The translations under genes were made by a program, and so were the position numbers. Below, in pieces: positions 1 to 64,000 of a stretch of DNA of 64,000 nt. The DNA is taken from NCBI RefSeq assembly GCF_001697225.1, contig NZ_CP014671.1:1612001-1676000 (forward strand), given 5' to 3'. How positions within the stretch are numbered: position 1 is the stretch's first letter; each line of letters opens with the position of its first letter. Source of the DNA: Immundisolibacter cernigliae (GTDB lineage: Bacteria; Pseudomonadota; Gammaproteobacteria; Immundisolibacterales; Immundisolibacteraceae). The notes beneath the pieces are model-generated. The model saw only the letters and a list, made by a program, of their open reading frames with translations, did not search any database and was not told the DNA's origin.

Positions 1-108
1 GCTGAACTCGATGCCGGAACGGACTTCGCGCAGCGAATCTGCGACCTGTGCCTGGGTGGTGCCGATGCTGGACACGATGCCCAGCCCGGTGATGACGACG
101 CGTCTCAC
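1..108 (-). CDS. fabB: 3-oxoacyl-ACP synthase I (FabB), N-terminal fragment cut by window edge
   Basis: Only the first 36 codons are in the window. They read from a GTG at 108 as a beta-ketoacyl synthase N-terminus ([15 protein letters not shown]), the conserved first strand of the FabB/FabF condensing-enzyme fold. The GTG overlaps the fabA TGA by 4 bp, which implies translational coupling. FabB elongates the cis-3-decenoyl-ACP made by FabA in unsaturated fatty-acid synthesis, and a fabA-fabB operon is common in gammaproteobacteria. The active-site Cys-His-His lies outside the window. FabB rather than FabF is inferred mainly from the position next to fabA. Confidence 0.9.
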
Positions 109-647
109 GGTGCGCTCTCGAAGGTGTTGGTGAACAGGCCCACCCGCAGGCCGCTGGCGGTATAGATGGGGTTGCCGTCGACCGCCACGGTGGCATCGGC
201 GATGCCCATGAACAGCTTGCGCTGGATCACGCGCTTCATGTGGATGTGGTAGCTGACCAGGCGCGCGGCCGGCGTGACTTCGCCGCCGAACTTCACTTCG
301 TCGGCGCCCAGCGCCCGCCCGCGACCCGGGCCGCCGATCCAGCCCAGATAAAAGCCGACCAGCTGCCACATGGCGTCCAGGCCCAGGCAGCCGGGCATGA
401 CCGGATCGCCCTCGAAATGACAGCCGAAAAACCACAGGTCCGGCCGCACGTCCAGTTCGGCGCGAATTTCGCCGCGGCCGAACTGGCCGCCGTGGTCGCT
501 GATGTGCGTGATGCGGTCGAACATCAGCATGGGCGGCAGCGGTAGCTGCGCGTTGCCGGGGCCGAACAGCTCGCCGCGCGCGCAGCGCAGCAGCTGGTCA
601 TGGCTGAAGGAGTCCACGCGCTGCGCGACGGCGGATGTTTCGGTCAC
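105..647 (-). CDS. fabA: 3-hydroxydecanoyl-ACP dehydratase/isomerase FabA
   Basis: This bifunctional cytoplasmic enzyme dehydrates 3-hydroxydecanoyl-ACP and isomerises trans-2- to cis-3-decenoyl-ACP, the entry to anaerobic unsaturated fatty-acid synthesis. The 180-residue product is close to the 172 of E. coli FabA. It carries the hotdog-fold core with the catalytic His at about residue 77 ([14 protein letters not shown]) and the catalytic Asp at about 91 (GLDAMWQ). I chose the GTG at 647 because GGAAG lies 5 nt upstream and the length fits the family. An ATG at 680 is in frame but lacks a ribosome-binding site. fabB follows with a 4-bp overlap. Confidence 0.95.
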
Positions 648-814
648 AGTGTCTTCCGTGGCATGGGTCTGTAAGGGCATACACAGCCGGGCGTGTTTGC
701 GGCAAAAAACGGCCTGATTATACGCACCCGCCAATGCCGGGCCGGGCCGTCAGCGATCGCAGACCACGGCCGGGCTTGCCGGTCAGCGGTGCGGGCTACC
801 CGCCGGGCCCGGAT

Positions 815-2275
815 TCACAGCCCCAGCTGCGCCCACAGGTCGTCCACCCGCGCCTTGACCGCCGCGTTCATCCGAATCGGCCGGCCCCACTCGCGCGTGG
901 TCTCGCCGGGCCATTTGTTGGTGGCATCCAGGCCCATCTTGGAACCCAGACCCGGCTGCGGCGAGGCGAAATCGAGCGTGTCGATCGGCGTGCGCTCGGC
1001 CAGCAGGATGTCCCGGGCCGGATCGACGCGGGTGCTGATGGCCCATACCACGTCCTGCCAGCTGCGCACGTCGATGTCCTCGTCCACCACCACGACGAAC
1101 TTGGTGTACAGGAACTGGCGCAGGGTCGACCAGACGCCGAACATCAGCCGCGACGCGTGCCCTGGGTACTGCTTGCGGATCGACACCAGCGCCACCCGGT
1201 ACGAGCAGCCCTCCGGTGGCAGGTAGAAGTCCACCACCTCCGGGAACTGTCGGCGCAGCAGCGGCACGAACAGCTCGTTCAGCGCTGCCCCCAGCATGGC
1301 TGGCTCGTCGGGCGGCCGGCCGGTGTAGGTGCTGTGGTAGATCGCGTCACGGCGCCTGGACAGGCACTGCACGGTCAGCACCGGGTAGCGTTCGGTCTCG
1401 TTGTAGTAGCCGGTGTGATCGCCGAACGGGCCCTCGTCGGCCTCGTCGCCGGACCGGATCACCCCTTCGAGCACGATCTCGGCGCCGGCCGGTACGTCGA
1501 GGCCGCTGTCCGCACAGGCCAGAAGCTCGGTGCGCTCGCCGCGCAGCAGGCCGGCGAACTGGTACTCGGACATGCCGTCCGGAATCGGCATCACCGCCGC
1601 CAGCAGCGTGGCCGGGTCGGCACCCACCACCACCGCCACCGGAAACGGTTCGCCGGGCCGCGCCGCCTGCCAGGCCTGGTAGTCGAGCGCCCCGCCGCGG
1701 TGCGCCAGCCAGCGCATGATCAGGCGATTGCGGCCGATCAGTTGCTGCCGGTAAATGCCGACGTTCTGCCGCCCACCGTGCGGGCCGCGGGTGACCACCA
1801 GACCCCAACTCAGCAGCGGCCCGGCATCGTCCGGCCAGCAGGTCTGGATGGGCAGCGTGCCCAGGTCGACGGCTTCGCCCTCGAATACCTGTTCCCGAAC
1901 CGGCCCGCTGCCGACGCGCCGCGGGCGCATGGCCAGCGCCTGTCGGTAGATCGGCAGTTGTCGCCAGGCCTCGCGCAGGCCGCCGGGCGGCTGGGGTTCG
2001 CGCAGCATGGCCAGCTGCTCGCCCAGCTCCCGAAGATCGGCGACCGTCTCGCGCCCTAGGCCCAGCGCCACCCGCCGCACGCTGCCGAACAGATTGGCCA
2101 GCAGCGGCATGGCGTGGCCGACCGGGCGCTCGAACAGCAGCGCCGGCCCGCCGGCCCGCAGCACGCGGTCGCAGATCTCGGTCACTTCCAGATGCGGGTC
2201 GACCGGCACGGCGATGCGCTTCAGCTCCCCCAGCGCCTCCAGGCGGGCAATGAACGCTCGCAGATCGCGGCTCAC
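815..2275 (-). CDS. ubiD: UbiD, 3-octaprenyl-4-hydroxybenzoate decarboxylase
   Basis: This enzyme decarboxylates 3-polyprenyl-4-hydroxybenzoate in ubiquinone synthesis using prenylated FMN supplied by UbiX (not in this window). The 486-residue product matches the roughly 490 of E. coli UbiD. Family-typical segments include ENVGIYRQQ-like ([14 protein letters not shown]), the E-(X)n-R-type acidic region ([12 protein letters not shown]) and [13 protein letters not shown] near the C-terminus. The GTG start at 2275 overlaps the ubiA TGA, so the two genes are probably translated together. It is the last gene of the recG-ubiA-ubiD run. The 167 nt to fabA show no gene. Confidence 0.96.
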
Positions 2276-3150
2276 GGATTCATCCCGTAGTGGGCGGCAA
2301 TGCCGGCGAACACCGCGGCACCGAACCAGTTGTTGGCCACGAAGGCCCTGAAGCAGGCGGCCGGCTCGCGGCGCCGGGCGAGGTACTGATGGTGCAGCGC
2401 CGTGAGCGCCGCCAGGCCGAGGCCGCCGTAGAACCACGGGCTCAAGCGGGCGTTCCAGCCGACCAGTGCCAGCGTGGCCAGGGCGCTTGCCTGCAGCACG
2501 CCGATGATCAGGCGGTCGTCCTCGCCGAACAGGATGGCAGTCGATTTGATGCCCACCTTGATGTCGTCGGCGCGGTCCGCCATGGCGTAGAAGGTGTCGT
2601 AGGCAACGGTCCAGAACACGTTGGCGATCAGCAGCAGCCAGGCGATGGGCGGCACCTTGTCCTGTACCGCGGCGTAGGCCATCGGGATGCCCCAGCCGAA
2701 GGCCAGGCCCAGATAGATCTGCGGCAGGTGCGTCAGGCGCTTGCCGAGTGGATAGGTCACGGCCAGCAGGGCACCGATCACGGCCAGTTCCTGGGTGCGC
2801 CGGTTCAGGGTGAGCACCAGCGCCAGCGAGGCCGTCAGCAGCAGCACGCAGATCACCAGCGCCTCGACGGGCCGGATGGCGCCGCGCGCCAGCGGGCGGT
2901 GGCGCGTGCGTTCCACATGGCGGTCGACATCGCGGTCGAGGTAATCGTTGATGGCGCAGCCGGCCGAGCGCATGGTCAACACGCCGGCCGTGAACACGGC
3001 CAGGATCTTCGGATCCGGCAGGCCGTTGCTGGCCAGCCACAGCGCCCACCAGGTCGGCCACAGCAGCAGCAGGCTGCCGATCGGCCGGTGCAGGCGCGTC
3101 AGCTCGGCATAGGCTTGCAGGCGCGCGGCCAACCACCGCCAGGCGGTCAT
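2272..3150 (-). CDS. ubiA: 4-hydroxybenzoate polyprenyltransferase UbiA
   Basis: This integral inner-membrane prenyltransferase attaches the polyprenyl tail to 4-hydroxybenzoate in ubiquinone synthesis. The 292-residue product carries both Asp-rich motifs of the UbiA superfamily: NDYLDRDVD at residues 68-76 and [12 protein letters not shown] at about 185-196. About eight or nine hydrophobic segments surround them. It sits 4 nt after the recG stop and overlaps ubiD by 4 bp, placing two consecutive ubiquinone steps in one transcript. There is no ubiC next to it, so chorismate lyase must be encoded elsewhere. Confidence 0.97.
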
Positions 3151-3154
3151 CGGC

Positions 3155-5242
3155 TCACACCTCGCCGTAGGCCAGGCCGCGGCCCAACCAGCGGTCGATG
3201 AGCCTTGGCACCGCCGCGGGCGCTTCCTGTTCCAGGCGGCTTGCCAGCGCCGGCAGGCGCGTCAGCAGCGCCCGGTCGCGCTCCAGGTCAGCCACCCGCA
3301 GGTTGATGGCGCCGGTCTGGCGCGTGCCCAGCAGCTCGCCGGGGCCACGCAGGTCAAGGTCGCGGCGGGCGATCTCGAAACCGTCGCTGGTCTCGCGCAT
3401 GGCCGCCAGCCGCGCGCGCGCCTCGCCGGACAGCGGTGGTTGGTAGAGCAGCACGCAGCGGCTGTCGGCGCTGCCGCGTCCCACCCGGCCGCGCAGCTGA
3501 TGCAATTGCGCCAGGCCCAGCCGCTGGGCGTGATCGATCACCATCAGCGTGGCGTTGGGCACGTCCACGCCAACCTCGATCACGGTGGTGGCAACCAGCA
3601 GGTCGGTTTCGCGGCGCTGGAAGGCCCCCATCACGGTTTCCTTGTCGCGGCTTTTCATGCGCCCGTGCAGCAGGCCGATGCGCAGCTGCGGCAGTGCCGC
3701 CGTCAGCTCCGCGGCCGTCTCGGTGGCGGCCGACAGGGCGAGTACTTCCGATTCCTCGATCAGCGGACAGACCCAGTAGGCCTGCTCGCCGCGGGCGCAG
3801 GTGGCGGCAATGGCGGCCAGCAGTTCGTCCTTGCGCCGGCGCGGCACGGCCAGGGTCTGTACCGGTGTGCGACCGGGCGGCAGCTCGTCGATGACCGAGG
3901 TGTCGAGGTCGGCGTAGAAGGTCATGGCGAGCGAGCGCGGGATGGGGGTGGCGGTCATGATCAGCTGGTGTGGCGCCTGCGCGCCGTCGTCGCCCTTGGC
4001 GCGCAGGGCCAGACGCTGGTGCACGCCAAAGCGGTGCTGTTCGTCGATCACCACCAGCCCTAAGCGCGCAAAGCGCACATCGTCCTGGAACAGCGCGTGC
4101 GTGCCCACCACCAGTGGCGCGCGGCCGGATTCGATATCGGCCAGGATGCCGGTGCGCGTTCGCCCGCCATGGCGCCCGGCCAGCCAGACCGGATCGATGC
4201 CCAGCGGCGGCAGCCAGCGACAGAAGTTTCGAAAATGCTGCTCGGCCAGCAGCTCGGTCGGCGCCATGATGACCGCCTGCCAGCCGGCCTCGACCGCCTG
4301 CAGCGCGATCGCCGCTGCCACCAGCGTCTTGCCGGAGCCCACATCCCCTTGCAGCAGGCGCAGCATGGGATGGGGCTTGGCCAGGTCCGCCAGGGTCTCG
4401 TCGATGACGCGCCTCTGGGCGGCGGTGAGCGCGAATGGCAGCGATTCGAGCAAGCGCCCGCGCAGCGCGCCGCTGGCGGCAATCGAGGGTGCCCGGCGGG
4501 TCTGGCGCTGGCGCCGCCGCTGACGCAGGCTCAGGTGATGCGCCAGCAGTTCCTCGAGCGCCAGCCGGTGCAGGGCCGCCGGGCGCTGGTCGAGCGCGGC
4601 CGCAGCCGACGGCTGGTGCAGGCAGCGCAGCGCAGTCGGCAGATCCGGCAGCTGCTGCGCCGTGCGCAGGCCGGCCGGCAGCAGTTCCGGCAAGAACTGC
4701 TCGCAGCGCGCAAGCGCCGCGCCGATCAGGCGCCGCAGCGTGGCCTGCGTGAGCCCTGCGGTGGTCGGATAGACCGGCGTCAGCGTGGACTGCGGCAGCG
4801 GTTCGTCGGCGCCGCTCGGGAGCAGCCGATACTCGGGGTGGACCATCTCCAGCCGAAACGGCCCGGACCGGACCTCGCCATAACATTCCAGCCACACGCC
4901 CGCTTGCAGCTGCTGCAGCTGCGGCGGACGGAAGTGGAAGAACCGCAGCGTGATGCCGGCCTGCGCGTCGACCAGGCTGACCAGCAGCGCACGCCGGCGT
5001 CCCTGGCCGAGTTCGGCCGCTTCGATGCGACCGCGGATAAGCGCCTGCTGGCCCTCGCGCAGACTGCCGATCGGCACCAGCTGGCTGCGGTCTTCATAAC
5101 GCAGCGGCAGGTGCAGCAGCAGGTCGGCCGGCTGGGTGATGCCCAGCAGCGCCAGTCGGCCGATCAGAGCGGAGCCCACCCCCGGCAGCGCGGCCAGGGC
5201 CGACGCCGCGGCAGCGGGCCGGCTGGCTGCGGCGGTAGCCAT
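3155..5242 (-). CDS. recG: ATP-dependent DNA helicase RecG
   Basis: RecG is a superfamily-2 helicase that remodels stalled replication forks and Holliday junctions. The 695-residue product matches E. coli RecG (693). It has an N-terminal wedge/OB-fold region (about residues 40-150), Walker A GDVGSGKT at about 298-305, the DEQH box (VVIDEQHRFG) at about 397, and the C-terminal helicase motif VIEVGVDVPNA followed by QLRGRVGRG. A run of Ala follows the ATG at 5242. The gene lies 21 nt after ridA and 4 nt before ubiA and is probably co-transcribed with both. Confidence 0.98.
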   Translation of the reverse strand: MATAAASRPAAAASALAALPGVGSALIGRLALLGITQPADLLLHLPLRYEDRSQLVPIGSLREGQQALIRGRIEAAELGQGRRRALLVSLVDAQAGITLRFFHFRPPQLQQLQAGVWLECYGEVRSGPFRLEMVHPEYRLLPSGADEPLPQSTLTPVYPTTAGLTQATLRRLIGAALARCEQFLPELLPAGLRTAQQLPDLPTALRCLHQPSAAAALDQRPAALHRLALEELLAHHLSLRQRRRQRQTRRAPSIAASGALRGRLLESLPFALTAAQRRVIDETLADLAKPHPMLRLLQGDVGSGKTLVAAAIALQAVEAGWQAVIMAPTELLAEQHFRNFCRWLPPLGIDPVWLAGRHGGRTRTGILADIESGRAPLVVGTHALFQDDVRFARLGLVVIDEQHRFGVHQRLALRAKGDDGAQAPHQLIMTATPIPRSLAMTFYADLDTSVIDELPPGRTPVQTLAVPRRRKDELLAAIAATCARGEQAYWVCPLIEESEVLALSAATETAAELTAALPQLRIGLLHGRMKSRDKETVMGAFQRRETDLLVATTVIEVGVDVPNATLMVIDHAQRLGLAQLHQLRGRVGRGSADSRCVLLYQPPLSGEARARLAAMRETSDGFEIARRDLDLRGPGELLGTRQTGAINLRVADLERDRALLTRLPALASRLEQEAPAAVPRLIDRWLGRGLAYGEV

Positions 5243-5263
5243 TCGCGAGTCGAGCGCTGCAGG

Positions 5264-5647
5264 TCAGCCCAGCACCAGGATGGCGTCGGCCTCCACCGCC
5301 GCGCCACGCGGCAGGGCCGCCACGCCCAGCGTCGCCCGGGCCGGGTAGGGCGGTTCGAAATAGCGCGCCATGACCGCGTTCACGGTTGCGAAATGGGACA
5401 GGTCGGTCAGGTAGATGGTGATCTTGACCGCCTGGCGCAGCGTGCCGCCGGCTGCCTCGGCGACGGCCTTCAGATTCTCGAACACGCGCACCGCCTGCGC
5501 CTCGATGTCGCCGCCGATCAGCTCGCCGCTGACCGGATCCAGTGGAATCTGCCCGGACAGGTATACCGTGCTGCCGGCCCGGATGGCCTGCGAGTAGGGG
5601 CCGATGGCAGCCGGCGCGCGGTCGCTGGTGACGGCGTTCAAGGACAT
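5264..5647 (-). CDS. ridA: RidA family reactive enamine/imine deaminase
   Basis: RidA (YjgF/YER057c/UK114) proteins hydrolyse reactive 2-aminoacrylate-type enamines and so protect PLP enzymes. The 127-residue length is typical. The family signature IGPYSQAI lies near residue 15, and the arginine-bearing segment [16 protein letters not shown] near the C-terminus forms the active-site pocket between subunits of the trimer. It starts 3 nt after the spoT stop in the order rpoZ-spoT-ridA-recG, the arrangement seen in Pseudomonas. E. coli has trmH in this position. Confidence 0.95.
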
Positions 5648-5650
5648 GGA

Positions 5651-7849
5651 TCAGCCTCGTTTGCGGATGATGCGGCGCACGGACTTGAGCGTGCGCAGGC
5701 GTTTCATGATGCGCGCCAGGTGGACCCGGTCGCGGACTTCGAGCGTGAAATCGTCGACCGCGTGGATGCCGTCGCGGTTGTTCAGCTGCACGTTGGCGAT
5801 GTTGCAGTCCATGTCGGCGATGGCGGCGGCCAGGGTCGCCAGCTCGCCGCGCTGGTCGACCACCTCGACGCGAATGTCGACCGGAAAGCGGGCGTCGCCG
5901 GCCGGCTGCCATTCGACATCCAGCCACTTGTCGGGCTGCTTGGCGAACTCGGCGGTACTGGGACAGCCATCGACGTGGATCACTACGCCGCGCCCGGCGC
6001 TGACGTAGCCGCGGATCGGGTCGCCCGGAATCGGCCGGCAGCACTTGCCGTAGCTGACCACCAGCCCCTCGGTGCCCTTGATGGCCAGCGGTGCACTGTG
6101 GCCATCCTTGCCAACCAGCCAGCGCGGCGCCACCCGCGCCAGGGCCCGGCGCAGACCGGAGCGCGGCGGCCGGCCCGTGGTCTGCGGCATGCCACTGACC
6201 AGGTGCGTGGCCACCACCGCCGCCAGGCGTTTGCCCAGGCCGACATCCTCCAGCAGGTCGTCCATCGCCTTGGCGCTGAATTCCCGCAGCAGGCCGGCGA
6301 TGTTCTGTTCCGGCACCTGCGCCATCGGCGTGCCCAGGCGTGCCAGTTCGATCTCCAGCAGGCGTCTGCCGAGCTCCACCGCCTTCTGGTGATCGATGTT
6401 CTTCAGGAAATGCCGGATGGCGGCGCGCGCCTTGCCGGTGACGACGAAACTGAGCCAGCTCGGGTGCGGCGTGGCGGTGCGGGCGGTGATTATCTCGACC
6501 GTCTGGCCGGTTTCGAGCGCGCTGCTGAGGGGCGCCAGGCGCCGATCGACACGCACCGCCACGCAGTGGTTGCCGATGTCCGAGTGCACGGCATAGGCGA
6601 AATCCACCGCCGTGGCGCCGGCCGGCAGGGCCAGGATGAGGCCCTTGGGCGTGAACACGTAGACCTCGTCCGGAAACAGGTCGACCTTGACCGAGTCCAG
6701 GAAGTCCTGCGGGTCACCGGCGTTGCGTTGCAGTTCCAGCAGGCTCTGCAGCCACTCGCGGGCGCGCTGCTGGGGACGGCCCCCACCGCTCGGATCCTTG
6801 TAGGACCAGTGCGCGGCGACGCCCTCGTTGGCCACGCGGTCCATTTCCTCGGTACGGATCTGGATTTCCGCCGGCACGCCGTAGGGTGTGAACAGCGCCG
6901 TGTGCAGGGACTGGTAGCCGTTGGTCTTGGGAATGGCGATGTAGTCCTTGAAGCGCTGCGGCAGCGGCTTGTAGGTGTTGTGGACCAGACCAAGCACCCG
7001 GTAGCAGTCGTCGACCGTCTCGACCACGATGCGCAGCGCGTACACGTCGTACACCTCGCTGAGCGGAATGCGGTCCTCACGCATCTTCTGGTAGACGCTG
7101 TACAGGTGTTTCTCGCGGCTGACCAGGCGGTAGCGGATGCCGGCCGCTTCCAGGCTGTGCCGCAGCGCGGTTTCGATCTTGCCGACCAGGTCGTGGCGGT
7201 TGCCGCGGGCCCGGCGCAGGGCCTCGTCCAGCACCCGGCTGCGCAGTGGATACAGCGCCACGAAGCCCAGTTCCTCCAGCTCGCTGCGCAGCTGGTGCAT
7301 CCCCAGGCGGTTGGCTATGGGTGCGTATATCTCGAGGGTTTCGCGGGCGATGCGCCGCCGCTTGTCGGGCTCCAGGTGGCCCAGCGTGCGCATGTTGTGC
7401 AGGCGGTCGGCCAGCTTGATCAGCATCACCCGCAGGTCGCCGGCCACCGCCAGCATCATCTTGCGAAAGTACGCCGCCTGCGCCTGCTCGCGGGTGTCGA
7501 AGCGAATCTGCGTCAGCTTGGTGACGGCATCCACCAGCGCGGCCACTTCCTCGCCGAACTGCTCGGCGATCTGCGCGCGGGTGGCGGCGGTGTCCTCGAT
7601 GACGTCGTGCAGCAGCGCCGCGCACAGCGTGTCGCCGTCGACGTGCAGGTCGGCGAGGATTTCGGCCACCGCCAGCGGATGGGCGATGTACGGCTCGCCG
7701 GTCTTGCGCTGCTGGCCGGAGTGGGCCTGGGCGCCGAAGGCGTGGGCACGCCGCACGGCGGCGACGTCGTCCGGCGGCAGGTAGGCAGCGAGCCTGCGGG
7801 CCAGCGACTCGATGCCGCTGGCCTGGATGGCGGGTGCCGGTGCGCTCAG
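5651..7849 (-). CDS. spoT: Bifunctional (p)ppGpp synthetase/hydrolase SpoT
   Basis: SpoT makes and degrades (p)ppGpp in the stringent response. From the N-terminus it has an HD hydrolase domain ([22 protein letters not shown]), the synthetase domain ([28 protein letters not shown]), a TGS domain ([22 protein letters not shown]), a conserved CCRPIPGD segment and a C-terminal ACT domain. The first ATG/GTG/TTG in frame is the GTG at 7756. That start would lose about 31 residues that match SpoT proteins ([17 protein letters not shown]). The open frame continues upstream without a usual start, so I extend to a CTG at 7849 that overlaps the rpoZ TGA. Identity is certain; the start is not. Confidence 0.93.
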
Positions 7850-8190
7850 GGCGCCTCGTCCGCCGTGGGGGCGGACCCCTCGGTGGGGGGATGGGTGAGG
7901 TCGACGTGGGCGGCGGCGTCGAGTGCCTGCTCCCAGCCGGCGGTTGCACGCTGTTCGGCCAGCTCTTCCGCGGTCAGGAACAGATGCAGTTCCTCGGGCT
8001 CCAGCACGCTGCGGTCGATCTTGCCGGCGGCGATTTCGCGCAGCGCGATCACCGTCGGCTTGTCGTTCTCCGCTTCCACCAGCGGCGCGCGTCCCAGTGA
8101 CAGCTGGCGCGCCCGGCGTGCTGCCATCAGCACCAGATCGAAACGGCTTTCGGCGTTGGCGAGGCAGTCTTCAACAGTGATACGGGCCAT
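7846..8190 (-). CDS. rpoZ: DNA-directed RNA polymerase omega subunit
   Basis: Omega is the small RNA polymerase subunit that assists beta-prime assembly and contributes to ppGpp binding. The 114-residue product begins [20 protein letters not shown], the classical omega N-terminus, followed by RRARQL and [11 protein letters not shown]. It is longer than the 91-residue E. coli protein because of an acidic, low-complexity C-terminal tail. I placed the start at the ATG at 8190 because homology begins exactly there; a longer upstream frame has no family similarity. It heads the spoT-ridA-recG-ubiAD run. Confidence 0.97.
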
Positions 8191-8217
8191 GCAGGAAACC
8201 TGACTAAAGACGGAGAA

Positions 8218-8247
8218 TTGACGGCGTAGTCTATCAGGTACCGTCAA
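8218..8247. promoter_or_regulatory. 7-bp inverted repeat in the rpoZ leader
   Basis: TTGACGG at 8218-8224 is mirrored by CCGTCAA at 8241-8247, a perfect 7-bp inverted repeat with a 16-nt spacer, lying 28-57 nt upstream of the rpoZ ATG. The left arm read on the minus strand resembles a -35 hexamer (TTGACG), but no good -10 lies 16-18 nt from it. It could be an operator, or a leader hairpin that terminates the upstream gene or attenuates rpoZ. Confidence 0.3.
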
Positions 8248-8288
8248 CTGCCTGTTCCGCGGCGCCCGGCAAGCCGTCCGCACTGCGT

Positions 8289-9644
8289 TCAGGCGTCGAT
8301 CTCGCACACGAAATCCTCGAACTTGCCGCCCGGCGAACGCGGTATGTCGGCGACCGGCTGCAGCACGATCTGGAACGGGTGGCCCAACCGGCTTTGCAGC
8401 ATCTGTCGCAAGGCGCTTTCTTCGGCCGACTCCAGCGGCCGGGCAGTGACCAGCTCCACCTCGATCCGCTCGATGGCCGTCTGGCGCAGACGGAACTGAC
8501 GTACCGGCGCGATGGCCAGCCAGTCATCGGCCGGAAACGACGGCCACTGCCGGCTGCCATCCGGCAGGCGCAGCAGATTGCGCGCCCGGCCGTGAATGCG
8601 CCGCAGCACCGGCAGGCCGCGCCCGCACGGGCACGGGGGACCGACCTGGGCAAAGTCGCCGATCGCATAGCGGATCAGCGGCATGGCGAAGTTGTGCAGC
8701 GTGGTCAGCACCACCTCGCCGGTAGCGCCCGCAGCGCACGGTTGGCCGGCGGCGTCCAGCACCTCGACCAGCAGATGCTCGGCCTGCACGTGGTAGTGCC
8801 CCTCCACCTGCGGGCATTGCAGGGCGATGTAGCCGGCTTCCTCGCAGCTGTAGACGTCCGCCAGGGACAGGCCCCACACGTCCCGGCACAGGCCATGCAG
8901 GTCGTCCGGCAGCTGCTCGCCGAAGCTGCCGAGCCCGCGCAGGCGGGCCGGCCGCACGCCGCGATCGCGCGCCGCCAGCAGCAGGCCGCGCAGGTTGCTC
9001 GGATGCGTCAGCAGATAGTCCGGATCGTGTTCCAGCAGCCAGTCGAGCTGTTGATCGAGCGGCGTGTGGATGGGCAGCGTCACGGCCGGGCCGGTCCTGA
9101 ACACCGCCTCGATGGCGCGACCCCAGCCGGGCAGGTGCGCGTCCGCGACTTTGGTACGAATGGCTGCGAAGGTGCCGGCGAAGTCGCGCCGCTGCCACAG
9201 GTGCTCGCGCAGGTTCAGCGCCCCGAAAAAGAAATGGCTGAGTTCGGTCTCGACGCCGCGCAGCGGCCGGCCGGTGGAGCCGGAGGTGTGGTACTCGATG
9301 ACTCGCCCGTGGTCGGCCGGCACGGCCCGGCTGTGCAGCTCATCCCCCAGCGCCTGTGCCTCGGCCCGGCGCAGCAGCGGCAGCTGGTGCCACGCGCCGG
9401 TCAGCGCCTGGGGATCGTCCAGCGGCAGGCCGGCCAGGCGTTGGGTGTAGGCGGGGACGGTGTCGCGGGCGTGGCGCAGCAGCGCGGCAAGTTGCTCGGT
9501 GCTGGCCGCCGTCAGCTGTCGGGCCGGCCACCACTCACTTCGCGCCAGCTGGTAATGCACGGCCAGCAGGCTGGCGCCGACGCTGTCCGGCAGTGCTGGC
9601 CAATGCAGGCCGGTGACGGTCGAACGCGGCAGCGCCTCAGTCAC
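8289..9644 (-). CDS. Phenylacetate-CoA ligase (PaaK/CapK)-like adenylate-forming protein
   Basis: The 451-residue product belongs to the PaaK/CapK branch of adenylate-forming enzymes, which activate a carboxylate as an acyl-AMP. Visible motifs are the glycine/serine-rich ATP loop [11 protein letters not shown] at about residues 120-130, a SFGEQL segment, [14 protein letters not shown], and the ligase-type turn YAIGDFAQ followed by [10 protein letters not shown]. The substrate cannot be read from sequence; CapK-like relatives are often found in polysaccharide clusters. I chose the GTG at 9644 because it overlaps the end of the upstream secreted-protein gene; a GTG at 9662 is also in frame. It is separated from rpoZ by about 98 nt. 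Confidence 0.75.
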
Positions 9645-10578
9645 GATGCCAGGCGACCACACCGTTGACGTCCTCGGTCAGCGCCTCGATGTCGATGTGG
9701 TAGGCAAGCCCGGCCCGCTCGCCGGCGGGCCCGGCCAGGAAGCCTTCCAGGCGCGCCGTGCAGCCGGCAAAGCACAGTACCCCGGTGACGGTCAGGCGAC
9801 TGTCCGGTGTGGTCACGAAACGGCCCTCGACGATGTGCAGGTCCTGCGCGCTTAAATCGTAACGACCGCTGGGCACCGTGATGGCGAGCTTGAGCGTGGC
9901 CCGCGCAGCGGCGAAATCGACTTCCAGCGCGCCATTTTCGAGGAAGGTCGTAGCCGCCATGCCGCCTTCGCCGGCCGTCGGCGACACCTGTCCGCCCAGC
10001 ACGGAATAGCGGGCCGCGCCGGTCGCGGCCTCGGTCAGTGGCGCACCGGCGACGTAATAGATGGCGTTGCGCACGCCCTCGCCGCCGGTAATGTCGATGC
10101 CGCCATGGCGGCCATCGCCGCCAGTGCGACCATGCCCCCAGCGACCCCAGGCGATCAGCCCGTCGTTGCCGGAATGGCCGACCGGCAGGTCCCAGGTCAC
10201 GGCGCCGCTGTCGTCCCGAAATGCCCGCAGCCAGCCCAGGCCATCCATGCGCAGCGTGGCCGGCGGGTACAGGTGTACCGGCGGGTCATCCTGGGGCAAG
10301 CGAAAGTCGTGCGCGATCGCCACCTGCCAAACGGGTGCGCCGCGCGGGTCTGTTTCGGATGCATGCCCGCCGCTTGCCAGCAGCGCGGCGGCGATCGGTA
10401 CCAGGCTTGCGTTAGGGAAACGCTGAAGTATTCGGCGTTTCCCGCAGCGCAGGGATGCGCTGCCGAAATCAGTGGCTATAAGCCGCTGATTTTGTGAGCC
10501 ATCGGAAAACCACGCTTTTCCGATGGCGGGCGCTGAGAAATCCAGGATGGATTTATTCAGCGTTTCCTTGGGATTCAT
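9637..10578 (-). CDS. Secreted protein of unknown function with repeat-encoded N-terminus
   Basis: The ATG at 10578 overlaps the TGA of the upstream membrane gene, so it looks like the original start. Codons 1-4 (MNPK) are followed by about 51 codons that lie entirely in the MITE-like repeat at 10416-10567. A signal-peptide-like stretch (ASLVPIAAALLASGGHA) then appears at about residues 57-73. The mature part is rich in Gly, Thr and alternating hydrophobic residues and ends [24 protein letters not shown]-like, as in extracytoplasmic beta-barrel or lipocalin-like domains, but I cannot assign a family. The buried signal peptide suggests altered export or a decaying gene. It overlaps the PaaK-like start. 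Confidence 0.6.
   Translation of the reverse strand: MNPKETLNKSILDFSAPAIGKAWFSDGSQNQRLIATDFGSASLRCGKRRILQRFPNASLVPIAAALLASGGHASETDPRGAPVWQVAIAHDFRLPQDDPPVHLYPPATLRMDGLGWLRAFRDDSGAVTWDLPVGHSGNDGLIAWGRWGHGRTGGDGRHGGIDITGGEGVRNAIYYVAGAPLTEAATGAARYSVLGGQVSPTAGEGGMAATTFLENGALEVDFAAARATLKLAITVPSGRYDLSAQDLHIVEGRFVTTPDSRLTVTGVLCFAGCTARLEGFLAGPAGERAGLAYHIDIEALTEDVNGVVAWHRD
10416..10567. repeat. 152-bp MITE-like element with 12-bp terminal inverted repeats
   Basis: The ends are GGAAACGCTGAA (10416-10427) and TTCAGCGTTTCC (10556-10567), perfect 12-bp inverted repeats. Inside lie several further palindromes: GCAGCGCA/TGCGCTGC near 10442-10461, AAATCAGTGGC/GCCGCTGATTT near 10465-10496, CGGAAAA/TTTTCCG near 10503-10522, and AAATCC/GGATTT near 10538-10553. 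No protein is encoded. Related sequence recurs at 35965-36125, 50188-50298 and 53282-53367. It sits inside the coding frame of the secreted-protein gene at 9637-10578. Confidence 0.85.
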
Positions 10579-11276
10579 TGCGCCTCTCCGGAACTGCGCG
10601 GCGCCAGCATCCGCAGCGCCAGCGCGATCACCACGGCGCTGGCCGACCACAGCGTGATCGGCGGCAAGCCGCCATACCATGCCGCCGGCGTGAGCCAACC
10701 GGGCACGCCGTAGCTCACGTGCAGGCCGCCCAGCAGCATGCCCAACACGCCGATTTTTTGCAGTAACTGCCAGTAACGCGCCGACATCTGCGCGCGTGCG
10801 CCGGGCAGCGAGCCGGCCAGGGGCGCCAGCAGCAGGAACCAGGCCAGCGCGCCCATCGCCATCGAGAATTCCGCCAGCGCCGTCAGCTCGAAAGCCTGCC
10901 TGAAAAACTGCCGGTAGTAGGCATAGTTCAGGATGGCCAGCGACATCACCACGTGCAGCGACGCCAGCGCAAAACCCATGATCCCGAAGTAGCGCCGTCG
11001 CCACAGGTGACGCGCAAATCGTCCCGGTGCGAGGCGAGCCAATGGCCCCAGGGCGAGTGCGAGCGCCACCAGCCACAGCGCGCTCCAGGAAATTGCCTTG
11101 TTGAGCACGTACAGCGGAATGTGGCCGACAGTCCACGGTCCAAACACCACGTAGCGGGTGGTGGCGTACGCGAAGGTGAGCAACAGCAGACCCGTCGGCA
11201 GGCCAAACAGGGCGCGCAGCGCCGCGCGGTCGCGGGCTTCCAGCGCGGCTTCGGGCCGGCCGCTGTCGGTGTTCAT
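10575..11276 (-). CDS. Ferric reductase-like transmembrane protein
   Basis: The 233-residue product is a polytopic inner-membrane protein with about six hydrophobic helices. Histidines within helices (GFALASLHVVMSL at about residue 108; LLGGLHVSYGV at about 185) are placed like the haem ligands of the YedZ/MsrQ/ferric reductase-like transmembrane family. Such proteins pass electrons across the membrane to periplasmic partners, but no MsrP-like or FAD-binding partner is nearby. It starts with an ATG at 11276, and its TGA overlaps the ATG of the downstream secreted-protein gene. The function is a family-level inference. Confidence 0.7.
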   Translation of the reverse strand: MNTDSGRPEAALEARDRAALRALFGLPTGLLLLTFAYATTRYVVFGPWTVGHIPLYVLNKAISWSALWLVALALALGPLARLAPGRFARHLWRRRYFGIMGFALASLHVVMSLAILNYAYYRQFFRQAFELTALAEFSMAMGALAWFLLLAPLAGSLPGARAQMSARYWQLLQKIGVLGMLLGGLHVSYGVPGWLTPAAWYGGLPPITLWSASAVVIALALRMLAPRSSGEAQ

Positions 11277-11375
11277 CGGGCGCGCTCCTCCTGCGTCGCA
11301 GCCCCGTGGCTGCGCCCGGAAAGGTTAACCTACGAACATTCCTTGCGCCGTTGCCAACAAAAAGGAGACTGCATC

Positions 11376-11555
11376 ATGGGTATCGAAGTCGGCGGGCTGC
11401 TGGGCCTGCTCATCCTGATTGCCGACGTGTGGGCCGTCATCAACGTGGTCCAGAGTGGCGCCAGCACTGGCGCCAAGGTGGGCTGGGTGGTGCTGATCCT
11501 GCTGTTGCCGGTGCTGGGCCTGCTGATCTGGCTGATTGCCGGACCGCGGGGGTGA
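11376..11555 (+). CDS. Small PLDc_N-type membrane protein (59 aa)
   Basis: This short gene begins with an ATG at 11376, preceded by AAAGGAG about 8 nt upstream. The product has two hydrophobic helices (GLLGLLILIADVWAVINVV and VGWVVLILLLPVLGLLIWLI) separated by the short linker SGASTGAKVGW and ends AGPRG. This is the two-helix PLDc_N pattern found at the N-terminus of cardiolipin synthases and as free-standing small membrane proteins. The function is unknown. It overlaps the next gene (GTG at 11552) and probably forms an operon with it. Confidence 0.85.
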   Translation: MGIEVGGLLGLLILIADVWAVINVVQSGASTGAKVGWVVLILLLPVLGLLIWLIAGPRG

Positions 11556-11983
11556 GCGGCGAGCTGCCGCTGGACCTGATTCGCCGCTACTACGCCGGTT
11601 GCAACGCCGCGGACCGGGCGGCCATGCAGGCCACGTTCTGCGATGACGTGGTGCATTACTTCACCCACCACGCGCCGGTTTGCGGCGCCGCGGCGCTGGC
11701 CGAGCACTGGGCGCGCATGCAGCCGCGCATCGGCGGTCACTGGACGGTGGATCACGGCATCGTGCAGGGTGAGGAGGCGGTCATCGAATGGACGCTGCGC
11801 TGGAGCCCGCCCGGCGGCGCGCCGGAGCTGATGCGCGGCGCCGAGTGGTACCGCCTGCGCGACGGGCGCATCGGCGAGATCCGGGCCTATTACCTGAACC
11901 GCCATGCGCCCTATGAGCGCCGTCACTTCGAGCTGGACGGTTTCGATTACGCTGGCCGCGGCTACCCCGTGCTGTCCGAATGA
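11552..11983 (+). CDS. SnoaL/NTF2-like protein
   Basis: The 143-residue product begins with a GTG overlapping the stop of the small membrane-protein gene. It has the SnoaL-like NTF2 layout: an N-terminal helix pair (LIRRYYAGCNAADRAAMQATFCDDVVHYF) then strands ending RLRDGRIGEIRAYY. Members are cone-shaped small-molecule-binding proteins or isomerases/hydratases of varied function, so no substrate can be proposed. The zinc-ribbon protein follows after 22 nt on the same strand. Confidence 0.8.
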   Translation: MSGELPLDLIRRYYAGCNAADRAAMQATFCDDVVHYFTHHAPVCGAAALAEHWARMQPRIGGHWTVDHGIVQGEEAVIEWTLRWSPPGGAPELMRGAEWYRLRDGRIGEIRAYYLNRHAPYERRHFELDGFDYAGRGYPVLSE

Positions 11984-12005
11984 GTTTTTCAGGAGATCCC
12001 GTGTC

Positions 12006-12557
12006 ATGACCGCCCAGTGCCCCCGCTGCGCCATTGCGTTGGTGGCCACCGAGTTGCAGCAGGTGCCGGTGGCGCGCTGCCCTAGTTGTCGCGGGCTGTG
12101 GTTCGAGGCGCACGCCCTGCGCGCGGCGCGCGAGGCGGTCGATCCGGACCTGGCCTTTCTGGATGTCGAGCTGTGGTCGGATGCCGAGCAGTTCCGTCAT
12201 GCCCCGCGCAGCGGCCGCTGCCCGACCGGCGACGGCACCCTGCACGCGCTCGAATACGGCCACACCGGGGTGACGGTGGATTACTGCGACGTCTGCTTCG
12301 GCGTGTGGCTGGAGGAGGCCGAGTTCGAGCGCATCGTGACCGCCCTGGAACACGAGGTGGATACCCGCCCGGCGCCGGAGTACCTGCGCGCCGCCCTGCA
12401 CGAGGCCCGCCAGCTGCTGACCGGCCCGCAGCCGCTGCTGGACGAGTGGCGATCGCTGCGTACCGTGCTCAAGTTGCTCGAATACCGGGTGCTGTCCGAG
12501 CACCCGGGCCTGCACCAGCGCCTGCTGGCGCTGCAGGCCGGCAATCCGTTTCGCTGA
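12006..12557 (+). CDS. zf-TFIIB-type zinc-ribbon protein
   Basis: The 183-residue product starts MTAQCPRC with the ATG at 12006, 10 nt after AGGAG. It has a CxxC-x(n)-CxxC zinc ribbon (CPRC near residue 5, CPSC near 25) followed by the GLWF segment typical of zf-TFIIB-like domains. A second ribbon-like half (YCDVCFGVWLEEAEFERI) lies near residues 95-113. The C-terminal part is helical and charged. Such proteins are common in bacteria but uncharacterised. The start was taken here rather than at the earlier frame opening at 11904 because the zinc ribbon begins here. Confidence 0.8.
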   Translation: MTAQCPRCAIALVATELQQVPVARCPSCRGLWFEAHALRAAREAVDPDLAFLDVELWSDAEQFRHAPRSGRCPTGDGTLHALEYGHTGVTVDYCDVCFGVWLEEAEFERIVTALEHEVDTRPAPEYLRAALHEARQLLTGPQPLLDEWRSLRTVLKLLEYRVLSEHPGLHQRLLALQAGNPFR

Positions 12558-12643
12558 ACCGGCGCCCATAAGGCGCTGTTATAGAATGCCGGCCGCTTTG
12601 GCCGGCCGGCCGCCGCCCACGTTTTCACTCTGCCCGACGATCC

Positions 12644-13150
12644 ATGCGCCACTCCCGCGCCGCGCTTGCCCTTTTGTTGTGCCTGCTGGCTGCACCGGCC
12701 GCCGCGCGCGGCGTGTACGGCTGGGTCGAGTTCGCGGAATTGCACCTCGATGGCCAGCCGCTGAGGCTGAAGGCCAAGCTCGATACCGGCGCGCGCAGCT
12801 CCTCGCTGGATGCCACCGACATCACGCCCTTCGAGCGTGACGGCCGGCGCTGGGTGCGCTTTCGGGTCAGCCGATCGGGGCTTCAGGAAGCGCCGCTCAT
12901 GGAGCAGCCGGTGGTGCGTTACGTGCGCATCAAGCGCCACAGCGGCCCGCATGACCGCCGGCCGGTGATCCACCTGCCGCTGTGCCTGGGCGACGAGCTG
13001 CGCACGGTCGAGGTCAACCTGACCGATCGCGGGCGCTTCATCTACCCGCTGTTGCTGGGGCGCAAGGCGCTGGCGCGCCTGGCGGTGGTCGATCCGGCCC
13101 GTACCTTCGTCCGCGAGCCGCGCTGTCAGGCCGGCGCCACCGGGGAGTAG
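12644..13150 (+). CDS. Secreted retropepsin-like (putative ATP-dependent zinc protease family) protein
   Basis: The 168-residue product has an N-terminal signal peptide (AALALLLCLLAAPAAARG, residues about 5-23) and then a retropepsin-like domain with the aspartic-protease-type motif LDTGARSSSL at about residues 46-55. The family was once called ATP-dependent zinc protease (COG4067, PF05618) but resembles aspartic proteases. The neighbours are a transglutaminase-7TM protein and a RimK-like ATP-grasp ligase, a recurrent bacterial gene set, so this protein probably acts in the periplasm on a product or partner of that system. It ends 19 nt before the next gene. Confidence 0.85.
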   Translation: MRHSRAALALLLCLLAAPAAARGVYGWVEFAELHLDGQPLRLKAKLDTGARSSSLDATDITPFERDGRRWVRFRVSRSGLQEAPLMEQPVVRYVRIKRHSGPHDRRPVIHLPLCLGDELRTVEVNLTDRGRFIYPLLLGRKALARLAVVDPARTFVREPRCQAGATGE

Positions 13151-13169
13151 TGTCCTGCGCAACCGTCAT

Positions 13170-14675
13170 TTGCTGATCCTGTGCCTGCTGCTGGTCACTG
13201 CCGGCGGCAGCCTTTTTCTGTACAAGTGGCTCGATCTTGGCGTGCCGATCAAGGCCGACAACGCCATCGGCGCCTGGACCGTGGAGGCGCGCATCCGCTT
13301 CAGCGCGCAGTCCGGCAAGCCGGTCAAGGTGCGCTTTGCGGTGCCGCTGCGCCCGCCGGGCTTTGCCCTGCTGGACGAGACCTTCGTGTCGAGCGGCTAT
13401 GGCCTGTCGACGGCCGTGCAGGATGGCGACCGCGAGGCGTTGTGGGCCATCCGCCGCGCCCGCGGCGAACAGGAGCTGTACTACCAGGCGGTGGTCTACC
13501 CGGCCCGCGACACGGCCCAGTCCACCGGCTCGCGCCCGCCGTCGGTCGAGCCGCCGCAGTTCAGCGACGCGCAGGCGGCGGTGGTGGCCAGCCTGGTCGA
13601 GCAGATTCGGGCCCACTCGGCGGACATCGCCACCTTCGCCGTCGAAACCCTGCAGCGGCTGGGTGCCCGCGACAACAGCGACATCAATCTTCTGCTAACC
13701 GGTGATGACTCGCCGCAGCGGCGCGCCGAAGTCGCCGCCGGCATTCTGGCCACGGCCAATATCGCCGCCCGTCCGGTGTACGGGTTCCAGCTCCAGAAGG
13801 AAGGTCGGCGCCTGCCGCTGCTGACGCGTCTGGAAGTCCACAACGGCGAGCGCTGGCTTTCCCTGGACCCGCTGAGCGGGGCGCAGGGCCAACCGGACGA
13901 TTTCCTGGTCTGGTCGCGCGGCAAGCCGCCGCTGCGCGACAGCGACGGTGTGCGCCACCTGCGGCTCGAATTCTCGGCCGCCGAGAACACCTACGAGGCC
14001 CTGGCCGCGGCCCGCCAGCGCGCCGCCGAGCGCGGCTCACTGGCGCTGCAGTTCTCGCTGCTGAGCCTGCCGGTGCAGATGCAGATGGTGTACCGGGTGG
14101 TGCTGACCATGCCGCTGGGGGCGCTGATCATCGTGCTGCTGCGCAACGTGGTCGGCATCAAGGCCTTCGGCACCTTCGCGCCGATCCTGATCGCGCTGGC
14201 GTTTCGGGAAACCAGGCTTTTGAACGGCATCCTGCTGTTCACCGGCATCGTCGCGCTGGGTCTGGGCGCGCGCTTCTACATGGAGCGGCTCAAGCTCCTG
14301 CTGGTGCCGCGCCTGGCCTCGGTGCTGACCGTGGTGGTGCTGATGATGGCCATGCTGAGCGTGCTGACCTATCAACTGGGCATCGGCGCCGGGCTGTCGG
14401 TGGCGCTGTTCCCGATGGTGATCCTGACCATGACCATCGAGCGCATGTCGATCGGCTGGGAAGAGGCCGGCCCGCGCGAGGCCCTGCAACAGGCCGGTGG
14501 CAGCCTGCTGGCTGCCTCGCTGGCCTATCTGGTGATGACCGAGCGGCAGGTGCAGCACCTGGTGTTCATGTTCCCGGAACTGCTGCTGATCGTGCTGGCC
14601 ATCACGTTGGCCATGGGCCGCTACACCGGTTATCGGCTGACCGAGCTGCGGCGCTTCAAGGCACTGGCCGGATGA
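13170..14675 (+). CDS. Inactive transglutaminase fused to seven transmembrane helices
   Basis: The 501-residue product has one N-terminal membrane anchor (LLILCLLLVTAGGSLFLYKW), a large extracytoplasmic region (about 30-300) with a degenerate transglutaminase-like domain, then about seven hydrophobic helices (about 310-480). This is the Transglut_i_TM / 7TM_transglut architecture, in which the usual catalytic Cys is absent. The start is uncertain: TTG at 13170 is the first usual start, but the in-frame codons just before it (CTG CGC AAC CGT CAT) would give the typical positively charged leader. The stop overlaps the ATP-grasp gene by 4 bp. Confidence 0.88.
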   Translation: MLILCLLLVTAGGSLFLYKWLDLGVPIKADNAIGAWTVEARIRFSAQSGKPVKVRFAVPLRPPGFALLDETFVSSGYGLSTAVQDGDREALWAIRRARGEQELYYQAVVYPARDTAQSTGSRPPSVEPPQFSDAQAAVVASLVEQIRAHSADIATFAVETLQRLGARDNSDINLLLTGDDSPQRRAEVAAGILATANIAARPVYGFQLQKEGRRLPLLTRLEVHNGERWLSLDPLSGAQGQPDDFLVWSRGKPPLRDSDGVRHLRLEFSAAENTYEALAAARQRAAERGSLALQFSLLSLPVQMQMVYRVVLTMPLGALIIVLLRNVVGIKAFGTFAPILIALAFRETRLLNGILLFTGIVALGLGARFYMERLKLLLVPRLASVLTVVVLMMAMLSVLTYQLGIGAGLSVALFPMVILTMTIERMSIGWEEAGPREALQQAGGSLLAASLAYLVMTERQVQHLVFMFPELLLIVLAITLAMGRYTGYRLTELRRFKALAG

Positions 14676-15628
14676 TCACGTTCCCCTGGCAACGGGCACG
14701 GGCGCTGCGAGCGCACGGCGTGCTGGGCATGAACCAGCGCAACGGGGACTTCATCGCCCGGGTCAACCCGCGCCGTCTGTATCCGCTGGTGGACGACAAG
14801 GTGCGCACCAAGACCCTGGCCCAGGCGGCCGGCATCCAGGTACCCGAGCTGTACGGCCTGATCGCCATCCAGCACCAGGTCCTGGATCTGCCAAAACTGC
14901 TGGAGGGCCGCGAGGATTTTGTCGTCAAGCCGGTCAACGGCAGCGGCGGCAACGGCGTGCTGGTCATCGTCGGGCGTCGCAAGGGCCGCTACCGCAAGGC
15001 CAGCGGCGCCCAGCTGACCGAGGACGAACTCGAACACCACGTCTCGAACACCCTGTCGGGCCTGTACAGCCTGGGCGGGCAGCCGGACGCGGCGATGATC
15101 GAGTACCGCGTCAAGGTCGACCCGGTGTTCGAGCCGATCTCGCACCAGGGCGTGCCGGACCTGCGCACGGTGGTCTACAAGGGCTATCCGGTGCTGGCCA
15201 TGGTGCGCCTGCCGACCGCGCTTTCGGACGGCAAGGCCAACCTGCACCAGGGCGCCATCGGCGCCGGCATCGACATCGCCACCGGACTGACCGGCCGCGG
15301 CGTGTGGCGCAACGAGGTGATCGACGAACACATCGACACCGGCAACCCCATCACTGGCGTGCAGGTGCCGCAGTGGGAGACGCTGCTGGAATTGGCCGCC
15401 CGCTGCTACGACATCAGCGGCCTGGGGTATCTGGGCGTGGACTTCGTGCTGGACCGCGATTTCGGGCCGATGATGCTGGAGATGAACGCCCGCCCGGGCC
15501 TGAACATCCAGATCGCCAACCAGACCGGCCTGCTGCCGCGCCTGGCCACCGTGGACGCGCACGGCCGGCAAGGCGCCAGCGTGGCCGAGCGGGTGGCGTT
15601 TGCGCAGGAGCGCTTCGGGCGGGCCTGA
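14672..15628 (+). CDS. RimK-related alpha-L-glutamate ligase-like ATP-grasp protein
   Basis: The 318-residue cytoplasmic product is an ATP-grasp carboxylate-amine ligase. Visible motifs are DDKVRTKTLAQAAGI near residue 40 (pre-ATP-grasp), the glycine-rich ATP loop VVKPVNGSGGNG at about 87-98, and the Mg-binding end MMLEMNARPGLNIQ at about 268-281. It matches the RimK-related glutamate-ligase-like group always paired with a transglutaminase-7TM protein. The ligated amino acid and acceptor are not known. It is the last gene of the three-gene unit and is followed by a hairpin. Confidence 0.88.
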   Translation: MITFPWQRARALRAHGVLGMNQRNGDFIARVNPRRLYPLVDDKVRTKTLAQAAGIQVPELYGLIAIQHQVLDLPKLLEGREDFVVKPVNGSGGNGVLVIVGRRKGRYRKASGAQLTEDELEHHVSNTLSGLYSLGGQPDAAMIEYRVKVDPVFEPISHQGVPDLRTVVYKGYPVLAMVRLPTALSDGKANLHQGAIGAGIDIATGLTGRGVWRNEVIDEHIDTGNPITGVQVPQWETLLELAARCYDISGLGYLGVDFVLDRDFGPMMLEMNARPGLNIQIANQTGLLPRLATVDAHGRQGASVAERVAFAQERFGRA

Positions 15629-15640
15629 CCCAGGCCGCTC

Positions 15641-15692
15641 CCGTGGCAGCGCCGCCCCCGGCGCGAACGCCAGGGCGCAGCGTCTGCCACGG
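15641..15692. terminator. Convergent-gene hairpin with 9-bp stem
   Basis: CCGTGGCAG (15641-15649) is mirrored by CTGCCACGG (15684-15692), a perfect 9-bp inverted repeat with a GC-rich 34-nt loop. It fills the 65-nt gap between the convergent ATP-grasp and M15-peptidase genes. No U tract follows, so it may be a Rho-type 3-prime hairpin or a REP-like element rather than a classical intrinsic terminator. Confidence 0.45.
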
Positions 15693-15693
15693 A

Positions 15694-16683
15694 TTACCAG
15701 CGCGCCTTGACCCCGCGCGTGTCGAGGTGCAGAAACGCGCCGTGGTAGGCATTGGGCGGATAGGCCGACAGGCCGCCGGTGAAGCGCTGCCAGCCGGCCT
15801 CGCCCTGCGCCGCGTCCATGATTTCAAACAGCAGCCGGGCGTCTTCCCGGTCATGGCGGCGGTCGCCGTTGAGGTCGTCCATGCGCCCGTCGCCGTCCTC
15901 GTCGATGAACACGTCGGCCGCGTCGCCCCACTGATGGCGGCTGAAACGGGTATCGCCCAGCTGGCGGTTGTAGTGCGGCGTGCGGTAGCCGCTCATCACG
16001 GTCAGGCCGCTGCTGGCGATGCCGGCGCGCGCAAAGCGCTCCATGGCCGCCTCCAGCGCCAGCGGCAGCCGCTCGCGAAGCGCCACGTAGCGCGGCCCGC
16101 TGGCCGCCTGCTTGCATACGAATTGCCCCAGCTTCAGGCGTGGCGTCAGCGGCAGCTCGGCGCTGCGGGCATTGATCTCGATGAAACCTTCCGGCGGCCG
16201 GTACAGCGCCTGGCCGCTGGGGTGGCTCGGATAATTGCCGATCAGATAGCCGTTCAGCGCGCCGCCGCGCAGCGCCTGACGCGGCGTGGTGACCAACGCC
16301 GTGAAGCGCATCCGGGCCCCGTCGGCGCGTCGAACTTCCAGCGTGTAGGCGCCCGGCTTGCCGGGCGCGGTCCAGCGCCACTGTGCCGCGGCGAGGCGCT
16401 GGACCGCGCCGGCGCCAGCATCGAGTGTGAAAGCGCCGCTGTCGGCGTCCTCGACCTGCAAGGTGATGGCCTGGCCGGCGCGCGCCACCAGCGGGTTGAC
16501 CGCCAGCGCCGAGCGCTCGGTGCCCCAACGCACGCTGAAGCCGGCACCACCGGAGCTGCCCGATGCCGGCGTCAACATGGCCAACTGCAGTGGCGCCGCC
16601 AGTGCCGGCATCACGCCGGCCGGGCCCAGCACGGCGCAGCACAGCCAGCGCGCCAGCCAGTGGCCGAAAGAGTGCCGGCCCAT
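15694..16683 (-). CDS. Secreted YcbK-like (DUF882/peptidase M15 fold) protein
   Basis: The 329-residue exported protein has a signal peptide (about residues 1-29, ending PALA) and an N-terminal domain of unknown type. The C-terminal M15A metallopeptidase fold begins near residue 210: SGYRTPHYN, then SRHQWGDAADVFID with zinc-binding His/Asp, and GAFLHLDTRG at the end. The family contains D-Ala-D-Ala carboxypeptidases and the E. coli YcbK/MepK-type peptidoglycan hydrolases. It directly follows an L,D-transpeptidase gene (3 nt), as ycbK follows ldtD in E. coli, so it likely trims cross-links made by L,D-transpeptidation. Confidence 0.85.
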   Translation of the reverse strand: MGRHSFGHWLARWLCCAVLGPAGVMPALAAPLQLAMLTPASGSSGGAGFSVRWGTERSALAVNPLVARAGQAITLQVEDADSGAFTLDAGAGAVQRLAAAQWRWTAPGKPGAYTLEVRRADGARMRFTALVTTPRQALRGGALNGYLIGNYPSHPSGQALYRPPEGFIEINARSAELPLTPRLKLGQFVCKQAASGPRYVALRERLPLALEAAMERFARAGIASSGLTVMSGYRTPHYNRQLGDTRFSRHQWGDAADVFIDEDGDGRMDDLNGDRRHDREDARLLFEIMDAAQGEAGWQRFTGGLSAYPPNAYHGAFLHLDTRGVKARW

Positions 16684-16686
16684 AGG

Positions 16687-18291
16687 TCAATCTCCCTGAA
16701 TCGGTGTGGCGAGCGCCGCCGCCAGCGGCGCATCGCGGTCGTAGATGTCGCGTCGAAACTGTACCGCCCCATCACTGTTCACCCAGGCGGTCCAGTACAG
16801 CAGGTAGACCGGCACCGGCTCACGCAAGTTCACGGTGCGCGTGTTGCCGCCGTCGATGGCCGCGCGCAGCGCCTCGGGCGACCAGCGCGGGTCGCCCGCC
16901 AGCAGCCAGTCGGCCAGCGCCAGCGGCTCCTGCAGCCGGATGCAGCCGGAACTGAAACCGCGCTCGGCGTGCGCGAACAACGCCCGCGCCGGAGTGTCGT
17001 GCAGGTAGACGTCATGGCCGTTCGGGAACATGAACTTGACGCGCCCGAGCGCATTCCACGGCCCCGGATCCTGGCGCAAACGGTACGGCAGCGGGGTCCT
17101 GACGCGTTGCCAGTCGATGCTGGGCGGGTCGATCTGGCGCGCATCCTCGGCCCAGCCGCTGAGCACCCGTATATGCTCCCTGGCCAGATACCCCGGATCG
17201 CGACGGATCAGCGGCAGCTTGTCCTGCGCGGCCAGTCGCGGCGGCACTTCCCAGTAGGGGTTGAGCACCAGGTAGCGGATGCGGTCCGAGAATTCCGGCG
17301 TCGGCCGGTAGGGCTGTCCCACCACCACGCGCATGCGCAGCGCCACCGCCGGGCCGTCGATGGCCTCCAGCGTGAAGGCGGCCACGTTGACGCGTACCTG
17401 ACGCCGCCCTGGCGCCTCGCCCAGCCAGCGCCTACGCTCCAGATTGGCGATGAGCTGGTCGACACGCACTGTCGCCGGCGTGTTCAGCGCCCGGCGCGTC
17501 TGGCGACCGATGGCGCCATCGACGTCGAGCCCGTGGCGAGCCTGAAAACGGCGCACTGCGGCCTCGAGCGGCGCATCGAACAGCGCCTCGCCATCGCCGA
17601 CCGGGCCGTCCATGCCCTCGCGCGCCAGGCGTTGACGCAGCACGGCCAGCAGCGGGTCACGATCACCCGGCCGCAGGGTCGGGCCGTCCGGCAGCAGCGG
17701 CCAGCCACCCGTGGCAGCGATGGCACGGTAATGCGCCAGGGCCTGTTGCAGGCGCGGATAGCCGGCCAACGAGGAGCTGAGCCCGGACAGGAACGCCGCC
17801 GCGGATTCGGCCTGCTGCAGGCGCGCCGGCAGATCGGCATCCACCGCCAGCAAGCGCCGGCGAGGGGTGAGCCCGCCGACCTCGATCTTGCCGCCACGCA
17901 CGTGCGAACCGAGCATCAACAAGCCGTCGCTGAGCAGCAGATCGAGCATGGCCTGCCCGGCTGGGGATCGATCTGCGCGTTGCGCATCGATGGCGGCGAG
18001 GTGGTAGTCGGCCGCGCGCAGACCGTGCGCGGCTGCGCCCGTCAGTTCGGCGCGCGCCGCATCCGCGCGCCGAGCGTCCCACAGCGGCGCATGGCCGCGA
18101 GCCGCATACAGCGGTCGCAGCAGCTCCGGGGCATACAGCGGCGGTCCGGCGGTGAGGCTCGGTGCTGCCAGCGCGGCCTGCAGCGCCTCGGCCACCGGCT
18201 CGGGCGCAGCCGGACTCGCCCACGTCAGGGCGGCGAGCAGCCACCCCAGCCAGACGCCCGCCCGCAGCCGGCGGCGCACGGCGGGCAGCAA
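16687..18291 (-). CDS. L,D-transpeptidase of the YcbB/LdtD type
   Basis: The 534-residue protein forms 3-3 cross-links in peptidoglycan. It has an N-terminal signal/anchor (WLGWLLAALTWASPA), a scaffold domain, a PG_binding_1 domain near residues 225-260 (FDAPLEAAVRRFQARHGLDVDG), and the YkuD catalytic domain with the motif HDTPARALFAHAERGFSSGCIRL, where His and Cys are catalytic, at about residues 430-452. The start is a TTG at 18291; a GTG at 18279 would also keep the signal peptide. It precedes the YcbK-like gene by 3 nt and follows slyD by 23 nt. Confidence 0.92.
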   Translation of the reverse strand: MLPAVRRRLRAGVWLGWLLAALTWASPAAPEPVAEALQAALAAPSLTAGPPLYAPELLRPLYAARGHAPLWDARRADAARAELTGAAAHGLRAADYHLAAIDAQRADRSPAGQAMLDLLLSDGLLMLGSHVRGGKIEVGGLTPRRRLLAVDADLPARLQQAESAAAFLSGLSSSLAGYPRLQQALAHYRAIAATGGWPLLPDGPTLRPGDRDPLLAVLRQRLAREGMDGPVGDGEALFDAPLEAAVRRFQARHGLDVDGAIGRQTRRALNTPATVRVDQLIANLERRRWLGEAPGRRQVRVNVAAFTLEAIDGPAVALRMRVVVGQPYRPTPEFSDRIRYLVLNPYWEVPPRLAAQDKLPLIRRDPGYLAREHIRVLSGWAEDARQIDPPSIDWQRVRTPLPYRLRQDPGPWNALGRVKFMFPNGHDVYLHDTPARALFAHAERGFSSGCIRLQEPLALADWLLAGDPRWSPEALRAAIDGGNTRTVNLREPVPVYLLYWTAWVNSDGAVQFRRDIYDRDAPLAAALATPIQGD

Positions 18292-18314
18292 GCGATAGGC
18301 TGGAATCCGCTGCG

Positions 18315-18800
18315 TCAGTGGTGATGGCCGCCGGCGCCGTGCACGTGGCCGTGCGCCAGCTCCTCGGCGGTCGCCGCGCGCACGTCCAGCACCTCGACCG
18401 CGAAATGCAGCGTCTGGCCGGCCAGCGGGTGGTTGGCGTCGATGACCACACCGTCCTCGTTGACCTCCGCCACGCGCACCGACATGCGTCCGCCGTGTTC
18501 ATCGCTGGCGTGAAACTGCATGCCAGGCTCGATGTCGATGTCGGCCGGAAAGCGATCGCGCGGCACCACCTGCACGCGTGCCGGGCTGTGCTCGCCATAG
18601 GCATCGGCCGGGGCGATGGTCAGGCCCAGCTTGTCGCCGGCGGCGCGTCCGGTCAGCGCCTTTTCCAGGCCCGGAATTACCGAGTGGCGGCCGTGCACGA
18701 AGGCAAACGGATCGGCTGCGGTGGCACTGTCCAGCTCCTCGCCGGCGTCGTCGCGCAGGGTGTAAGCGAGGGTCACGACACAGTCGTCGGCTATGCGCAT
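18315..18800 (-). CDS. slyD: FKBP-type peptidyl-prolyl isomerase SlyD
   Basis: SlyD is a cytoplasmic prolyl isomerase and metallochaperone. The 161-residue product has the split FKBP domain (ADDCVVTLAYTLRDDAGEELD; VIPGLEKALTGRAAGD; PADAYGEHSP) with the inserted-in-flap chaperone domain (about 70-125, ending NHPLAGQTLHF). A short His-rich tail (HGHVHGAGGHHH) could bind Ni or Zn but is much shorter than in E. coli. A GGAG lies upstream of the ATG at 18800. It is divergent from bioA. Confidence 0.93.
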   Translation of the reverse strand: MRIADDCVVTLAYTLRDDAGEELDSATAADPFAFVHGRHSVIPGLEKALTGRAAGDKLGLTIAPADAYGEHSPARVQVVPRDRFPADIDIEPGMQFHASDEHGGRMSVRVAEVNEDGVVIDANHPLAGQTLHFAVEVLDVRAATAEELAHGHVHGAGGHHH

Positions 18801-18916
18801 GGCGCGGCTCCGGTAAAAAAGCGGGCCGCCAGTTTAGCAGTTGGCGCTTGTCCGCTTGCCGGGCGGGCGACCGCGCTTGCGGCGCTCATGCCGATGCGCT
18901 GGAGCCCGCACCGATG

Positions 18917-18947
18917 CGGCGTGGCCGCGGGCGTGGCCCGCTTCTAC
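18917..18947. repeat. Degenerate REP unit in the bioA promoter region
   Basis: The stretch around 18917-18947 (GCGGGCGTGGCCCGCTTCTAC at its right half) is a diverged copy of the REP arm found as a perfect inverted pair at 53117-53213 (GCGGGCATGGCCCGCTCCTAC). Its right end supplies the bases of a TACAAT box at 18945-18950, just before the bioA ATG. The repeat assignment rests on this partial match only. Confidence 0.5.
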
Positions 18948-18950
18948 AAT
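18945..18950 (+). promoter_or_regulatory. Candidate -10 box (TACAAT) immediately before bioA
   Basis: TACAAT ends 6 nt before the bioA ATG at 18957. If used as a -10 element, transcription would begin at or next to the A of the ATG and give a leaderless mRNA. This agrees with the absence of any ribosome-binding site there. No good -35 hexamer is visible at the expected distance, so the assignment is weak. Confidence 0.35.
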
Positions 18951-18956
18951 CGCGGC

Positions 18957-20306
18957 ATGAACAACGCCGATTTCGTCGCCCGCGATCTGGCCGTGCTGTG
19001 GCATCCGTGCACGCAGATGCAGGATCACGAGTGGCTGCCGCTGGTGCCGATCCGCCGCGGCGCCGGAGTGTGGCTGGAGGACTTCGACGGCCGGCGCTAC
19101 CTGGACGCCATCAGCTCGTGGTGGGTGAACCTGTTCGGGCATGCCAATCCGTACATTTCTGGCGCTGTCGCCCGGCAGGCGGGACAGCTCGAACACGTCA
19201 TCTTCGGCGGCTTTTCGCACGAGCCGGCACTGCTGCTGGCCGAGCGACTGGTGGCGCTGGCGCCGCCGTCCCTGGCGCGCTGTTTTTTTGCCGACAACGG
19301 TTCGTCCGCGGTGGAGGTGGCGCTCAAGATGAGCTACCACTACTGGCGCAACTGCGGCGTTGTCGGCAAATCCCGCGTCATCAACCTGAGCGGCGCCTAC
19401 CACGGCGAGACGCTGGGCGCGCTGGGCGTGGGCGACGTCGGTCTGTACCGCGATGCCTACGCCGAGCTGCTGCGCGCACCGATCACGGCGCCCTCGCCGG
19501 ATGCCTACGACCGCCAGCCCGGCGAGAGCTGGGCCGATGTGGCGCAGCGGCGCCTGGCCGACATGCAGGCCCTGCTCGAAGGTCACGCGCACGAGGTGTG
19601 CGCGGTCATCGTGGAGCCACTGGTGCAGTGTGCCGGTGGCATGCGCATGCACCACCCGGCGTACCTGACCGGCCTGCGGGCGCTGTGCGACCACTACCGG
19701 GTGCATCTGATCGCCGACGAGATCGCGGTCGGCTTCGGGCGCACCGGCACGCTGTTCGCCTGCGAGCAGGCCGGCATTGCGCCGGATTTTCTGTGCCTGT
19801 CCAAGGGCCTGACCGGCGGCTATTTGCCGCTGGCTGCGGTGCTGACCACGGACACCGTGTACCAGGCCTTCTACGCCGACTACGCCAGCCAGCGCGCCTT
19901 CCTGCACTCGCACAGTTACAGCGGCAATCCGCTCGGCTGCGCCGCCGCGCAGGCCACGCTGGACATCTTCGCCAGCGAACCGGTGCTCGAGCGCAACCGC
20001 ACCCTGGCCGCGGCGATGGCGCGCGAGACGGCGCATCTGGTGGACCATCCGCACGTGGCCGAGGTGCGCCAGACCGGCATGATCCTGGCCATCGAGCTGG
20101 TGCAGGACAAGGCCACCCGCACGCCGTATCCGTGGCAGGAACGCCGCGGCTTGCGCGTCTATCAGCATGGCCTGCGCGAGGGCGTGCTGCTGCGTCCGCT
20201 CGGCAACGTCGTCTACTTCATGCCGCCGTATGTCATCACCGAGGACGAAATTGCCCTGCTGGCGCGGGTGGCCTGCGCCGGCATCGATCTTGCTGTTCGG
20301 CAGTAG
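18957..20306 (+). CDS. bioA: Adenosylmethionine-8-amino-7-oxononanoate aminotransferase BioA
   Basis: This PLP enzyme transfers the amino group of S-adenosylmethionine to KAPA in biotin synthesis. The 449-residue product has the BioA N-terminus (LWHPCTQMQ), a substrate-binding SSWWVNLFGHANP segment, the cofactor region FADNGSSAVEVALKMS, the Asp motif LIADEIAVGFGRTG, and the PLP lysine in LSKGLTGGYLPL. The ATG at 18957 has no ribosome-binding site. No other bio genes are nearby. It is divergent from slyD and followed 77 nt later by pgi. Confidence 0.96.
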   Translation: MNNADFVARDLAVLWHPCTQMQDHEWLPLVPIRRGAGVWLEDFDGRRYLDAISSWWVNLFGHANPYISGAVARQAGQLEHVIFGGFSHEPALLLAERLVALAPPSLARCFFADNGSSAVEVALKMSYHYWRNCGVVGKSRVINLSGAYHGETLGALGVGDVGLYRDAYAELLRAPITAPSPDAYDRQPGESWADVAQRRLADMQALLEGHAHEVCAVIVEPLVQCAGGMRMHHPAYLTGLRALCDHYRVHLIADEIAVGFGRTGTLFACEQAGIAPDFLCLSKGLTGGYLPLAAVLTTDTVYQAFYADYASQRAFLHSHSYSGNPLGCAAAQATLDIFASEPVLERNRTLAAAMARETAHLVDHPHVAEVRQTGMILAIELVQDKATRTPYPWQERRGLRVYQHGLREGVLLRPLGNVVYFMPPYVITEDEIALLARVACAGIDLAVRQ

Positions 20307-20383
20307 CCGATGGCAGGCCGCCACACGCCGGCAATCCGGCCTCGCTAGAACACCCCGCACCCAACCGCTCACCGGGATTCGCC

Positions 20384-21973
20384 ATGACACCCGCCCAATT
20401 CTCATCCGCCTGGCAGACCGTCGCCGCCGCACGCACCCGCCTGGCCGGCTGCCGCATGACCGACCTGTTCGCCGCCGATCCGCAGCGGGCGGCGCGGCTC
20501 ACGCTGGACGTGGCCGGCCTGCACGTGGATCTGTCCAAGCATCTGCTGGACGATGCGGCCCTGGCCGCGCTGCTCGCGCTGGCCGAGGCGGCCGAATTGC
20601 CGCGCTGGCGCACGGCGCTGTTTGCCGGTGAGCCGATCAACAACAGCGAGGGCCGCCCGGCCCTGCACACGGCGCTGCGCGATGCATCGCCCGAACCGAT
20701 CCTGGTGAACGGGCAGGACATCAAGCCGGGCGTGGCCGCCATGCGTCGGCAGATCGCGGATCTGGCCGACGCGGTGCGCAGCGGGCGGCGCGTCGGCGCC
20801 AGCGGGCAGCGCTTCACGCGGGTGGTGAACCTTGGCATTGGCGGTTCCTACTGGGGCCCGGCGCTGGCGCTGGAAGCCCTGCATGAACTCGCCACGCCGG
20901 ATATCCGCATCGATTTCGTCTCCAACGTCGACCCGGCGCCGCTCAAGCGCCTGCTGGCGCAATGCGAGCCCGAACGCACGCTGTTTCTGGTGTCCTCCAA
21001 GAGCTTTGGCACCACCGAGACGCTCTACAACTACCAGGCCGCGCGCGCCTTCATGACCGGGCAGCTGGCCGAGGGGGTCGACCGGCATTTCGTCGCCGTC
21101 ACCGCCAGTCCGGACAAGGCGCGCGCGCTGGGCTTTGCGCACGACGCGATCGTCACCTTTCCCGAGTGGGTCGGTGGACGCTATTCGCTGTGGTCGGCGA
21201 TCGGCCTGCCGGCGGCCATCGGCCTGGGCGCGCAGTGCTTCGCGCAGTTGCTGGAAGGCGCCGCGGCCATGGACAGGCACTTCCTGAGCGCCCCGCCGGC
21301 GCACAACCTGCCGCTGCTGCTGGGGCTGCTGGACGTCTGGTACGCCAGTTTCTGGGGCTTCGGCAGCCGCGCGCTGTTGCCGTATGACCAGGGGCTGCGC
21401 CTGTTGCCGACCTACGTCCAGCAGCTGGCGATGGAAAGCGACGGCAAGGGCGTGGACCGCGACGGCCAGCCGCTCGACTACCCCACCTGCCCGGTCATCT
21501 GGGGCGGCAACGGCAACGACGGCGAACACACCTTCTACCAGTTGCTGCATCAGGGCCCGGCCACCATCCCGGCCGAGTTCCTGGTCTGCACCCGGCCCGA
21601 TGTGGAGCTGCCCGGCCACCGCCAGCGCCTGGTCGCCCAGTGCCTGGCGCAGGCCGAGGCGCTGCTCACCGGCTTTGATGCACCCGACAAGCCGCATGCC
21701 CGCTGCCCCGGCAACCGGCCGAGCACGATGTTCCTGCTGCCGGGCATGACGCCGCAGCTGCTGGGCGCGCTGCTGGCCTGCCACGAGCACCGAACCTTCA
21801 CCAGCGGCGTGCTGTGGCGGGTCAATCCGTTCGATCAGTTCGGGGTGGAGCTGGGCAAGCGCCTGGCCGGCACGCTGGAGCGGGAGCTGGGAGGGCAGGG
21901 CGTGCCCGGCGCCGCGCACGATGCTTCCACCGCCGCGCTGCTGGACAGTGCCCGCGGCCGGCTCGGCGACTGA
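20384..21973 (+). CDS. pgi: Glucose-6-phosphate isomerase
   Basis: This enzyme interconverts glucose-6-phosphate and fructose-6-phosphate. The 529-residue product (E. coli 549) has the phosphosugar-binding SIS motifs NLGIGGSYWGP and SSKSFGTTETLYN, the family signature VGGRYSLWSAIGLP, the catalytic Glu/His segment (WGGNGNDGEHTFYQLLHQG), and the C-terminal FDQFGVELGKRLA containing the catalytic Lys. The ATG at 20384 fits the family start. The 5-prime leader (20307-20383) has no clear promoter. Confidence 0.97.
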   Translation: MTPAQFSSAWQTVAAARTRLAGCRMTDLFAADPQRAARLTLDVAGLHVDLSKHLLDDAALAALLALAEAAELPRWRTALFAGEPINNSEGRPALHTALRDASPEPILVNGQDIKPGVAAMRRQIADLADAVRSGRRVGASGQRFTRVVNLGIGGSYWGPALALEALHELATPDIRIDFVSNVDPAPLKRLLAQCEPERTLFLVSSKSFGTTETLYNYQAARAFMTGQLAEGVDRHFVAVTASPDKARALGFAHDAIVTFPEWVGGRYSLWSAIGLPAAIGLGAQCFAQLLEGAAAMDRHFLSAPPAHNLPLLLGLLDVWYASFWGFGSRALLPYDQGLRLLPTYVQQLAMESDGKGVDRDGQPLDYPTCPVIWGGNGNDGEHTFYQLLHQGPATIPAEFLVCTRPDVELPGHRQRLVAQCLAQAEALLTGFDAPDKPHARCPGNRPSTMFLLPGMTPQLLGALLACHEHRTFTSGVLWRVNPFDQFGVELGKRLAGTLERELGGQGVPGAAHDASTAALLDSARGRLGD

Positions 21974-22052
21974 AAATGGGCTGTCGGCAGTGCCGGATGG
22001 ACAGTTCACCGCCGCCGGCTAGGCGCCCACTCTGCCCTCTGCTAAGGTAGCG

Positions 22053-22838
22053 ATGCCGTCGACACGCGGCGCATTCCAACCCGATTTTTCAATGGCCGCG
22101 AGTCCACCGTTCCGGCTCAAGGGCAGCCTTGTGACGCTGTCCATACTGAAGCCGCTGAGCACCGATTTGTCCGCAATAGACGCCGGCCTGGCCGCCAAGG
22201 TGGCGCAGGCGCCGGCCCTGTTCGACCGCGCGCCGCTGTTGCTGGACCTGGCCGATCTGCCCGACGCAGAGGCCCTGGACCTGCCAGGTCTGCGCGCGCT
22301 GGTGGCGCGGCTGGGCTTCGTGCCGGTCGCGGTGCGCGGCGGCGGCGACACGGTGGCCAGCGCCGCCGCGGCACTGGGCCTTGGCGTGCTGGGCGAAGGC
22401 CGTCTGCCGCCGGACGCTGAGCCGGCACCGCCGCCGGCCCAGGAAGAACCGCTGCCCCCATCCGCCACCGCGAACGATGCAAGCGGGCCGGACGCGGCAG
22501 CCCAGATCGCCCCCGCGCCGACGCGGCTCATCACCCAGACCGTGCGCTCCGGACAGCAGGTCTACTCGCGCGGTGACCTGATCGTGCTGGCCGGCGTCAG
22601 CCCCGGCGCGGAGCTGCTGGCCGATGGCCACATTCATGTTTACGGCCCGCTGCGTGGGCGGGCGCTGGCGGGGCTTCGTGGCAACACGCAGGCGCGCATC
22701 TACTGCCGCGCGCTGGAGGCCGAGCTGATCGCCGTCGCCGGCTGTTTTCAGGTCGCCGAGGACATCGACCCGGCCCTGCGCGGGCGCCCGGCGCAGGTGT
22801 TCCTCGAGGGCGAGGATCTGGTCACGGCGCCCTTGTAA
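22053..22838 (+). CDS. minC: Septum-site inhibitor MinC
   Basis: MinC blocks FtsZ polymerisation away from midcell and is recruited by MinD. The 261-residue product has an N-terminal FtsZ-inhibiting domain (about 20-115), a Pro/Ala-rich linker (about 120-155, rich in PPA), and the C-terminal beta-helix domain that binds MinD and FtsZ tails (VRSGQQVYSRGDLIVL; GHIHVYGPLRGRALAG). I chose the ATG at 22053, which has AAGG 5 nt upstream. A second ATG at 22092 is possible but has no ribosome-binding site. It heads minCDE. Confidence 0.95.
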   Translation: MPSTRGAFQPDFSMAASPPFRLKGSLVTLSILKPLSTDLSAIDAGLAAKVAQAPALFDRAPLLLDLADLPDAEALDLPGLRALVARLGFVPVAVRGGGDTVASAAAALGLGVLGEGRLPPDAEPAPPPAQEEPLPPSATANDASGPDAAAQIAPAPTRLITQTVRSGQQVYSRGDLIVLAGVSPGAELLADGHIHVYGPLRGRALAGLRGNTQARIYCRALEAELIAVAGCFQVAEDIDPALRGRPAQVFLEGEDLVTAPL

Positions 22839-22871
22839 CCGTTCATCGACTGGCACACAGAGGACATCGAC

Positions 22872-23681
22872 TTGGCACGCATCATCGTCACCACGTCCGG
22901 CAAGGGAGGGGTCGGCAAGACGACCACCAGCGCCGCGTTTGGCACCGGCCTGGCCCTGCGCGGGCACAAGACCGTCGTGATCGACTTCGACGTCGGGCTG
23001 CGCAACCTGGACCTCATCATGGGCGTCGAGCGGCGCGTGGTGTACGACTTCGTGAATGTCATCCACGGCGAGGCGCAGCTGAATCAGGCGCTGATCCGCG
23101 ACAAGCGGGTCGATGGCCTGGCCATCCTGGCCGCCTCACAAACCCGCGACAAGGACGCCCTGACCCTGGACGGCGTGCAGCGGGTGCTGGACGAGCTGGC
23201 GAAGGAGTTCGATTACATCGTCTGCGACTCGCCGGCCGGCATCGAGAAGGGCGCGCACCTGGCCATGTACTTCGCCGACGAGGCGATCGTGGTCACCAAT
23301 CCGGAGGTGTCCTCGGTGCGCGACTCCGACCGCATCCTGGGCCTGCTGGCCAGCAAGACGCGGGCCGCCGAGCAGGGCGGGCGGGTGCGCGAGCACCTGG
23401 TGGTCACGCGCTACTCGCCAAAGCGCGTCGGCAAGGGCGAGATGCTGAGCCTGGACGACATGGGCGACATCCTGGGCATCCCGCTGCTGGGCGTGATTCC
23501 GGAGTCGCCCAGCGTGCTGGCGGCGTCCAACGCCGGCACGCCGGTGATCCTGGATCAGGCCAGCGACGCCGCGCAGGCTTACGCCGACACCGTGGCGCGC
23601 TTTCTGGGCGAGGAGAAACCGCTGCGCTTCATCACCGAAGAGCGCGGCCTGCTGCGCCGACTGTTCGGAGCACGCGCGTGA
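22872..23681 (+). CDS. minD: Septum-site-determining ATPase MinD
   Basis: MinD is the membrane-cycling ParA-type ATPase that carries MinC and is displaced by MinE. The 269-residue protein has the deviant Walker A SGKGGVGKTTT (K11 and K16), Walker A-prime VIDFDVGLRNLDLIMG, and Walker B YIVCDSPAGIE. It ends in the amphipathic membrane-targeting helix RGLLRRLFGA. The start is a TTG at 22872 with AGAGGA about 7 nt upstream; translation from it gives the exact conserved MARIIVTTSGK beginning. Confidence 0.98.
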   Translation: MARIIVTTSGKGGVGKTTTSAAFGTGLALRGHKTVVIDFDVGLRNLDLIMGVERRVVYDFVNVIHGEAQLNQALIRDKRVDGLAILAASQTRDKDALTLDGVQRVLDELAKEFDYIVCDSPAGIEKGAHLAMYFADEAIVVTNPEVSSVRDSDRILGLLASKTRAAEQGGRVREHLVVTRYSPKRVGKGEMLSLDDMGDILGIPLLGVIPESPSVLAASNAGTPVILDQASDAAQAYADTVARFLGEEKPLRFITEERGLLRRLFGARA

Positions 23682-23953
23682 GAATCTTCGATTTCCTGCG
23701 CAACGGGCGCAACAAGGCCAACGCCTCGCTGGCCAGGGAACGGCTGCAGATCGTGGTCGCCCACCAGCGGCGCGAAGCCGGCCGGCCGCCGTATTTCGCC
23801 AGCCTGCAGCGCGACCTGCTGGAAGTGGTACGGCGCTACGTGACCGTCGACGACAGCGCGGTCAAGGTGGACGTGGAGCACCTGGGCGACTGCGACATCC
23901 TGGAACTGAACATCACCCTGCCGGATCAGCCGGCGGCCGGCGCGCGCGGCTGA
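23678..23953 (+). CDS. minE: Cell-division topological specificity factor MinE
   Basis: MinE stimulates MinD ATPase activity and drives pole-to-pole oscillation. The 91-residue product starts with a GTG overlapping the minD TGA. It has the N-terminal membrane/MinD-contact region (MRIFDFLRNGRNKANASLARERLQIVVAHQR) and the C-terminal dimerisation domain with YFASLQRDLLEVVRRYV. It ends 24 nt before the convergent tesA gene. Confidence 0.97.
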   Translation: MRIFDFLRNGRNKANASLARERLQIVVAHQRREAGRPPYFASLQRDLLEVVRRYVTVDDSAVKVDVEHLGDCDILELNITLPDQPAAGARG

Positions 23954-23977
23954 GTTCGTCGATCCGGCGCCTGCGGA

Positions 23978-24640
23978 TCAGGGCGCCTTGCCGGCCGGGG
24001 TCAGATCCGGCAGGCCGAAGGTGGCCTGCAGCCACTGCGCCACATGGTCTGCGATCGGCTCCTGGGCCGCGGCGGTGGGGTGGATGCCGTCCTCCTGGAA
24101 CATGGCCGGGTCGGCGGCCACCGGTTCGAGCAGGAAATCCAGCAGCGGGATATTCGCCTCGCGCGCCACTTCCTTGAACAGATCGCGGAACTGGCGCGTG
24201 TAGATGGGGCCAAAGTTGGGCGGTATCTGCATGCCGATCAGGCCCACCCGGGCGCCGGTCGCCTGCGCGGCCTCGACCATGGCGCGCAGGTTGGCAGCGG
24301 TGGCGTTCAGCGGCTGACCGCGCAGGGCGTCGTTGGCGCCCAGCTCGATCAGCACCAGCACCGGCCGCTGGCGGTCCAGCAGCGCCGGCAGCCGGGCCAG
24401 CCCGCCGGCGCTGGTGTCGCCGCTGATGGCGGCATTGACCAGGGTCCACGGCAGCTGTTGTTCGCGCAGCGCAGCGGCCAGCAGGACCGGCCAGGCGGCG
24501 CCGTCCGGCAGTCCGTAGCCGGCGCTCAGGCTGTCGCCCAGCACCAGGATCGATCCGGCCGGCAGGGGCGTCGCGGCCCGCGAGCAGCCGGCCAACAACA
24601 GGAGCAAGACGCAGGTGATACGCGCCCAGGGAGTCGCCAA
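23978..24640 (-). CDS. tesA: GDSL-family acyl-CoA thioesterase/lysophospholipase TesA, probable lipoprotein
   Basis: This SGNH/GDSL hydrolase cleaves acyl-CoA thioesters and lysophospholipids outside the cytoplasm. Block I LVLGDSLSAGYG carries the nucleophile Ser (about residue 37), block III LGANDALRG has the oxyanion Asn, and block V EDGIHPTA has the Asp/His pair. The N-terminus CVLLLLLAGC forms a lipobox, so it may be lipid-anchored, unlike soluble E. coli TesA. The TTG at 24640 is the best start. It overlaps the divergent ybbA start by 26 bp; a TTG at 24607 would avoid this but truncates the signal sequence. Confidence 0.9.
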   Translation of the reverse strand: MATPWARITCVLLLLLAGCSRAATPLPAGSILVLGDSLSAGYGLPDGAAWPVLLAAALREQQLPWTLVNAAISGDTSAGGLARLPALLDRQRPVLVLIELGANDALRGQPLNATAANLRAMVEAAQATGARVGLIGMQIPPNFGPIYTRQFRDLFKEVAREANIPLLDFLLEPVAADPAMFQEDGIHPTAAAQEPIADHVAQWLQATFGLPDLTPAGKAP

Positions 24641-25280
24641 GTGGGTTACCTCGCCGCAGGGAAGGCTGGACATACTACAACCCGTCGATTTGGCGATTGC
24701 GCGCGGTGAGCGCTGTGCCATCGTCGGCCCGTCGGGCAGCGGCAAGACCACGCTGCTGGCCCTGCTGGCGGGCCTGGATGTGCCCAGCGCCGGGCGCTTG
24801 TGGCTGGCCGACCAGGAACTGACCGCGCTGGACGAGGATGCCCGCGCGGCGCTGCGCCGCGAGCAGGTCGGCTTCGTGTTCCAGAACTTCCAGCTGCTCG
24901 GCAACCTGAGTGCGCTGGACAACGTGGCGCTGCCGCTGGAGCTGCGCGGTGAGCGCGATGCCCGCGAGCGTGCCCGCGACATGCTCGAACGCGTCGGTCT
25001 TGCCCAGCGCGCCCGGCACTATCCGCCGACCCTGTCTGGCGGCGAGCAGCAGCGGGTGGCACTGGCGCGGGCCTTCGTCGGCCAGCCGCGGGTGTTGTTT
25101 GCCGATGAGCCGACCGGCAGCCTGGACCGTGCCAGCGCGCAGGCGGTGCTGGAGCTGATGTTCGACCTGAACCGCGCCGCCGGCACCACGCTGGTGGTGG
25201 TCACGCATGACGAGGCGCTGGCCGCGCGCGTCGACCGGCGCCTGGCACTCGACGCCGGACGGCTGACCGAACATGTCTGA
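24615..25280 (+). CDS. ABC transporter ATP-binding protein YbbA-like
   Basis: The 221-residue ATPase pairs with the large permease that follows, as in the E. coli tesA-ybbA-ybbP locus. It has Walker A VGPSGSGKTTLL near residue 39, the Q-loop VFQNFQLL, signature LSGGEQQRVALARAF, Walker B VLFADEPTGSLD and the H-loop VVVTHDEALA. The GTG at 24615 aligns with the family N-terminus. The LolD/MacB-like family usually works in mechanotransmission or lipoprotein-related transport; the YbbAP substrate is not settled. It overlaps the permease gene by 8 bp. Confidence 0.9.
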   Translation: MIRAQGVAKWVTSPQGRLDILQPVDLAIARGERCAIVGPSGSGKTTLLALLAGLDVPSAGRLWLADQELTALDEDARAALRREQVGFVFQNFQLLGNLSALDNVALPLELRGERDARERARDMLERVGLAQRARHYPPTLSGGEQQRVALARAFVGQPRVLFADEPTGSLDRASAQAVLELMFDLNRAAGTTLVVVTHDEALAARVDRRLALDAGRLTEHV

Positions 25281-27756
25281 GCTTGGCACCGCCGGCCGCT
25301 TGCTGCGCGGCGAACTGCGCCGGCCCGATCCGCTGCTGCTGGCCATGCTGCTGGCGGTGGCGGTGGGCGTGGCGGCACTGACCAGCGTCAGCGGCTTTGC
25401 GCAGCGCGTGCAGGCGGCCATCGACGCGCGCGCCGCGACCCTGCTCGGCGGCTCGGTGCGGATCACCGCCCAGCGCGATTTGCGGCCGGTCGCCGCCAGC
25501 CTGCCGTCCGCCCTGCGGCCGGCCACGACGGTGCTGGAGCTGCCCACCATGGCAGCGGCCGGCGAGCGCCTGCGCCTGGTCGAGCTCAAGGCCGTGGACG
25601 CCGCCTACCCACTGCTTGGCGAGCTGCTGATCGCCGATCAGGGGGCGCGCCGCGCGCCGGCGCCCGGCACGGTATGGGTGGAGCCGGTATTGCTGGCGCA
25701 GCTGGGCATCGCGGTGGGCGATCGGGTCGAGCTTGGCTACAGCGCGTTTACTGTGGCGGGCGTCATCGCCAACGAACCGGACCGTACGGCCGGGGCCTTC
25801 AGCATTGGCCCGCGGGTGCTGATGAACCTGGCTGATCTGCCGGCCACGCGCCTGGTATCGCCGCAAAGCCGGGTGCGCAGCCGGCTGCTGTACAACCCCT
25901 CGCCCAACGCCGCCGGCGGTCTGGTGGCGGCGCTCAAGGCCGCCGTACCCGCCAATACGACCGTGGAGACGGCCGACGAGGGTCTCGACGAAACGCGCAC
26001 CATGACCCGCCAGGCAGCCGATTTTTTGCGCCTGGTGGCCCTGGCCGGCGTGGTGCTGGCGGCGGCGGCGGTGGTGCTGTCGGCGTCCAACCTCACCGAA
26101 AAGCGCCTGCCGGCGGCGGCGACATTGAAAGCGCTCGGCGCCAGCCGGCGGCTGGTGCTGCTGACCTATGCCGGGCTGGTGGCCGCCGTGGCGCTGCTGG
26201 GCGGCTTGTCCGGTGCAGCGGCCGGCAGCGTTCTGGAACGGTTGCTGCCCGTCCTGCTCAGCGGCCTGGTGCCCGCCGACCTGCCGCCGGCCGATGTGCG
26301 CATGCTGCCGATAGCCGTGCTGCTGGCACTGCTGGTGGCGCTGGCCGTGGCCGCGCCGCCGCTGCTGCGCCTGGGCGCGACGCCGCCCGCGGCGGTGCTG
26401 CGCGCGCCTGCGCAAGGCGAGGTCGAGCGCGGCTTTGCGCGCACCGAGGGCGCTGGCCTGGTGCTGGCCTTGCTGCTGTGCGGCGCCGTCTACGCGTGGC
26501 TCAGCGGCAGCGTCCAGCGCGGCCTGCTGGGCATCGGTGTGCTGCTCAGCGCCGCGCTGCTGTTCGGCGTCGGCGCGCGGGTGCTGGCGCGGGCGGCGCG
26601 GCGCCTGTCGCATCGCGGGCCGTTTGCCTGGCGCTACGCGGCGGCTGCCTTCGGGCGGGCACCGGCGCATACCGTGCTGGCGGTGGCGGCGCTCGGCTTT
26701 GGCGTGCTCGCCATCCTGACCCCGGCGCTGGTGCAGACCGACCTGCTGCGCCAGTGGCAGATGCGCGTGCCGCCGGGCGCGCCCAATCGCTTTCTGATCG
26801 ACGTCCAGCCGGACCAGCGGGACACGGTGGCGCAACTGCTGGCCGCGGGTGGCGCCCAAGACGTCGACCTGCGGCCGATGGTGCGGGCGCGCCTGGCCGC
26901 CATCGACGGCCAGCCGCCGCCGGCGGCGCAAAACGAACGGGCGCGGCGCTTTCTGGAGCGCGAGAACAACCTCACCTGGCGAGCCGATCCGGAGCCCGGC
27001 AATCGCCTGACCGCCGGTACTTGGTGGGGCGGTGCCGTGCCCGAACCGCAAATCTCGCTGGAACAGGAATGGGCGGCGGCGCTGGGCGTGGCTCTGGGCG
27101 ACACGCTCACCTTCGAGGTCAGCGGCCAGCAGGTGACCGGCACCGTCACCAGCCTGCGCGAGGTCAACTGGGAGAGCCTGCGCAGCAATTTCTTCGTCGT
27201 GTTCTCGCCCGGCGCGCTGGACGCCCTGCCGGCGACCTACGTCACCAGTTACCACGTCGATCCGGACCGGGCCGACGCGCTACTGCGCACGCTGGTGCAG
27301 CGCTTTCCGAACCTGACCGTGATCGACCTGGACGCGATGACCGCCACCCTGCAGGGGCTGGTCGCGCAGTTGTCCCGCGCCACCGGTTTTCTGGCCGGCT
27401 TCACGCTGCTGGCGGGCCTGGCCGTACTGCTGGCGGCGGTGCTGGCCGAGCGCACTCGCCTGCTGACCGAAGCGGCCGTACTGCGCACGCTGGGCGCCAG
27501 CCGCCGGCAACTGGGCGCGGTCTACAACCTGCGCTTTGCCTTGCTGGGCGGCGCGGCGGCCTTGCTGGGCAGCGGCGCGGCAGTGGCGGCGGGCGCCCTG
27601 GCGTGCGCCCATTACCTTGAAGTTCCCTACCGGCCGAACGCCGGCACACTGCTGGGCGCACTCCTGCTGGCCACGGCACTGGTCACGTTGACCGGCCGCC
27701 TGGGCGCGCGCCGCGTGCTGGCCACGCCGCCGGCGCAAAGCCTGCGCGGGGAGTGA
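25273..27756 (+). CDS. FtsX-type ABC transporter permease YbbP-like
   Basis: The 827-residue inner-membrane protein has the ten-helix duplicated FtsX/MacB topology of E. coli YbbP. A first helix near residue 20 (LLAMLLAVAVGVAALTSVSGF) is followed by a periplasmic domain, three helices near 250-370, further helices near 395-490, a second periplasmic domain, and three C-terminal helices containing the FtsX motif (EAAVLRTLGASRRQLGAVY). An equivalent ATLKALGASRRLVLL motif lies in the first half. It depends on the preceding ATPase and probably moves hydrophobic molecules or lipoproteins at the envelope. Confidence 0.9.
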   Translation: MSELGTAGRLLRGELRRPDPLLLAMLLAVAVGVAALTSVSGFAQRVQAAIDARAATLLGGSVRITAQRDLRPVAASLPSALRPATTVLELPTMAAAGERLRLVELKAVDAAYPLLGELLIADQGARRAPAPGTVWVEPVLLAQLGIAVGDRVELGYSAFTVAGVIANEPDRTAGAFSIGPRVLMNLADLPATRLVSPQSRVRSRLLYNPSPNAAGGLVAALKAAVPANTTVETADEGLDETRTMTRQAADFLRLVALAGVVLAAAAVVLSASNLTEKRLPAAATLKALGASRRLVLLTYAGLVAAVALLGGLSGAAAGSVLERLLPVLLSGLVPADLPPADVRMLPIAVLLALLVALAVAAPPLLRLGATPPAAVLRAPAQGEVERGFARTEGAGLVLALLLCGAVYAWLSGSVQRGLLGIGVLLSAALLFGVGARVLARAARRLSHRGPFAWRYAAAAFGRAPAHTVLAVAALGFGVLAILTPALVQTDLLRQWQMRVPPGAPNRFLIDVQPDQRDTVAQLLAAGGAQDVDLRPMVRARLAAIDGQPPPAAQNERARRFLERENNLTWRADPEPGNRLTAGTWWGGAVPEPQISLEQEWAAALGVALGDTLTFEVSGQQVTGTVTSLREVNWESLRSNFFVVFSPGALDALPATYVTSYHVDPDRADALLRTLVQRFPNLTVIDLDAMTATLQGLVAQLSRATGFLAGFTLLAGLAVLLAAVLAERTRLLTEAAVLRTLGASRRQLGAVYNLRFALLGGAAALLGSGAAVAAGALACAHYLEVPYRPNAGTLLGALLLATALVTLTGRLGARRVLATPPAQSLRGE

Positions 27757-27837
27757 TCGGGCCGCCGCCCGGGCAGTGCGGTCCGGCGGTTGGCCGGTAC
27801 CGCTGACGGGACCTGGCGCAGGCGCTGCCCTGGCGCC

Positions 27838-27853
27838 GCGGGCTTTCGCCCGC
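27838..27853. terminator. Short GC hairpin after ybbP
   Basis: GCGGGC (27838-27843) pairs with GCCCGC (27848-27853) around a TTTC loop, followed by TTACTTAC. It lies between ybbP and glnS and may end the ybbAP transcript. The stem is only 6 bp and the following T run is interrupted. A TACAAT box at 27859-27864 just beyond could serve as the glnS -10. Confidence 0.35.
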
Positions 27854-27896
27854 TTACTTACAATACCGGCCACACCCCCTGACCAGTCCAACGTGC

Positions 27897-29570
<1,674 letters not shown>

Positions 29571-29675
29571 TGGCGCCGGCCGGGGTATAAAGTGCATGCC
29601 TGCTTGCAGGCGGCGGCGGACAGTCCGCGGCGGTCCGACGCCGATCACCGTTTTTCAAGGAGCGAGGAACACACC

Positions 29676-31130
29676 ATGAACAGCCCCAACCGTCTGGCGC
29701 TTGCAAGTGCTCAGGTGCAGCAGGACAACCCCCTGCTGCCGCAGTTCGAGGCGCTGCGCGCCGCCTTCCTGCGCGCCGGTCCGACGACCTACGAGCAGCG
29801 CATCGATTCCTTGAAGCGCCTGCGCCAGGCCATCGTCGACCATCATGAGCAGATTCTGGACGCGGTGAACGCCGATTTTGGCCACCGCTCGCGCCACGAG
29901 ACCTTCTTTGCCGATGTGATCGGCCTGCTGGGCGAGATTCGCCACACCCGCAAGCACCTGAAGAAATGGATGCGCCCGCGCCGGGCCGGCTGGAGCCCGC
30001 AGTTCCCGCTGGCCAGGGCGCGCATCCATTACCAGCCGCGCGGCGTGATCGGCATCATCGGGCCATGGAACGTGCCGGTGTTGCTGACGCTCTCGCCGCT
30101 GGTGGGCGCCATCGCCGCCGGCAACCGGGCGCTGATCAAGACCTCCGAGTTCTGCCCGCGCACGGCCGAGGTGGTGACCGCCATCGTCGGCCAGGCCTTT
30201 GCGCCGGACGAGGTGGCCGTGGTCAACGGCGGCGCCGAGGTGGCGGGGCATTTCTCGGCCCTGCCGTTCGATCATCTGATCTTCACCGGCTCGACGCAGA
30301 TCGGCCGCATCGTCATGCGCGCCGCCAGCGAGAACCTGACGCCGGTGACGCTGGAGCTGGGCGGCAAGTCGCCGACCATCATCAGCGACGACTATCCGCT
30401 GGACATCGCCGCCGGGCGCATCGCGCAGGGCAAGATGCTCAACGGCGGCCAGGCCTGCATCGCGCCGGATTACGTGTTCGTGCCCACGGGTCGACGCGAT
30501 CAGCTGGTCGAGGCGCTGGCCGTTGCGGTCCAGAAGAGCTATCCGACCCTGGCCGGCAACCCGGACCTGACCTGGATCGTCAACGACCGCCATTACCAGC
30601 GCCTGCAGGCGCACATCGCCGATGCCCGCGCCAAGGGCGCGCAGGTGGTCCCGCTGAATGCGGGCGGTGCGCCGGTGCCGGCCGGCGAGCGCGTGCTGCC
30701 GCTGACCGTGTTGCTGGGCGTCACCGACGACATGAGCGTGATGCAGGAGGAAATCTTCGGCCCGCTGCTGCCAGTCAAGACCTACGACGACCTGGCCGAG
30801 GTCATCAGCTACGTGAACAGCCACCCGCGGCCGCTGGCGCTGTACCACTTCGACGACAACACCGGCCGCACCGAGCGGGTACTGGAACAGACGGTGTCCG
30901 GCGGCGCCTGCGTGAACGATGTGCTGTTCCATGTGGCACACGAGGGCCTGCCGTTCGGCGGCGTGGGGCCGAGCGGCATCGGCCGCTATCACGGCTTCGA
31001 CGGCTTCGTCACCTTCTCGCACCAGAAAAGCGTGCTGTACCAGAGCCGCTGGTCGGTGCAGTCGCTGATCCGCCCGCCCTACGGGCCGGGCCTGGAGCGG
31101 GTGATGCGCCTGGCGCTGCGCTGGTTGTAG
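29676..31130 (+). CDS. Coniferyl-aldehyde dehydrogenase-type ALDH
   Basis: The 484-residue NAD(P)-dependent aldehyde dehydrogenase belongs to the coniferyl aldehyde dehydrogenase group (CalB-like). This group shares with class 3 ALDHs a hydrophobic, membrane-leaning C-terminus (RPPYGPGLERVMRLALRWL). The catalytic Cys is about residue 261 (GGQACIAPDYV) and the general base Glu about 227 (LELGGKSP). CAAGGAGCGAGG precedes the ATG at 29676. A role in oxidising phenylpropanoid or long-chain aldehydes is a family inference, supported only loosely by the aromatic-acid-type MFS carriers at 45-48 kb. Confidence 0.85.
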   Translation: MNSPNRLALASAQVQQDNPLLPQFEALRAAFLRAGPTTYEQRIDSLKRLRQAIVDHHEQILDAVNADFGHRSRHETFFADVIGLLGEIRHTRKHLKKWMRPRRAGWSPQFPLARARIHYQPRGVIGIIGPWNVPVLLTLSPLVGAIAAGNRALIKTSEFCPRTAEVVTAIVGQAFAPDEVAVVNGGAEVAGHFSALPFDHLIFTGSTQIGRIVMRAASENLTPVTLELGGKSPTIISDDYPLDIAAGRIAQGKMLNGGQACIAPDYVFVPTGRRDQLVEALAVAVQKSYPTLAGNPDLTWIVNDRHYQRLQAHIADARAKGAQVVPLNAGGAPVPAGERVLPLTVLLGVTDDMSVMQEEIFGPLLPVKTYDDLAEVISYVNSHPRPLALYHFDDNTGRTERVLEQTVSGGACVNDVLFHVAHEGLPFGGVGPSGIGRYHGFDGFVTFSHQKSVLYQSRWSVQSLIRPPYGPGLERVMRLALRWL

Positions 31131-31177
31131 CGTTTGCGGCGGGCCGCCCGCCAATTGGAAAGACCTGGTAGCGCGAG

Positions 31178-31204
31178 GATCGCCCGGCATAGCCGGGCTC
31201 CTAC
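31178..31204. repeat. REP unit, class A
   Basis: A 27-nt unit with core CCCGGC-AT-AGCCGGG matches units at 36036-36062 and 50188-50214 with one to three differences. It lies between the convergent aldehyde dehydrogenase and corA genes, the usual place for REP elements that stabilise 3-prime ends or end transcription. Confidence 0.7.
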
Positions 31205-31260
31205 AGCGATGATCGCCCTACAGCGCGCCGCGGCAAAGGCCGAGTGCTATCGGTGTTTCC

Positions 31261-32334
31261 CTAGAACCAGCGCCGCCGCTTGAAGAACAGCAGCATGGCG
31301 CCGGCGACGCCCAGCATGACCAGCCACAGGATGGGGTAGCCGTAGTAGGCGCGCAGCTCCGGCATGGCCCACGGGCTGGTTTCGTTGACGCTGAAGTTCA
31401 TGCCGTACACGCCGACGATGAAGGTGAGCGGGATGAAGATGGTGGCGATCACGGTGAGCACCTTCATGACCTCGTTCTGGCGGTTGCTGACGCTTGAAAG
31501 GTAGATGTCCAGCATGCCGGCCAGCATGTCGCGGTAGCTTTCCACCAGTTCGATGATCTGCACTGTGTGGTCGTAGACGTCGCCAAAATAGATGCGCGAC
31601 TGCTCGGCAATCTGCGGCGCATCGCCACGCGACAGGTTGGCCAGCACGTCGCGCGCCGGCCATACGGCGCGGCGGATCAGCAGCATCTCGCGCTTGAGCT
31701 GGTGCAGCTCGCGCAGGGCGCCGGGGCCGGGACGGTCCAGTAGATCGGTTTCCAGGTCCTCGATGCGCTCGCCGAGCGCCTCGAGCACCGGAAAGGCGTG
31801 ATCGACCACCACATCCAGCAGCGCGTGCGCCAGGCGGTCGGTGCCGCTGCGCCGCAGGCGGCCGGACGCATCGACCAGGCGCGCGTGGACGCCGGCAAAC
31901 AGGTTTTCGCTGCCGTAATACACGCTGACCACGAAATCCTGCCCCAGGAACAGGGCGAAATCGTGAACCACCGGGTGAATCCCGTCCTGTGTCAGGCAGC
32001 CCATCTCCAGGAACAGGTGATCGTCGAAGTCGTCGAGCTTCGGTCGCTGACCGTGGTTCATTACGTCTTCGAGCGCCAGCGGGTGCAGGCCGAGCGCTTC
32101 GCCGACCCGGCGCAGGTCGCCGACCTCCGGTTGGCCGGCAAAATGCACCCACAACGTCGCGCCCGCGCGGCGCAGACCGGCCGGATCGTCCGGCACGCCA
32201 CGGCTCTCGTGCAGCATCCCGTTGGCGTCGTAGACCACGCAGTAGACGATGGTCGCCGGCGCCACCGGCAGCGGCAGCAACTCGCCCGGCGCGCTGCCGG
32301 GCTGGGCGTATTTCTTGCGAAACAGGTCGATCAC
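31261..32334 (-). CDS. corA: Magnesium/cobalt channel CorA
   Basis: CorA is a pentameric inner-membrane Mg2+ channel. The 357-residue product has a large cytoplasmic funnel domain and two C-terminal helices. The first ends in the signature YGMNF (about 311-315) and the short loop carries the usual acidic residues (VNETSPWAMPE). A basic tail FKRRRWF follows the second helix. I chose the GTG at 32334 because AGGAG lies 7 nt upstream; a longer frame to 32379 has no such site. It is divergent from cysJ. Confidence 0.95.
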   Translation of the reverse strand: MIDLFRKKYAQPGSAPGELLPLPVAPATIVYCVVYDANGMLHESRGVPDDPAGLRRAGATLWVHFAGQPEVGDLRRVGEALGLHPLALEDVMNHGQRPKLDDFDDHLFLEMGCLTQDGIHPVVHDFALFLGQDFVVSVYYGSENLFAGVHARLVDASGRLRRSGTDRLAHALLDVVVDHAFPVLEALGERIEDLETDLLDRPGPGALRELHQLKREMLLIRRAVWPARDVLANLSRGDAPQIAEQSRIYFGDVYDHTVQIIELVESYRDMLAGMLDIYLSSVSNRQNEVMKVLTVIATIFIPLTFIVGVYGMNFSVNETSPWAMPELRAYYGYPILWLVMLGVAGAMLLFFKRRRWF

Positions 32335-32387
32335 GTCATGACTCCTGGTGGAACGGCTTCCGGGGGCGCGCCTTGTCACGCTTGCTT

Positions 32388-32424
32388 ATAACCAACTCGT
32401 AAAAAGGTTCTTCCAAGATATAAG
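32388..32424 (+). promoter_or_regulatory. AT-rich cysJ promoter with AACC/GGTT dyad
   Basis: In an otherwise GC-rich region this patch reads ATAACC (32388-32393), then GGTT (32406-32409), then a TATAAG -10-like box (32419-32424). There is no good -35. An AACC-N12-GGTT dyad upstream of a weak promoter is what an activator-dependent promoter looks like. The LysR-type regulator CysB is the obvious candidate from the gene context, but no site was tested. Confidence 0.45.
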
Positions 32425-32467
32425 GCAGCCCTCTATGATGACGGGCTGTCCGCACTTCTGAACCGCC

Positions 32468-34255
32468 ATGAACGCACCGGTAACCACCTTGAACACCCCG
32501 CTGAGTCCGGATCAGGCCGCGCGCCTCGATGCCCTGGTCCGGGAGCTGGGTCAGGCCCAGTTGCAATGGCTGAGCGGCTATCTGGCCGCCCGTGCCGAAC
32601 TGGGTGCCGGCGCACCTGCGGCGACCGTCGCGCCGTCGCAATCCCAGGCCAGCCTGACCGTGCTGCACGGTTCGCAAAGCGGCAACGGCGCCAAATTGGC
32701 ACGGCGCCTGGCGGAACTGGCACAGGCGCGCGGCCTGCCGGTGACGCTCGCCAGCATGGCCGACTATAAGCCGGCCCGGTTGCGCGACGAGCGACTGCTG
32801 GCGCTGATCGTCAGCACCCACGGTGAGGGCGAGCCACCCGACAGCGCCCGCGAGCTGCACGAGTTCCTGCACGGGCGCAAGGCGCCGCGCCTGGAAAATC
32901 TGCGTTACGGCGTGCTGGCGCTGGGCGATTCCAGCTACGAGTTCTACTGCCAGACCGGCAAGGACTTCGATGCGGTGCTGGAGAAGCTCGGCGCGCAGCG
33001 TCTGGCGCCGCGGGTGGACTGCGATGTCGATTACGACGATGCCGCGGCGGCCTGGATCGACACCCTGCTGGGCCAGGTCAGCGCCGCGGCGGCGCCGGTG
33101 GCGTCGGCTGCGGCACCGGCCACAACCAGCGGTGGATCGCAGCACGACAAGCGCCATCCCTACCAGGCCGAGGTGCTGGAGAACGTCAACCTGAACGGCC
33201 GTGGCGCGGACAAGGAAACGCGCCACATCGAACTGGCCGTGCCCGGCCTGAGCTACCAGCCGGGCGACGCGCTGGGCGTGCTGCCGCGCAATGCCCCGGC
33301 GCTGGTGGAGGCACTGCTGAGGGTGCTCGGGCTGCCGGCCACGGCGCCGGTCAAGGCCGGCGACACCACCCTGCCGCTGGCCGACGCGCTCGATCGCCAC
33401 TACGAAATCACCACCCTGACGCGGCCCTTCCTGGCCGCCTACGGCGCGCTGGCGGACAGCGGCAAGCTGGCCGGCGTGCTGGCGGCGGGCAACGAGGACG
33501 CCCTGCGGGCCTATCTGCATGGCCGGCAGATCATCGACGTGGTGCAGGAATTCCCGGTGTCGGGCCTGACGGCAGAGCAGTTCGTCGGCCTGCTGCGCCG
33601 TTTGCCGCCGCGGCTGTATTCATTGGCCTCCAGCCTGGCCGCCTGCCCGGACGAGGCGCACATCACCGTTGCCGCGGTTCGCTACCAGAGCCTGGGCGTC
33701 CAGCGGCTGGGCGTGGCCTCCACCTGGCTGGCCGATCGCGTCAAGCCGGGCGACACGGCGCCGGTGTTCGTCGAGCACAACGACAACTTCCGCCTGCCGG
33801 CGAGCAGCGACACGCCGCTGATCATGATCGGCCCGGGTACCGGCGTGGCGCCGTTTCGGGCCTTCCTGCAGGAGCGCGAGGCGAGCGGCGCCGGCGGGCG
33901 CAACTGGCTGTTCTTCGGCGACCGGCATTTCCATACCGATTTCCTGTACCAGACCGAGTGGCAGGCCTGGCACAAGAGCGGGCTGCTGACGCGCCTGGAC
34001 GTTGCCTTCTCGCGCGACCAGGCACAGAAGGTCTACGTGCAGCAGCGCCTGCGCGAGCGGGCTGCCGAGGTCTATGCCTGGCTGCACGACGGCGCACACG
34101 TCTATGTGTGTGGCGATGCCACGGCGATGGCGGTCGACGTGCATGCGGCGCTGCGCGACATCGTGGCCGCCGAAGGCAAGCTCGACGCCGACGCGGCTGA
34201 GGAATACCTGCGCGAGCTGTCGCGAAGCCGTCGCTACCAGCGCGACATTTACTGA
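32468..34255 (+). CDS. cysJ: Sulfite reductase (NADPH) flavoprotein alpha subunit CysJ
   Basis: CysJ passes electrons from NADPH through FAD and FMN to CysI for six-electron reduction of sulfite to sulfide. The 595-residue product has an N-terminal flavodoxin domain (about 63-200: [42 protein letters not shown]). An Ala/Pro linker joins it to the FAD/NADP reductase domain ([11 protein letters not shown] motif; [27 protein letters not shown]; the C-terminal SRRYQRDIY). It is followed 8 nt later by cysI. All domains are intact. Confidence 0.97.
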
Positions 34256-34263
34256 GACCGGCC

Positions 34264-35958
34264 ATGAACGCACCCGACCCCAAGGCCCCGCCCAACGAGG
34301 TGGAGGTCATCAAGAGCCACAGCCGGCTGCTGCGCGGCACCATCGCCGACGGCCTGGTCGATCCGCTGACCGGCGCCATCGCGCCCGATGACAACGCGCT
34401 GCTCAAGTTTCACGGCAGCTACCAGCAGGACGACCGCGACCTGCGCGAGGAGCGCCGCCGCCAGAAGCTGGAACCGGCCTATCAGTTCATGATCCGCGTG
34501 CGCATGCCCGGCGGTGAGTGCACGCCGGCGCAGTGGCTGGCGCTGGACGAGGTGGCCGGTGAGCACGCCAACGGCACGCTGCGCCTGACCACGCGCCAGA
34601 CCTTCCAGTTCCACGGCATCCGCAAGCCGCACTTCAAGCCGGCCATGCAGGCCATCCGGGCGGCCGGCCTGGACACCATTGCCGCCTGCGGCGACGTGAA
34701 CCGCAACGTGCTGGCCAGCGCCAATCCGTTCCGCTCGCCGTTGCACGCGGCGGCCGGCGCACTGGCGCGCGCCATCAGTGAGCACCTGCTGCCAAAAACA
34801 AACGCCTACCAGGAAATCTGGCTCGACGCCCCGGCCGTGGACCCGGCCACCGAGGTCGAGCCGATCTACGGCCCGCTGTACCTGCCGCGCAAGTTCAAGA
34901 TCACCGTTGCCGTGCCGCCCGACAACGATGTCGATGTGTATGCACACGACCTGTCGTTCATCGCCGTGGCGGACGGCGACCGGCTGGTCGGCTGGAACGT
35001 GCTGGTCGGCGGCGGCATGGGCATGACCCACGGCGAGAAAGCGACCTTCCCGCGTCTGGCCGACCTGATCGGTTTCTGCACGCCCGATCAGGCCATAGCG
35101 GTGGCCGAGCAGGTGGTGTGCGTACAGCGTGATTTTGGCGACCGCAGCAACCGCCGCCATGCGCGGTTCAAGTACACCATCGACGACCGCGGCGTGGACT
35201 GGTTCAAGGCCGAACTGGAACGCCGGCTGGGTTTCGCGCTGGCGCCGGCGCGGCCGTTCAGCTTCGACCACAACACCGACGCGTTTGGCTGGCAGGACGG
35301 ACAGGACGGCCAGTCGCACTACACGCTGTTCGTCGAGAACGGCCGCATCGCGGATCGCGGCCAGCGGCGCCTGCGCACGGGCCTGCGCGAAATCGCCCGC
35401 ATCCACACGGGGATTTTCGCGCTCACCAACAATCAGAACGTGACCATCGCCGGCGTCAGCCCCGCGCAGCGGCCGGTCATCGAGGCGCTGATCGCCGAAT
35501 ACGGCCTGCAGCGCGAGGTCTCGCTGCTGCGTCGCAATGCGATGGCCTGCGTTGCGTTTCCGACCTGCGCCCTGGCCATGGCCGAGAGCGAGCGCTACCT
35601 GCCTGACCTGATCACGCGCCTGGACGAAGTGGTCGACGCCTGCGGCCTGGCCGACACGCCGATCACGATGCGCATGACCGGCTGCCCCAACGGCTGCGCG
35701 CGGCCGTACATCGCCGAAATCGGCCTGGTCGGCAAGGCGCCCGGCAAGTACAACCTGTACCTGGGCGCCGGCTTCCACGGCCAGCGTCTGGGCAAGCTGT
35801 ACCGGGAGAATATCGGCGAGGAGGCCATCATTGAGGCCCTCACGCCGCTGCTGGAACGCTATGCGGCCGAACGCCAGTCCGGTGAGCATTTCGGCGATTT
35901 TCTGGTGCGCGCAGGCGTGGTGGTGGCGGTTGCCGCCGGGCGCGAGTTTCACGACTGA
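34264..35958 (+). CDS. cysI: Sulfite reductase hemoprotein beta subunit CysI
   Basis: CysI binds sirohaem and a [4Fe-4S] cluster and reduces sulfite to sulfide in the cytoplasm. The 564-residue product has the four cluster cysteines at about C429 and C435 ([17 protein letters not shown]) and C474 and C478 ([10 protein letters not shown]), in the same spacing as the E. coli enzyme. The N-terminal parachute region includes [11 protein letters not shown]. It is co-transcribed with cysJ and ends at a repeat-bearing gap shared with the convergent cysH. Confidence 0.97.
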
Positions 35959-35964
35959 GTGCCC

Positions 35965-36125
35965 GAAGAAAGGGCTGAATCAATCCATCCTGGATTGCCG
36001 GGCATCCGCCGCCGCTAAAACCCGGGCAGGCGGGTGATCGCCCGGCGGAGCCGGGCTCCCACAGTTTTCCGATGGCAGCGCGTCCCTGCGCTGCGGGAAA
36101 CGCTCAATACTTCAGGGCTTGCCTA
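35965..36125. repeat. Composite MITE-like/REP element between cysI and cysH
   Basis: The left end (AAAGGGCTGAATCAATCCAT near 35970-35989) matches the inverted right half of the 10416-10567 element. The right end (GCAGCGCGTCCCTGCGCTGC, then GGGAAACGCTCAATACTTCAG) matches its left half in inverse. A class-A REP unit occupies 36036-36062 in the middle. The last bases CTA (36123-36125) are at once the repeat end and the TAG stop of cysH on the minus strand. Confidence 0.75.
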
Positions 36126-36872
36126 AAGCCCGACATCCGGAATGGCTTCGGCCGGCTGAACCGCGGTTTCGTCCTCGGCAGCGGGGCGCGCCGGGCCGTG
36201 CAGGCCGCATTCGCGCGTGCTGTCCTGTTCCCACCACCAGCGCCCGGCGCGGGGATCTTCCCCGACCGTGATGGCGCGGGTGCAGGGCGCGCAGCCGATG
36301 CTCGGGTAGCCCTGGTCGTGCAGGGCGTTGTACGGGATGGCGTTGGCGCGGATGAACGCCCACACGTCGTCGTGCGTCCACTCGGCCAGCGGGTTGAATT
36401 TGAGGATTCCGCGCTGTTCGTCCCACTCGCGCTCCGGCAGGGTGGCGCGCTTGAGTCCCTGCTGACGGCGGCGGCCGGTGATCCAGGCCAGTTTGCCGAC
36501 CAGCATCCGGCCCAGCGGCTCGACCTTGCGAATGCCGCAGCAGGCGCGGCGCAATTCGACGCTGTTGTAGAAGGCGTTGACGCCGTGCTCCTGGGTGAAG
36601 TTGCCCAGTGACTCGGCGTCCGGAAACCACCAGTCGATGACCAGTCCGTAGCGCTGGCGCAGCGCATCCGCCACGGCATAGGTCTGTTCCGGCAGGCGTC
36701 CGGTGTCCAGGCTGGCGGTGGCAATGTCCGGCGCGTGCTCGGTGATCAGGTGCGTCAGCACCACGCCTTCGGGGCCGAAACTGTTGGTGTGGATTGCCGG
36801 GCCGTGCGCCTGGGCCGCCTGCAGGATGGCGATGGCGTGGTCGATCTTGTCGGGGGAGGCCATGGGCAGCAT
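36123..36872 (-). CDS. cysH: [4Fe-4S]-type adenylylsulfate (APS/PAPS) reductase CysH
   Basis: This thioredoxin-dependent enzyme reduces activated sulfate to sulfite. The 249-residue product has the PP-loop nucleotide region (SFGPEGVVL; SLDTGRLPEQTY), cluster cysteines C111, C112 (RRACCGIRKVEPL) and C194, C197 (GCAPCTRA), and the catalytic ECGLH with C222 near the C-terminus. The CC...CxxC set is the mark of assimilatory APS reductases; E. coli-type PAPS reductases lack it. I used the ATG at 36872; an ATG at 36863 is also possible. The stop codon is supplied by the adjacent repeat. Confidence 0.93.
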   Translation of the reverse strand: MLPMASPDKIDHAIAILQAAQAHGPAIHTNSFGPEGVVLTHLITEHAPDIATASLDTGRLPEQTYAVADALRQRYGLVIDWWFPDAESLGNFTQEHGVNAFYNSVELRRACCGIRKVEPLGRMLVGKLAWITGRRRQQGLKRATLPEREWDEQRGILKFNPLAEWTHDDVWAFIRANAIPYNALHDQGYPSIGCAPCTRAITVGEDPRAGRWWWEQDSTRECGLHGPARPAAEDETAVQPAEAIPDVGL

Positions 36873-36919
36873 TCGGTATGTAGGTCCTTGTGACCCCATG
36901 GTACGGGTGCTTGATATGA

Positions 36920-36960
36920 CTGGAAATTATTTATTTCTCATATTTTTATTCCATCTAGTA
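36920..36960 (-). promoter_or_regulatory. AT-rich cysH promoter region
   Basis: About 40 nt of nearly pure A/T between GGAAAT (36922-36927) and ATTCC (36948-36952) lies just upstream of cysH and partly overlaps the patatin 3-prime end. GGAA/TTCC form the edges of a loose dyad. Such an AT patch in a GC-rich genome next to a cys gene suggests an activator-dependent promoter. No clear -35/-10 pair can be fixed. Confidence 0.35.
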
Positions 36961-38113
36961 GGGTTGTCTCCTGTCCAGGCGTCAGCATGGCCATGATTTC
37001 GCTTTTCTGGCGCTGGGCATCGGCGTAGCCAAGGTCCATCAGCTCGCGGCAGAACGCACCGTCGAACAGCAGGTAGCTGGGCAGGGGGCTGAGTTCGCCA
37101 AACGCGCCGATGCCGCGAAACAGGCGTCTCACCGGCCCCGGAAAACCTTGCGTGTGGCGGGCGGCGAGCGTGCGCAGGTCAAGGCTCGGGTTGATCACGC
37201 AGGCATCGATGTGGCGCAGGCGGCGGCCTGCATTCACCCGTGGTTGCGCTTTGCTCAGGCGTACCAGTTCGTTCAGGCGCTGTACGCGATCCAGGTTCGG
37301 CCCGAGTCCGTCCATGAACAGCGAATCGAGCACGTAGCCGGCGATCTTGCCAAGTTGTGGATAGGGCGGCGGCTGCGGCAGCGGCACCGGATCGGAATTG
37401 CGGGTGCCGATCACCAGCAGGCGCTGCGCGCCCAGGTTGATGGCGGCCGACAGCGGCGTGTGGTCGCGCATGGCGCCGTCGCCGTACCAGTCGTCGTCGA
37501 TGCGCACCGCCTCGAACAGCAACGGGATGGCCACCGAGGCCATCACGTGGTCCAGCGTCAGCTCGACCGGCCGGCTGAGCGCCCGCTCGCGCTGCCAGGG
37601 CGGCGGGTGGCCGGCGGCCTGGTAGAAGGTGACGCCGCGTCCGCTGCCGTAACCGGAAGCGGTGATCGCGACCGCGTCCAGCAGGCCGCGGCGCAGGTGC
37701 AGGTCGATGCGCGCGAAGTTGACGTGGCGTTCCAGCAGCGCCCGCAGCGGCTGGCAGTCGAGCAGGGCGCGCGGGTTGTGCTGGCCAAGGCCGCCGCGCA
37801 GCAGCGCTACCAGCCAATGCACGGCGCGCCCATACAGGGCGCGTCGGTCGCAGCGGTAAATGTCGCCGACCTGCAGGCCCCGCCACACGCCGGCCAGGTA
37901 TTCCAGGCCGCGGCCGAAGCTGCCGGCGCGCGCCGCCAGCACGCTGGCGTTGATGGCGCCGGCCGAAGTGCCGGTGATGATGGCAAACGGCGAACGCCGG
38001 GGCCGGCCCAGCCAGTCGCTGACCGCCAGCAGCACACCGACCTGATAGGCCGTGCGCGCGCCGCCACCGGTCAGGACCAGGCCGACGCCCGCTGCAACAC
38101 GCGGTCGTGTCAC
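36938..38113 (-). CDS. Patatin-like phospholipase
   Basis: The 391-residue product has the patatin oxyanion-hole loop LTGGGARTAYQ (residues about 14-24), the nucleophile elbow GTSAG with Ser50, and the catalytic Asp in WYGDGAMRD near residue 216. These are the Ser-Asp dyad elements of bacterial patatin lipases. There is no signal peptide, so it probably acts on the inner face of the membrane. It starts 6 nt after the amidotransferase gene stop and lies upstream of cysH. No role in sulfur metabolism is evident. Confidence 0.88.
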   Translation of the reverse strand: MTRPRVAAGVGLVLTGGGARTAYQVGVLLAVSDWLGRPRRSPFAIITGTSAGAINASVLAARAGSFGRGLEYLAGVWRGLQVGDIYRCDRRALYGRAVHWLVALLRGGLGQHNPRALLDCQPLRALLERHVNFARIDLHLRRGLLDAVAITASGYGSGRGVTFYQAAGHPPPWQRERALSRPVELTLDHVMASVAIPLLFEAVRIDDDWYGDGAMRDHTPLSAAINLGAQRLLVIGTRNSDPVPLPQPPPYPQLGKIAGYVLDSLFMDGLGPNLDRVQRLNELVRLSKAQPRVNAGRRLRHIDACVINPSLDLRTLAARHTQGFPGPVRRLFRGIGAFGELSPLPSYLLFDGAFCRELMDLGYADAQRQKSEIMAMLTPGQETTLLDGIKI

Positions 38114-38119
38114 GCGTCC

Positions 38120-38821
38120 TCAGCCGGCGGCGAGCCGGTCAAGCCATGTGTCCAGCAGGCGCCGCGCCGCCGCGCAATGCGCCTGCCCGGCCAGCATCTG
38201 ATCGGCGCTGTGCACGCTGGCGGCGGGCCTCAGGCGGGGGCCGAATTCATTGGCCAGCGCGGCCACGCCGGCCGGGTCCATTTCCGGATGAAATTGCAGG
38301 GCCAGCGCCCGCGCGCCGTAGCCGAAACCCTGCTGGGTGCAGATGCGGCTATGCGCCAGGCGTACCGCGCCGGCCGGCAGGTCGAAGGTATCGCCGTGCC
38401 AGTGAAACACGGTCAGCGGGCCGGTCAGGGCGTCGCCGAACGGGCTGCCGGTGCTTTCCGGCGCCGGTTCGATCTGGAACCAGCCGATTTCCTTCTGCCC
38501 GGACGGGTATACGCGCGCGCCCAGTGCGGCGGCCATCAGTTGCGCGCCAAGGCAAATCCCGAGCACGCGCTTGCCGGCTGCGATCGCTGCCCCGATCAGC
38601 GCGATTTCGGCGGCGATGAACGGATGCCGATCGGCCTCGTAGACGCCCATCGGCCCGCCCATGACGATCAGCCAGTCGAAAGCGTCCGGCGTGGGCAGCG
38701 CCTCGCCCGCGTGCAGCCGGGTGCAGGACAGGGCGTGCCGGTGGCGCAGCGCCCAGGGCTCGATGTAGCCCAGGCCCTCGAAGGCCACGTGCTGCAGCCA
38801 GTGAATGCGCAGCGCCGGCAT
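38120..38821 (-). CDS. Class I glutamine amidotransferase-like protein
   Basis: The 233-residue product resembles free-standing GMP-synthase-type amidotransferases (YfeJ-like). The nucleophile elbow GICLGAQ places Cys at about residue 90, the histidine lies in ALQFHPEMD, and MGGPMGVYEAD is the oxyanion region. The substrate is unknown. Its ATG overlaps the TGA of the upstream alpha/beta hydrolase (shared base 38821), so the two are coupled. A separate synthetase partner is not present. Confidence 0.85.
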   Translation of the reverse strand: MPALRIHWLQHVAFEGLGYIEPWALRHRHALSCTRLHAGEALPTPDAFDWLIVMGGPMGVYEADRHPFIAAEIALIGAAIAAGKRVLGICLGAQLMAAALGARVYPSGQKEIGWFQIEPAPESTGSPFGDALTGPLTVFHWHGDTFDLPAGAVRLAHSRICTQQGFGYGARALALQFHPEMDPAGVAALANEFGPRLRPAASVHSADQMLAGQAHCAAARRLLDTWLDRLAAG

Positions 38822-39669
38822 CAGGCGGTGTCCAGGAAGGCGGTCAGTTCTTCCAGCAGCGCCTGCGGCTGTTCCTCGGCAATCCAGTGGCCGCACCGTG
38901 GCATCACGCCGCCGCGCACGTCGCCCGCCACCTGCTGCATGCACAGCTTGACCGCCGCACCGATGCTGCGCTCACCGCCCAGCGCCAGCACCGGGCAGCT
39001 CAGCGGCTCGCGCGCTGCGGCGGCAAAGTCGACCGCATCCTGGCCGGCCGCGCGGTAGTACTCGAAGCCGGCCCGCAGTGCCCCGGGCTGGGTGAGGCAG
39101 CGCGCATATTCGTCGACGTCCGCCTCGCTCACGGCGCGCGGGTTGTAGGCAAAGTTCTGAAAGAACCAGCTGATATAGGCCCGCTCGCGGCCCGCAACCA
39201 GCATTTCGGCGAGGTCACGTACACCGTGGAAGGCAAAATGCCAGTAGCTGGCCAGCGCGTTCGCGCCTAGGCCCGGCAGCTCGATGCCCGGCAGCAGCAT
39301 GTCCAGGATCGCCAGCTGCGTGACCAGCGCGCGGTCCTGCGCCGCCAATGCGTAGGCCACCGCCCCGCCCCAGTCGTGGCCGACCACCGCAGCCTGCGCG
39401 ATGCCGAGCTCGTCGCGCAGCAGGTTGCGCAGGTCGGCCGCCACGGTCATCTTGTCGTAGCCGCTCACCGGGCGGCTGGAGTCGCCCAGGCCCCGCAGGT
39501 CCGGCGCGATGACCCGATGGCGCTGCGCGAGCGTCGGTATCAGGTGCCGCCATTCGTGGCTGCTCTGCGGCCAGCCGTGCAACAGCAGCAGCGCCGGACC
39601 ATCACCTGCGGTCAGGTAATGCAGGCGCACGGCAGCCAGCTGCGCGGTGTGGTGTTCGATGGTGGGCAT
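38821..39669 (-). CDS. Alpha/beta hydrolase, epoxide-hydrolase-like
   Basis: The 282-residue product has the oxyanion HGWPQSS, the nucleophile elbow VGHDWGG with an Asp (about residue 99) in place of Ser, the DLRGLGDSSRP segment, and the catalytic His in RCGHWIAEEQP. An Asp nucleophile with HGWP is typical of soluble epoxide hydrolases and haloacid/haloalkane-type hydrolases. GGAG precedes the ATG at 39669. The 95 nt upstream, before tauE, show no recognisable site. The substrate is unknown. Confidence 0.85.
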   Translation of the reverse strand: MPTIEHHTAQLAAVRLHYLTAGDGPALLLLHGWPQSSHEWRHLIPTLAQRHRVIAPDLRGLGDSSRPVSGYDKMTVAADLRNLLRDELGIAQAAVVGHDWGGAVAYALAAQDRALVTQLAILDMLLPGIELPGLGANALASYWHFAFHGVRDLAEMLVAGRERAYISWFFQNFAYNPRAVSEADVDEYARCLTQPGALRAGFEYYRAAGQDAVDFAAAAREPLSCPVLALGGERSIGAAVKLCMQQVAGDVRGGVMPRCGHWIAEEQPQALLEELTAFLDTA

Positions 39670-39764
39670 GGCTACTCCGGCGCGGCGCATGGGGTCGACG
39701 GTCTGCATTGTGCCGGCGATCGGGCCTGTCGGCGCCGGTCGAATCGGCCCCGCGCCGCCGCGTT

Positions 39765-40547
39765 CTAGGACGTCACCAGCTTCAGGCCGACCAGGGTCAG
39801 CACCAGCGCGATCGCCGGTCGCACGAAGCCTTCCGGGGCGCGGGTGCTGTAGTGGGAGCCGATCAACACGCCCGGCACGGAGCCCAGCAGCAGCCAGCCC
39901 AGCAGCGCCAGGTCGACGTTGCCCATCAGCGCGTGGCCGCTGCCGGCCAGCACGGTCAGGGGGATGGCATGCACGATGTCGGTGCCGACCAGGCGCGCCG
40001 GCGTCAGGCGCCGCGGGTACAGGTAGACCAGCATCACCGTGCCCAGGGCACCGGCGCCGACCGAGGTCAGCGTGACCAGGAAACCGAGCAGCGCCCCGGC
40101 CAGCACGGTCAGCGGCGGCTGGGCGCTCTTGAACCTGTCCGGGGCCGTGCCACGCAGTTGCAGGCCAAGCGTGTGCAGGCGCTTTTTGAGCAGCATGGCG
40201 ACAGCGGTCAGCAGCAGCACGACGCCCAGCGCCTTCAGGATCAGGCCGTTTTTGGTCTGGCCCATGCCACTGGCCTGCAGCCAGGCCAGCGTCGCCAGGG
40301 CGGCCGGCAAGCTGCCCAGCCACAGGCGGCGCAGCACCTGCCAGTCGATGCTGCGGCGGCTGTGGTGCAGGCTGCCGCCGACCATCTTGGTGATGGCGGC
40401 GAACCACAGGTCGGTACCCACGGCGGCGGCCGGGGCAAAGCCGAACGCCAGCACCAGGATCGGCGTCATCAGCGAGCCGCCGCCCACGCCGGTCAGGCCG
40501 ACCAGCAAACCGACACCAAGGCCGGCGATGATGTGCGCCCATTCCAT
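39765..40547 (-). CDS. TauE/SafE family sulfite/organosulfonate exporter
   Basis: The 260-residue inner-membrane protein has about eight helices and the TauE/SafE signature near its N-terminus (GLLVGLTGVGGGSLMTPILV) with a repeat of the motif later (LVTLTSVGAGALGTVMLVYLYP). It lies 8 nt after the cysNC stop, so it is in the cysD-cysNC operon. In that setting a sulfate- or sulfite-linked transport role is a reasonable inference. Sulfate uptake by a SafE-like protein would account for the absence of cysTWA here. Confidence 0.85.
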   Translation of the reverse strand: MEWAHIIAGLGVGLLVGLTGVGGGSLMTPILVLAFGFAPAAAVGTDLWFAAITKMVGGSLHHSRRSIDWQVLRRLWLGSLPAALATLAWLQASGMGQTKNGLILKALGVVLLLTAVAMLLKKRLHTLGLQLRGTAPDRFKSAQPPLTVLAGALLGFLVTLTSVGAGALGTVMLVYLYPRRLTPARLVGTDIVHAIPLTVLAGSGHALMGNVDLALLGWLLLGSVPGVLIGSHYSTRAPEGFVRPAIALVLTLVGLKLVTS

Positions 40548-40555
40548 GGCGAGTG

Positions 40556-42460
40556 TCAGGCGATGCGCCCGAGCTCGCGCAGGCGTTCGATGACCCGGTC
40601 GGCCGCCTGCTGGGCATCGCATTCGACCGTGTTGACGCGCAGTTCGGGGTTTTCCGGCGCCTCGTAGGGCGAGTCGATGCCGGTGAAGTTCTTCAGTTCG
40701 CCGCGGCGGGCCTTCTTGTACAGGCCCTTCACGTCGCGACCCTCGGCGACATCCAGCGGCGTGTCGACGTGCACCTCGATGAACTCCCCCTCCTCCAGCA
40801 GGCCGCGCGCCAGCGCCCGCTCGGAGCGAAACGGCGAGATGAAGGCGGTCAGCACGATCAGGCCGGCGTCGACCATCAGCTTGGCCACTTCGGCCACGCG
40901 GCGGATGTTCTCCACCCGGTCGGCGTCGGTGAAGCCCAGATCCTTGTTCAGGCCGTGGCGCACGTTGTCGCCATCGAGCAGGTAGGAGTGATGGCCGAGC
41001 GCATACAGTTTTTTCTCGACCAGATTGGCGATGGTCGACTTGCCGGCGCCGGAAAGACCCGTGAACCACAGCACCGCCGGCTTGTGGCCCATCAGGCTGG
41101 CGCGGGCGGCCTTGTCGATGTCGACGTGCTGCAGGTGAATGTTGTGGGCACGGCGCAGGGCGAAATGCAGCATGCCCGCGCCGACCGTGTTGCTGGTCAG
41201 GCGGTCGATCAGGATGAAGCCGCCGGTGTCGCGGTTCACCTCATAGGCATCGAAGGCCACCGGCCGGTCGAGCGCGATGTTGCACACGCCGATCTCGTTC
41301 AGCTCCAGCGTCTTGGCGGCCAGGTGCTCCAGGGTGTTGACGTTGACCTTGTACTTCGGCTCGGTGACGGTGGCGGTGACCGTGCGCGTGGCGAGCTTCA
41401 GCAGGTACTGCCGGCCGGGCAGCATCGGTTCGTCGGCCATCCATACCAGGGTGCACTCGAACTGGTCGGCCACCTCGGCCGGCGCCTCGGCGGCCGAGAT
41501 GATGTCCCCGCGCGAGATGTCGATTTCGTCCTCCAGCGTGAGGGTGACCGACTGGCCGGCCACGGCCTGCGGCCAGTCGCCGCCGTAGGCCACGATGCGC
41601 GCCACGCGGCTCTCGCGTCCCGACGGCTGCACCCGCACGCGATCGCCGGGGCGCACCGTGCCGCTGGCGATCAGGCCGCAGAAACCGCGAAAATCCAGAT
41701 TCGGCCGGTTCACCCACTGCACCGGCAGGCGCAGCGGGCCATGTTGCAGGCGCGTTTCGTCGATCTCGCAGCTTTCAAGGAACGCCATCAGCGTCGGGCC
41801 GTGATACCAGGCGGTGCGCGCCGAGGGCTCGACGATGTTGTCGCCCTTGAGGCCGGACAGCGGGATCGAGGTGATGTCGGTCAGGCCGATCTGCGCCGCA
41901 AACGCCCGGTAGTCGGCATCGATGCGCCCGAACACGTCCTGCGAGAAATCGACCAGGTCCATCTTGTTGATGGCCAGCACCACCTTGCGGATGCCGATCA
42001 GGCTGACCAGAAAACTGTGGCGGCGCGTTTGCGTGAGCACGCCCTTGCGGGCGTCGACGAGAATCACCGCCACGTCGGCGGTGGAAGCCCCGGTGATCAT
42101 GTTGCGCGTGTACTGCTCGTGCCCCGGCGTGTCGGCGACGATGAACTTGCGCCGATCGGTGCTGAAGAAGCGGTAGGCGACGTCGATGGTGATGCCCTGC
42201 TCGCGCTCGGCGGCCAGGCCGTCCACCAGCAACGCGAAGTCGATGTCGCCGCCCTGCGTGCCCCATTTCTTGGAATCCGCCTCGGCGGCGGCCAGCTGGT
42301 CCTCGAACAGCATCTTCGATTCGTACAGCAGGCGGCCGATCAGCGTGCTCTTGCCGTCGTCGACGCTGCCGCAGGTGATGAAGCGCAGCAGGCTCTTGCG
42401 CTCGTGCTGGGTGAGGTACTCCTCGATGTCGCTGGCGATCAGGTCCGACACGTGTGCCAT
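40556..42460 (-). CDS. cysNC: Bifunctional sulfate adenylyltransferase GTPase subunit / APS kinase CysNC
   Basis: The N-terminal half (about 1-430) is the CysN GTPase that activates CysD: G1 [16 protein letters not shown]3 [13 protein letters not shown]4 NKMDLVD, then EF-Tu-like barrels. The C-terminal part (about 440-634) is APS kinase with Walker [17 protein letters not shown] and [15 protein letters not shown]. Together they make APS and phosphorylate it to PAPS. The 634 residues match other fused CysNC proteins. The ATG shares bases with the cysD stop. Confidence 0.97.
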
Positions 42461-43362
42461 CAGAAGTAGCCCTCCTGCTTTTTCTTTTCCATGGAGGCGG
42501 CGGTGTCGTGGTCGATCATGCGGCCCTGGCGCTCGGAGGTACGCGTCAGCAGCATCTCCTGAATGATGGCGGTCAGCGTGTCGGCTTCCGATTCCACGGC
42601 GCCGGACAGCGGATAGCAGCCGAGCGTGCGAAAGCGCACCTTTTTCAGCATCGGCGTCTCGCCGGGACGCAGCGGCATGCGCTCGTCATCGACCATGATC
42701 AGCGTGCCGTCGCGGTCCACCACCGGCCGCTCGGCGGCGAGGTACAGCGGCACGATCGGGATGTTTTCCAGGTGGATGTACTGCCACACGTCCAGTTCGG
42801 TCCAGTTGCTGATCGGGAACACGCGGATCGACTCGCCCTTGGTCTTGCGCCCGTTGTAGAGGTGCCACAGCTCCGGACGCTGGTTTTTCGGGTCCCACTG
42901 ATGCTGGGCGGTGCGAAACGAGAAGATGCGCTCCTTGGCGCGGGATTTCTCCTCGTCGCGGCGGGCGCCCCCGAAGGCCGCATCGAAGCCGTACAGGTCC
43001 AGCGCCTGCTTCAGGCCCTGCGTCTTCCACATGTCGGTGTGGATCTGCGAGCCGTGATCGAACGGATTGATGCCCAGCGCCTTGGCCTCCGGGTTCTGGT
43101 AGACCAGCAGTTCCATGCCCAGATCGGCAGCCATGCGTTCGCGCAGCGCGTACATGTCCCGGAACTTCCAGGTGGTGTCGACGTGCAGCAGCGGAAACGG
43201 CGGCGGCGCGGGGTAAAAGGCCTTGCGGGCCAGGTGCAGCATCACCGCGCTGTCCTTGCCGATGGAGTACAGCATGACCGGCTTGTCGGCCTCGGCGACC
43301 ACCTCGCGCAGGATGTGGATGCTCTCGGCTTCCAGGCGTTGCAGATGGGTCAGGGTGTTCAT
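42460..43362 (-). CDS. cysD: Sulfate adenylyltransferase subunit 2 CysD
   Basis: CysD is the catalytic ATP-sulfurylase subunit that forms APS from sulfate and ATP. The 300-residue product (E. coli 302) has the PP-loop motif [14 protein letters not shown] near residue 33 and conserved [20 protein letters not shown] and [13 protein letters not shown]. The ATG at 43362 fits the family start ([17 protein letters not shown]). It is the first gene of cysD-cysNC-tauE and is preceded by an AT-rich leader. Confidence 0.97.
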
Positions 43363-43495
43363 GTCGGGTCCAATGGGTAAGGGGCACCTTTTCGGTGGTG
43401 TCCATAGTCTGATTTCGCGGCGCTGGCAAGCGTTTGATTTCGTGGTTTACACACAGCAGCGGAAAAGTCCTAGCGCTGGCTGGCAAAAATCGCAC

Positions 43496-43580
43496 TTGGC
43501 TCGTGACGTGAATTCAAAAATAGCTTCAAATCTTTGTTTTATATGCAATATGAACATTTGATTAAAAGCTGGGCAATCTG
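43496..43580 (-). promoter_or_regulatory. AT-rich region upstream of cysD
   Basis: The 313-nt gap between cysD and the M18 peptidase holds this AT-rich patch, including TTGCATATAAAAC on the minus strand (around 43536-43548) and TGTT/AACA edges. It could carry the cysD promoter and CysB site, since the upstream regions of cysJ and cysH are also unusually AT-rich. It lies about 135-220 nt from the cysD start, far for a simple promoter, so a long leader or another role is possible. Confidence 0.4.
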
Positions 43581-43638
43581 TATCCGGCCTCGCATACATG
43601 CGCCCTTGGCGCGCTTGTTCAGGCAGTACTCCACAAAG

Positions 43639-43661
43639 TTATCCACAGATTCTGGGGATAA
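43639..43661. other. Two inverted DnaA boxes
   Basis: TTATCCACA (43639-43647) is a perfect DnaA box. TGGGGATAA (43653-43661) is an inverted box TTATCCCCA, 5 nt away. They lie next to the AT-rich patch at 43496-43580. Two boxes are too few for a normal oriC, so a DnaA-titration or DnaA-regulated site is more likely, if it is functional at all. Confidence 0.5.
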
Positions 43662-43675
43662 GCCGCGAAGGCCCA

Positions 43676-45010
43676 TCAATCCTTGAAAAAGGCCGCCAGC
43701 GCCCGACACATGGCGTCGTGATCGGCGGCTCCGGCACTCTCGCGCAGGCTGTGCATGGCCCACATCGGATTGCCAACATCCACGCTGCGCAACCCCAGTC
43801 GCGAGGCCGCCAGCGGGCCGATGGTGCTGCCGCAGGCCAGGTCGCTGCGCTGCACGTAGCTTTGCCAGGGCACCCCGGCCCGCTCGCAGGCCAGCTGGAA
43901 CACGCCGGCCGACAGGCTCTCGGACGTATAGCGCTGGCTGGCGTTGGTCTTGATGACCGGGCCGTGGTTCAGGTGCACGCGGTGCTGGTCGTCGTAGGCG
44001 CCGGTGTGGCCGGGGTGAAAGGCATGCGCCATGTCGGCGCTGACCAGCATGCTGCGCGCCAATGTGCGCCGGTAATCCTCGCGCCCGAGTCCGCAGCACA
44101 GCCCGATGCGCTCGAGCACGTCGTCCAGGAAACTGCCGTCGGCGCCCTTGGCGCTGGTCGAACCGACTTCCTCGTGATCGAACAGGAAGCAGACGGCGCT
44201 CGATTCTGCGTTGTCCGCGTCGCTGTCCAGCAAGGCCATCAGGGCGGCATGGCAGGAGCCCAGATTGTCCAGCTGCGAGTCGGCGATGAATTCCTGCTGC
44301 GGGCCAAAGAACGCCCCCGGCTGGGTGTCGTACACGTTCAGCTCGAAGCCCAGCAGCTGGCCCGGATCGACGCCCAGCGCGTCGGCGAGCAGCCTGGTGA
44401 GGTGGTCCGCCGCCGGCAGCCCGTCCTGCACGGCACCCAGAATCGGCGGCAGTGCGCTCTGGCGATCGAGCTTCAGGCCGTCCTCGTTGACCTTGCGGTT
44501 CAGGTGGATGGCCAGATTCGGGATCCGCAGCAGCGGCGCCGCAAAGCGCACCAGGCGGCTGGCCACGCCAAGCGGCGCATCCGGCGCGCGCAGCGCCACC
44601 CGGCCGGCCAGACTCAGATCGCGGTCGGCGAAGGTGGCCAGGATCGGCCCGCCGTACACCTCGACCCCCAGCCGCAGCCAGTCGCCGTTGGTTTGGCCGG
44701 CCAGTGGCTTCACGCGCAGGCCGGGCGAGTCGGTATGTGCGCCGATCAGCCGCAGGCCAGCTTGGGTGAGCGGGGCGCTGCCGATGCGAAACGCTGCCAA
44801 GGTGGACCCGTCGCGCACCACGTAATGCCGCGTGCCGGGTGCCACCTGCCAGGTGTCGGCCTCGTCCAGGCGCCGGTAGCCGGCGGCTTCCAGCAGCGCG
44901 GCGGCGCTATCCACCACATGCCACGGGCTGGGGCTGGCGTCGATGAAATCGAGCAGTGCCTGGGCTCGGGCGCGGGCGGCGGGCGAAATGGGCAGCAGCG
45001 GGCTTGGCAT
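43676..45010 (-). CDS. apeB: M18 family aminopeptidase
   Basis: The 444-residue product belongs to the aspartyl-aminopeptidase (M18) family of dinuclear zinc peptidases. Metal-binding segments are LIGAHTDSPGLRVKP near residue 85 and CFLFDHEEVGSTSAKGADG near 290; further family blocks are SADMAHAFHPGH and GGTIG-like CGSTIGPLAASRLGL. I chose the ATG at 45010 because the family N-terminus begins there; an ATG at 45043 adds 11 residues without support. It removes acidic or other N-terminal residues from peptides in the cytoplasm. Confidence 0.93.
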   Translation of the reverse strand: MPSPLLPISPAARARAQALLDFIDASPSPWHVVDSAAALLEAAGYRRLDEADTWQVAPGTRHYVVRDGSTLAAFRIGSAPLTQAGLRLIGAHTDSPGLRVKPLAGQTNGDWLRLGVEVYGGPILATFADRDLSLAGRVALRAPDAPLGVASRLVRFAAPLLRIPNLAIHLNRKVNEDGLKLDRQSALPPILGAVQDGLPAADHLTRLLADALGVDPGQLLGFELNVYDTQPGAFFGPQQEFIADSQLDNLGSCHAALMALLDSDADNAESSAVCFLFDHEEVGSTSAKGADGSFLDDVLERIGLCCGLGREDYRRTLARSMLVSADMAHAFHPGHTGAYDDQHRVHLNHGPVIKTNASQRYTSESLSAGVFQLACERAGVPWQSYVQRSDLACGSTIGPLAASRLGLRSVDVGNPMWAMHSLRESAGAADHDAMCRALAAFFKD

Positions 45011-45089
45011 GGTGACAGCGGTTGGGCAGTGCAAGCCATGCATTGTAAGCAGCGCCGTCGCCTCTGGCCGGGGTATCGTTGCGCCCGGA

Positions 45090-45118
45090 TTGTTACGGGC
45101 TTTGAATCATCCTGATAA
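45090..45118 (+). promoter_or_regulatory. Candidate sigma-70 promoter for the MFS pair
   Basis: TTGTTA (45090-45095), a 17-nt spacer, and TGATAA (45113-45118) lie 67 nt upstream of the first MFS gene. Spacing is ideal and both hexamers match the consensus at four of six positions. The only start codon downstream on the strand is the MFS ATG at 45185, preceded by GAGGGGGG. Confidence 0.5.
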
Positions 45119-45184
45119 AACGCGCCCGGCCGGCCGGCCCGAAAATGGGCAACAGGCCTGATCGGCCGCATCCGAGGGGGGAAC

Positions 45185-46405
45185 ATGGACGCAATCGCTG
45201 CCGAGCCGGCGCTCGGGCGCACGGGCCGCGTGACCGCCCGCGTGGTGGGTCTATGCCTGCTGGTGATCGTGTTGGATGGCTTCGACATGCTGGTGATCGC
45301 CCTCACCGCGCCGGCCATCGCCGCCGACTGGGGCCTGCCGGCGCATCGTCTGGGTCCGCTGTTCGCGGCCGGCATCCTGGGCATGATCGGGGGCTCGGTG
45401 CTGATTGCGCCGCTGGGCGACCGCCTGGGCCGGGTGCGCGTGCTGATGCTCAGCTGCGGCCTGTTTGGCGTGTTTGCCGGGCTTACCGTGCTGGCCAGCG
45501 GCTACTGGAGCCTGCTCGGGCTGCGCCTGCTGACCGGCCTGGGCCTGGGCGGGGCGGTGCCCAACGCCACCGCGCTGATTTCCGAGCATGCCTCGCCGCG
45601 GCGCCGGCCGTTGCTGGTCAGCGTCGGGCTGGTCGGTTTCTCGCTGGGCGGCATGCTGTGCGCCGGGCTGGCGGTGCCGCTGCTGCCGCGCTTTGGCTGG
45701 CGGTCGCTGTATCTGGTAGGCGGTGTGCTGCCGTTGCTGCTGATTCCGGTATTGAGGCGCTACCTGCCCGATTCGCCGGTGGCGGCGCGCGATTTGCGGG
45801 CCGCCGAAGGTAGCGGTGTGCGCCGCTTGCTGGGCGCGGAACTGGGCCCGGACACGCGTCGTCTGTGGCTGGGCTTTTTCATCAACATGATGGTGATGTT
45901 CTTCCTGGCCAACTGGGTGCCGTACCTGGCCGGCCAGGCCGGCTTCTCGCCACGCCAGGGTTCGCTGGCGGCGCTGGCGCTGAACCTGGGCGGTGTTGCC
46001 GGGCCGCTGCTGCTGGCGATGGGGTGTCAGTACCTGGACGCGCGGCGGGTGATCGGCACCGCCTTCGTGCTGGCGGCTGCCAGTCTGGTGGCGGTGGGCT
46101 ATGCCACCGGCAGTTTCGGCGTCTATCTGGCGGCCGCCGCGCTGGCCGGCTTTTTCGTGTTCGGTGCGCAGATCACCCTGCACGCCCTGGCTGCGGCCGC
46201 GTATCCGACGCCGCTGCGCGCCACCGGCATCGGCTGGGCGCTGGGCTGCGGGCGGGTGGGCTCGGTGTTCGGGCCGCTGCTGGGTGGTGAGCTGCTGCGC
46301 TCCGGCGTGCCGCTGCAGTATTACTTTTCTGGCTTCGGGCTGGTGGTGCTGCTGGCGGCAGCGGCCACGTTCACACTCAGTGCGCGGGTGGCGAGCGCCG
46401 ATTGA
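45185..46405 (+). CDS. MFS transporter, aromatic acid:H+ symporter-like
   Basis: The 406-residue protein has twelve predicted helices. It carries the AAHS-type helix-1 motif VLDGFDMLVIALTAPAIA (acidic residues as in PcaK/BenK), motif A GDRLGRVRVL between helices 2 and 3, and RLLTGLGLGGAVPNATAL in helix 4. Such carriers import benzoate-, protocatechuate- or phenylpropanoid-like acids. No aromatic catabolic gene lies next to it, so the substrate is not fixed. A paralogue follows 56 nt later. Confidence 0.85.
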   Translation: MDAIAAEPALGRTGRVTARVVGLCLLVIVLDGFDMLVIALTAPAIAADWGLPAHRLGPLFAAGILGMIGGSVLIAPLGDRLGRVRVLMLSCGLFGVFAGLTVLASGYWSLLGLRLLTGLGLGGAVPNATALISEHASPRRRPLLVSVGLVGFSLGGMLCAGLAVPLLPRFGWRSLYLVGGVLPLLLIPVLRRYLPDSPVAARDLRAAEGSGVRRLLGAELGPDTRRLWLGFFINMMVMFFLANWVPYLAGQAGFSPRQGSLAALALNLGGVAGPLLLAMGCQYLDARRVIGTAFVLAAASLVAVGYATGSFGVYLAAAALAGFFVFGAQITLHALAAAAYPTPLRATGIGWALGCGRVGSVFGPLLGGELLRSGVPLQYYFSGFGLVVLLAAAATFTLSARVASAD

Positions 46406-46461
46406 TCCGCGGGGCCTGAATCCCCACCCTTCAACCCCATTCCTTGCACACGGGGCCCCGC

Positions 46462-47772
46462 ATGAAAGAACCGGTTCGAACCTGGGACGTCGCTGCCCGC
46501 CTCAATGACGCGCCGCTGGGCGCGTTGCACTGGCTGGTGCTGGCGCTGACCTTCGCGGTGGCGGCCACCGACGGGCTGGACGCGCAGATCATCGGCTTCA
46601 CGGCGCCGCAGATCGCCGCCGAATTCGGCATCGGCAACGATCGTCTGGGGCCGGTATTCAGCGCGGCGCTGCTGGGCATGACCGCCGGGGCCTTGCTGTT
46701 CGGCACCCTGGGCGACCGCTTCGGTCGCCGCCGCACCATGATTGCCTGCGTGGCCCTGTTCGGTGGCGGCACCCTGCTGACCGCCTTCGCCGGCAGCGTC
46801 ACGCAGCTGATGTTGCTGCGTCTGGTGACCGGCCTGGGTCTGGGCGGGGCCCTGCCCAATGCCGTGACGCTGGTCGCCGAATGTGCGCCCGGCAAACATC
46901 GGCCGCTGCTGGTGACATTGATGTACATCGGCTTTTTTGTCGGCGGCCTGCTGGGCGGGGTGATCGCCGGCAGCCTGGTGGTCGACCATGGCTGGCGGGT
47001 GATGTTCTACGTCGGCGGCGGCCTGCCGCTGGCACTGAGCCTCCTGCTGCTGGCGCTGTTGCCGGAGTCGCCGCAGTACCTGGCCCGCCGGGCCGGCGCC
47101 GGTGGACAGCTCAGTGGCCTGCTGGCGCGGCTCGATCCGGCCGGCGCCTACGGCGCGCACGACCGTTACACGCTGCCGGAGGCAAGCTCCCGAGCCGATG
47201 TGGGCGAGCTGTTCCGGCATCGGCGTGTGCGCAACACCGTGCTGCTGTGGCTGGCGTTTTTCATCAACCTGCTGGTGCTGTTCTTCCTGATGAACTGGCT
47301 GCCCAAGCTGCTGGTCGACGGCGGCGTGCCGTTGGCGCAGGCCATCCGCGTGACGGTCATGTTCAACGTTGGCGGAGTGCTTGGCGCGCTGGTGCTGGCC
47401 TGGCTGTCGGCGCGCCACAACCCGCGACGGATGCTGGCGGCGTTCTTTGCGCTGGGAGCGATCGCGATCATGGCGATCGGCCTGGGCGATGGCCGCTTCG
47501 CACCGGTGGCCGCTGCCTGCTTTGCGACCGGCCTGTTTGCCGGGGCCGCCCAAGTCGGCCTGTATCCGATCGCGACCCAGGTCTACCCCAGCGCGGTGCG
47601 TGCCACGGGCGTCGGCTGGGCGCAGGCGTGGGGGCGGATCGGCTCGATCTTCGGACCGCTGGCCGGCGGCTGGCTGGCGGTTCTGGAGCCCCGCTTCGCG
47701 ATTTATTTTCTGGTCTTCGGGGCGCCGCTGCTGGTGGCTGCCGCCGCCATCGCCGCCATGCGGGATGCATGA
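46462..47772 (+). CDS. MFS transporter, aromatic acid:H+ symporter-like (second copy)
   Basis: The 436-residue twelve-helix protein is a paralogue of the gene before it, with helix-1 motif AATDGLDAQIIGFTAPQIA, motif A GDRFGRRRTM, and RLVTGLGLGGALPNAVTL. The large cytoplasmic loop after helix 6 is longer than in the first copy. The ATG at 46462 gives the usual short N-terminus; an upstream TTG at 46444 is possible. A tandem arrangement suggests related or divergent substrates. A helix-forming ACGCT/AGCGT sequence follows the stop. Confidence 0.85.
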   Translation: MKEPVRTWDVAARLNDAPLGALHWLVLALTFAVAATDGLDAQIIGFTAPQIAAEFGIGNDRLGPVFSAALLGMTAGALLFGTLGDRFGRRRTMIACVALFGGGTLLTAFAGSVTQLMLLRLVTGLGLGGALPNAVTLVAECAPGKHRPLLVTLMYIGFFVGGLLGGVIAGSLVVDHGWRVMFYVGGGLPLALSLLLLALLPESPQYLARRAGAGGQLSGLLARLDPAGAYGAHDRYTLPEASSRADVGELFRHRRVRNTVLLWLAFFINLLVLFFLMNWLPKLLVDGGVPLAQAIRVTVMFNVGGVLGALVLAWLSARHNPRRMLAAFFALGAIAIMAIGLGDGRFAPVAAACFATGLFAGAAQVGLYPIATQVYPSAVRATGVGWAQAWGRIGSIFGPLAGGWLAVLEPRFAIYFLVFGAPLLVAAAAIAAMRDA

Positions 47773-47915
47773 CCTGACAAGCGGTCACCCGGAACATGCA
47801 CACCGCGTCGCTTGCGGGACGCTATCAAGCGTAAGCGGGCCGCGCCGATAACCGGACAGATCGGCCGCGACGTCCAGGGACCGCGCTGGCGCCGGCATCC
47901 GGGAGTTCGCCTGTC

Positions 47916-49118
47916 ATGCGCACTATCTATCTGGGCCGTCAGCCCATTTTCAACAAGGACCTGAAGCCGGTCGCCTACGAACTGCTGTATCGAGGTGGCG
48001 ATACGGATCATGCGGACAAAGCCGACGCGCGCGCGTCCGCCGATGTGCTGATCAACGCCTTTCTGGAGATGGGCGTGCAGCGGGTGGTCGGTAAGGCGCG
48101 CGCCTTCATCCACGTCACGCCGGAAATTCTGGATGACAACCTGCTGCGCCTGTTCGATCCGGCGCAACTGGTGCTCGAGTTGATGCCGGACGTGGCTTTC
48201 GACGACGTCTTGCTGGCCACGCTCGATCGCTTGCGGACGGCCGGCTATGGCATCGCGGTGGATGACTTGCTGGTCCACGAGGGTACGCGGCCGTTGCTGG
48301 AGCGGGCCCATTTCGTGAAGGTGGACCTGGCGGCCGTACCGGAGCCGGAGTTGGCCGAGCATGTGACTGCGCTGCGCCGGTTTCCGGTCGCCCTGGTGGC
48401 CGAGAAAGTGGAAACCCACGAACAATTTGCCCAGTGCCAGGCGCTGGGTTTTGATTTCTATCAGGGCTACTTCTTTGCCCGGCCGAAGCTGGTGGCCGGG
48501 CGCACCATGACCGAGGATCGCCTCAGTGTGATGCAGCTGCTGGCCATGTTGCACAACCCACAGTCCGAGTTGTCCGACGTTCAGGGCGTCATCCAGCAGA
48601 GTGTTTCGCTGAGCTATCGATTGCTGCGTTACGCCAATTCCGCGGTCTTCAACCTGCCGCGCGAGATCAGCTCGATTGCCCACGCGACGGTGATGCTCGG
48701 GCAGCGTCGGTTGCGTGATCTGGCGACCCTGCTGGCATTGACCGGCATGAGTGACAAGCCGCCGGAATTGACCCGCACCGTGCTGGCACGAGCCCGCTTG
48801 TGTGCGAGTCTGGCGCCGCCTGGACGGGGCAATGCCGACACCGCATTCACGGTCGGCCTGTTCTCCGGCCTTGATGCATTGATGGACCGGCCGTTGACAG
48901 ACTTGCTGGCGGATTTGCCGTTGGCCGAAGAAACCCGGCTTGCGGTGTTGGAACGGCAAGGGCCGTTTGGTCAGGTTCTGGCTGCTGCGCTGGCACTGGA
49001 GCGGGGCGATTTCGAGAATGTCGTGCTCGACATGCTCGATCCGAAACCGACGTCGCAAGCGTATCTGGAGGCCGTCGACTGGGCCAATCAGACGATTGAT
49101 GAAATGCAGGCCGCTTAG
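47916..49118 (+). CDS. EAL-HDOD signalling protein with degenerate EAL domain
   Basis: The 400-residue product matches the YuxH-type EAL-HDOD family. The N-terminal EAL-like domain starts RTIYLGRQPIFNKDLKPVAYELLYR. The EAL signature is replaced by ELM (LVLELMPDV), and further metal ligands are changed (VDDLL is kept in part), so c-di-GMP hydrolysis is unlikely. From about residue 200 an HDOD domain follows (LLRYANSAVFNLPREISSIAHATVMLGQRRLRDL). Such proteins act as signal-integration scaffolds, often in motility or biofilm control. Confidence 0.9.
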   Translation: MRTIYLGRQPIFNKDLKPVAYELLYRGGDTDHADKADARASADVLINAFLEMGVQRVVGKARAFIHVTPEILDDNLLRLFDPAQLVLELMPDVAFDDVLLATLDRLRTAGYGIAVDDLLVHEGTRPLLERAHFVKVDLAAVPEPELAEHVTALRRFPVALVAEKVETHEQFAQCQALGFDFYQGYFFARPKLVAGRTMTEDRLSVMQLLAMLHNPQSELSDVQGVIQQSVSLSYRLLRYANSAVFNLPREISSIAHATVMLGQRRLRDLATLLALTGMSDKPPELTRTVLARARLCASLAPPGRGNADTAFTVGLFSGLDALMDRPLTDLLADLPLAEETRLAVLERQGPFGQVLAAALALERGDFENVVLDMLDPKPTSQAYLEAVDWANQTIDEMQAA

Positions 49119-49222
49119 GCAACCGCGGCGATATCGCGTCGCGCCGCTGGTCGTGTGAACATCGGTGCAATCGCTTTGCGGTGATGTCGACGGATAGTTC
49201 AGTCGTTACTCGTGCTGGATTG

Positions 49223-49251
49223 TTGTTGCAATGGATATTGTTGGCTATAGT
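49223..49251 (+). promoter_or_regulatory. Promoter of the H-NS-like gene
   Basis: TTGTTG (49223-49228), a 17-nt spacer and TATAGT (49246-49251) form a good sigma-70 promoter. The expected start near 49258 gives a leader of about 33 nt with AGGAG before the ATG at 49291. The surrounding sequence is less GC-rich than the genome around it. Confidence 0.7.
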
Positions 49252-49290
49252 TGCCGCTTCTTGTTGTTCTGACTCAGGAGCGTGCCCACG

Positions 49291-49608
49291 ATGGCCATCA
49301 ATCTCAATAACTACTCCCTCACCGATCTGCAGCAGCTGATTGCCGATGCCGAGACCACGCTGGAGAAGCGTCAGCGCGAGAAGCGTGCCGAAGTGGTCGC
49401 CCAGATGCGCAAACTCGCGGCGTCGGTCGGCATCGATTTCGAGATCGTGGCCGGTGAGGCCAAGAAACGCAGTACCCGTTCGGCAGCCGCCGCCAAATAT
49501 CGCAACCCGGCCAATTCCGGACAGACCTGGAACGGGCGCGGGCCGAAGCCGAAGTGGTTCAAGGAAGCGCTTGCCGCTGGCAAGACCGCCGAGCAAATGG
49601 CGATCTGA
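49291..49608 (+). CDS. H-NS family nucleoid-associated protein
   Basis: The 105-residue protein has an N-terminal coiled-coil oligomerisation segment (LTDLQQLIADAETTLEKRQREKRAEVVAQMRKLA) and a C-terminal H-NS DNA-binding domain with the AT-hook-like loop AAKYRNPANSGQTWNGRGPKPKWFKEAL. It is of the short H-NS/BpH3-type seen in many beta- and gammaproteobacteria. I chose the ATG at 49291 (AGGAG 10 nt upstream) over the GTG at 49282. It has its own promoter and terminator, so it is a single-gene transcript, probably silencing AT-rich acquired DNA. Confidence 0.92.
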   Translation: MAINLNNYSLTDLQQLIADAETTLEKRQREKRAEVVAQMRKLAASVGIDFEIVAGEAKKRSTRSAAAAKYRNPANSGQTWNGRGPKPKWFKEALAAGKTAEQMAI

Positions 49609-49660
49609 CGCTCTGGCCCCGGAGCGTCACCGCCGGGTTTTCGGTGGTGGATGTGTGCTG

Positions 49661-49697
49661 AAAAAGCCGCCGCGACTTGCTGTCGTGGCGGCTTTTT
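49661..49697 (+). terminator. Intrinsic terminator of the H-NS-like gene
   Basis: AAAAAGCCGCCGCGAC (49661-49676) pairs with GTCGTGGCGGCTTTTT (49682-49697) around a TTGCT loop: a 16-bp stem with one G-T pair, a GC-rich core and flanking A and T runs. The symmetric A/T tracts would let it work in both directions. It is the clearest intrinsic terminator in the window. Confidence 0.9.
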
Positions 49698-49736
49698 CAT
49701 GCCCCCGTCGGACGGGTATCCGGGAGGCCTGTCAGC

Positions 49737-50144
49737 GTGAATCAGGACACCGGTATCGAGTCCGGCCTGCGACTGGACAAATGGCTGTGGGTGAGCCGCC
49801 TGTATCGCACCCGCACCCTGGCCACCGAGTCCGTCAACGGCGGCAAGGTGCGCGTGAACGGTCAGTCGGCCAAGCCGGCGCGGCTGCTGCGAACGGGGGA
49901 CGAAGTCAGCCTGATACGGGGCGGCGAGCCAATGACGGTGCTCGTCCGTGGCATGGCCGCGCAGCGAGTGCCGGCGAAGGACGTGCCCGCCTTGTACGAA
50001 GAAACTGCCGAAAGCCTCGCGACGCGCCAGGCACTTCGCGCGCAGCGCGCGCTGACCGGTCCGGCCGGATATGCCGGCAAGGGACGGCCGGACAAACACG
50101 CGCGCCGGGCCCTGCAACGCCTGCGAGAGGCGCAGGGTGAATGA
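49737..50144 (+). CDS. hslR: Heat-shock protein 15 (HslR), S4-domain RNA-binding protein
   Basis: HslR binds free 50S subunits carrying nascent chain-tRNA and helps recycle them. The 135-residue product (E. coli 133) has the S4 domain LRLDKWLWVSRLYRTRTLATESVNGGKVRVNGQ-like region (described by its start, about residues 11-45) and a basic C-terminus (GKGRPDKHARRALQRL). The GTG at 49737 is preceded by GGGAGG at 9 nt. It follows the H-NS terminator and is therefore transcribed separately. Confidence 0.93.
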   Translation: MNQDTGIESGLRLDKWLWVSRLYRTRTLATESVNGGKVRVNGQSAKPARLLRTGDEVSLIRGGEPMTVLVRGMAAQRVPAKDVPALYEETAESLATRQALRAQRALTGPAGYAGKGRPDKHARRALQRLREAQGE

Positions 50145-50187
50145 ACGGTGCCCGCGTCGGTACGCACGTTCGCCAAAAGCAGCGGCT

Positions 50188-50298
50188 GTAGGAGCCCGGC
50201 TGTGCCGGGCGATCATCGCGCAACACAGTTGCGCTCCCACCCAGGTTTTTCTCCGTGGCGGGCGCTGAGAAATCCAGGATGGATTTCTCAGCGCTTCC
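50188..50298. repeat. REP unit joined to a half MITE-like element
   Basis: A class-A REP unit (50188-50214, core CCCGGC/GCCGGG) is followed by a segment (about 50250-50298) matching the right half of the 10416-10567 element: GGCGGGCGCTGAGAAATCCA, AAATCC/GGATTT hairpin, and end CTCAGCGCTTCC. The left half is missing. It lies between the convergent hslR and DUF1820 genes. Confidence 0.75.
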
Positions 50299-50319
50299 CC
50301 AGCGGACATCTGAATCGGC

Positions 50320-50664
50320 TCAGTCCTTGCTGCGCCCGCCCGGCGTGTAAATGGGCGACGGCAGATACGCCACCTTGGCGTCGTCCGCGAGGCTGCTGAT
50401 CTTGTTCACCCCTTCCTTGTCCACCTCGTCGATACGCACCACGGCGTGCAGCGGGATGAAGGTGGTCTTGACGTGTTCGAACTCGGCTTTCAGGCGCTCT
50501 TCCGACGGATCGATCAGCAGGCCGCTTTTTTCGCCGAACACAAAGCCGCCGACCTCTATGAAGCCAAACATTCCGCCCTGGCCGACTTCCGTGGCATGCA
50601 GTTCATACAGCTTGCCCTGGTTGTGGAAGATGACCTTGTAGATGCGTTTCTTGCGGACCGCCAT
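50320..50664 (-). CDS. DUF1820 family protein
   Basis: The 114-residue product matches DUF1820, a small cytoplasmic protein family conserved in gammaproteobacteria with no known function. It begins MAVRKKRIYKVIFHNQGKLYELHA with the ATG at 50664, contains GQGGMFGFIEVGGFVFGE and SEERLKAEFEHVKTTFIPLHAVVRIDEV, and ends in a Pro/Gly tail. An upstream in-frame extension to 50730 has no family support. Confidence 0.88.
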   Translation of the reverse strand: MAVRKKRIYKVIFHNQGKLYELHATEVGQGGMFGFIEVGGFVFGEKSGLLIDPSEERLKAEFEHVKTTFIPLHAVVRIDEVDKEGVNKISSLADDAKVAYLPSPIYTPGGRSKD

Positions 50665-50745
50665 GGGGCTGTTGCTCTGCGGATGGATTGAATGCGGATT
50701 ATAGGGAGGGTCGCCGGTTCGGTCAGGCACCGGTAACGGGGCGGC

Positions 50746-51444
50746 TCAGACCAGTCCCTGCTCCAGCAGATCGAGCAGGCCAAACAGGTCGCTGATTTCG
50801 GCGTCGGCCTGCGGGCCGCCCGGCCAGGTCTGGCCGTTGCGATTCACCCACACCGTGCGCATGCCGGCGGCGCGGGCGCCGTGAACGTCGCGCTGCGGGT
50901 CATCGCCCACATGCAGCACCTGATTCGGCGGCGCGCCCGCGGCACTGCTGGCGGCCTCGAAAATACCCGGATGCGGCTTGGCGACGCCGACCTCACGCGC
51001 CGACGTACAGAACCGCAGCAGGCCGTCCAGGCCAACCAGCGCGATATCGGCATTGCCGTTGGTGAGGCCACCCAGCGTGAGGCGGCCCGACAGCTCGCTC
51101 AGCACCGGCAACACGTCCGCGAACAGCTCGACTTCGTTGCGGGCCTGCAACATGACCCCGAACGCGCCTTCGGCCACGTCGCGGCCATAGCCGCAGCGCT
51201 GCGCGGCCATCGCCAGGGATTCAAGCCGCAGGGCGCTGAGATCATGTGCCAGATCCGGCCGCAGGCCCAGCATGTCGTCCCGCAGCGTGCGCAGCGCCGT
51301 CACCGAATAGCGCTCGGGCAGGCGCGGGTAATGCTCGGCGAGCCAGGCGTGCATGCGCTGCTCGGCGCGCTCGATGACCGGGTCGATAGCCCACAGCGTG
51401 TCGTCCAGATCAAAGGTGATGGCAAGAATCGGCAGCGCGAGCAT
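50746..51444 (-). CDS. HAD-superfamily hydrolase, YigB-like
   Basis: The 232-residue product is a HAD-IA phosphatase with motif I ITFDLDDTLWAID at residues about 8-20, motif II GGLTNGNAD, the lysine motif VAKPHPGIFE, and motif IV VLHVGDDPQRDVHGARAAGM. The layout is like YigB of E. coli, which dephosphorylates 5-amino-6-(5-phosphoribitylamino)uracil in riboflavin synthesis; other substrates are possible. I chose the ATG at 51444, where family homology begins. It is divergent from the AhpD-like gene. Confidence 0.85.
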   Translation of the reverse strand: MLALPILAITFDLDDTLWAIDPVIERAEQRMHAWLAEHYPRLPERYSVTALRTLRDDMLGLRPDLAHDLSALRLESLAMAAQRCGYGRDVAEGAFGVMLQARNEVELFADVLPVLSELSGRLTLGGLTNGNADIALVGLDGLLRFCTSAREVGVAKPHPGIFEAASSAAGAPPNQVLHVGDDPQRDVHGARAAGMRTVWVNRNGQTWPGGPQADAEISDLFGLLDLLEQGLV

Positions 51445-51534
51445 GGCACTTGATCGGTGGGGGAGCAAGCCACAAGATGGCGCCGATCACACCTGCTTTC
51501 AAGCCGGCCCGCGGCCGGCGCTCCCGGAGGAGAC

Positions 51535-52107
51535 ATGGCGAAGGACAAACTGATGGCGCTGGGGCTGGCCGAGCCGGCCCCGCTGCCCCAGGATCTGGCG
51601 GCCCAGTACGCGACCGCCAAAGAACGCCTGGGCTTCGTGCCCAACGTGCTGCGCGGTTACGCGCACGCGCCCGACCGGCTGGCCAATTTCATCGCCATGC
51701 GCGACGGCCTGATGGGGAGCGACTCGGGTCTGACCAAGGCCGAGCGCGAGATGATCGCGGTGGTGGTGTCGTCCCTGAACCGCTGCCACTACTGCCTGAC
51801 CAGCCACGGCGCCACGCTGCGCCGGCTGACCGGCGATCCGCCGCTGGCCGACACGCTGGCCATGAATTTTCGCGCCGCCGGGCTGCCGGACCGCCAGCGG
51901 GCCATGCTGGAATTCGTCGAGCGCCTCACGCAGGCGCCCGAGTGCATCGAGGACGCCGACCGCGACCTGCTTCGCGAGCAGGGCTTCAGCGAGCGCGACA
52001 TCTGGGACATTGCCGAGGTGACGGCGTTCTTCAACATGACCAACCGCCTGGCCGCCGCCACTGGCATGGAGCCGAACCGCGAGTACTACGACCTGCATCG
52101 CCGATGA
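51535..52107 (+). CDS. AhpD-like alkylhydroperoxidase-domain (peroxidase-related) protein
   Basis: The 190-residue product belongs to the carboxymuconolactone-decarboxylase/AhpD superfamily, peroxidase-related subgroup. The redox motif is RCHYCLTSHG at about residues 82-91, with the paired Cys and the downstream His needed for peroxidase activity. It is flanked by VPNVLRGYAHAPDRL and the C-terminal FFNMTNRLAAATGMEPN. GGAGGAG precedes the ATG at 51535. The stop overlaps the start of the quinone oxidoreductase gene, so both may serve redox defence. Confidence 0.88.
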   Translation: MAKDKLMALGLAEPAPLPQDLAAQYATAKERLGFVPNVLRGYAHAPDRLANFIAMRDGLMGSDSGLTKAEREMIAVVVSSLNRCHYCLTSHGATLRRLTGDPPLADTLAMNFRAAGLPDRQRAMLEFVERLTQAPECIEDADRDLLREQGFSERDIWDIAEVTAFFNMTNRLAAATGMEPNREYYDLHRR

Positions 52108-53081
52108 ACACCATGCAAGCCATCGAAGTCACCATCGCCGGCGGCCCGGAAGTCCTGCGCCTGGTCGAGCGGCCGTTGCCCGAACCGGGCCCGGGCGAGC
52201 TGCGGGTCAAAAACGCCGCCTGCGGCGTCAACTTCATCGACATCTACCAGCGCACCGGTTTTTACCCGCAGCCGCTGCCCTTCCATCCCGGCCTGGAAGG
52301 CGCCGGGACCGTGGATGCCGTGGGCGCCGGCGTGACGCGTTATAAGCCCGGCGACCGCGTGGCCTACCCGAACGCCACGGCCGCCTACGCGCAATTCACC
52401 TGCCTGCCGCAGGACCGTGTGGTGCCGGTGCCGGACGGGCTGGACCTGGAGCTGGCCGCCGCCGCCATGCTGCAGGGCCTGACCGCCCATGCGCTGACCC
52501 ACAGCGTGTACGCCATCCAACCGGGCGACACCGTGCTGATCCACGCCGCCGCCGGTGGCGCCGGACAGATGCTGGTGCAGATGGCCAAGCTGCGCGGCGC
52601 GCGGGTGATCGCCACGGTGTCGACCGAGGCCAAGGCACAGACCGCCCGCGCCCGCGGCGCCGACGCCGTGATCCTGTACTCGAAGGACGATTTCGTGGCC
52701 GAAACCCGCCGCCTGACCGGCGGTGCGGGCGTGCACGCGGTCTACGACTCGGTCGGTGCCAGCACCTTCCTGAAAGGCTTCGAGGTGCTGCGCCGGCGCG
52801 GCACGATGGTGCTGTTCGGCCAGTCGAGCGGCCCGGTGGAGCCGATCAGTCCGCTGCTGCTGCTGCAGAAAGGCTCGCTGTTCCTGACCCGCCCGAGTCT
52901 GTTTGATTACATCGCCGATGCCGACGAGCTGGCCGCCCGCTCGCGCGACCTGTTCGCCTGGCTGACCGACGGCCGGGTCAGCCTGCACATCGACCGGCGC
53001 CTGCCGCTGGCGCAGGCCGCCCAGGCGCACGAGCTGCTGGCCAGTCGCGCTACCAGCGGCAAGCTGCTGCTGATTCCGTGA
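52104..53081 (+). CDS. NADPH:quinone oxidoreductase (zeta-crystallin type)
   Basis: The 325-residue medium-chain dehydrogenase/reductase lacks the zinc ligands of alcohol dehydrogenases and resembles QorA. The N-terminal GroES-like fold includes CGVNFIDIYQRTGFY and PFHPGLEGAGTVDAVG. The NADPH-binding Rossmann part has IHAAAGGAGQMLVQMAK, where the AAxGGxG motif is typical of quinone oxidoreductases. Its ATG (52104) overlaps the AhpD-like gene stop by 4 bp. Confidence 0.92.
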   Translation: MNTMQAIEVTIAGGPEVLRLVERPLPEPGPGELRVKNAACGVNFIDIYQRTGFYPQPLPFHPGLEGAGTVDAVGAGVTRYKPGDRVAYPNATAAYAQFTCLPQDRVVPVPDGLDLELAAAAMLQGLTAHALTHSVYAIQPGDTVLIHAAAGGAGQMLVQMAKLRGARVIATVSTEAKAQTARARGADAVILYSKDDFVAETRRLTGGAGVHAVYDSVGASTFLKGFEVLRRRGTMVLFGQSSGPVEPISPLLLLQKGSLFLTRPSLFDYIADADELAARSRDLFAWLTDGRVSLHIDRRLPLAQAAQAHELLASRATSGKLLLIP

Positions 53082-53116
53082 TCCGGCTTTTACGAGCCGT
53101 CAAATCCGATGATTTT

Positions 53117-53213
53117 GTAGGAGCGGGCCATGCCCGCGACCGCCGCGTTTTCGGACTGGCGCACGGTTGCGACTGATCGCGTCGTTGCGGTCGCGGGCAT
53201 GGCCCGCTCCTAC
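53117..53213. repeat. Perfect 27-bp inverted REP pair (class B)
   Basis: GTAGGAGCGGGCCATGCCCG... at 53117-53143 is exactly mirrored by ...CGGGCATGGCCCGCTCCTAC at 53187-53213, a 27/27 inverted match with a 43-nt spacer. Each arm also carries its own internal palindrome (GCGGGC/GCCCGC), which is the BIME form of REP elements. It lies beyond the quinone oxidoreductase stop in a 283-nt non-coding stretch. Confidence 0.9.
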
Positions 53214-53281
53214 GGGCACAGCTGACGGCGTAATCGACAGTTCGGCCCGACAAGCGAGGGGAAAACCCTCCCCAGATCCTG

Positions 53282-53367
53282 CTCACAAAATCAGTGGCTT
53301 GCAGCCACCGATTTTGGCAGCGCGTCCCTGCGCCGCGGGAAACACTGAATACTTCAGCGTTTCCCTA
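53282..53367. repeat. Left-half copy of the MITE-like element (inverted)
   Basis: Read on the minus strand this is TAGGGAAACGCTGAAGTATT, then GCGGCGCAGGGACGCGCTGC, then the AAATCGGTGGC/GCCACTGATTTTGTGAG hairpin: the left half of the 10416-10567 element in the same order. Its first three bases (TAG, 53367-53365) are the stop codon of the sulfotransferase remnant. Confidence 0.85.
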
Positions 53368-53893
53368 ACCGAAATACCGGTCGTAAGGAAAATCGCTGCC
53401 GAGTTTCGCCAGTCCCGCCTTGCACCAGGCGTCGATGTGCGCCTGCTGGGCGGGCGTCAGCATCTCGCCGGAGTTGCCCTTCTTGCCGCTGCGGATCATC
53501 TGCCCACCCGGCCGGGCGAAGGGCGACACCTCGCCCGGATAGAACTTGTGGTCGATGGCCTTCATGTGTTCGAACGAGCTCAGGCGCTGCACGCGCTGTG
53601 CCTCGGTCTCGGTCAGGCTCACGCCCATCAGGTCCGCCATGCGCCGGATGGTGCCGGCCGGATCGTCCTGCAGCTCGTTGTAGGTCAGGAACAGTACGTT
53701 TGGCCGCTCGCGCCAGGCCCAGTAGCCGGCGGTGAACTCGTACCAGGGGTGAAACACCGCCTCCCCGGAGGTGCAAGTGGCGCACCCAAGTGTCGACCGA
53801 CGGAATCAGGCTGTCCCAGGAGCCGCTGCGACAGGTCGAACACCCGTCGCAGCAGCCAGTTGCCCCACGCATCCGCCCGAGCAGGCGCGCCAT
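53365..53893 (-). pseudogene. Sulfotransferase-domain remnant, frameshifted
   Basis: The last 130 codons (from about 53757) are intact and resemble the C-terminal half of a cytosolic-type sulfotransferase: FHPWYEFTAGYWAW, RPNVLFLTYNELQDDP, and FYPGEVSPFARPGG. Upstream coding sense continues but in other frames. Continuation of homology (DSLIPSVDTWVRHLHLRG) is one base out of frame at the G-rich run near 53762-53768, and NWLLRRVFDLSQRLLG sits in a further frame. The PAPS-binding N-terminus is missing. The gene is therefore broken, truncated, and ended by a repeat-borne TAG. Confidence 0.75.
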
Positions 53894-53944
53894 GTTGGCC
53901 AGCGTGTTGCGGCGGCGCTCGCCCGCGCGCTTGTGTTCTGCGCC

Positions 53945-53960
53945 ACAACGTTACAACATT
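53945..53960 (+). promoter_or_regulatory. Tandem 8-bp direct repeat upstream of the antitoxin gene
   Basis: ACAACGTT (53945-53952) is followed directly by ACAACATT (53953-53960), a tandem repeat differing in one base. It lies 30 nt upstream of the antitoxin ATG where an autoregulatory operator is expected. Ribbon-helix-helix antitoxins often bind short tandem or inverted sites of this size. TACAAC within it could be a -10 element. Confidence 0.4.
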
Positions 53961-53989
53961 CCGACGCTTTGCCGTTTTCGGAGGCTTCC

Positions 53990-54223
53990 ATGAGCAGCGA
54001 CGCTATTCGTTCCACTCTTTACCTGGACCCGGCGCTGCATCGAGCGCTGCGCCTGAAGGCTGCCACCGCCCATCGCACCATGTCGCAGATCGTGAACGAC
54101 GCCATTCGCAATGCGTTGCGCGAAGATCAGGAGGATCTGGCCGCCTTCGCCGAGCGCGCTGGGGAAAAGACTCTTAACTACGAAGATTTCCTGGCTCAGC
54201 TCAAGGCCGATGGCACGTTATGA
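53990..54223 (+). CDS. Ribbon-helix-helix (RelB/CopG-like) antitoxin
   Basis: The 77-residue product has a short N-terminal ribbon-helix-helix DNA-binding part (RSTLYLDPALHRALRLKAATAHRTMSQIVNDAI-type pattern, residues about 7-40) and an acidic C-terminal tail (EDQEDLAAFAERAGE) likely to neutralise the toxin. GGAGG precedes the ATG at 53990. Its stop lies 14 bp inside the toxin gene, the usual antitoxin-first overlap. It is expected to repress its own promoter. Confidence 0.88.
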   Translation: MSSDAIRSTLYLDPALHRALRLKAATAHRTMSQIVNDAIRNALREDQEDLAAFAERAGEKTLNYEDFLAQLKADGTL

Positions 54224-54461
54224 ACTGAGGTTCAAGCCCTCCGTAGCGAAGGATCTGCGCGGCATCCCGTCGGTGGACCTGCGGCGCATCCTGCCGCGTA
54301 TCGAGACGCTGCGCGAAGACCCGCGTCCGGCTGGCTCAGAAAAGCTCTCGGCGCAGGAACGCTACCGCCTGCGCCAGGGCGACTACCGAATCCTGTATAC
54401 CGTGCTTGACGGCGAGGTGGTCGTCGAAATCGTCAAGGTAGGCCATCGCCGCGAGGTTTAG
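54210..54461 (+). CDS. RelE/ParE-family toxin
   Basis: The 83-residue product has the RelE/ParE fold: YELRFKPSVAKDLRGIP at the start, a helix pair, then RYRLRQGDYRILYTVLDGEVVVEIVKVGHRREV at the end. The C-terminal GxYRxxY and VGHR segments carry the residues used by RelE-type mRNA endonucleases. The ATG at 54210 lies within the antitoxin gene. RelE (ribosome-dependent mRNase) is more likely than ParE (gyrase poison), but sequence alone does not decide this. Confidence 0.88.
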   Translation: MARYELRFKPSVAKDLRGIPSVDLRRILPRIETLREDPRPAGSEKLSAQERYRLRQGDYRILYTVLDGEVVVEIVKVGHRREV

Positions 54462-54488
54462 CGGGAGCCCTGAAAACAGGGCATGCGG

Positions 54489-55625
54489 TCAAGCGCGCTC
54501 GGCCGCAATCAGCGCGTCCAGCTCGGTCTTCAGCCGAGGCAAAATTTCGTCGTAGCCGAAGCTGCCGACCAGTTCGCCGCGGCGCTTGAAGTTGACCTGC
54601 TTCGGGCCGCACCACAGGCCAAGGTCGGCGTCGTCGGTCTCGCCCGGGCCGTTGACCCGGCAGCCCATGACGGCGATGGTCAGGTGGTGGTCCTTGGCAT
54701 ACGTGGTCAGCTCGCGCACCTGCTCGGCCAAGTCCACGAAGGCCTCGTTCTGCACCCGCGAGCAACTGGGGCAGGAGATGATGTTCAGGCCCTTGCCGAA
54801 ATCCACCACCGAGCGCACCCGGCCGGCGGCGATGTCGGCCAGGATCTGCTGACCGGCGGTGACTTCCTCGGCCTTGCGGGCGTTGGGCAGGGTCAGTGAC
54901 ACGCGGATGGTGTCGCCGATGCCGGCGCCGATCAGTTGCTCGAAGGCGATGCGCGTCTTGATGATGCCGTCCGGCGGCAGGCCGGCTTCGGTCACGCCAA
55001 GGTGCAGCGGCACGTCAGGGCGTTGCGCGGCGAAGCGTTTGTTCAGCTCCACCACCTTGGCCGGGTCGGAGTCTTTCAGCGACACGCAGTAGCGGGTGAA
55101 GCCGATGCTGTCGAGCAACTCGCAGTGCTCGGCGGCGCTGAGCAGCATCGGCGAGATCGAGTCGTGCGCGTCGAACAGGGCCGCCCGCGCCGGGTCCAGC
55201 GAGCCGGCGTTCACGCCCACGCGCAGCGCGCAGTCGTGGCGCGCCGCGATGTCGGCCAGGTAGCGCACCTTGTCCTGCCAGGGCTTGTGCTTCTCGTGGT
55301 GGTAGAGGTGGCCGGGGTTGTAGCGGATCTTGTCCACGTGCGGCGCCACCCGTTCGGCCATGCGGTAGTTCTCCTGCAGGTCGATCGACAGGTTGGCCTC
55401 GGTCTGCGCGCGGATGGCGGGCAGTGCGTCGGCGTCTTTTGGCGTGTCTACCGCAATGCGCACCACGCCGGCGCCGGCGGCGACCAGGTCGTTGGCCTGC
55501 GCCACGGTGGCGGCGACGTCCTGCGTCTTGGTGGCGCACATGCTTTGCACGGCGACCGGATGATCGGCACCGATGGTGATGCGGCCGATACGCACCGGAC
55601 GGGTGGGATAACGGGCGATGGGCAT
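54489..55625 (-). CDS. ispG: 4-hydroxy-3-methylbut-2-enyl-diphosphate synthase IspG, atypical lineage
   Basis: IspG converts MEcPP to HMBPP in the MEP isoprenoid pathway using a [4Fe-4S] cluster. The 378-residue product has the cluster cysteines at about C285 and C288 (ISCPSCSR) and C322 ([10 protein letters not shown]), with the conserved Glu after NGPG. The barrel part carries [18 protein letters not shown] and [20 protein letters not shown], a segment unlike the INPGNIG-type of usual gammaproteobacterial IspG. The fold and cluster are intact, so activity is expected. The start at the ATG 55625 fits the family. Confidence 0.93.
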
Positions 55626-55653
55626 GGCAGGTCTGCGGGGAGCGGGAGGGGGC

Positions 55654-55669
55654 GGTCAGTATACTGGCC
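55654..55669. promoter_or_regulatory. Palindromic divergent promoter between ispG and a thioesterase
   Basis: GGTCAGTATACTGGCC is a 16-bp palindrome with one mismatched pair. Its centre CAGTATACTG gives a TATACT -10-like box on both strands. It is 29 nt from the ispG start and 26 nt from the thioesterase start, in the middle of the only gap between the two divergent genes, so it could be a shared promoter or operator. Confidence 0.45.
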
Positions 55670-55694
55670 GGCATTTCCCGCCCGACCGAATGCC

Positions 55695-56171
55695 ATGCTG
55701 TACCGCTATCTGGAGAGCAGCGCCGAACATCGGCGCGATTACATCACCCGGATTCCGCACAGCGCGGCGCTGGGCATGGACATGGTTGAGGTCGCCGCGG
55801 GGCGCTGCGTGCTGCGCCTGCCGTTTCAGCAGTCGCTTGCCGATGGCCACGGCGGCCTTGCCGGCGGCGCGGTGTCGGCACTGCTGGACAACGCCGGCGG
55901 CGTGGCGGTGTTCTGCAGCCTTGAGCGTGCAACCGATTTCTCGACGCTGAGTCTGCGCGTGGAATTCATCACGGCGCCCGCGGCAGGCCGGGATGTGTTC
56001 GCGCGGGTCGAATGCCTGCGCCTGGAAGGGCGCCAGGCGCACATCCGGGGCGTGGCCGACTGCGGGGATGCCGAGCAGCCCGGGCCGCCGTTCGCCACCG
56101 TCAGCGGCGTGTTTTTTCTGAAGCCGCACAGCCAGCCGCTGCATGACCTGGAGACCCTGGGCAATGTCTGA
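55695..56171 (+). CDS. PaaI-like hotdog thioesterase
   Basis: The 158-residue product has the hotdog 4HBT fold of the PaaI family. It contains the long-helix segment LADGHGGLAGGAVSALLDNAGGVAVFC (His and Asp/Asn at catalytic positions, described here by its span of about residues 48-76) followed by TLSLRVEFITAPAAGRDVFARVECLRLEGR. Members hydrolyse acyl- or aryl-CoA esters in the cytoplasm. It is followed by a second hotdog gene that overlaps it by 8 bp. Confidence 0.82.
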   Translation: MLYRYLESSAEHRRDYITRIPHSAALGMDMVEVAAGRCVLRLPFQQSLADGHGGLAGGAVSALLDNAGGVAVFCSLERATDFSTLSLRVEFITAPAAGRDVFARVECLRLEGRQAHIRGVADCGDAEQPGPPFATVSGVFFLKPHSQPLHDLETLGNV

Positions 56172-56562
56172 GCCGGTGGTCGCGGCGGTCGATGTGCTGG
56201 CCGCCCTGCCGTACGCGGCTTATTTGGGGCTCGAGTGGTTCGCAGACGACGTGCTGCGCCTGCCGTTTCGGGGCGATCTGGTCGGCAACTACCGCATCGG
56301 CGCCCTGCACGGCGGGGTGGTGGCGGCGGCGCTGGAGTGTGCGGCGCGTGGCTTGTTGCTGGAGCAGGGCGCGTCGGCCGCCACCACGGTCGACTTCACG
56401 GTCGACTACCTGCGGCCAGCCTTGTCGCGCGATCTGTACCTGCGTGCCACGGCCGTGCGCATCGGCCGGGCGGTGGCGACGGTGCGGGTTGAGGCCTGGC
56501 AGGCCGACGCGGCGCGGCCGGTGGCCGCCGGACACGGCAATTTCCAGTTGATCGCCGAGTGA
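56164..56562 (+). CDS. PaaI-like hotdog thioesterase (second)
   Basis: The 132-residue product is a second 4HBT protein: GNYRIGALHGGVVAAALECAARG carries the catalytic segment, and TTVDFTVDYLRPALSRDLYLRATAVRIGR is the strand region. Together with the preceding gene it could form a heteromer or give two substrate ranges; family members are tetramers. The ATG at 56164 lies inside the end of the first thioesterase gene. Its TGA overlaps the start of a HAD-like fragment. Confidence 0.82.
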   Translation: MSEPVVAAVDVLAALPYAAYLGLEWFADDVLRLPFRGDLVGNYRIGALHGGVVAAALECAARGLLLEQGASAATTVDFTVDYLRPALSRDLYLRATAVRIGRAVATVRVEAWQADAARPVAAGHGNFQLIAE

Positions 56563-56723
56563 GCAGGATCGTGCCGGCCGACAACGTGCTTTTCATCGAC
56601 GACAACCCGGACAACGTGGCGCGCGCGGCGGCACTGGGCGTGACCGGCATTGTCTACCGCGAGCGTGAGGCGTTCTTGCGCGATCTGGACGCCGCGCTGG
56701 GCGGCGTTCTGGCCGGCGCCTGA
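56559..56723 (+). pseudogene. HAD-hydrolase C-terminal fragment (54 codons)
   Basis: A short open frame from a GTG overlapping the thioesterase stop reads [24 protein letters not shown], which is motif IV and the following strand of HAD-IA hydrolases. Motifs I-III are missing and the upstream DNA codes for the thioesterase, so this looks like the tail of a deleted gene. Its last 70 bp overlap the 3-prime end of rluE on the other strand. It may still be translated. Confidence 0.5.
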
Positions 56724-57316
56724 CCATGGCCGAGCGTCGCCAGTTCCTGCGCCGTGGCCGCTCGCCACTGGCCCGGTGCCAGGCCATCCAGGCGCAGCGC
56801 ACCGATGGCGACGCGGATCAGGCGCAGCGTCGGGTGGCCGACGGCGGCCGTCATGCGTCGCACCTGACGGTTGCGGCCCTCGGTGAGGGTCAGCTCCAGC
56901 CAGGCGGTCGGGATGTGCAGACGCTGGCGGATCGGCGGGTCACGGGGCCAAAGATCAGCCGGTTCGGGTGCGAGTCGCGCCTGCGCCGGCCGGGTCGGGC
57001 CGTCATTGAGCTGCACGCCGTCGCGCAGCGCCTGCAGGGCGGTGTCGTCCGGGATGCCCTCGACCTGCACCAGATAAGTCTTGGGCAACTTGTGCGCCGG
57101 ATCGGCGATGCGCTTTTGCAGCAGCCCGTCGCCGGTCAGCAGCAACAGGCCTTCCGAGTCGCGGTCCAACCGCCCGGCCGGGTACAGGCCCGGCAGCGGC
57201 AGGCAGCCGGCGAGCGTCGGCCGGCCTTGCGCGTCCGTGAACTGGCACAGCACGTCATAGGGTTTGTTCAGCAACACCAGCCGCGGCGCGGCCACGGAGG
57301 ATCGGTCATGAGGCAT
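56654..57316 (-). CDS. rluE: 23S rRNA pseudouridine synthase RluE-like
   Basis: The 220-residue product is an RsuA/RluE-family enzyme without an S4 domain, like E. coli RluE, which makes pseudouridine 2457 of 23S rRNA. The catalytic Asp lies in [18 protein letters not shown], preceded by [12 protein letters not shown] and followed by KTYLVQVEG and [25 protein letters not shown]. The basic tail beyond QWRAATAQ exceeds the usual length and overlaps the HAD fragment. The start may be the ATG at 57316 (which overlaps the divergent DUF4139 gene by 9 bp) or the GTG at 57295. Confidence 0.9.
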
Positions 57317-58720
57317 CGGTTGTGGGCACTGGCGCTGGTGGTCGGGCTGGCGCAGGCGGCGCCGCTGCGCAGTACGCTGGAGGATCAGAAAGCGCTCGCG
57401 GTCACCGTCTACAACGGCGACCTGGCGCTGGTGAAGGATACCCGCCAGGTCGAGCTGCCGGCCGGGCAAAGCGTGCTCGAACTGCGCGACGTGAGCGCGC
57501 AGATGCGCCCGGAAACGGCTCTGCTGCGCGTGGCCGACGGCAAGCCGATCACGCTGCTGGAACAGAATTTCGACTTCGATCTGCTGACGCCGGCCAAGCT
57601 GCTGGAAAAATACGTCGGCCGCCAGGTGCGCGTGCTGCGCACGAACCCGACCAGCGGTGCCGACAGCAGCGAGACCGCCACCGTGCTGGCGGCCAGCGAT
57701 GGCGTGGTGCTGCGGATCGGCGATCGCATCGAAACCGGCCTGCCGGGCCGGCTGGTGTTCGACGCCGTGCCGGACACCCTGCGCGACCGCCCCACGCTGG
57801 CAGTGAGCCTGGACAGCGCCGGTGCCGGGCAGCGCGCGCTGGAGCTCTCCTACCTGACCGGGGGCCTGAGCTGGCAGGCCGATTACGTGGCGGAACTCGC
57901 GGCCGACGAGAAGAATCTGGCCCTGTCCGGCTGGGTCACGCTGACCAACCGCAGCGGCACGGCCTATCGCGACGCCCGCCTGCAACTGGTGGCCGGCGAC
58001 GTGAACCTGGTGCGGCCGCCCTTTCACCGCGACATGGTGATGGAACAGATGGCGACCAAGGCCGATGCCGGCGCCATGCAGGAAGAATCCCTGCTCGACT
58101 ATCACCTCTACACGCTGGGCCGCCCGACCACGCTGGCCGACCAGCAGACCAAGCAGGTAGCGCTGCTGAGCGCCCCGTCGGCAAAGGTGAGCAAGGAATA
58201 TCGGCTCGCCGGCGCCGAGTACTACTACGCCGCGCAGGCCGGCGAGATCGGCCGCGCGCTGAAGGTGGCGGTGGTGCTGCATCTGGACAATGCGAAGAGC
58301 TCCGGCCTGGGCCTGCCGCTGCCGGCCGGCGTGGTGCGCGTGTATCAGCGTGATGCGAGCGGTGGCGTGCAGTTCGTCGGCGAGGATCGCATCGACCACA
58401 CGCCGCAGAACGAAACCGCGCAGATCAAGCTCGGTGATGCCTTCGACGTCAGCGCCCGCAAGACGCAAACCGACTTCAAGGCGCTGGCGGTGGGCAAGGA
58501 CGACCGGCCGCAGTTCGAGAGCGCTTACAAGATCGAGCTCAAGAACGCCAAGACGACGCCGGTGACCGTAACCGTGCTGGAACCGGTCCCCGGCGACTGG
58601 CAGGTGCTGCAAAGCAACCTGCCGCAGGACAAGGCCGACGCCCACACCGCCCGCTGGCGCGTGACGGTGCCGGCCGGTGGCGGTCAAACGCTGGCCTACC
58701 GCGTGCGGGTAAGGTTTTGA
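57308..58720 (+). CDS. Secreted DUF4139 domain protein
   Basis: The 470-residue product has a signal peptide ([18 protein letters not shown]) and the DUF4139 layout of a periplasmic protein of unknown function: an N-terminal part with [22 protein letters not shown] and a beta-rich remainder with [15 protein letters not shown] and [20 protein letters not shown]. It ends with immunoglobulin-like strands. GGAGG lies 7 nt before the ATG at 57308. A small secreted gene follows 24 nt later, so the two may be an operon. Confidence 0.85.
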
Positions 58721-58744
58721 TTTTTTTGGAAGAGGAACGATCGA

Positions 58745-59374
58745 ATGGTGCGCAAACTGATCTTCGCCGCGGCTGCGCTGCTGGCTGCCCCGGCCTTCGC
58801 CGACATCACCGCCGTGTATGCGATGGCCGGCGGCGATCCGCTGCGGGTCGAATACCGCGACGCGGCGAACTTTCGCATCGGCACGGATGGCCAGAATTAC
58901 CAGCTGATGCTGGACGGGCGCCTGTATGCGGTTGCCGAGGGGCAGGTGATCGACGTCGACAAGATATCGCGCCAGATTCGCGCCGTCGGCGCCGACACCT
59001 TCCTCGCCGGTCTGCTGGGTGAGGCCACCTCCGACGTGCCGACCGACGTCAGCGTGCGTCCGCTGGGGCGCCAGGAGACCGTGGCCGGTTACCGGGGCGA
59101 GGTCTACGAGGCACTGGCGCGCACGTCCAATGGCGAGCAGCGGGCGGAACTGGTGGTCACCGACGACGCCGACCTGAAGGCGGTGCAGGACGCACTGATG
59201 AAGGTCGCCAAGGACGCCGTGGCGGCGATCGGCGCCAAATCCAGCCCCTACGCCAAGCCGCTGGAACAGGTCGAGCAACAGCGCCTGGGCGGCCTGCTGC
59301 GCTACGGCGAGGAACTGCGGCTGGTGTCGCTGGAGCGCGCGCCGATCGCCGTGGGGCGCCTGCAGCTGCCGTAG
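58745..59374 (+). CDS. Secreted protein of unknown function
   Basis: The 209-residue product has a clear signal peptide ([19 protein letters not shown]) and a charged, mixed alpha/beta mature part ([46 protein letters not shown]). I recognise no family. It is probably periplasmic or outer-membrane associated and shares a transcript with the DUF4139 gene. An AGAGGAACG site precedes the ATG. Confidence 0.8.
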
Positions 59375-59417
59375 CGGCCCCGCCGCTGCCGCCCGGCGCA
59401 CGGCCGGTTGCCGCCGC

Positions 59418-60179
59418 TCAAAACCACATTCGCAGGCCGGCCAGCAGGGCCAGGTTGCCGGTGTCCTGCCCGTCGGCACGGGCGAAGTCGGCGCTGTCGC
59501 CGAATTTCTTCACCCACTCGATGCCGACATAAGGCGCGAACTGGCGGCGGATCTCGTAGCGCAGGCGCAGGCCCAGTTGCAGATCGTTCAGGCCGCTGCC
59601 GACGCCCCAGCTTTTCACCTGCTGCGCGGCGGCGTTGATCTCGACGCGCGGCTGCAGGATCAGGCGCTGGGTGAGCAGCAGCTCGTACTCGAGCTCGGCG
59701 CTCGCGCTCAGGTCGCCGTCCTCGCTCACGAACAATGCAAGATCGGTCTCGAAGCGGTACGGCGCCAGGCCCTGCACGCCCAGCACGCCGAAGGCGCGGT
59801 CGCGGTCCGGCCCGCTGCCGAAGGTGCGGTCGTAGCGCACGCCGGCCTGCAGGTCCCAGTACGGCGCCACCAGGCGGCCGTAGAGCGCCTGCCCTTCGAA
59901 CTCGCCATTGCTGTCCGAGACCGGGCTTTCACCCTCTGTCTTCAGCCACAGGCGGTTGTAGTCGCCGCCATACCAGCCCTGCGCGTCCCACAGCAGGTGA
60001 TTCGGACCTTCGTCGTCGCGGTATTCCAGGCGGTCGATGAGGGCAAAGCCGAACGGGTGGCTGTCCTCGTGCACGTGCTGCCAGTCGATCGGCATCGCAT
60101 GCGCGCCGGCATCGGCGGCGCCGGCGGGCAAGGCGCTCGCGGCGAGGGCAAGTGCCAGCAGGGTGTGCAGCGTTTTCAT
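59418..60179 (-). CDS. copB: Copper resistance outer-membrane protein CopB
   Basis: CopB/PcoB is an outer-membrane beta-barrel associated with the periplasmic copper oxidase CopA. The 253-residue product has a signal peptide ([23 protein letters not shown]) and a barrel of alternating strands ending in an aromatic ([11 protein letters not shown]), with [39 protein letters not shown]-type family sequence near residue 55-95. The usual Met/His-rich N-terminal stretch is almost absent. I chose the ATG at 60179. It lies 10 nt after copA. Confidence 0.9.
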
Positions 60180-60189
60180 CGATAGTCCC

Positions 60190-62055
60190 TCACACGACCT
60201 GCACCACACGCATCATGCCCATGTGCATGTGGTACAGCAGGTGACAGTGAAAGGCCCAGCGGCCGGGTTCGTCGGCGGTCAGCAGCAGGCTCATGCGCTC
60301 GGCCGGCTTGACGCTGACCGTATGCTTGCGCGGCCGGTACGCACCGGCGCCGTTGTCCAGCTCCACGAACATGCCGTGCAGATGGATGGGGTGCTCCATC
60401 ATGGTGTCGTTGACCAGCACGATGCGCAGCCGCTCGCCGTGGCGCATTTCGATCGGCCCCGTCACCTCGGACAACTTCTTGCCGTCGAAGGACCACATGT
60501 AGCGTTCCATGTGGCCGGTCAGGTGCAGCTCGATGTCGCGCTGCGGTGCGCGCGCATCGTGGCCCGGCGCGCGGCTGCGCAGGTCCGCATAGACCAGCAC
60601 GCGGTGATCCACGTCGGCAAGGCCGGTGCCCGGTTCGGCCGTGCGGTCGCGCTGGACCTGCGCCACGGCGACGTTGCCGACGCCATGTGTATCGGCGTCG
60701 TGGGTCGCGACCACTGACCCTGGCGCGGCCCGCTCCCGACCGGTTTTGGCGCTGGCTGGCGCCGCAGCGGTATGCGCGGAGTGATTCGCGGCAGCGGGTT
60801 GCGAGGCGGGCATCGCATGGCCCATCGCCGCATGATCCACTGCGCCCGCGCCGTGGCCGGCGTGAGCAGCACTACCGTCCGGCTGCACCGCGCCGTCGTG
60901 GCCGGCATGACCGCCATGACCCCCGGCATGGTCCATGCCCATGTCCACCATGCTGCGCAGCGGCCGCTTGCGCAGTGCCGGCACCGCCGCGGCCATGCCC
61001 GCCCGCGGCGCCAGCGTGCCGCGGGCGTAGCCGCTGCGGTCCATGGACTCGGCAAACACGGTGTAGGCGCGATCCTCGGTCGGCGTGACGATCACGTCGT
61101 AGGTCTCAGCCACAGCGATCTGCAGCTCGTCGGTCTGCACCGGCTGCACGTCCTGGCCGTCGGCCTGCACCACGATCATCGGCAGGCCGGGAATGCGAAT
61201 GTTGAAATAGCTCATGGCCGAGCCGTTGATGAAGCGCAGCCGCACCCGCTCGCCGGGACGAAACAGGCCGGTCCAGTTGCCGTCCGGGTGCTGGCCGTTC
61301 ATCAGATAGGTGTAGGTGTGGCCGGTCACGTCGGCGATGTCGGTCGGGCTCATGCGCATGCCGGCCCAGGCCAGCCAGTCGCGCCAGGCCGGCGTGCCGG
61401 CGGCGATCACCTGCGGCAGGGTCGTTTCCTGAAAGTTGTAGTAGTGGCTTTGCTTCTTGAGCTTGGCGAGCACCGCCATCGGGTCCTCGAAGGTCCAGTC
61501 CGACAGCATCACCACGTAATCGCGGTCGAAGGCGTCCTGATAACCGCCGGCGGGGTGGATCACCAGCGGACCGTACACGCCGGTCTGTTCCTGCAGCCCG
61601 GAATGACTGTGGTACCAGTACGTGCCGGCCTGGCGTACCGGGAAACGCGCCTCGAAGGTCTCGCCGGGCCTTATGCCGGGAAAGGTCACGCCCGGCACGC
61701 CGTCCAGCTCGAACGGCAACAGGATGCCGTGCCAGTGGATGGAGGCGTCCTCGTCCAGCCGGTTGTGGACGCGCAGCAGCGCTTCCCGGCCTTCGTGCAG
61801 TTCGATCAGCGGCCCGGGCACGGTGCCGTTGAGCGTATGCGCCCAGGCCGATTTGCCGGCGATGTCGATGCGCTGGCGGGCCACGGTCAGGTCGAACTGC
61901 ACCGCCCCCGCGGCTGGCGGACGGACGGCGCCGGCCGCGCTGGTCGGCGAACGCGCCCAGACCGGCAGCAGTGCATCCACGCCGGCCAGCAAGCCGGCCG
62001 CGGCTGCGCCGCCCATCAGGCGGCGGCGTGTTTCATCGGGGTGCTTGTATCGCAT
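60190..62055 (-). CDS. copA: Copper resistance multicopper oxidase CopA, His-rich linker
   Basis: CopA/PcoA is a periplasmic multicopper oxidase exported by Tat; the N-terminus has DETRRRLMGG followed by AAAAGLLAGVDALL. Copper ligands are HWHG (107-110), HSHSG (149-153), HPIHLHGMF near residue 551 and HCHLLYHMHMGMM near 600. Between about 365 and 430 is a His/Gly/Ala-rich segment (MDHAGGHGGHAGHDG, AAHAGHGAG, MGHAMP) that replaces the Met-rich repeats of classical CopA. It would oxidise Cu(I) and store copper. copB follows. Confidence 0.95.
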   Translation of the reverse strand: MRYKHPDETRRRLMGGAAAAGLLAGVDALLPVWARSPTSAAGAVRPPAAGAVQFDLTVARQRIDIAGKSAWAHTLNGTVPGPLIELHEGREALLRVHNRLDEDASIHWHGILLPFELDGVPGVTFPGIRPGETFEARFPVRQAGTYWYHSHSGLQEQTGVYGPLVIHPAGGYQDAFDRDYVVMLSDWTFEDPMAVLAKLKKQSHYYNFQETTLPQVIAAGTPAWRDWLAWAGMRMSPTDIADVTGHTYTYLMNGQHPDGNWTGLFRPGERVRLRFINGSAMSYFNIRIPGLPMIVVQADGQDVQPVQTDELQIAVAETYDVIVTPTEDRAYTVFAESMDRSGYARGTLAPRAGMAAAVPALRKRPLRSMVDMGMDHAGGHGGHAGHDGAVQPDGSAAHAGHGAGAVDHAAMGHAMPASQPAAANHSAHTAAAPASAKTGRERAAPGSVVATHDADTHGVGNVAVAQVQRDRTAEPGTGLADVDHRVLVYADLRSRAPGHDARAPQRDIELHLTGHMERYMWSFDGKKLSEVTGPIEMRHGERLRIVLVNDTMMEHPIHLHGMFVELDNGAGAYRPRKHTVSVKPAERMSLLLTADEPGRWAFHCHLLYHMHMGMMRVVQVV

Positions 62056-62288
62056 GCGTGTTGGCCTTCGATCGATGTGCGTGGTGGTCGTGCGTGGCGT
62101 AGGGGTGCTCGCCGTTACCGCCTGTTCGGCGGACCTGGCAGGATCGCCTCATGCCCCCGAGCACCCGGAACGCCTGCGCCGGCGTGCACCGCGACAGCAG
62201 TCGGGACGGTTCCGGCGGGGCGCCCGGCCGGCGGCAGCGGTAAACATCGCCATATTGCACAGTCTGGAAGCTGTGACCCGATGACAGG
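62056..62288. other. Intergenic region between merR-type gene and copA
   Basis: The 233-nt gap is GC-rich in the copA-proximal half and more AT-rich near 62238-62262. A TGACC/GGTCA dyad (62274-62278 and 62287-62291) overlaps the regulator stop codon and, on the minus strand, a TTGACC -35-like hexamer. No -10 lies at the 19-20 nt spacing expected of a MerR-controlled promoter. A 75-codon frame on the minus strand has no family features. Confidence 0.35.
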
Positions 62289-62696
62289 TCAAGTGCTGCG
62301 GGCGACCTCGATCAGCGGGCATACCCGCTGCTCATCCGGCACCCCGTCGGACAGCGCCGCCCACTGCGCGACGATCGCGTTCAGGCGCGCCTCCTCGCGC
62401 TCCAGCGCCCGGCGTTGCGCGGCCACGGCGGCGATGCGTTCGTCCAGCAAGACGCGCACCTGCGGGCAGGGCGAGCGGCCGGCGTCGGCCTGCGCCAGGG
62501 ACCGGCCGAGCTCCTTGAGCGAAAAGCCGAGCGCCCGCCCGCCGGCGATGAAACGCAGCCTTGCCAGGGCTGCGGTTTCGAAGCTGCGGTAGCCGTTGCT
62601 CGGCTCGCGCCGCGCCGGCAGCAGTCCGCGACGGGCGTAGTAACGCACCTTGCCGGGGCCCACACCGGCGGCGCGGGCCAGTTCGTTCACGGTCAT
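62289..62696 (-). CDS. MerR-family metal-responsive regulator
   Basis: The 135-residue product has the MerR winged helix ([34 protein letters not shown]), a dimerisation helix, and cysteines at C77 ([10 protein letters not shown]) and C126 (RVCPLIE). CueR would need a CxxxxxxC pair near the C-terminus (C112 and C120 in E. coli), which is missing, while two of the three positions of mercury-sensing MerR look similar (C82 and C126). The metal is therefore unclear. Its ATG overlaps the cusA stop, so it is co-transcribed with the efflux pump. Confidence 0.88.
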
Positions 62697-64000
62697 GGCG
62701 ATTCCTCCACGGCGGACAGTCCAGGTGAGGTTGAGGGGCGGGGATCACGGCGATGCAGTAGCCGGTAGGCGGCCGGGATCACGAACAGGGACAGCAGCGG
62801 CGCCGTCAGCATGCCGCCCACCATGGGCGCGGCGATGCGGCGCATGATCTCGCTGCCGGTGCCCTCGCCCCAAAAAATCGGCAGCAGGCCGGCGACGATC
62901 ACCGCCACGGTCATGGCCTTGGGCCGCACGCGCAGCACGGCGCCCTCGCGGATGGCATCGCACAGGTCCGCTTCGCTCGATTTGCCCCGCTGCAGGCGCT
63001 CGCGCCAGGCGTTTTTCAGGTACAGCAGCATGATCACGCCAAATTCCGTGGCAACCCCGGCCAGTGCGATGAAGCCGACGCCGGTGGCCACCGACAGGTT
63101 GTAGCCGAGCAGGTACAGGAACCACACGCCGCCTGTGAGGGCGAACGGCAGGGTGGCCATGATCAGCAGCGCTTCGCCGCCGCGGCCAAAGCTCAGGTAC
63201 AGCAGCACGAAGATGACCCCCAGCGTCGCCGGCACCACCAGCCTGAGGCGGGCGTTGGCGCGTTCCAGGAACTCGAACTGCCCCGAATAGACCAGGCTCA
63301 TGCCCGGGTCGAGCTGCACGTCCCGCCCGATGGCGCGCCGCAGATCGCCGACCACCGCGGCCAGGTCGCGGCCATGGGCATCGATGTAGACCCAGCCACC
63401 GGGACGCGCGTTCTCGCTCCTGAGCATGGCCGGCCCGTCGGCGACCTCGACGCGGGCGACCATCCCCAGGGTGATCTGGCTGCCGGCCGGGGTGACGAAG
63501 GGCAGTTCGCGCAGGCGCTGCACGGTGCCCCGCCAGGCGCGCGGGTAGCGCAGGTTGATCGGGTAGCGCGCGCGGCCGTCGACGACCTCGCCGATGGTCT
63601 CGCCGCCGATCAGGCCGGCCACCACCGACTGCACATCGGCGATGTTCAGGCCGTAGCGGGCAGCGGCGGCACGGTCGATGTCGATATCCACATAGCGCCC
63701 GCCGGTGAGGCGCTCGGCCAGCGCAGAGCTCACGCCCGGCACCGTCTTGGCGACGCGCTCGACCTGCTGCGCCACCCGGTCGATGGCGGCCAGGTCGTTG
63801 CCGGCGATCTTGACCCCGATCGGGCTCTTGATGCCGGTGGCCAGCATGTCCAGACGGTTGCGGATGGGCGGGATCCAGATATTGGCCAGGCCCGGCACCC
63901 GCACCACGCGGTCCAGCTCGGCCTGCAATGTTTCCGGCGTCATGCCGGGCCGCCACTGATCGCGCGGCTTGAACTGTACGGTGGTCTCGAACATCTCCAG
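62693..64000 (-). CDS. cusA: CusA-type heavy-metal RND efflux pump, C-terminal part cut by window edge
   Basis: The 435 residues visible are the C-terminal half of an HME-RND pump. [17 protein letters not shown] and [23 protein letters not shown] match the Cu(I)/Ag(I) pump CusA closely, as do [22 protein letters not shown] and [25 protein letters not shown]. The membrane part contains six C-terminal helices. Its periplasmic and outer-membrane partners (CusB, CusC) should lie upstream outside the window. The stop overlaps the regulator start by 4 bp. Confidence 0.93.

Follow-up and report, generated by a model that had tools for sequence, protein, structure and literature searches.

A gene trio of the rloABC type is said to have been the subject of a prediction by Iyer et al. 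in 2009. The type was characterised in Pseudomonas aeruginosa in 2025, when Lormand et al. named the genes rloABC and solved two structures of the RloA family (PMC12239564). P. aeruginosa has three secreted RimB-like retropepsins that are jointly required for growth at low salt, and its RloA cleaves runs of at least eight glutamates in vitro (PMC12239564). The protease-null strain grows poorly under hypo-osmotic conditions; loss of rloB or rloC cures this growth defect completely and its antibiotic, biofilm and shape defects in part (PMC12239564). In this species the operon influences biofilm, tolerance of antibiotics and survival of osmotic stress. The described pair RimK-RimB is a glutamylation system of ribosomal protein S6 (PMC12239564).

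The window (the whole stretch of DNA analysed, 64,000 nucleotides from Immundisolibacter cernigliae) carries a trio of this kind. Positions 12300-16000, read and translated, hold three co-directional genes in the order rloA-rloB-rloC (Table 1). An earlier note had described a secreted protein with the motif LDTGARSSS, a membrane protein whose transglutaminase domain is dead, an intact ATP-grasp ligase and a 4-bp gene overlap, and each was found where it had been placed. Judged from its sequence, the trio is the Rlo operon (rloABC) of the type characterised in P. aeruginosa, and the locus is confirmed as an ordinary member of that recently described group; the note's view of it as the best candidate for an under-described system, with an unknown substrate, is outdated by the 2025 work (PMC12239564). 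With the P. aeruginosa operon (PA14_41690/41710/41730) the locus shares gene order, a dead-transglutaminase membrane protein, a TIGR02291-type ligase and a secreted DTG peptidase that has the Cys pair and the polyglutamate-contact residues. There are, however, two differences. First, the host has one PF05618 gene only: in its single-contig assembly (3.24 Mb) a PF05618 search returned the window's rloA alone, so RimB, RloA2 and RloA3 are absent from this genome. RimK-family matches elsewhere in it were weak or were other ligases. The host thus has a minimal version of the system (one protease, no RimB), a useful clean test case. Second, RloA and RloB fall well short of the NCBIfam cut-offs, which are specific to P. 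aeruginosa: the models are defined on Pseudomonas, and against them RloA reaches 133.7 bits for RloA3 (cut-off 210) and 133.2 bits for RloA1 (cut-off 280), and RloB 468.3 bits for NF052267 (cut-off 900). Because the scores lie below the curated cut-offs, the window genes were not filed as named RloA3, RloA1 or RloB orthologues. The closest RloB by sequence is that of another Immundisolibacter (L021, 87% identity).

Table 1. Coordinates of the rlo locus, its neighbours and the type II relatives (window positions)
Feature	Position	Strand	Remarks
PF13453 Zn-ribbon gene	11904-12557	+	86 bp upstream of rloA; beside rlo only within the genus
rloA	12644-13150	+	secreted retropepsin-like aspartic peptidase, 168 aa
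RloA signal peptide	12644-12706	+	MRHSRAALALLLCLLAAPAAA, by eye; relatives also have a hydrophobic leader
LDTGARSSS active-site motif, catalytic Asp47	12779-12805	+	sequence and alignment
GGGGAG, probable rloB ribosome-binding site	13142-13147	+	overlaps the rloA end; 7 nt before CTG 13155
rloB	~13155-14675	+	start CTG 13155 or TTG 13170; inner-membrane protein, 501-506 aa
RloB periplasmic transglutaminase-like domain	13257-13997	+	fold matches: Z 16.2 to 3isr, Z 8.2 to the periplasmic domain of TgpA
RloB 7TM_transglut membrane domain	13941-14666	+	PF14402
ATGA, rloB/rloC overlap	14672-14675		4 bp
rloC	14672-15628	+	RimK-like ATP-grasp ligase of 318 aa, predicted to be cytoplasmic
M15-like peptidase and YkuD L,D-transpeptidase genes	15694-18291	-	convergent to rloC; conserved in the genus only
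Type II loci L101-L105, L147-L151, L185-L187			relatives, outside the window

RloA matches PF05618 with 134.9 bits and aligns to the solved RloA-family structures 9g58 (E 6e-31), 9g59 and 2pma. Secretion and signal peptides were judged by eye. The polyglutamate-contact residues K45, R92, R106 and R129, the catalytic D47 and the Cys114/Cys161 pair are all present; the contact residues correspond to K46, R92, R114 and R137 of P. aeruginosa when the numbers are transferred by counting from its catalytic D48 along 9g58. In 12 sequences these contact residues and the Cys pair are invariant or nearly so. A candidate RloA-RloB fusion in a sister species (L006) was rejected, its single ORF being made by a run of N.

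RloC scores 472.8 bits against TIGR02291 (cut-off 314.2) and 307 bits against PF14397. Its ATP-grasp motifs are intact, and K86, G93, G95, E144, N190-L-H-Q-G, D257, E270 and N272 are invariant across 55 sequences; the motif residues are thus conserved, wholly or nearly, in orthologues, as the earlier reading requires. The predicted structure (pLDDT 93.5) has the poly-alpha-L-glutamate synthetase RimK as its top fold match, followed by ArgX and cyanophycin synthetase, and RloC and RimK have the motifs NLH[QR]G and E-x-N-x-x-P-G in common, although their N-terminal parts differ. The locus resembles RimB-RimK as a whole in joining a retropepsin-like protease to an ATP-grasp glutamate ligase, but RimB has no signal peptide, RimB-RimK has no membrane protein, and the window trio scores only 88.8 bits against the RimB model (cut-off 200), and its RloC 38.9 bits against the RimK family (cut-off 143.4). 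We give an even chance to a reading in which RloC makes poly-alpha-glutamate, RloB carries it across the membrane or presents it there, and RloA cuts it; the export by RloB that this reading infers rests on genetics and gene context.

The fold matches of RloC also include D-Ala-D-Ala ligases, which could be taken to favor a substrate related to peptidoglycan: RloC and RloB would attach or shift an amino acid or a peptide on some precursor of the wall, RloA would act on the same material, and the operon would serve wall editing. The shape, ampicillin and hypo-osmotic defects of P. aeruginosa mutants (PMC12239564) are in keeping with this, as are the M15-like and L,D-transpeptidase genes that follow the operon in the window. 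Yet such neighbors occur at just one locus of 80, within the same genus, and the preference of RloA for runs of at least eight glutamates does not suit stem peptides (PMC12239564), so we regard wall editing as very unlikely. A functional link to these two neighboring genes was itself rejected, as they are not kept beside rlo outside the genus.

RloB, the proposed carrier of the glutamate chain, has two Pfam domains, PF14400 (Transglut_i_TM, E 1.6e-45) and PF14402 (7TM_transglut, E 5.1e-100, 334.5 bits). Its model (mean pLDDT 85) consists of one N-terminal helix, a periplasmic domain with a beta-rich and a transglutaminase-like part, and a helical membrane domain; the seven helices of the earlier description therefore apply to the PF14402 domain and not to RloB as a whole, which has the further N-terminal helix. 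As for the start of the gene, the TTG chosen mechanically is replaced by CTG in a sister species (L007), in which the upstream CTG is conserved. Starting at the latter adds RNRH before the first RloB helix, and relatives likewise begin with M-[KR]. Translation of rloB thus likely starts at this upstream CTG and is coupled to the rloA stop. A scan of the region gave no promoter-like site and no Rfam family, and its sole terminator-like site lies inside rloB at chance level.

In the alignment the triad positions of the periplasmic domain read P-L-D instead of C-H-D, which bears out the description of the window's transglutaminase domain as catalytically dead. None of 89 type I RloB proteins (the window's type) has the C-H-D triad. 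RloB is like TgpA of P. aeruginosa in its periplasmic transglutaminase-like domain (Z value in Table 1) but unlike it in lacking the triad and in having a membrane domain of a separate family, PF14402. Residues invariant among 69 sequences fall in the FGTF, RET, LFP, ER and FPE motifs of the membrane domain. A fold search with that domain gave no convincing match: it listed the RND proteins AcrB and MmpL5 at Z 5-6 over about 104 residues, which is within background, and a PDB sequence search with the RloB profile gave no meaningful match.

Pseudoenzyme domains often act as sensors, and a domain retained after its catalytic residues are gone raises the question of whether RloB might be a sensor or regulator that reads the state of the envelope or the level of a peptide with its dead periplasmic domain and controls RloC through the membrane, RloA tuning the signal peptide. 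The rlo genes of Vibrio cholerae are part of the VxrB envelope-stress regulon (PMC12239564), which is consistent with such a role. Still, Pfam finds no signalling domain in RloB, its membrane domain holds most of the invariant residues, and in the type II relatives considered below the catalytic triad of the periplasmic domain is intact. These points make sensing improbable, and passage of the chain through or to the membrane remains the reading that we prefer for RloB.

The conservation of the trio was surveyed in 274 gammaproteobacterial genomes. TIGR02291 exceeds its cut-off in 46 of them, all of which also have a type I RloB; type I RloB occurs in 48, and in the remaining two RloC is represented by fragments that lie at the ends of contigs. 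Type I rloB and full-length rloC are thus never found apart in this set; rloB adjoins rloC in 46 of the 48, and rloA is adjacent upstream in 45 (44 plus G048), counts that come from genomes that are not phylogenetically independent and are often incomplete. Fisher values computed for the co-occurrence accordingly serve as description only. In 80 related loci rloC follows rloB every time and rloA precedes rloB in 68 (three of the other 12 loci are interrupted by a contig end), and because the order is kept so consistently it is beyond chance. The recurrence of the trio in other genomes, claimed before, is borne out, and with the conservation of the RloC motifs it upholds the proposed scheme of cytoplasmic ligation, a membrane step and periplasmic trimming. 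In Woeseiaceae-type genomes (L042, L049, L054, L078, L110 and others) and in G127 and L091, a dead RloB and RloC are present but no secreted RloA could be found, several of these genomes being incomplete. A strict rule that a dead RloB always has an RloA was rejected on account of the Woeseiaceae-type genomes, and RloA may not always be needed. In the Woeseiaceae-type loci, where no rloA lies upstream of rloB-rloC, a flavoprotein-like gene precedes the pair in several cases.

A distinct RloB-RloC pair, here called type II, was found in 13 genomes (RloB about 140-180 bits against PF14402, RloC 250-270 bits against TIGR02291) from several gammaproteobacterial families and one family (f199) of another class. 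All 13 type II RloB proteins have an intact C-H-D triad (SCNGK, HQWVE, PFDxxND), and those tested score against Transglut_core. At these loci rloA is adjacent in none of the 13, and no secreted RloA was found in 11 of the genomes. Seven lack any PF05618 match, and in four the sole matches are RimB-type genes that lack a leader (next to a RimK-like gene in G363 and G187; with no RimK seen within the short locus in G108 and G717). The two that do have a secreted RloA have it beside another RloB, of type I in G040 and of type III in G700. A live transglutaminase without RloA in one type and a dead one with RloA in the other suggest that the two share one step in the periplasm, a testable statement about the present or past role of the periplasmic domain.

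Downstream of type II rloC lies a gene for an inner-membrane-anchored TPR protein and then, at most type II loci where the contig permits, one whose product, of about 395 aa, has a leader and a barrel-like sequence. Two of these barrel proteins were tested and weakly resembled EpsL (E 4e-6 and 6e-6), and a PDB sequence search with the barrel gave nothing meaningful. With a barrel and TPR proteins encoded alongside, the type II product may be able to leave the cell. In this the type II loci are like the EpsL, PgaA and AlgK/AlgE exopolymer loci; the difference is that a glutamate-type ligase, and not a glycosyltransferase, would serve as synthase, and the window locus has neither barrel nor TPR gene. 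At one locus (L104) RloB and RloC are a single protein of 838 aa, with no barrel following. In the fusion RloC is joined straight to the cytoplasmic end of RloB, as expected if the C-terminus of RloB faces the cytoplasm; the arrangement fits a sensor and an exporter equally. A literature search, with most subscription papers and preprints outside its coverage, found no description of type II, which is possibly an undescribed sister system of the Rlo operon. It makes the Rlo mechanism more testable, and the contrast of types I and II points to an export route for a glutamate-type polymer in Gram-negative bacteria.

The glutamates might instead be attached to something. RloC would then add glutamate tails to an envelope component, a carrier of protein or lipid nature, before its insertion or export, RloA would remove the tails, and RloB would be the membrane partner of the acceptor and not an exporter of free polymer. 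RimK-RimB sets a precedent with ribosomal protein S6, and no candidate proteins containing polyglutamate were found in P. aeruginosa, where a post-translational tail is one option that the authors name (PMC12239564). The carrier-protein ligases ArgX and LysX are also close to RloC in fold. Nonetheless, the loci read have no candidate acceptor gene beside the trio, a modified protein would need to be exported afterwards, and the outer-membrane barrel and TPR proteins of type II fit a polymer better. On balance we think carrier glutamylation unlikely.

Synthesis, passage and cutting of a chain is the simplest model because it accommodates the type II contrast, the barrel and TPR genes, the fusion and the published rescue together. 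By its fold, its motifs and the substrate of RloA, RloC would join glutamates by alpha-peptide bonds in the cytoplasm with ATP, either free or on an acceptor. The acidic chain would be carried across the inner membrane by RloB or presented there, with the membrane domain as the presumed conduit and the periplasmic transglutaminase-like domain as a binding platform without catalysis. In the periplasm RloA would cut glutamate chains that are about eight residues long or longer, as P. aeruginosa RloA does in vitro and as the contact residues conserved here would allow. The length and amount of the periplasmic chains may in turn adjust the osmotic balance of the envelope and the growth of the wall. 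Uncut polymer would be harmful in dilute medium, which would explain why removal of RloB or RloC rescues protease-null P. aeruginosa. In type II, the live-transglutaminase RloB would do the periplasmic processing itself and the product would pass through the outer-membrane barrel. A bolder proposal, which we offer tentatively and expect is somewhat more probably wrong than right, is that RloB represents the founding member of a family of proteins that export polypeptides across the inner membrane and are coupled to a RimK-like synthase. Type II would be a complete exopolypeptide secretion system, made up of ligase, live-transglutaminase membrane protein, TPR scaffold and a barrel in the outer membrane. 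The window type would be a periplasm-only form in which a separate retropepsin took over from the lost catalysis, unless the change ran the other way.

A third group of relatives counts against this model. Type III RloB proteins, in which the catalytic Cys is lost, occur without RloC in G062, G139 and G220, which indicates that RloB can exist without the ligase. A divergent rloA adjoins a type III-like RloB in G139, G202 and G700. Among individual loci, type III RloB-like genes without RloC were seen at L106, L107, L108, L152 and L184, with the catalytic Cys lost in the three that were aligned; at L107, L152 and L184 a gene for a secreted RloA adjoins the RloB-like gene on the opposite strand.
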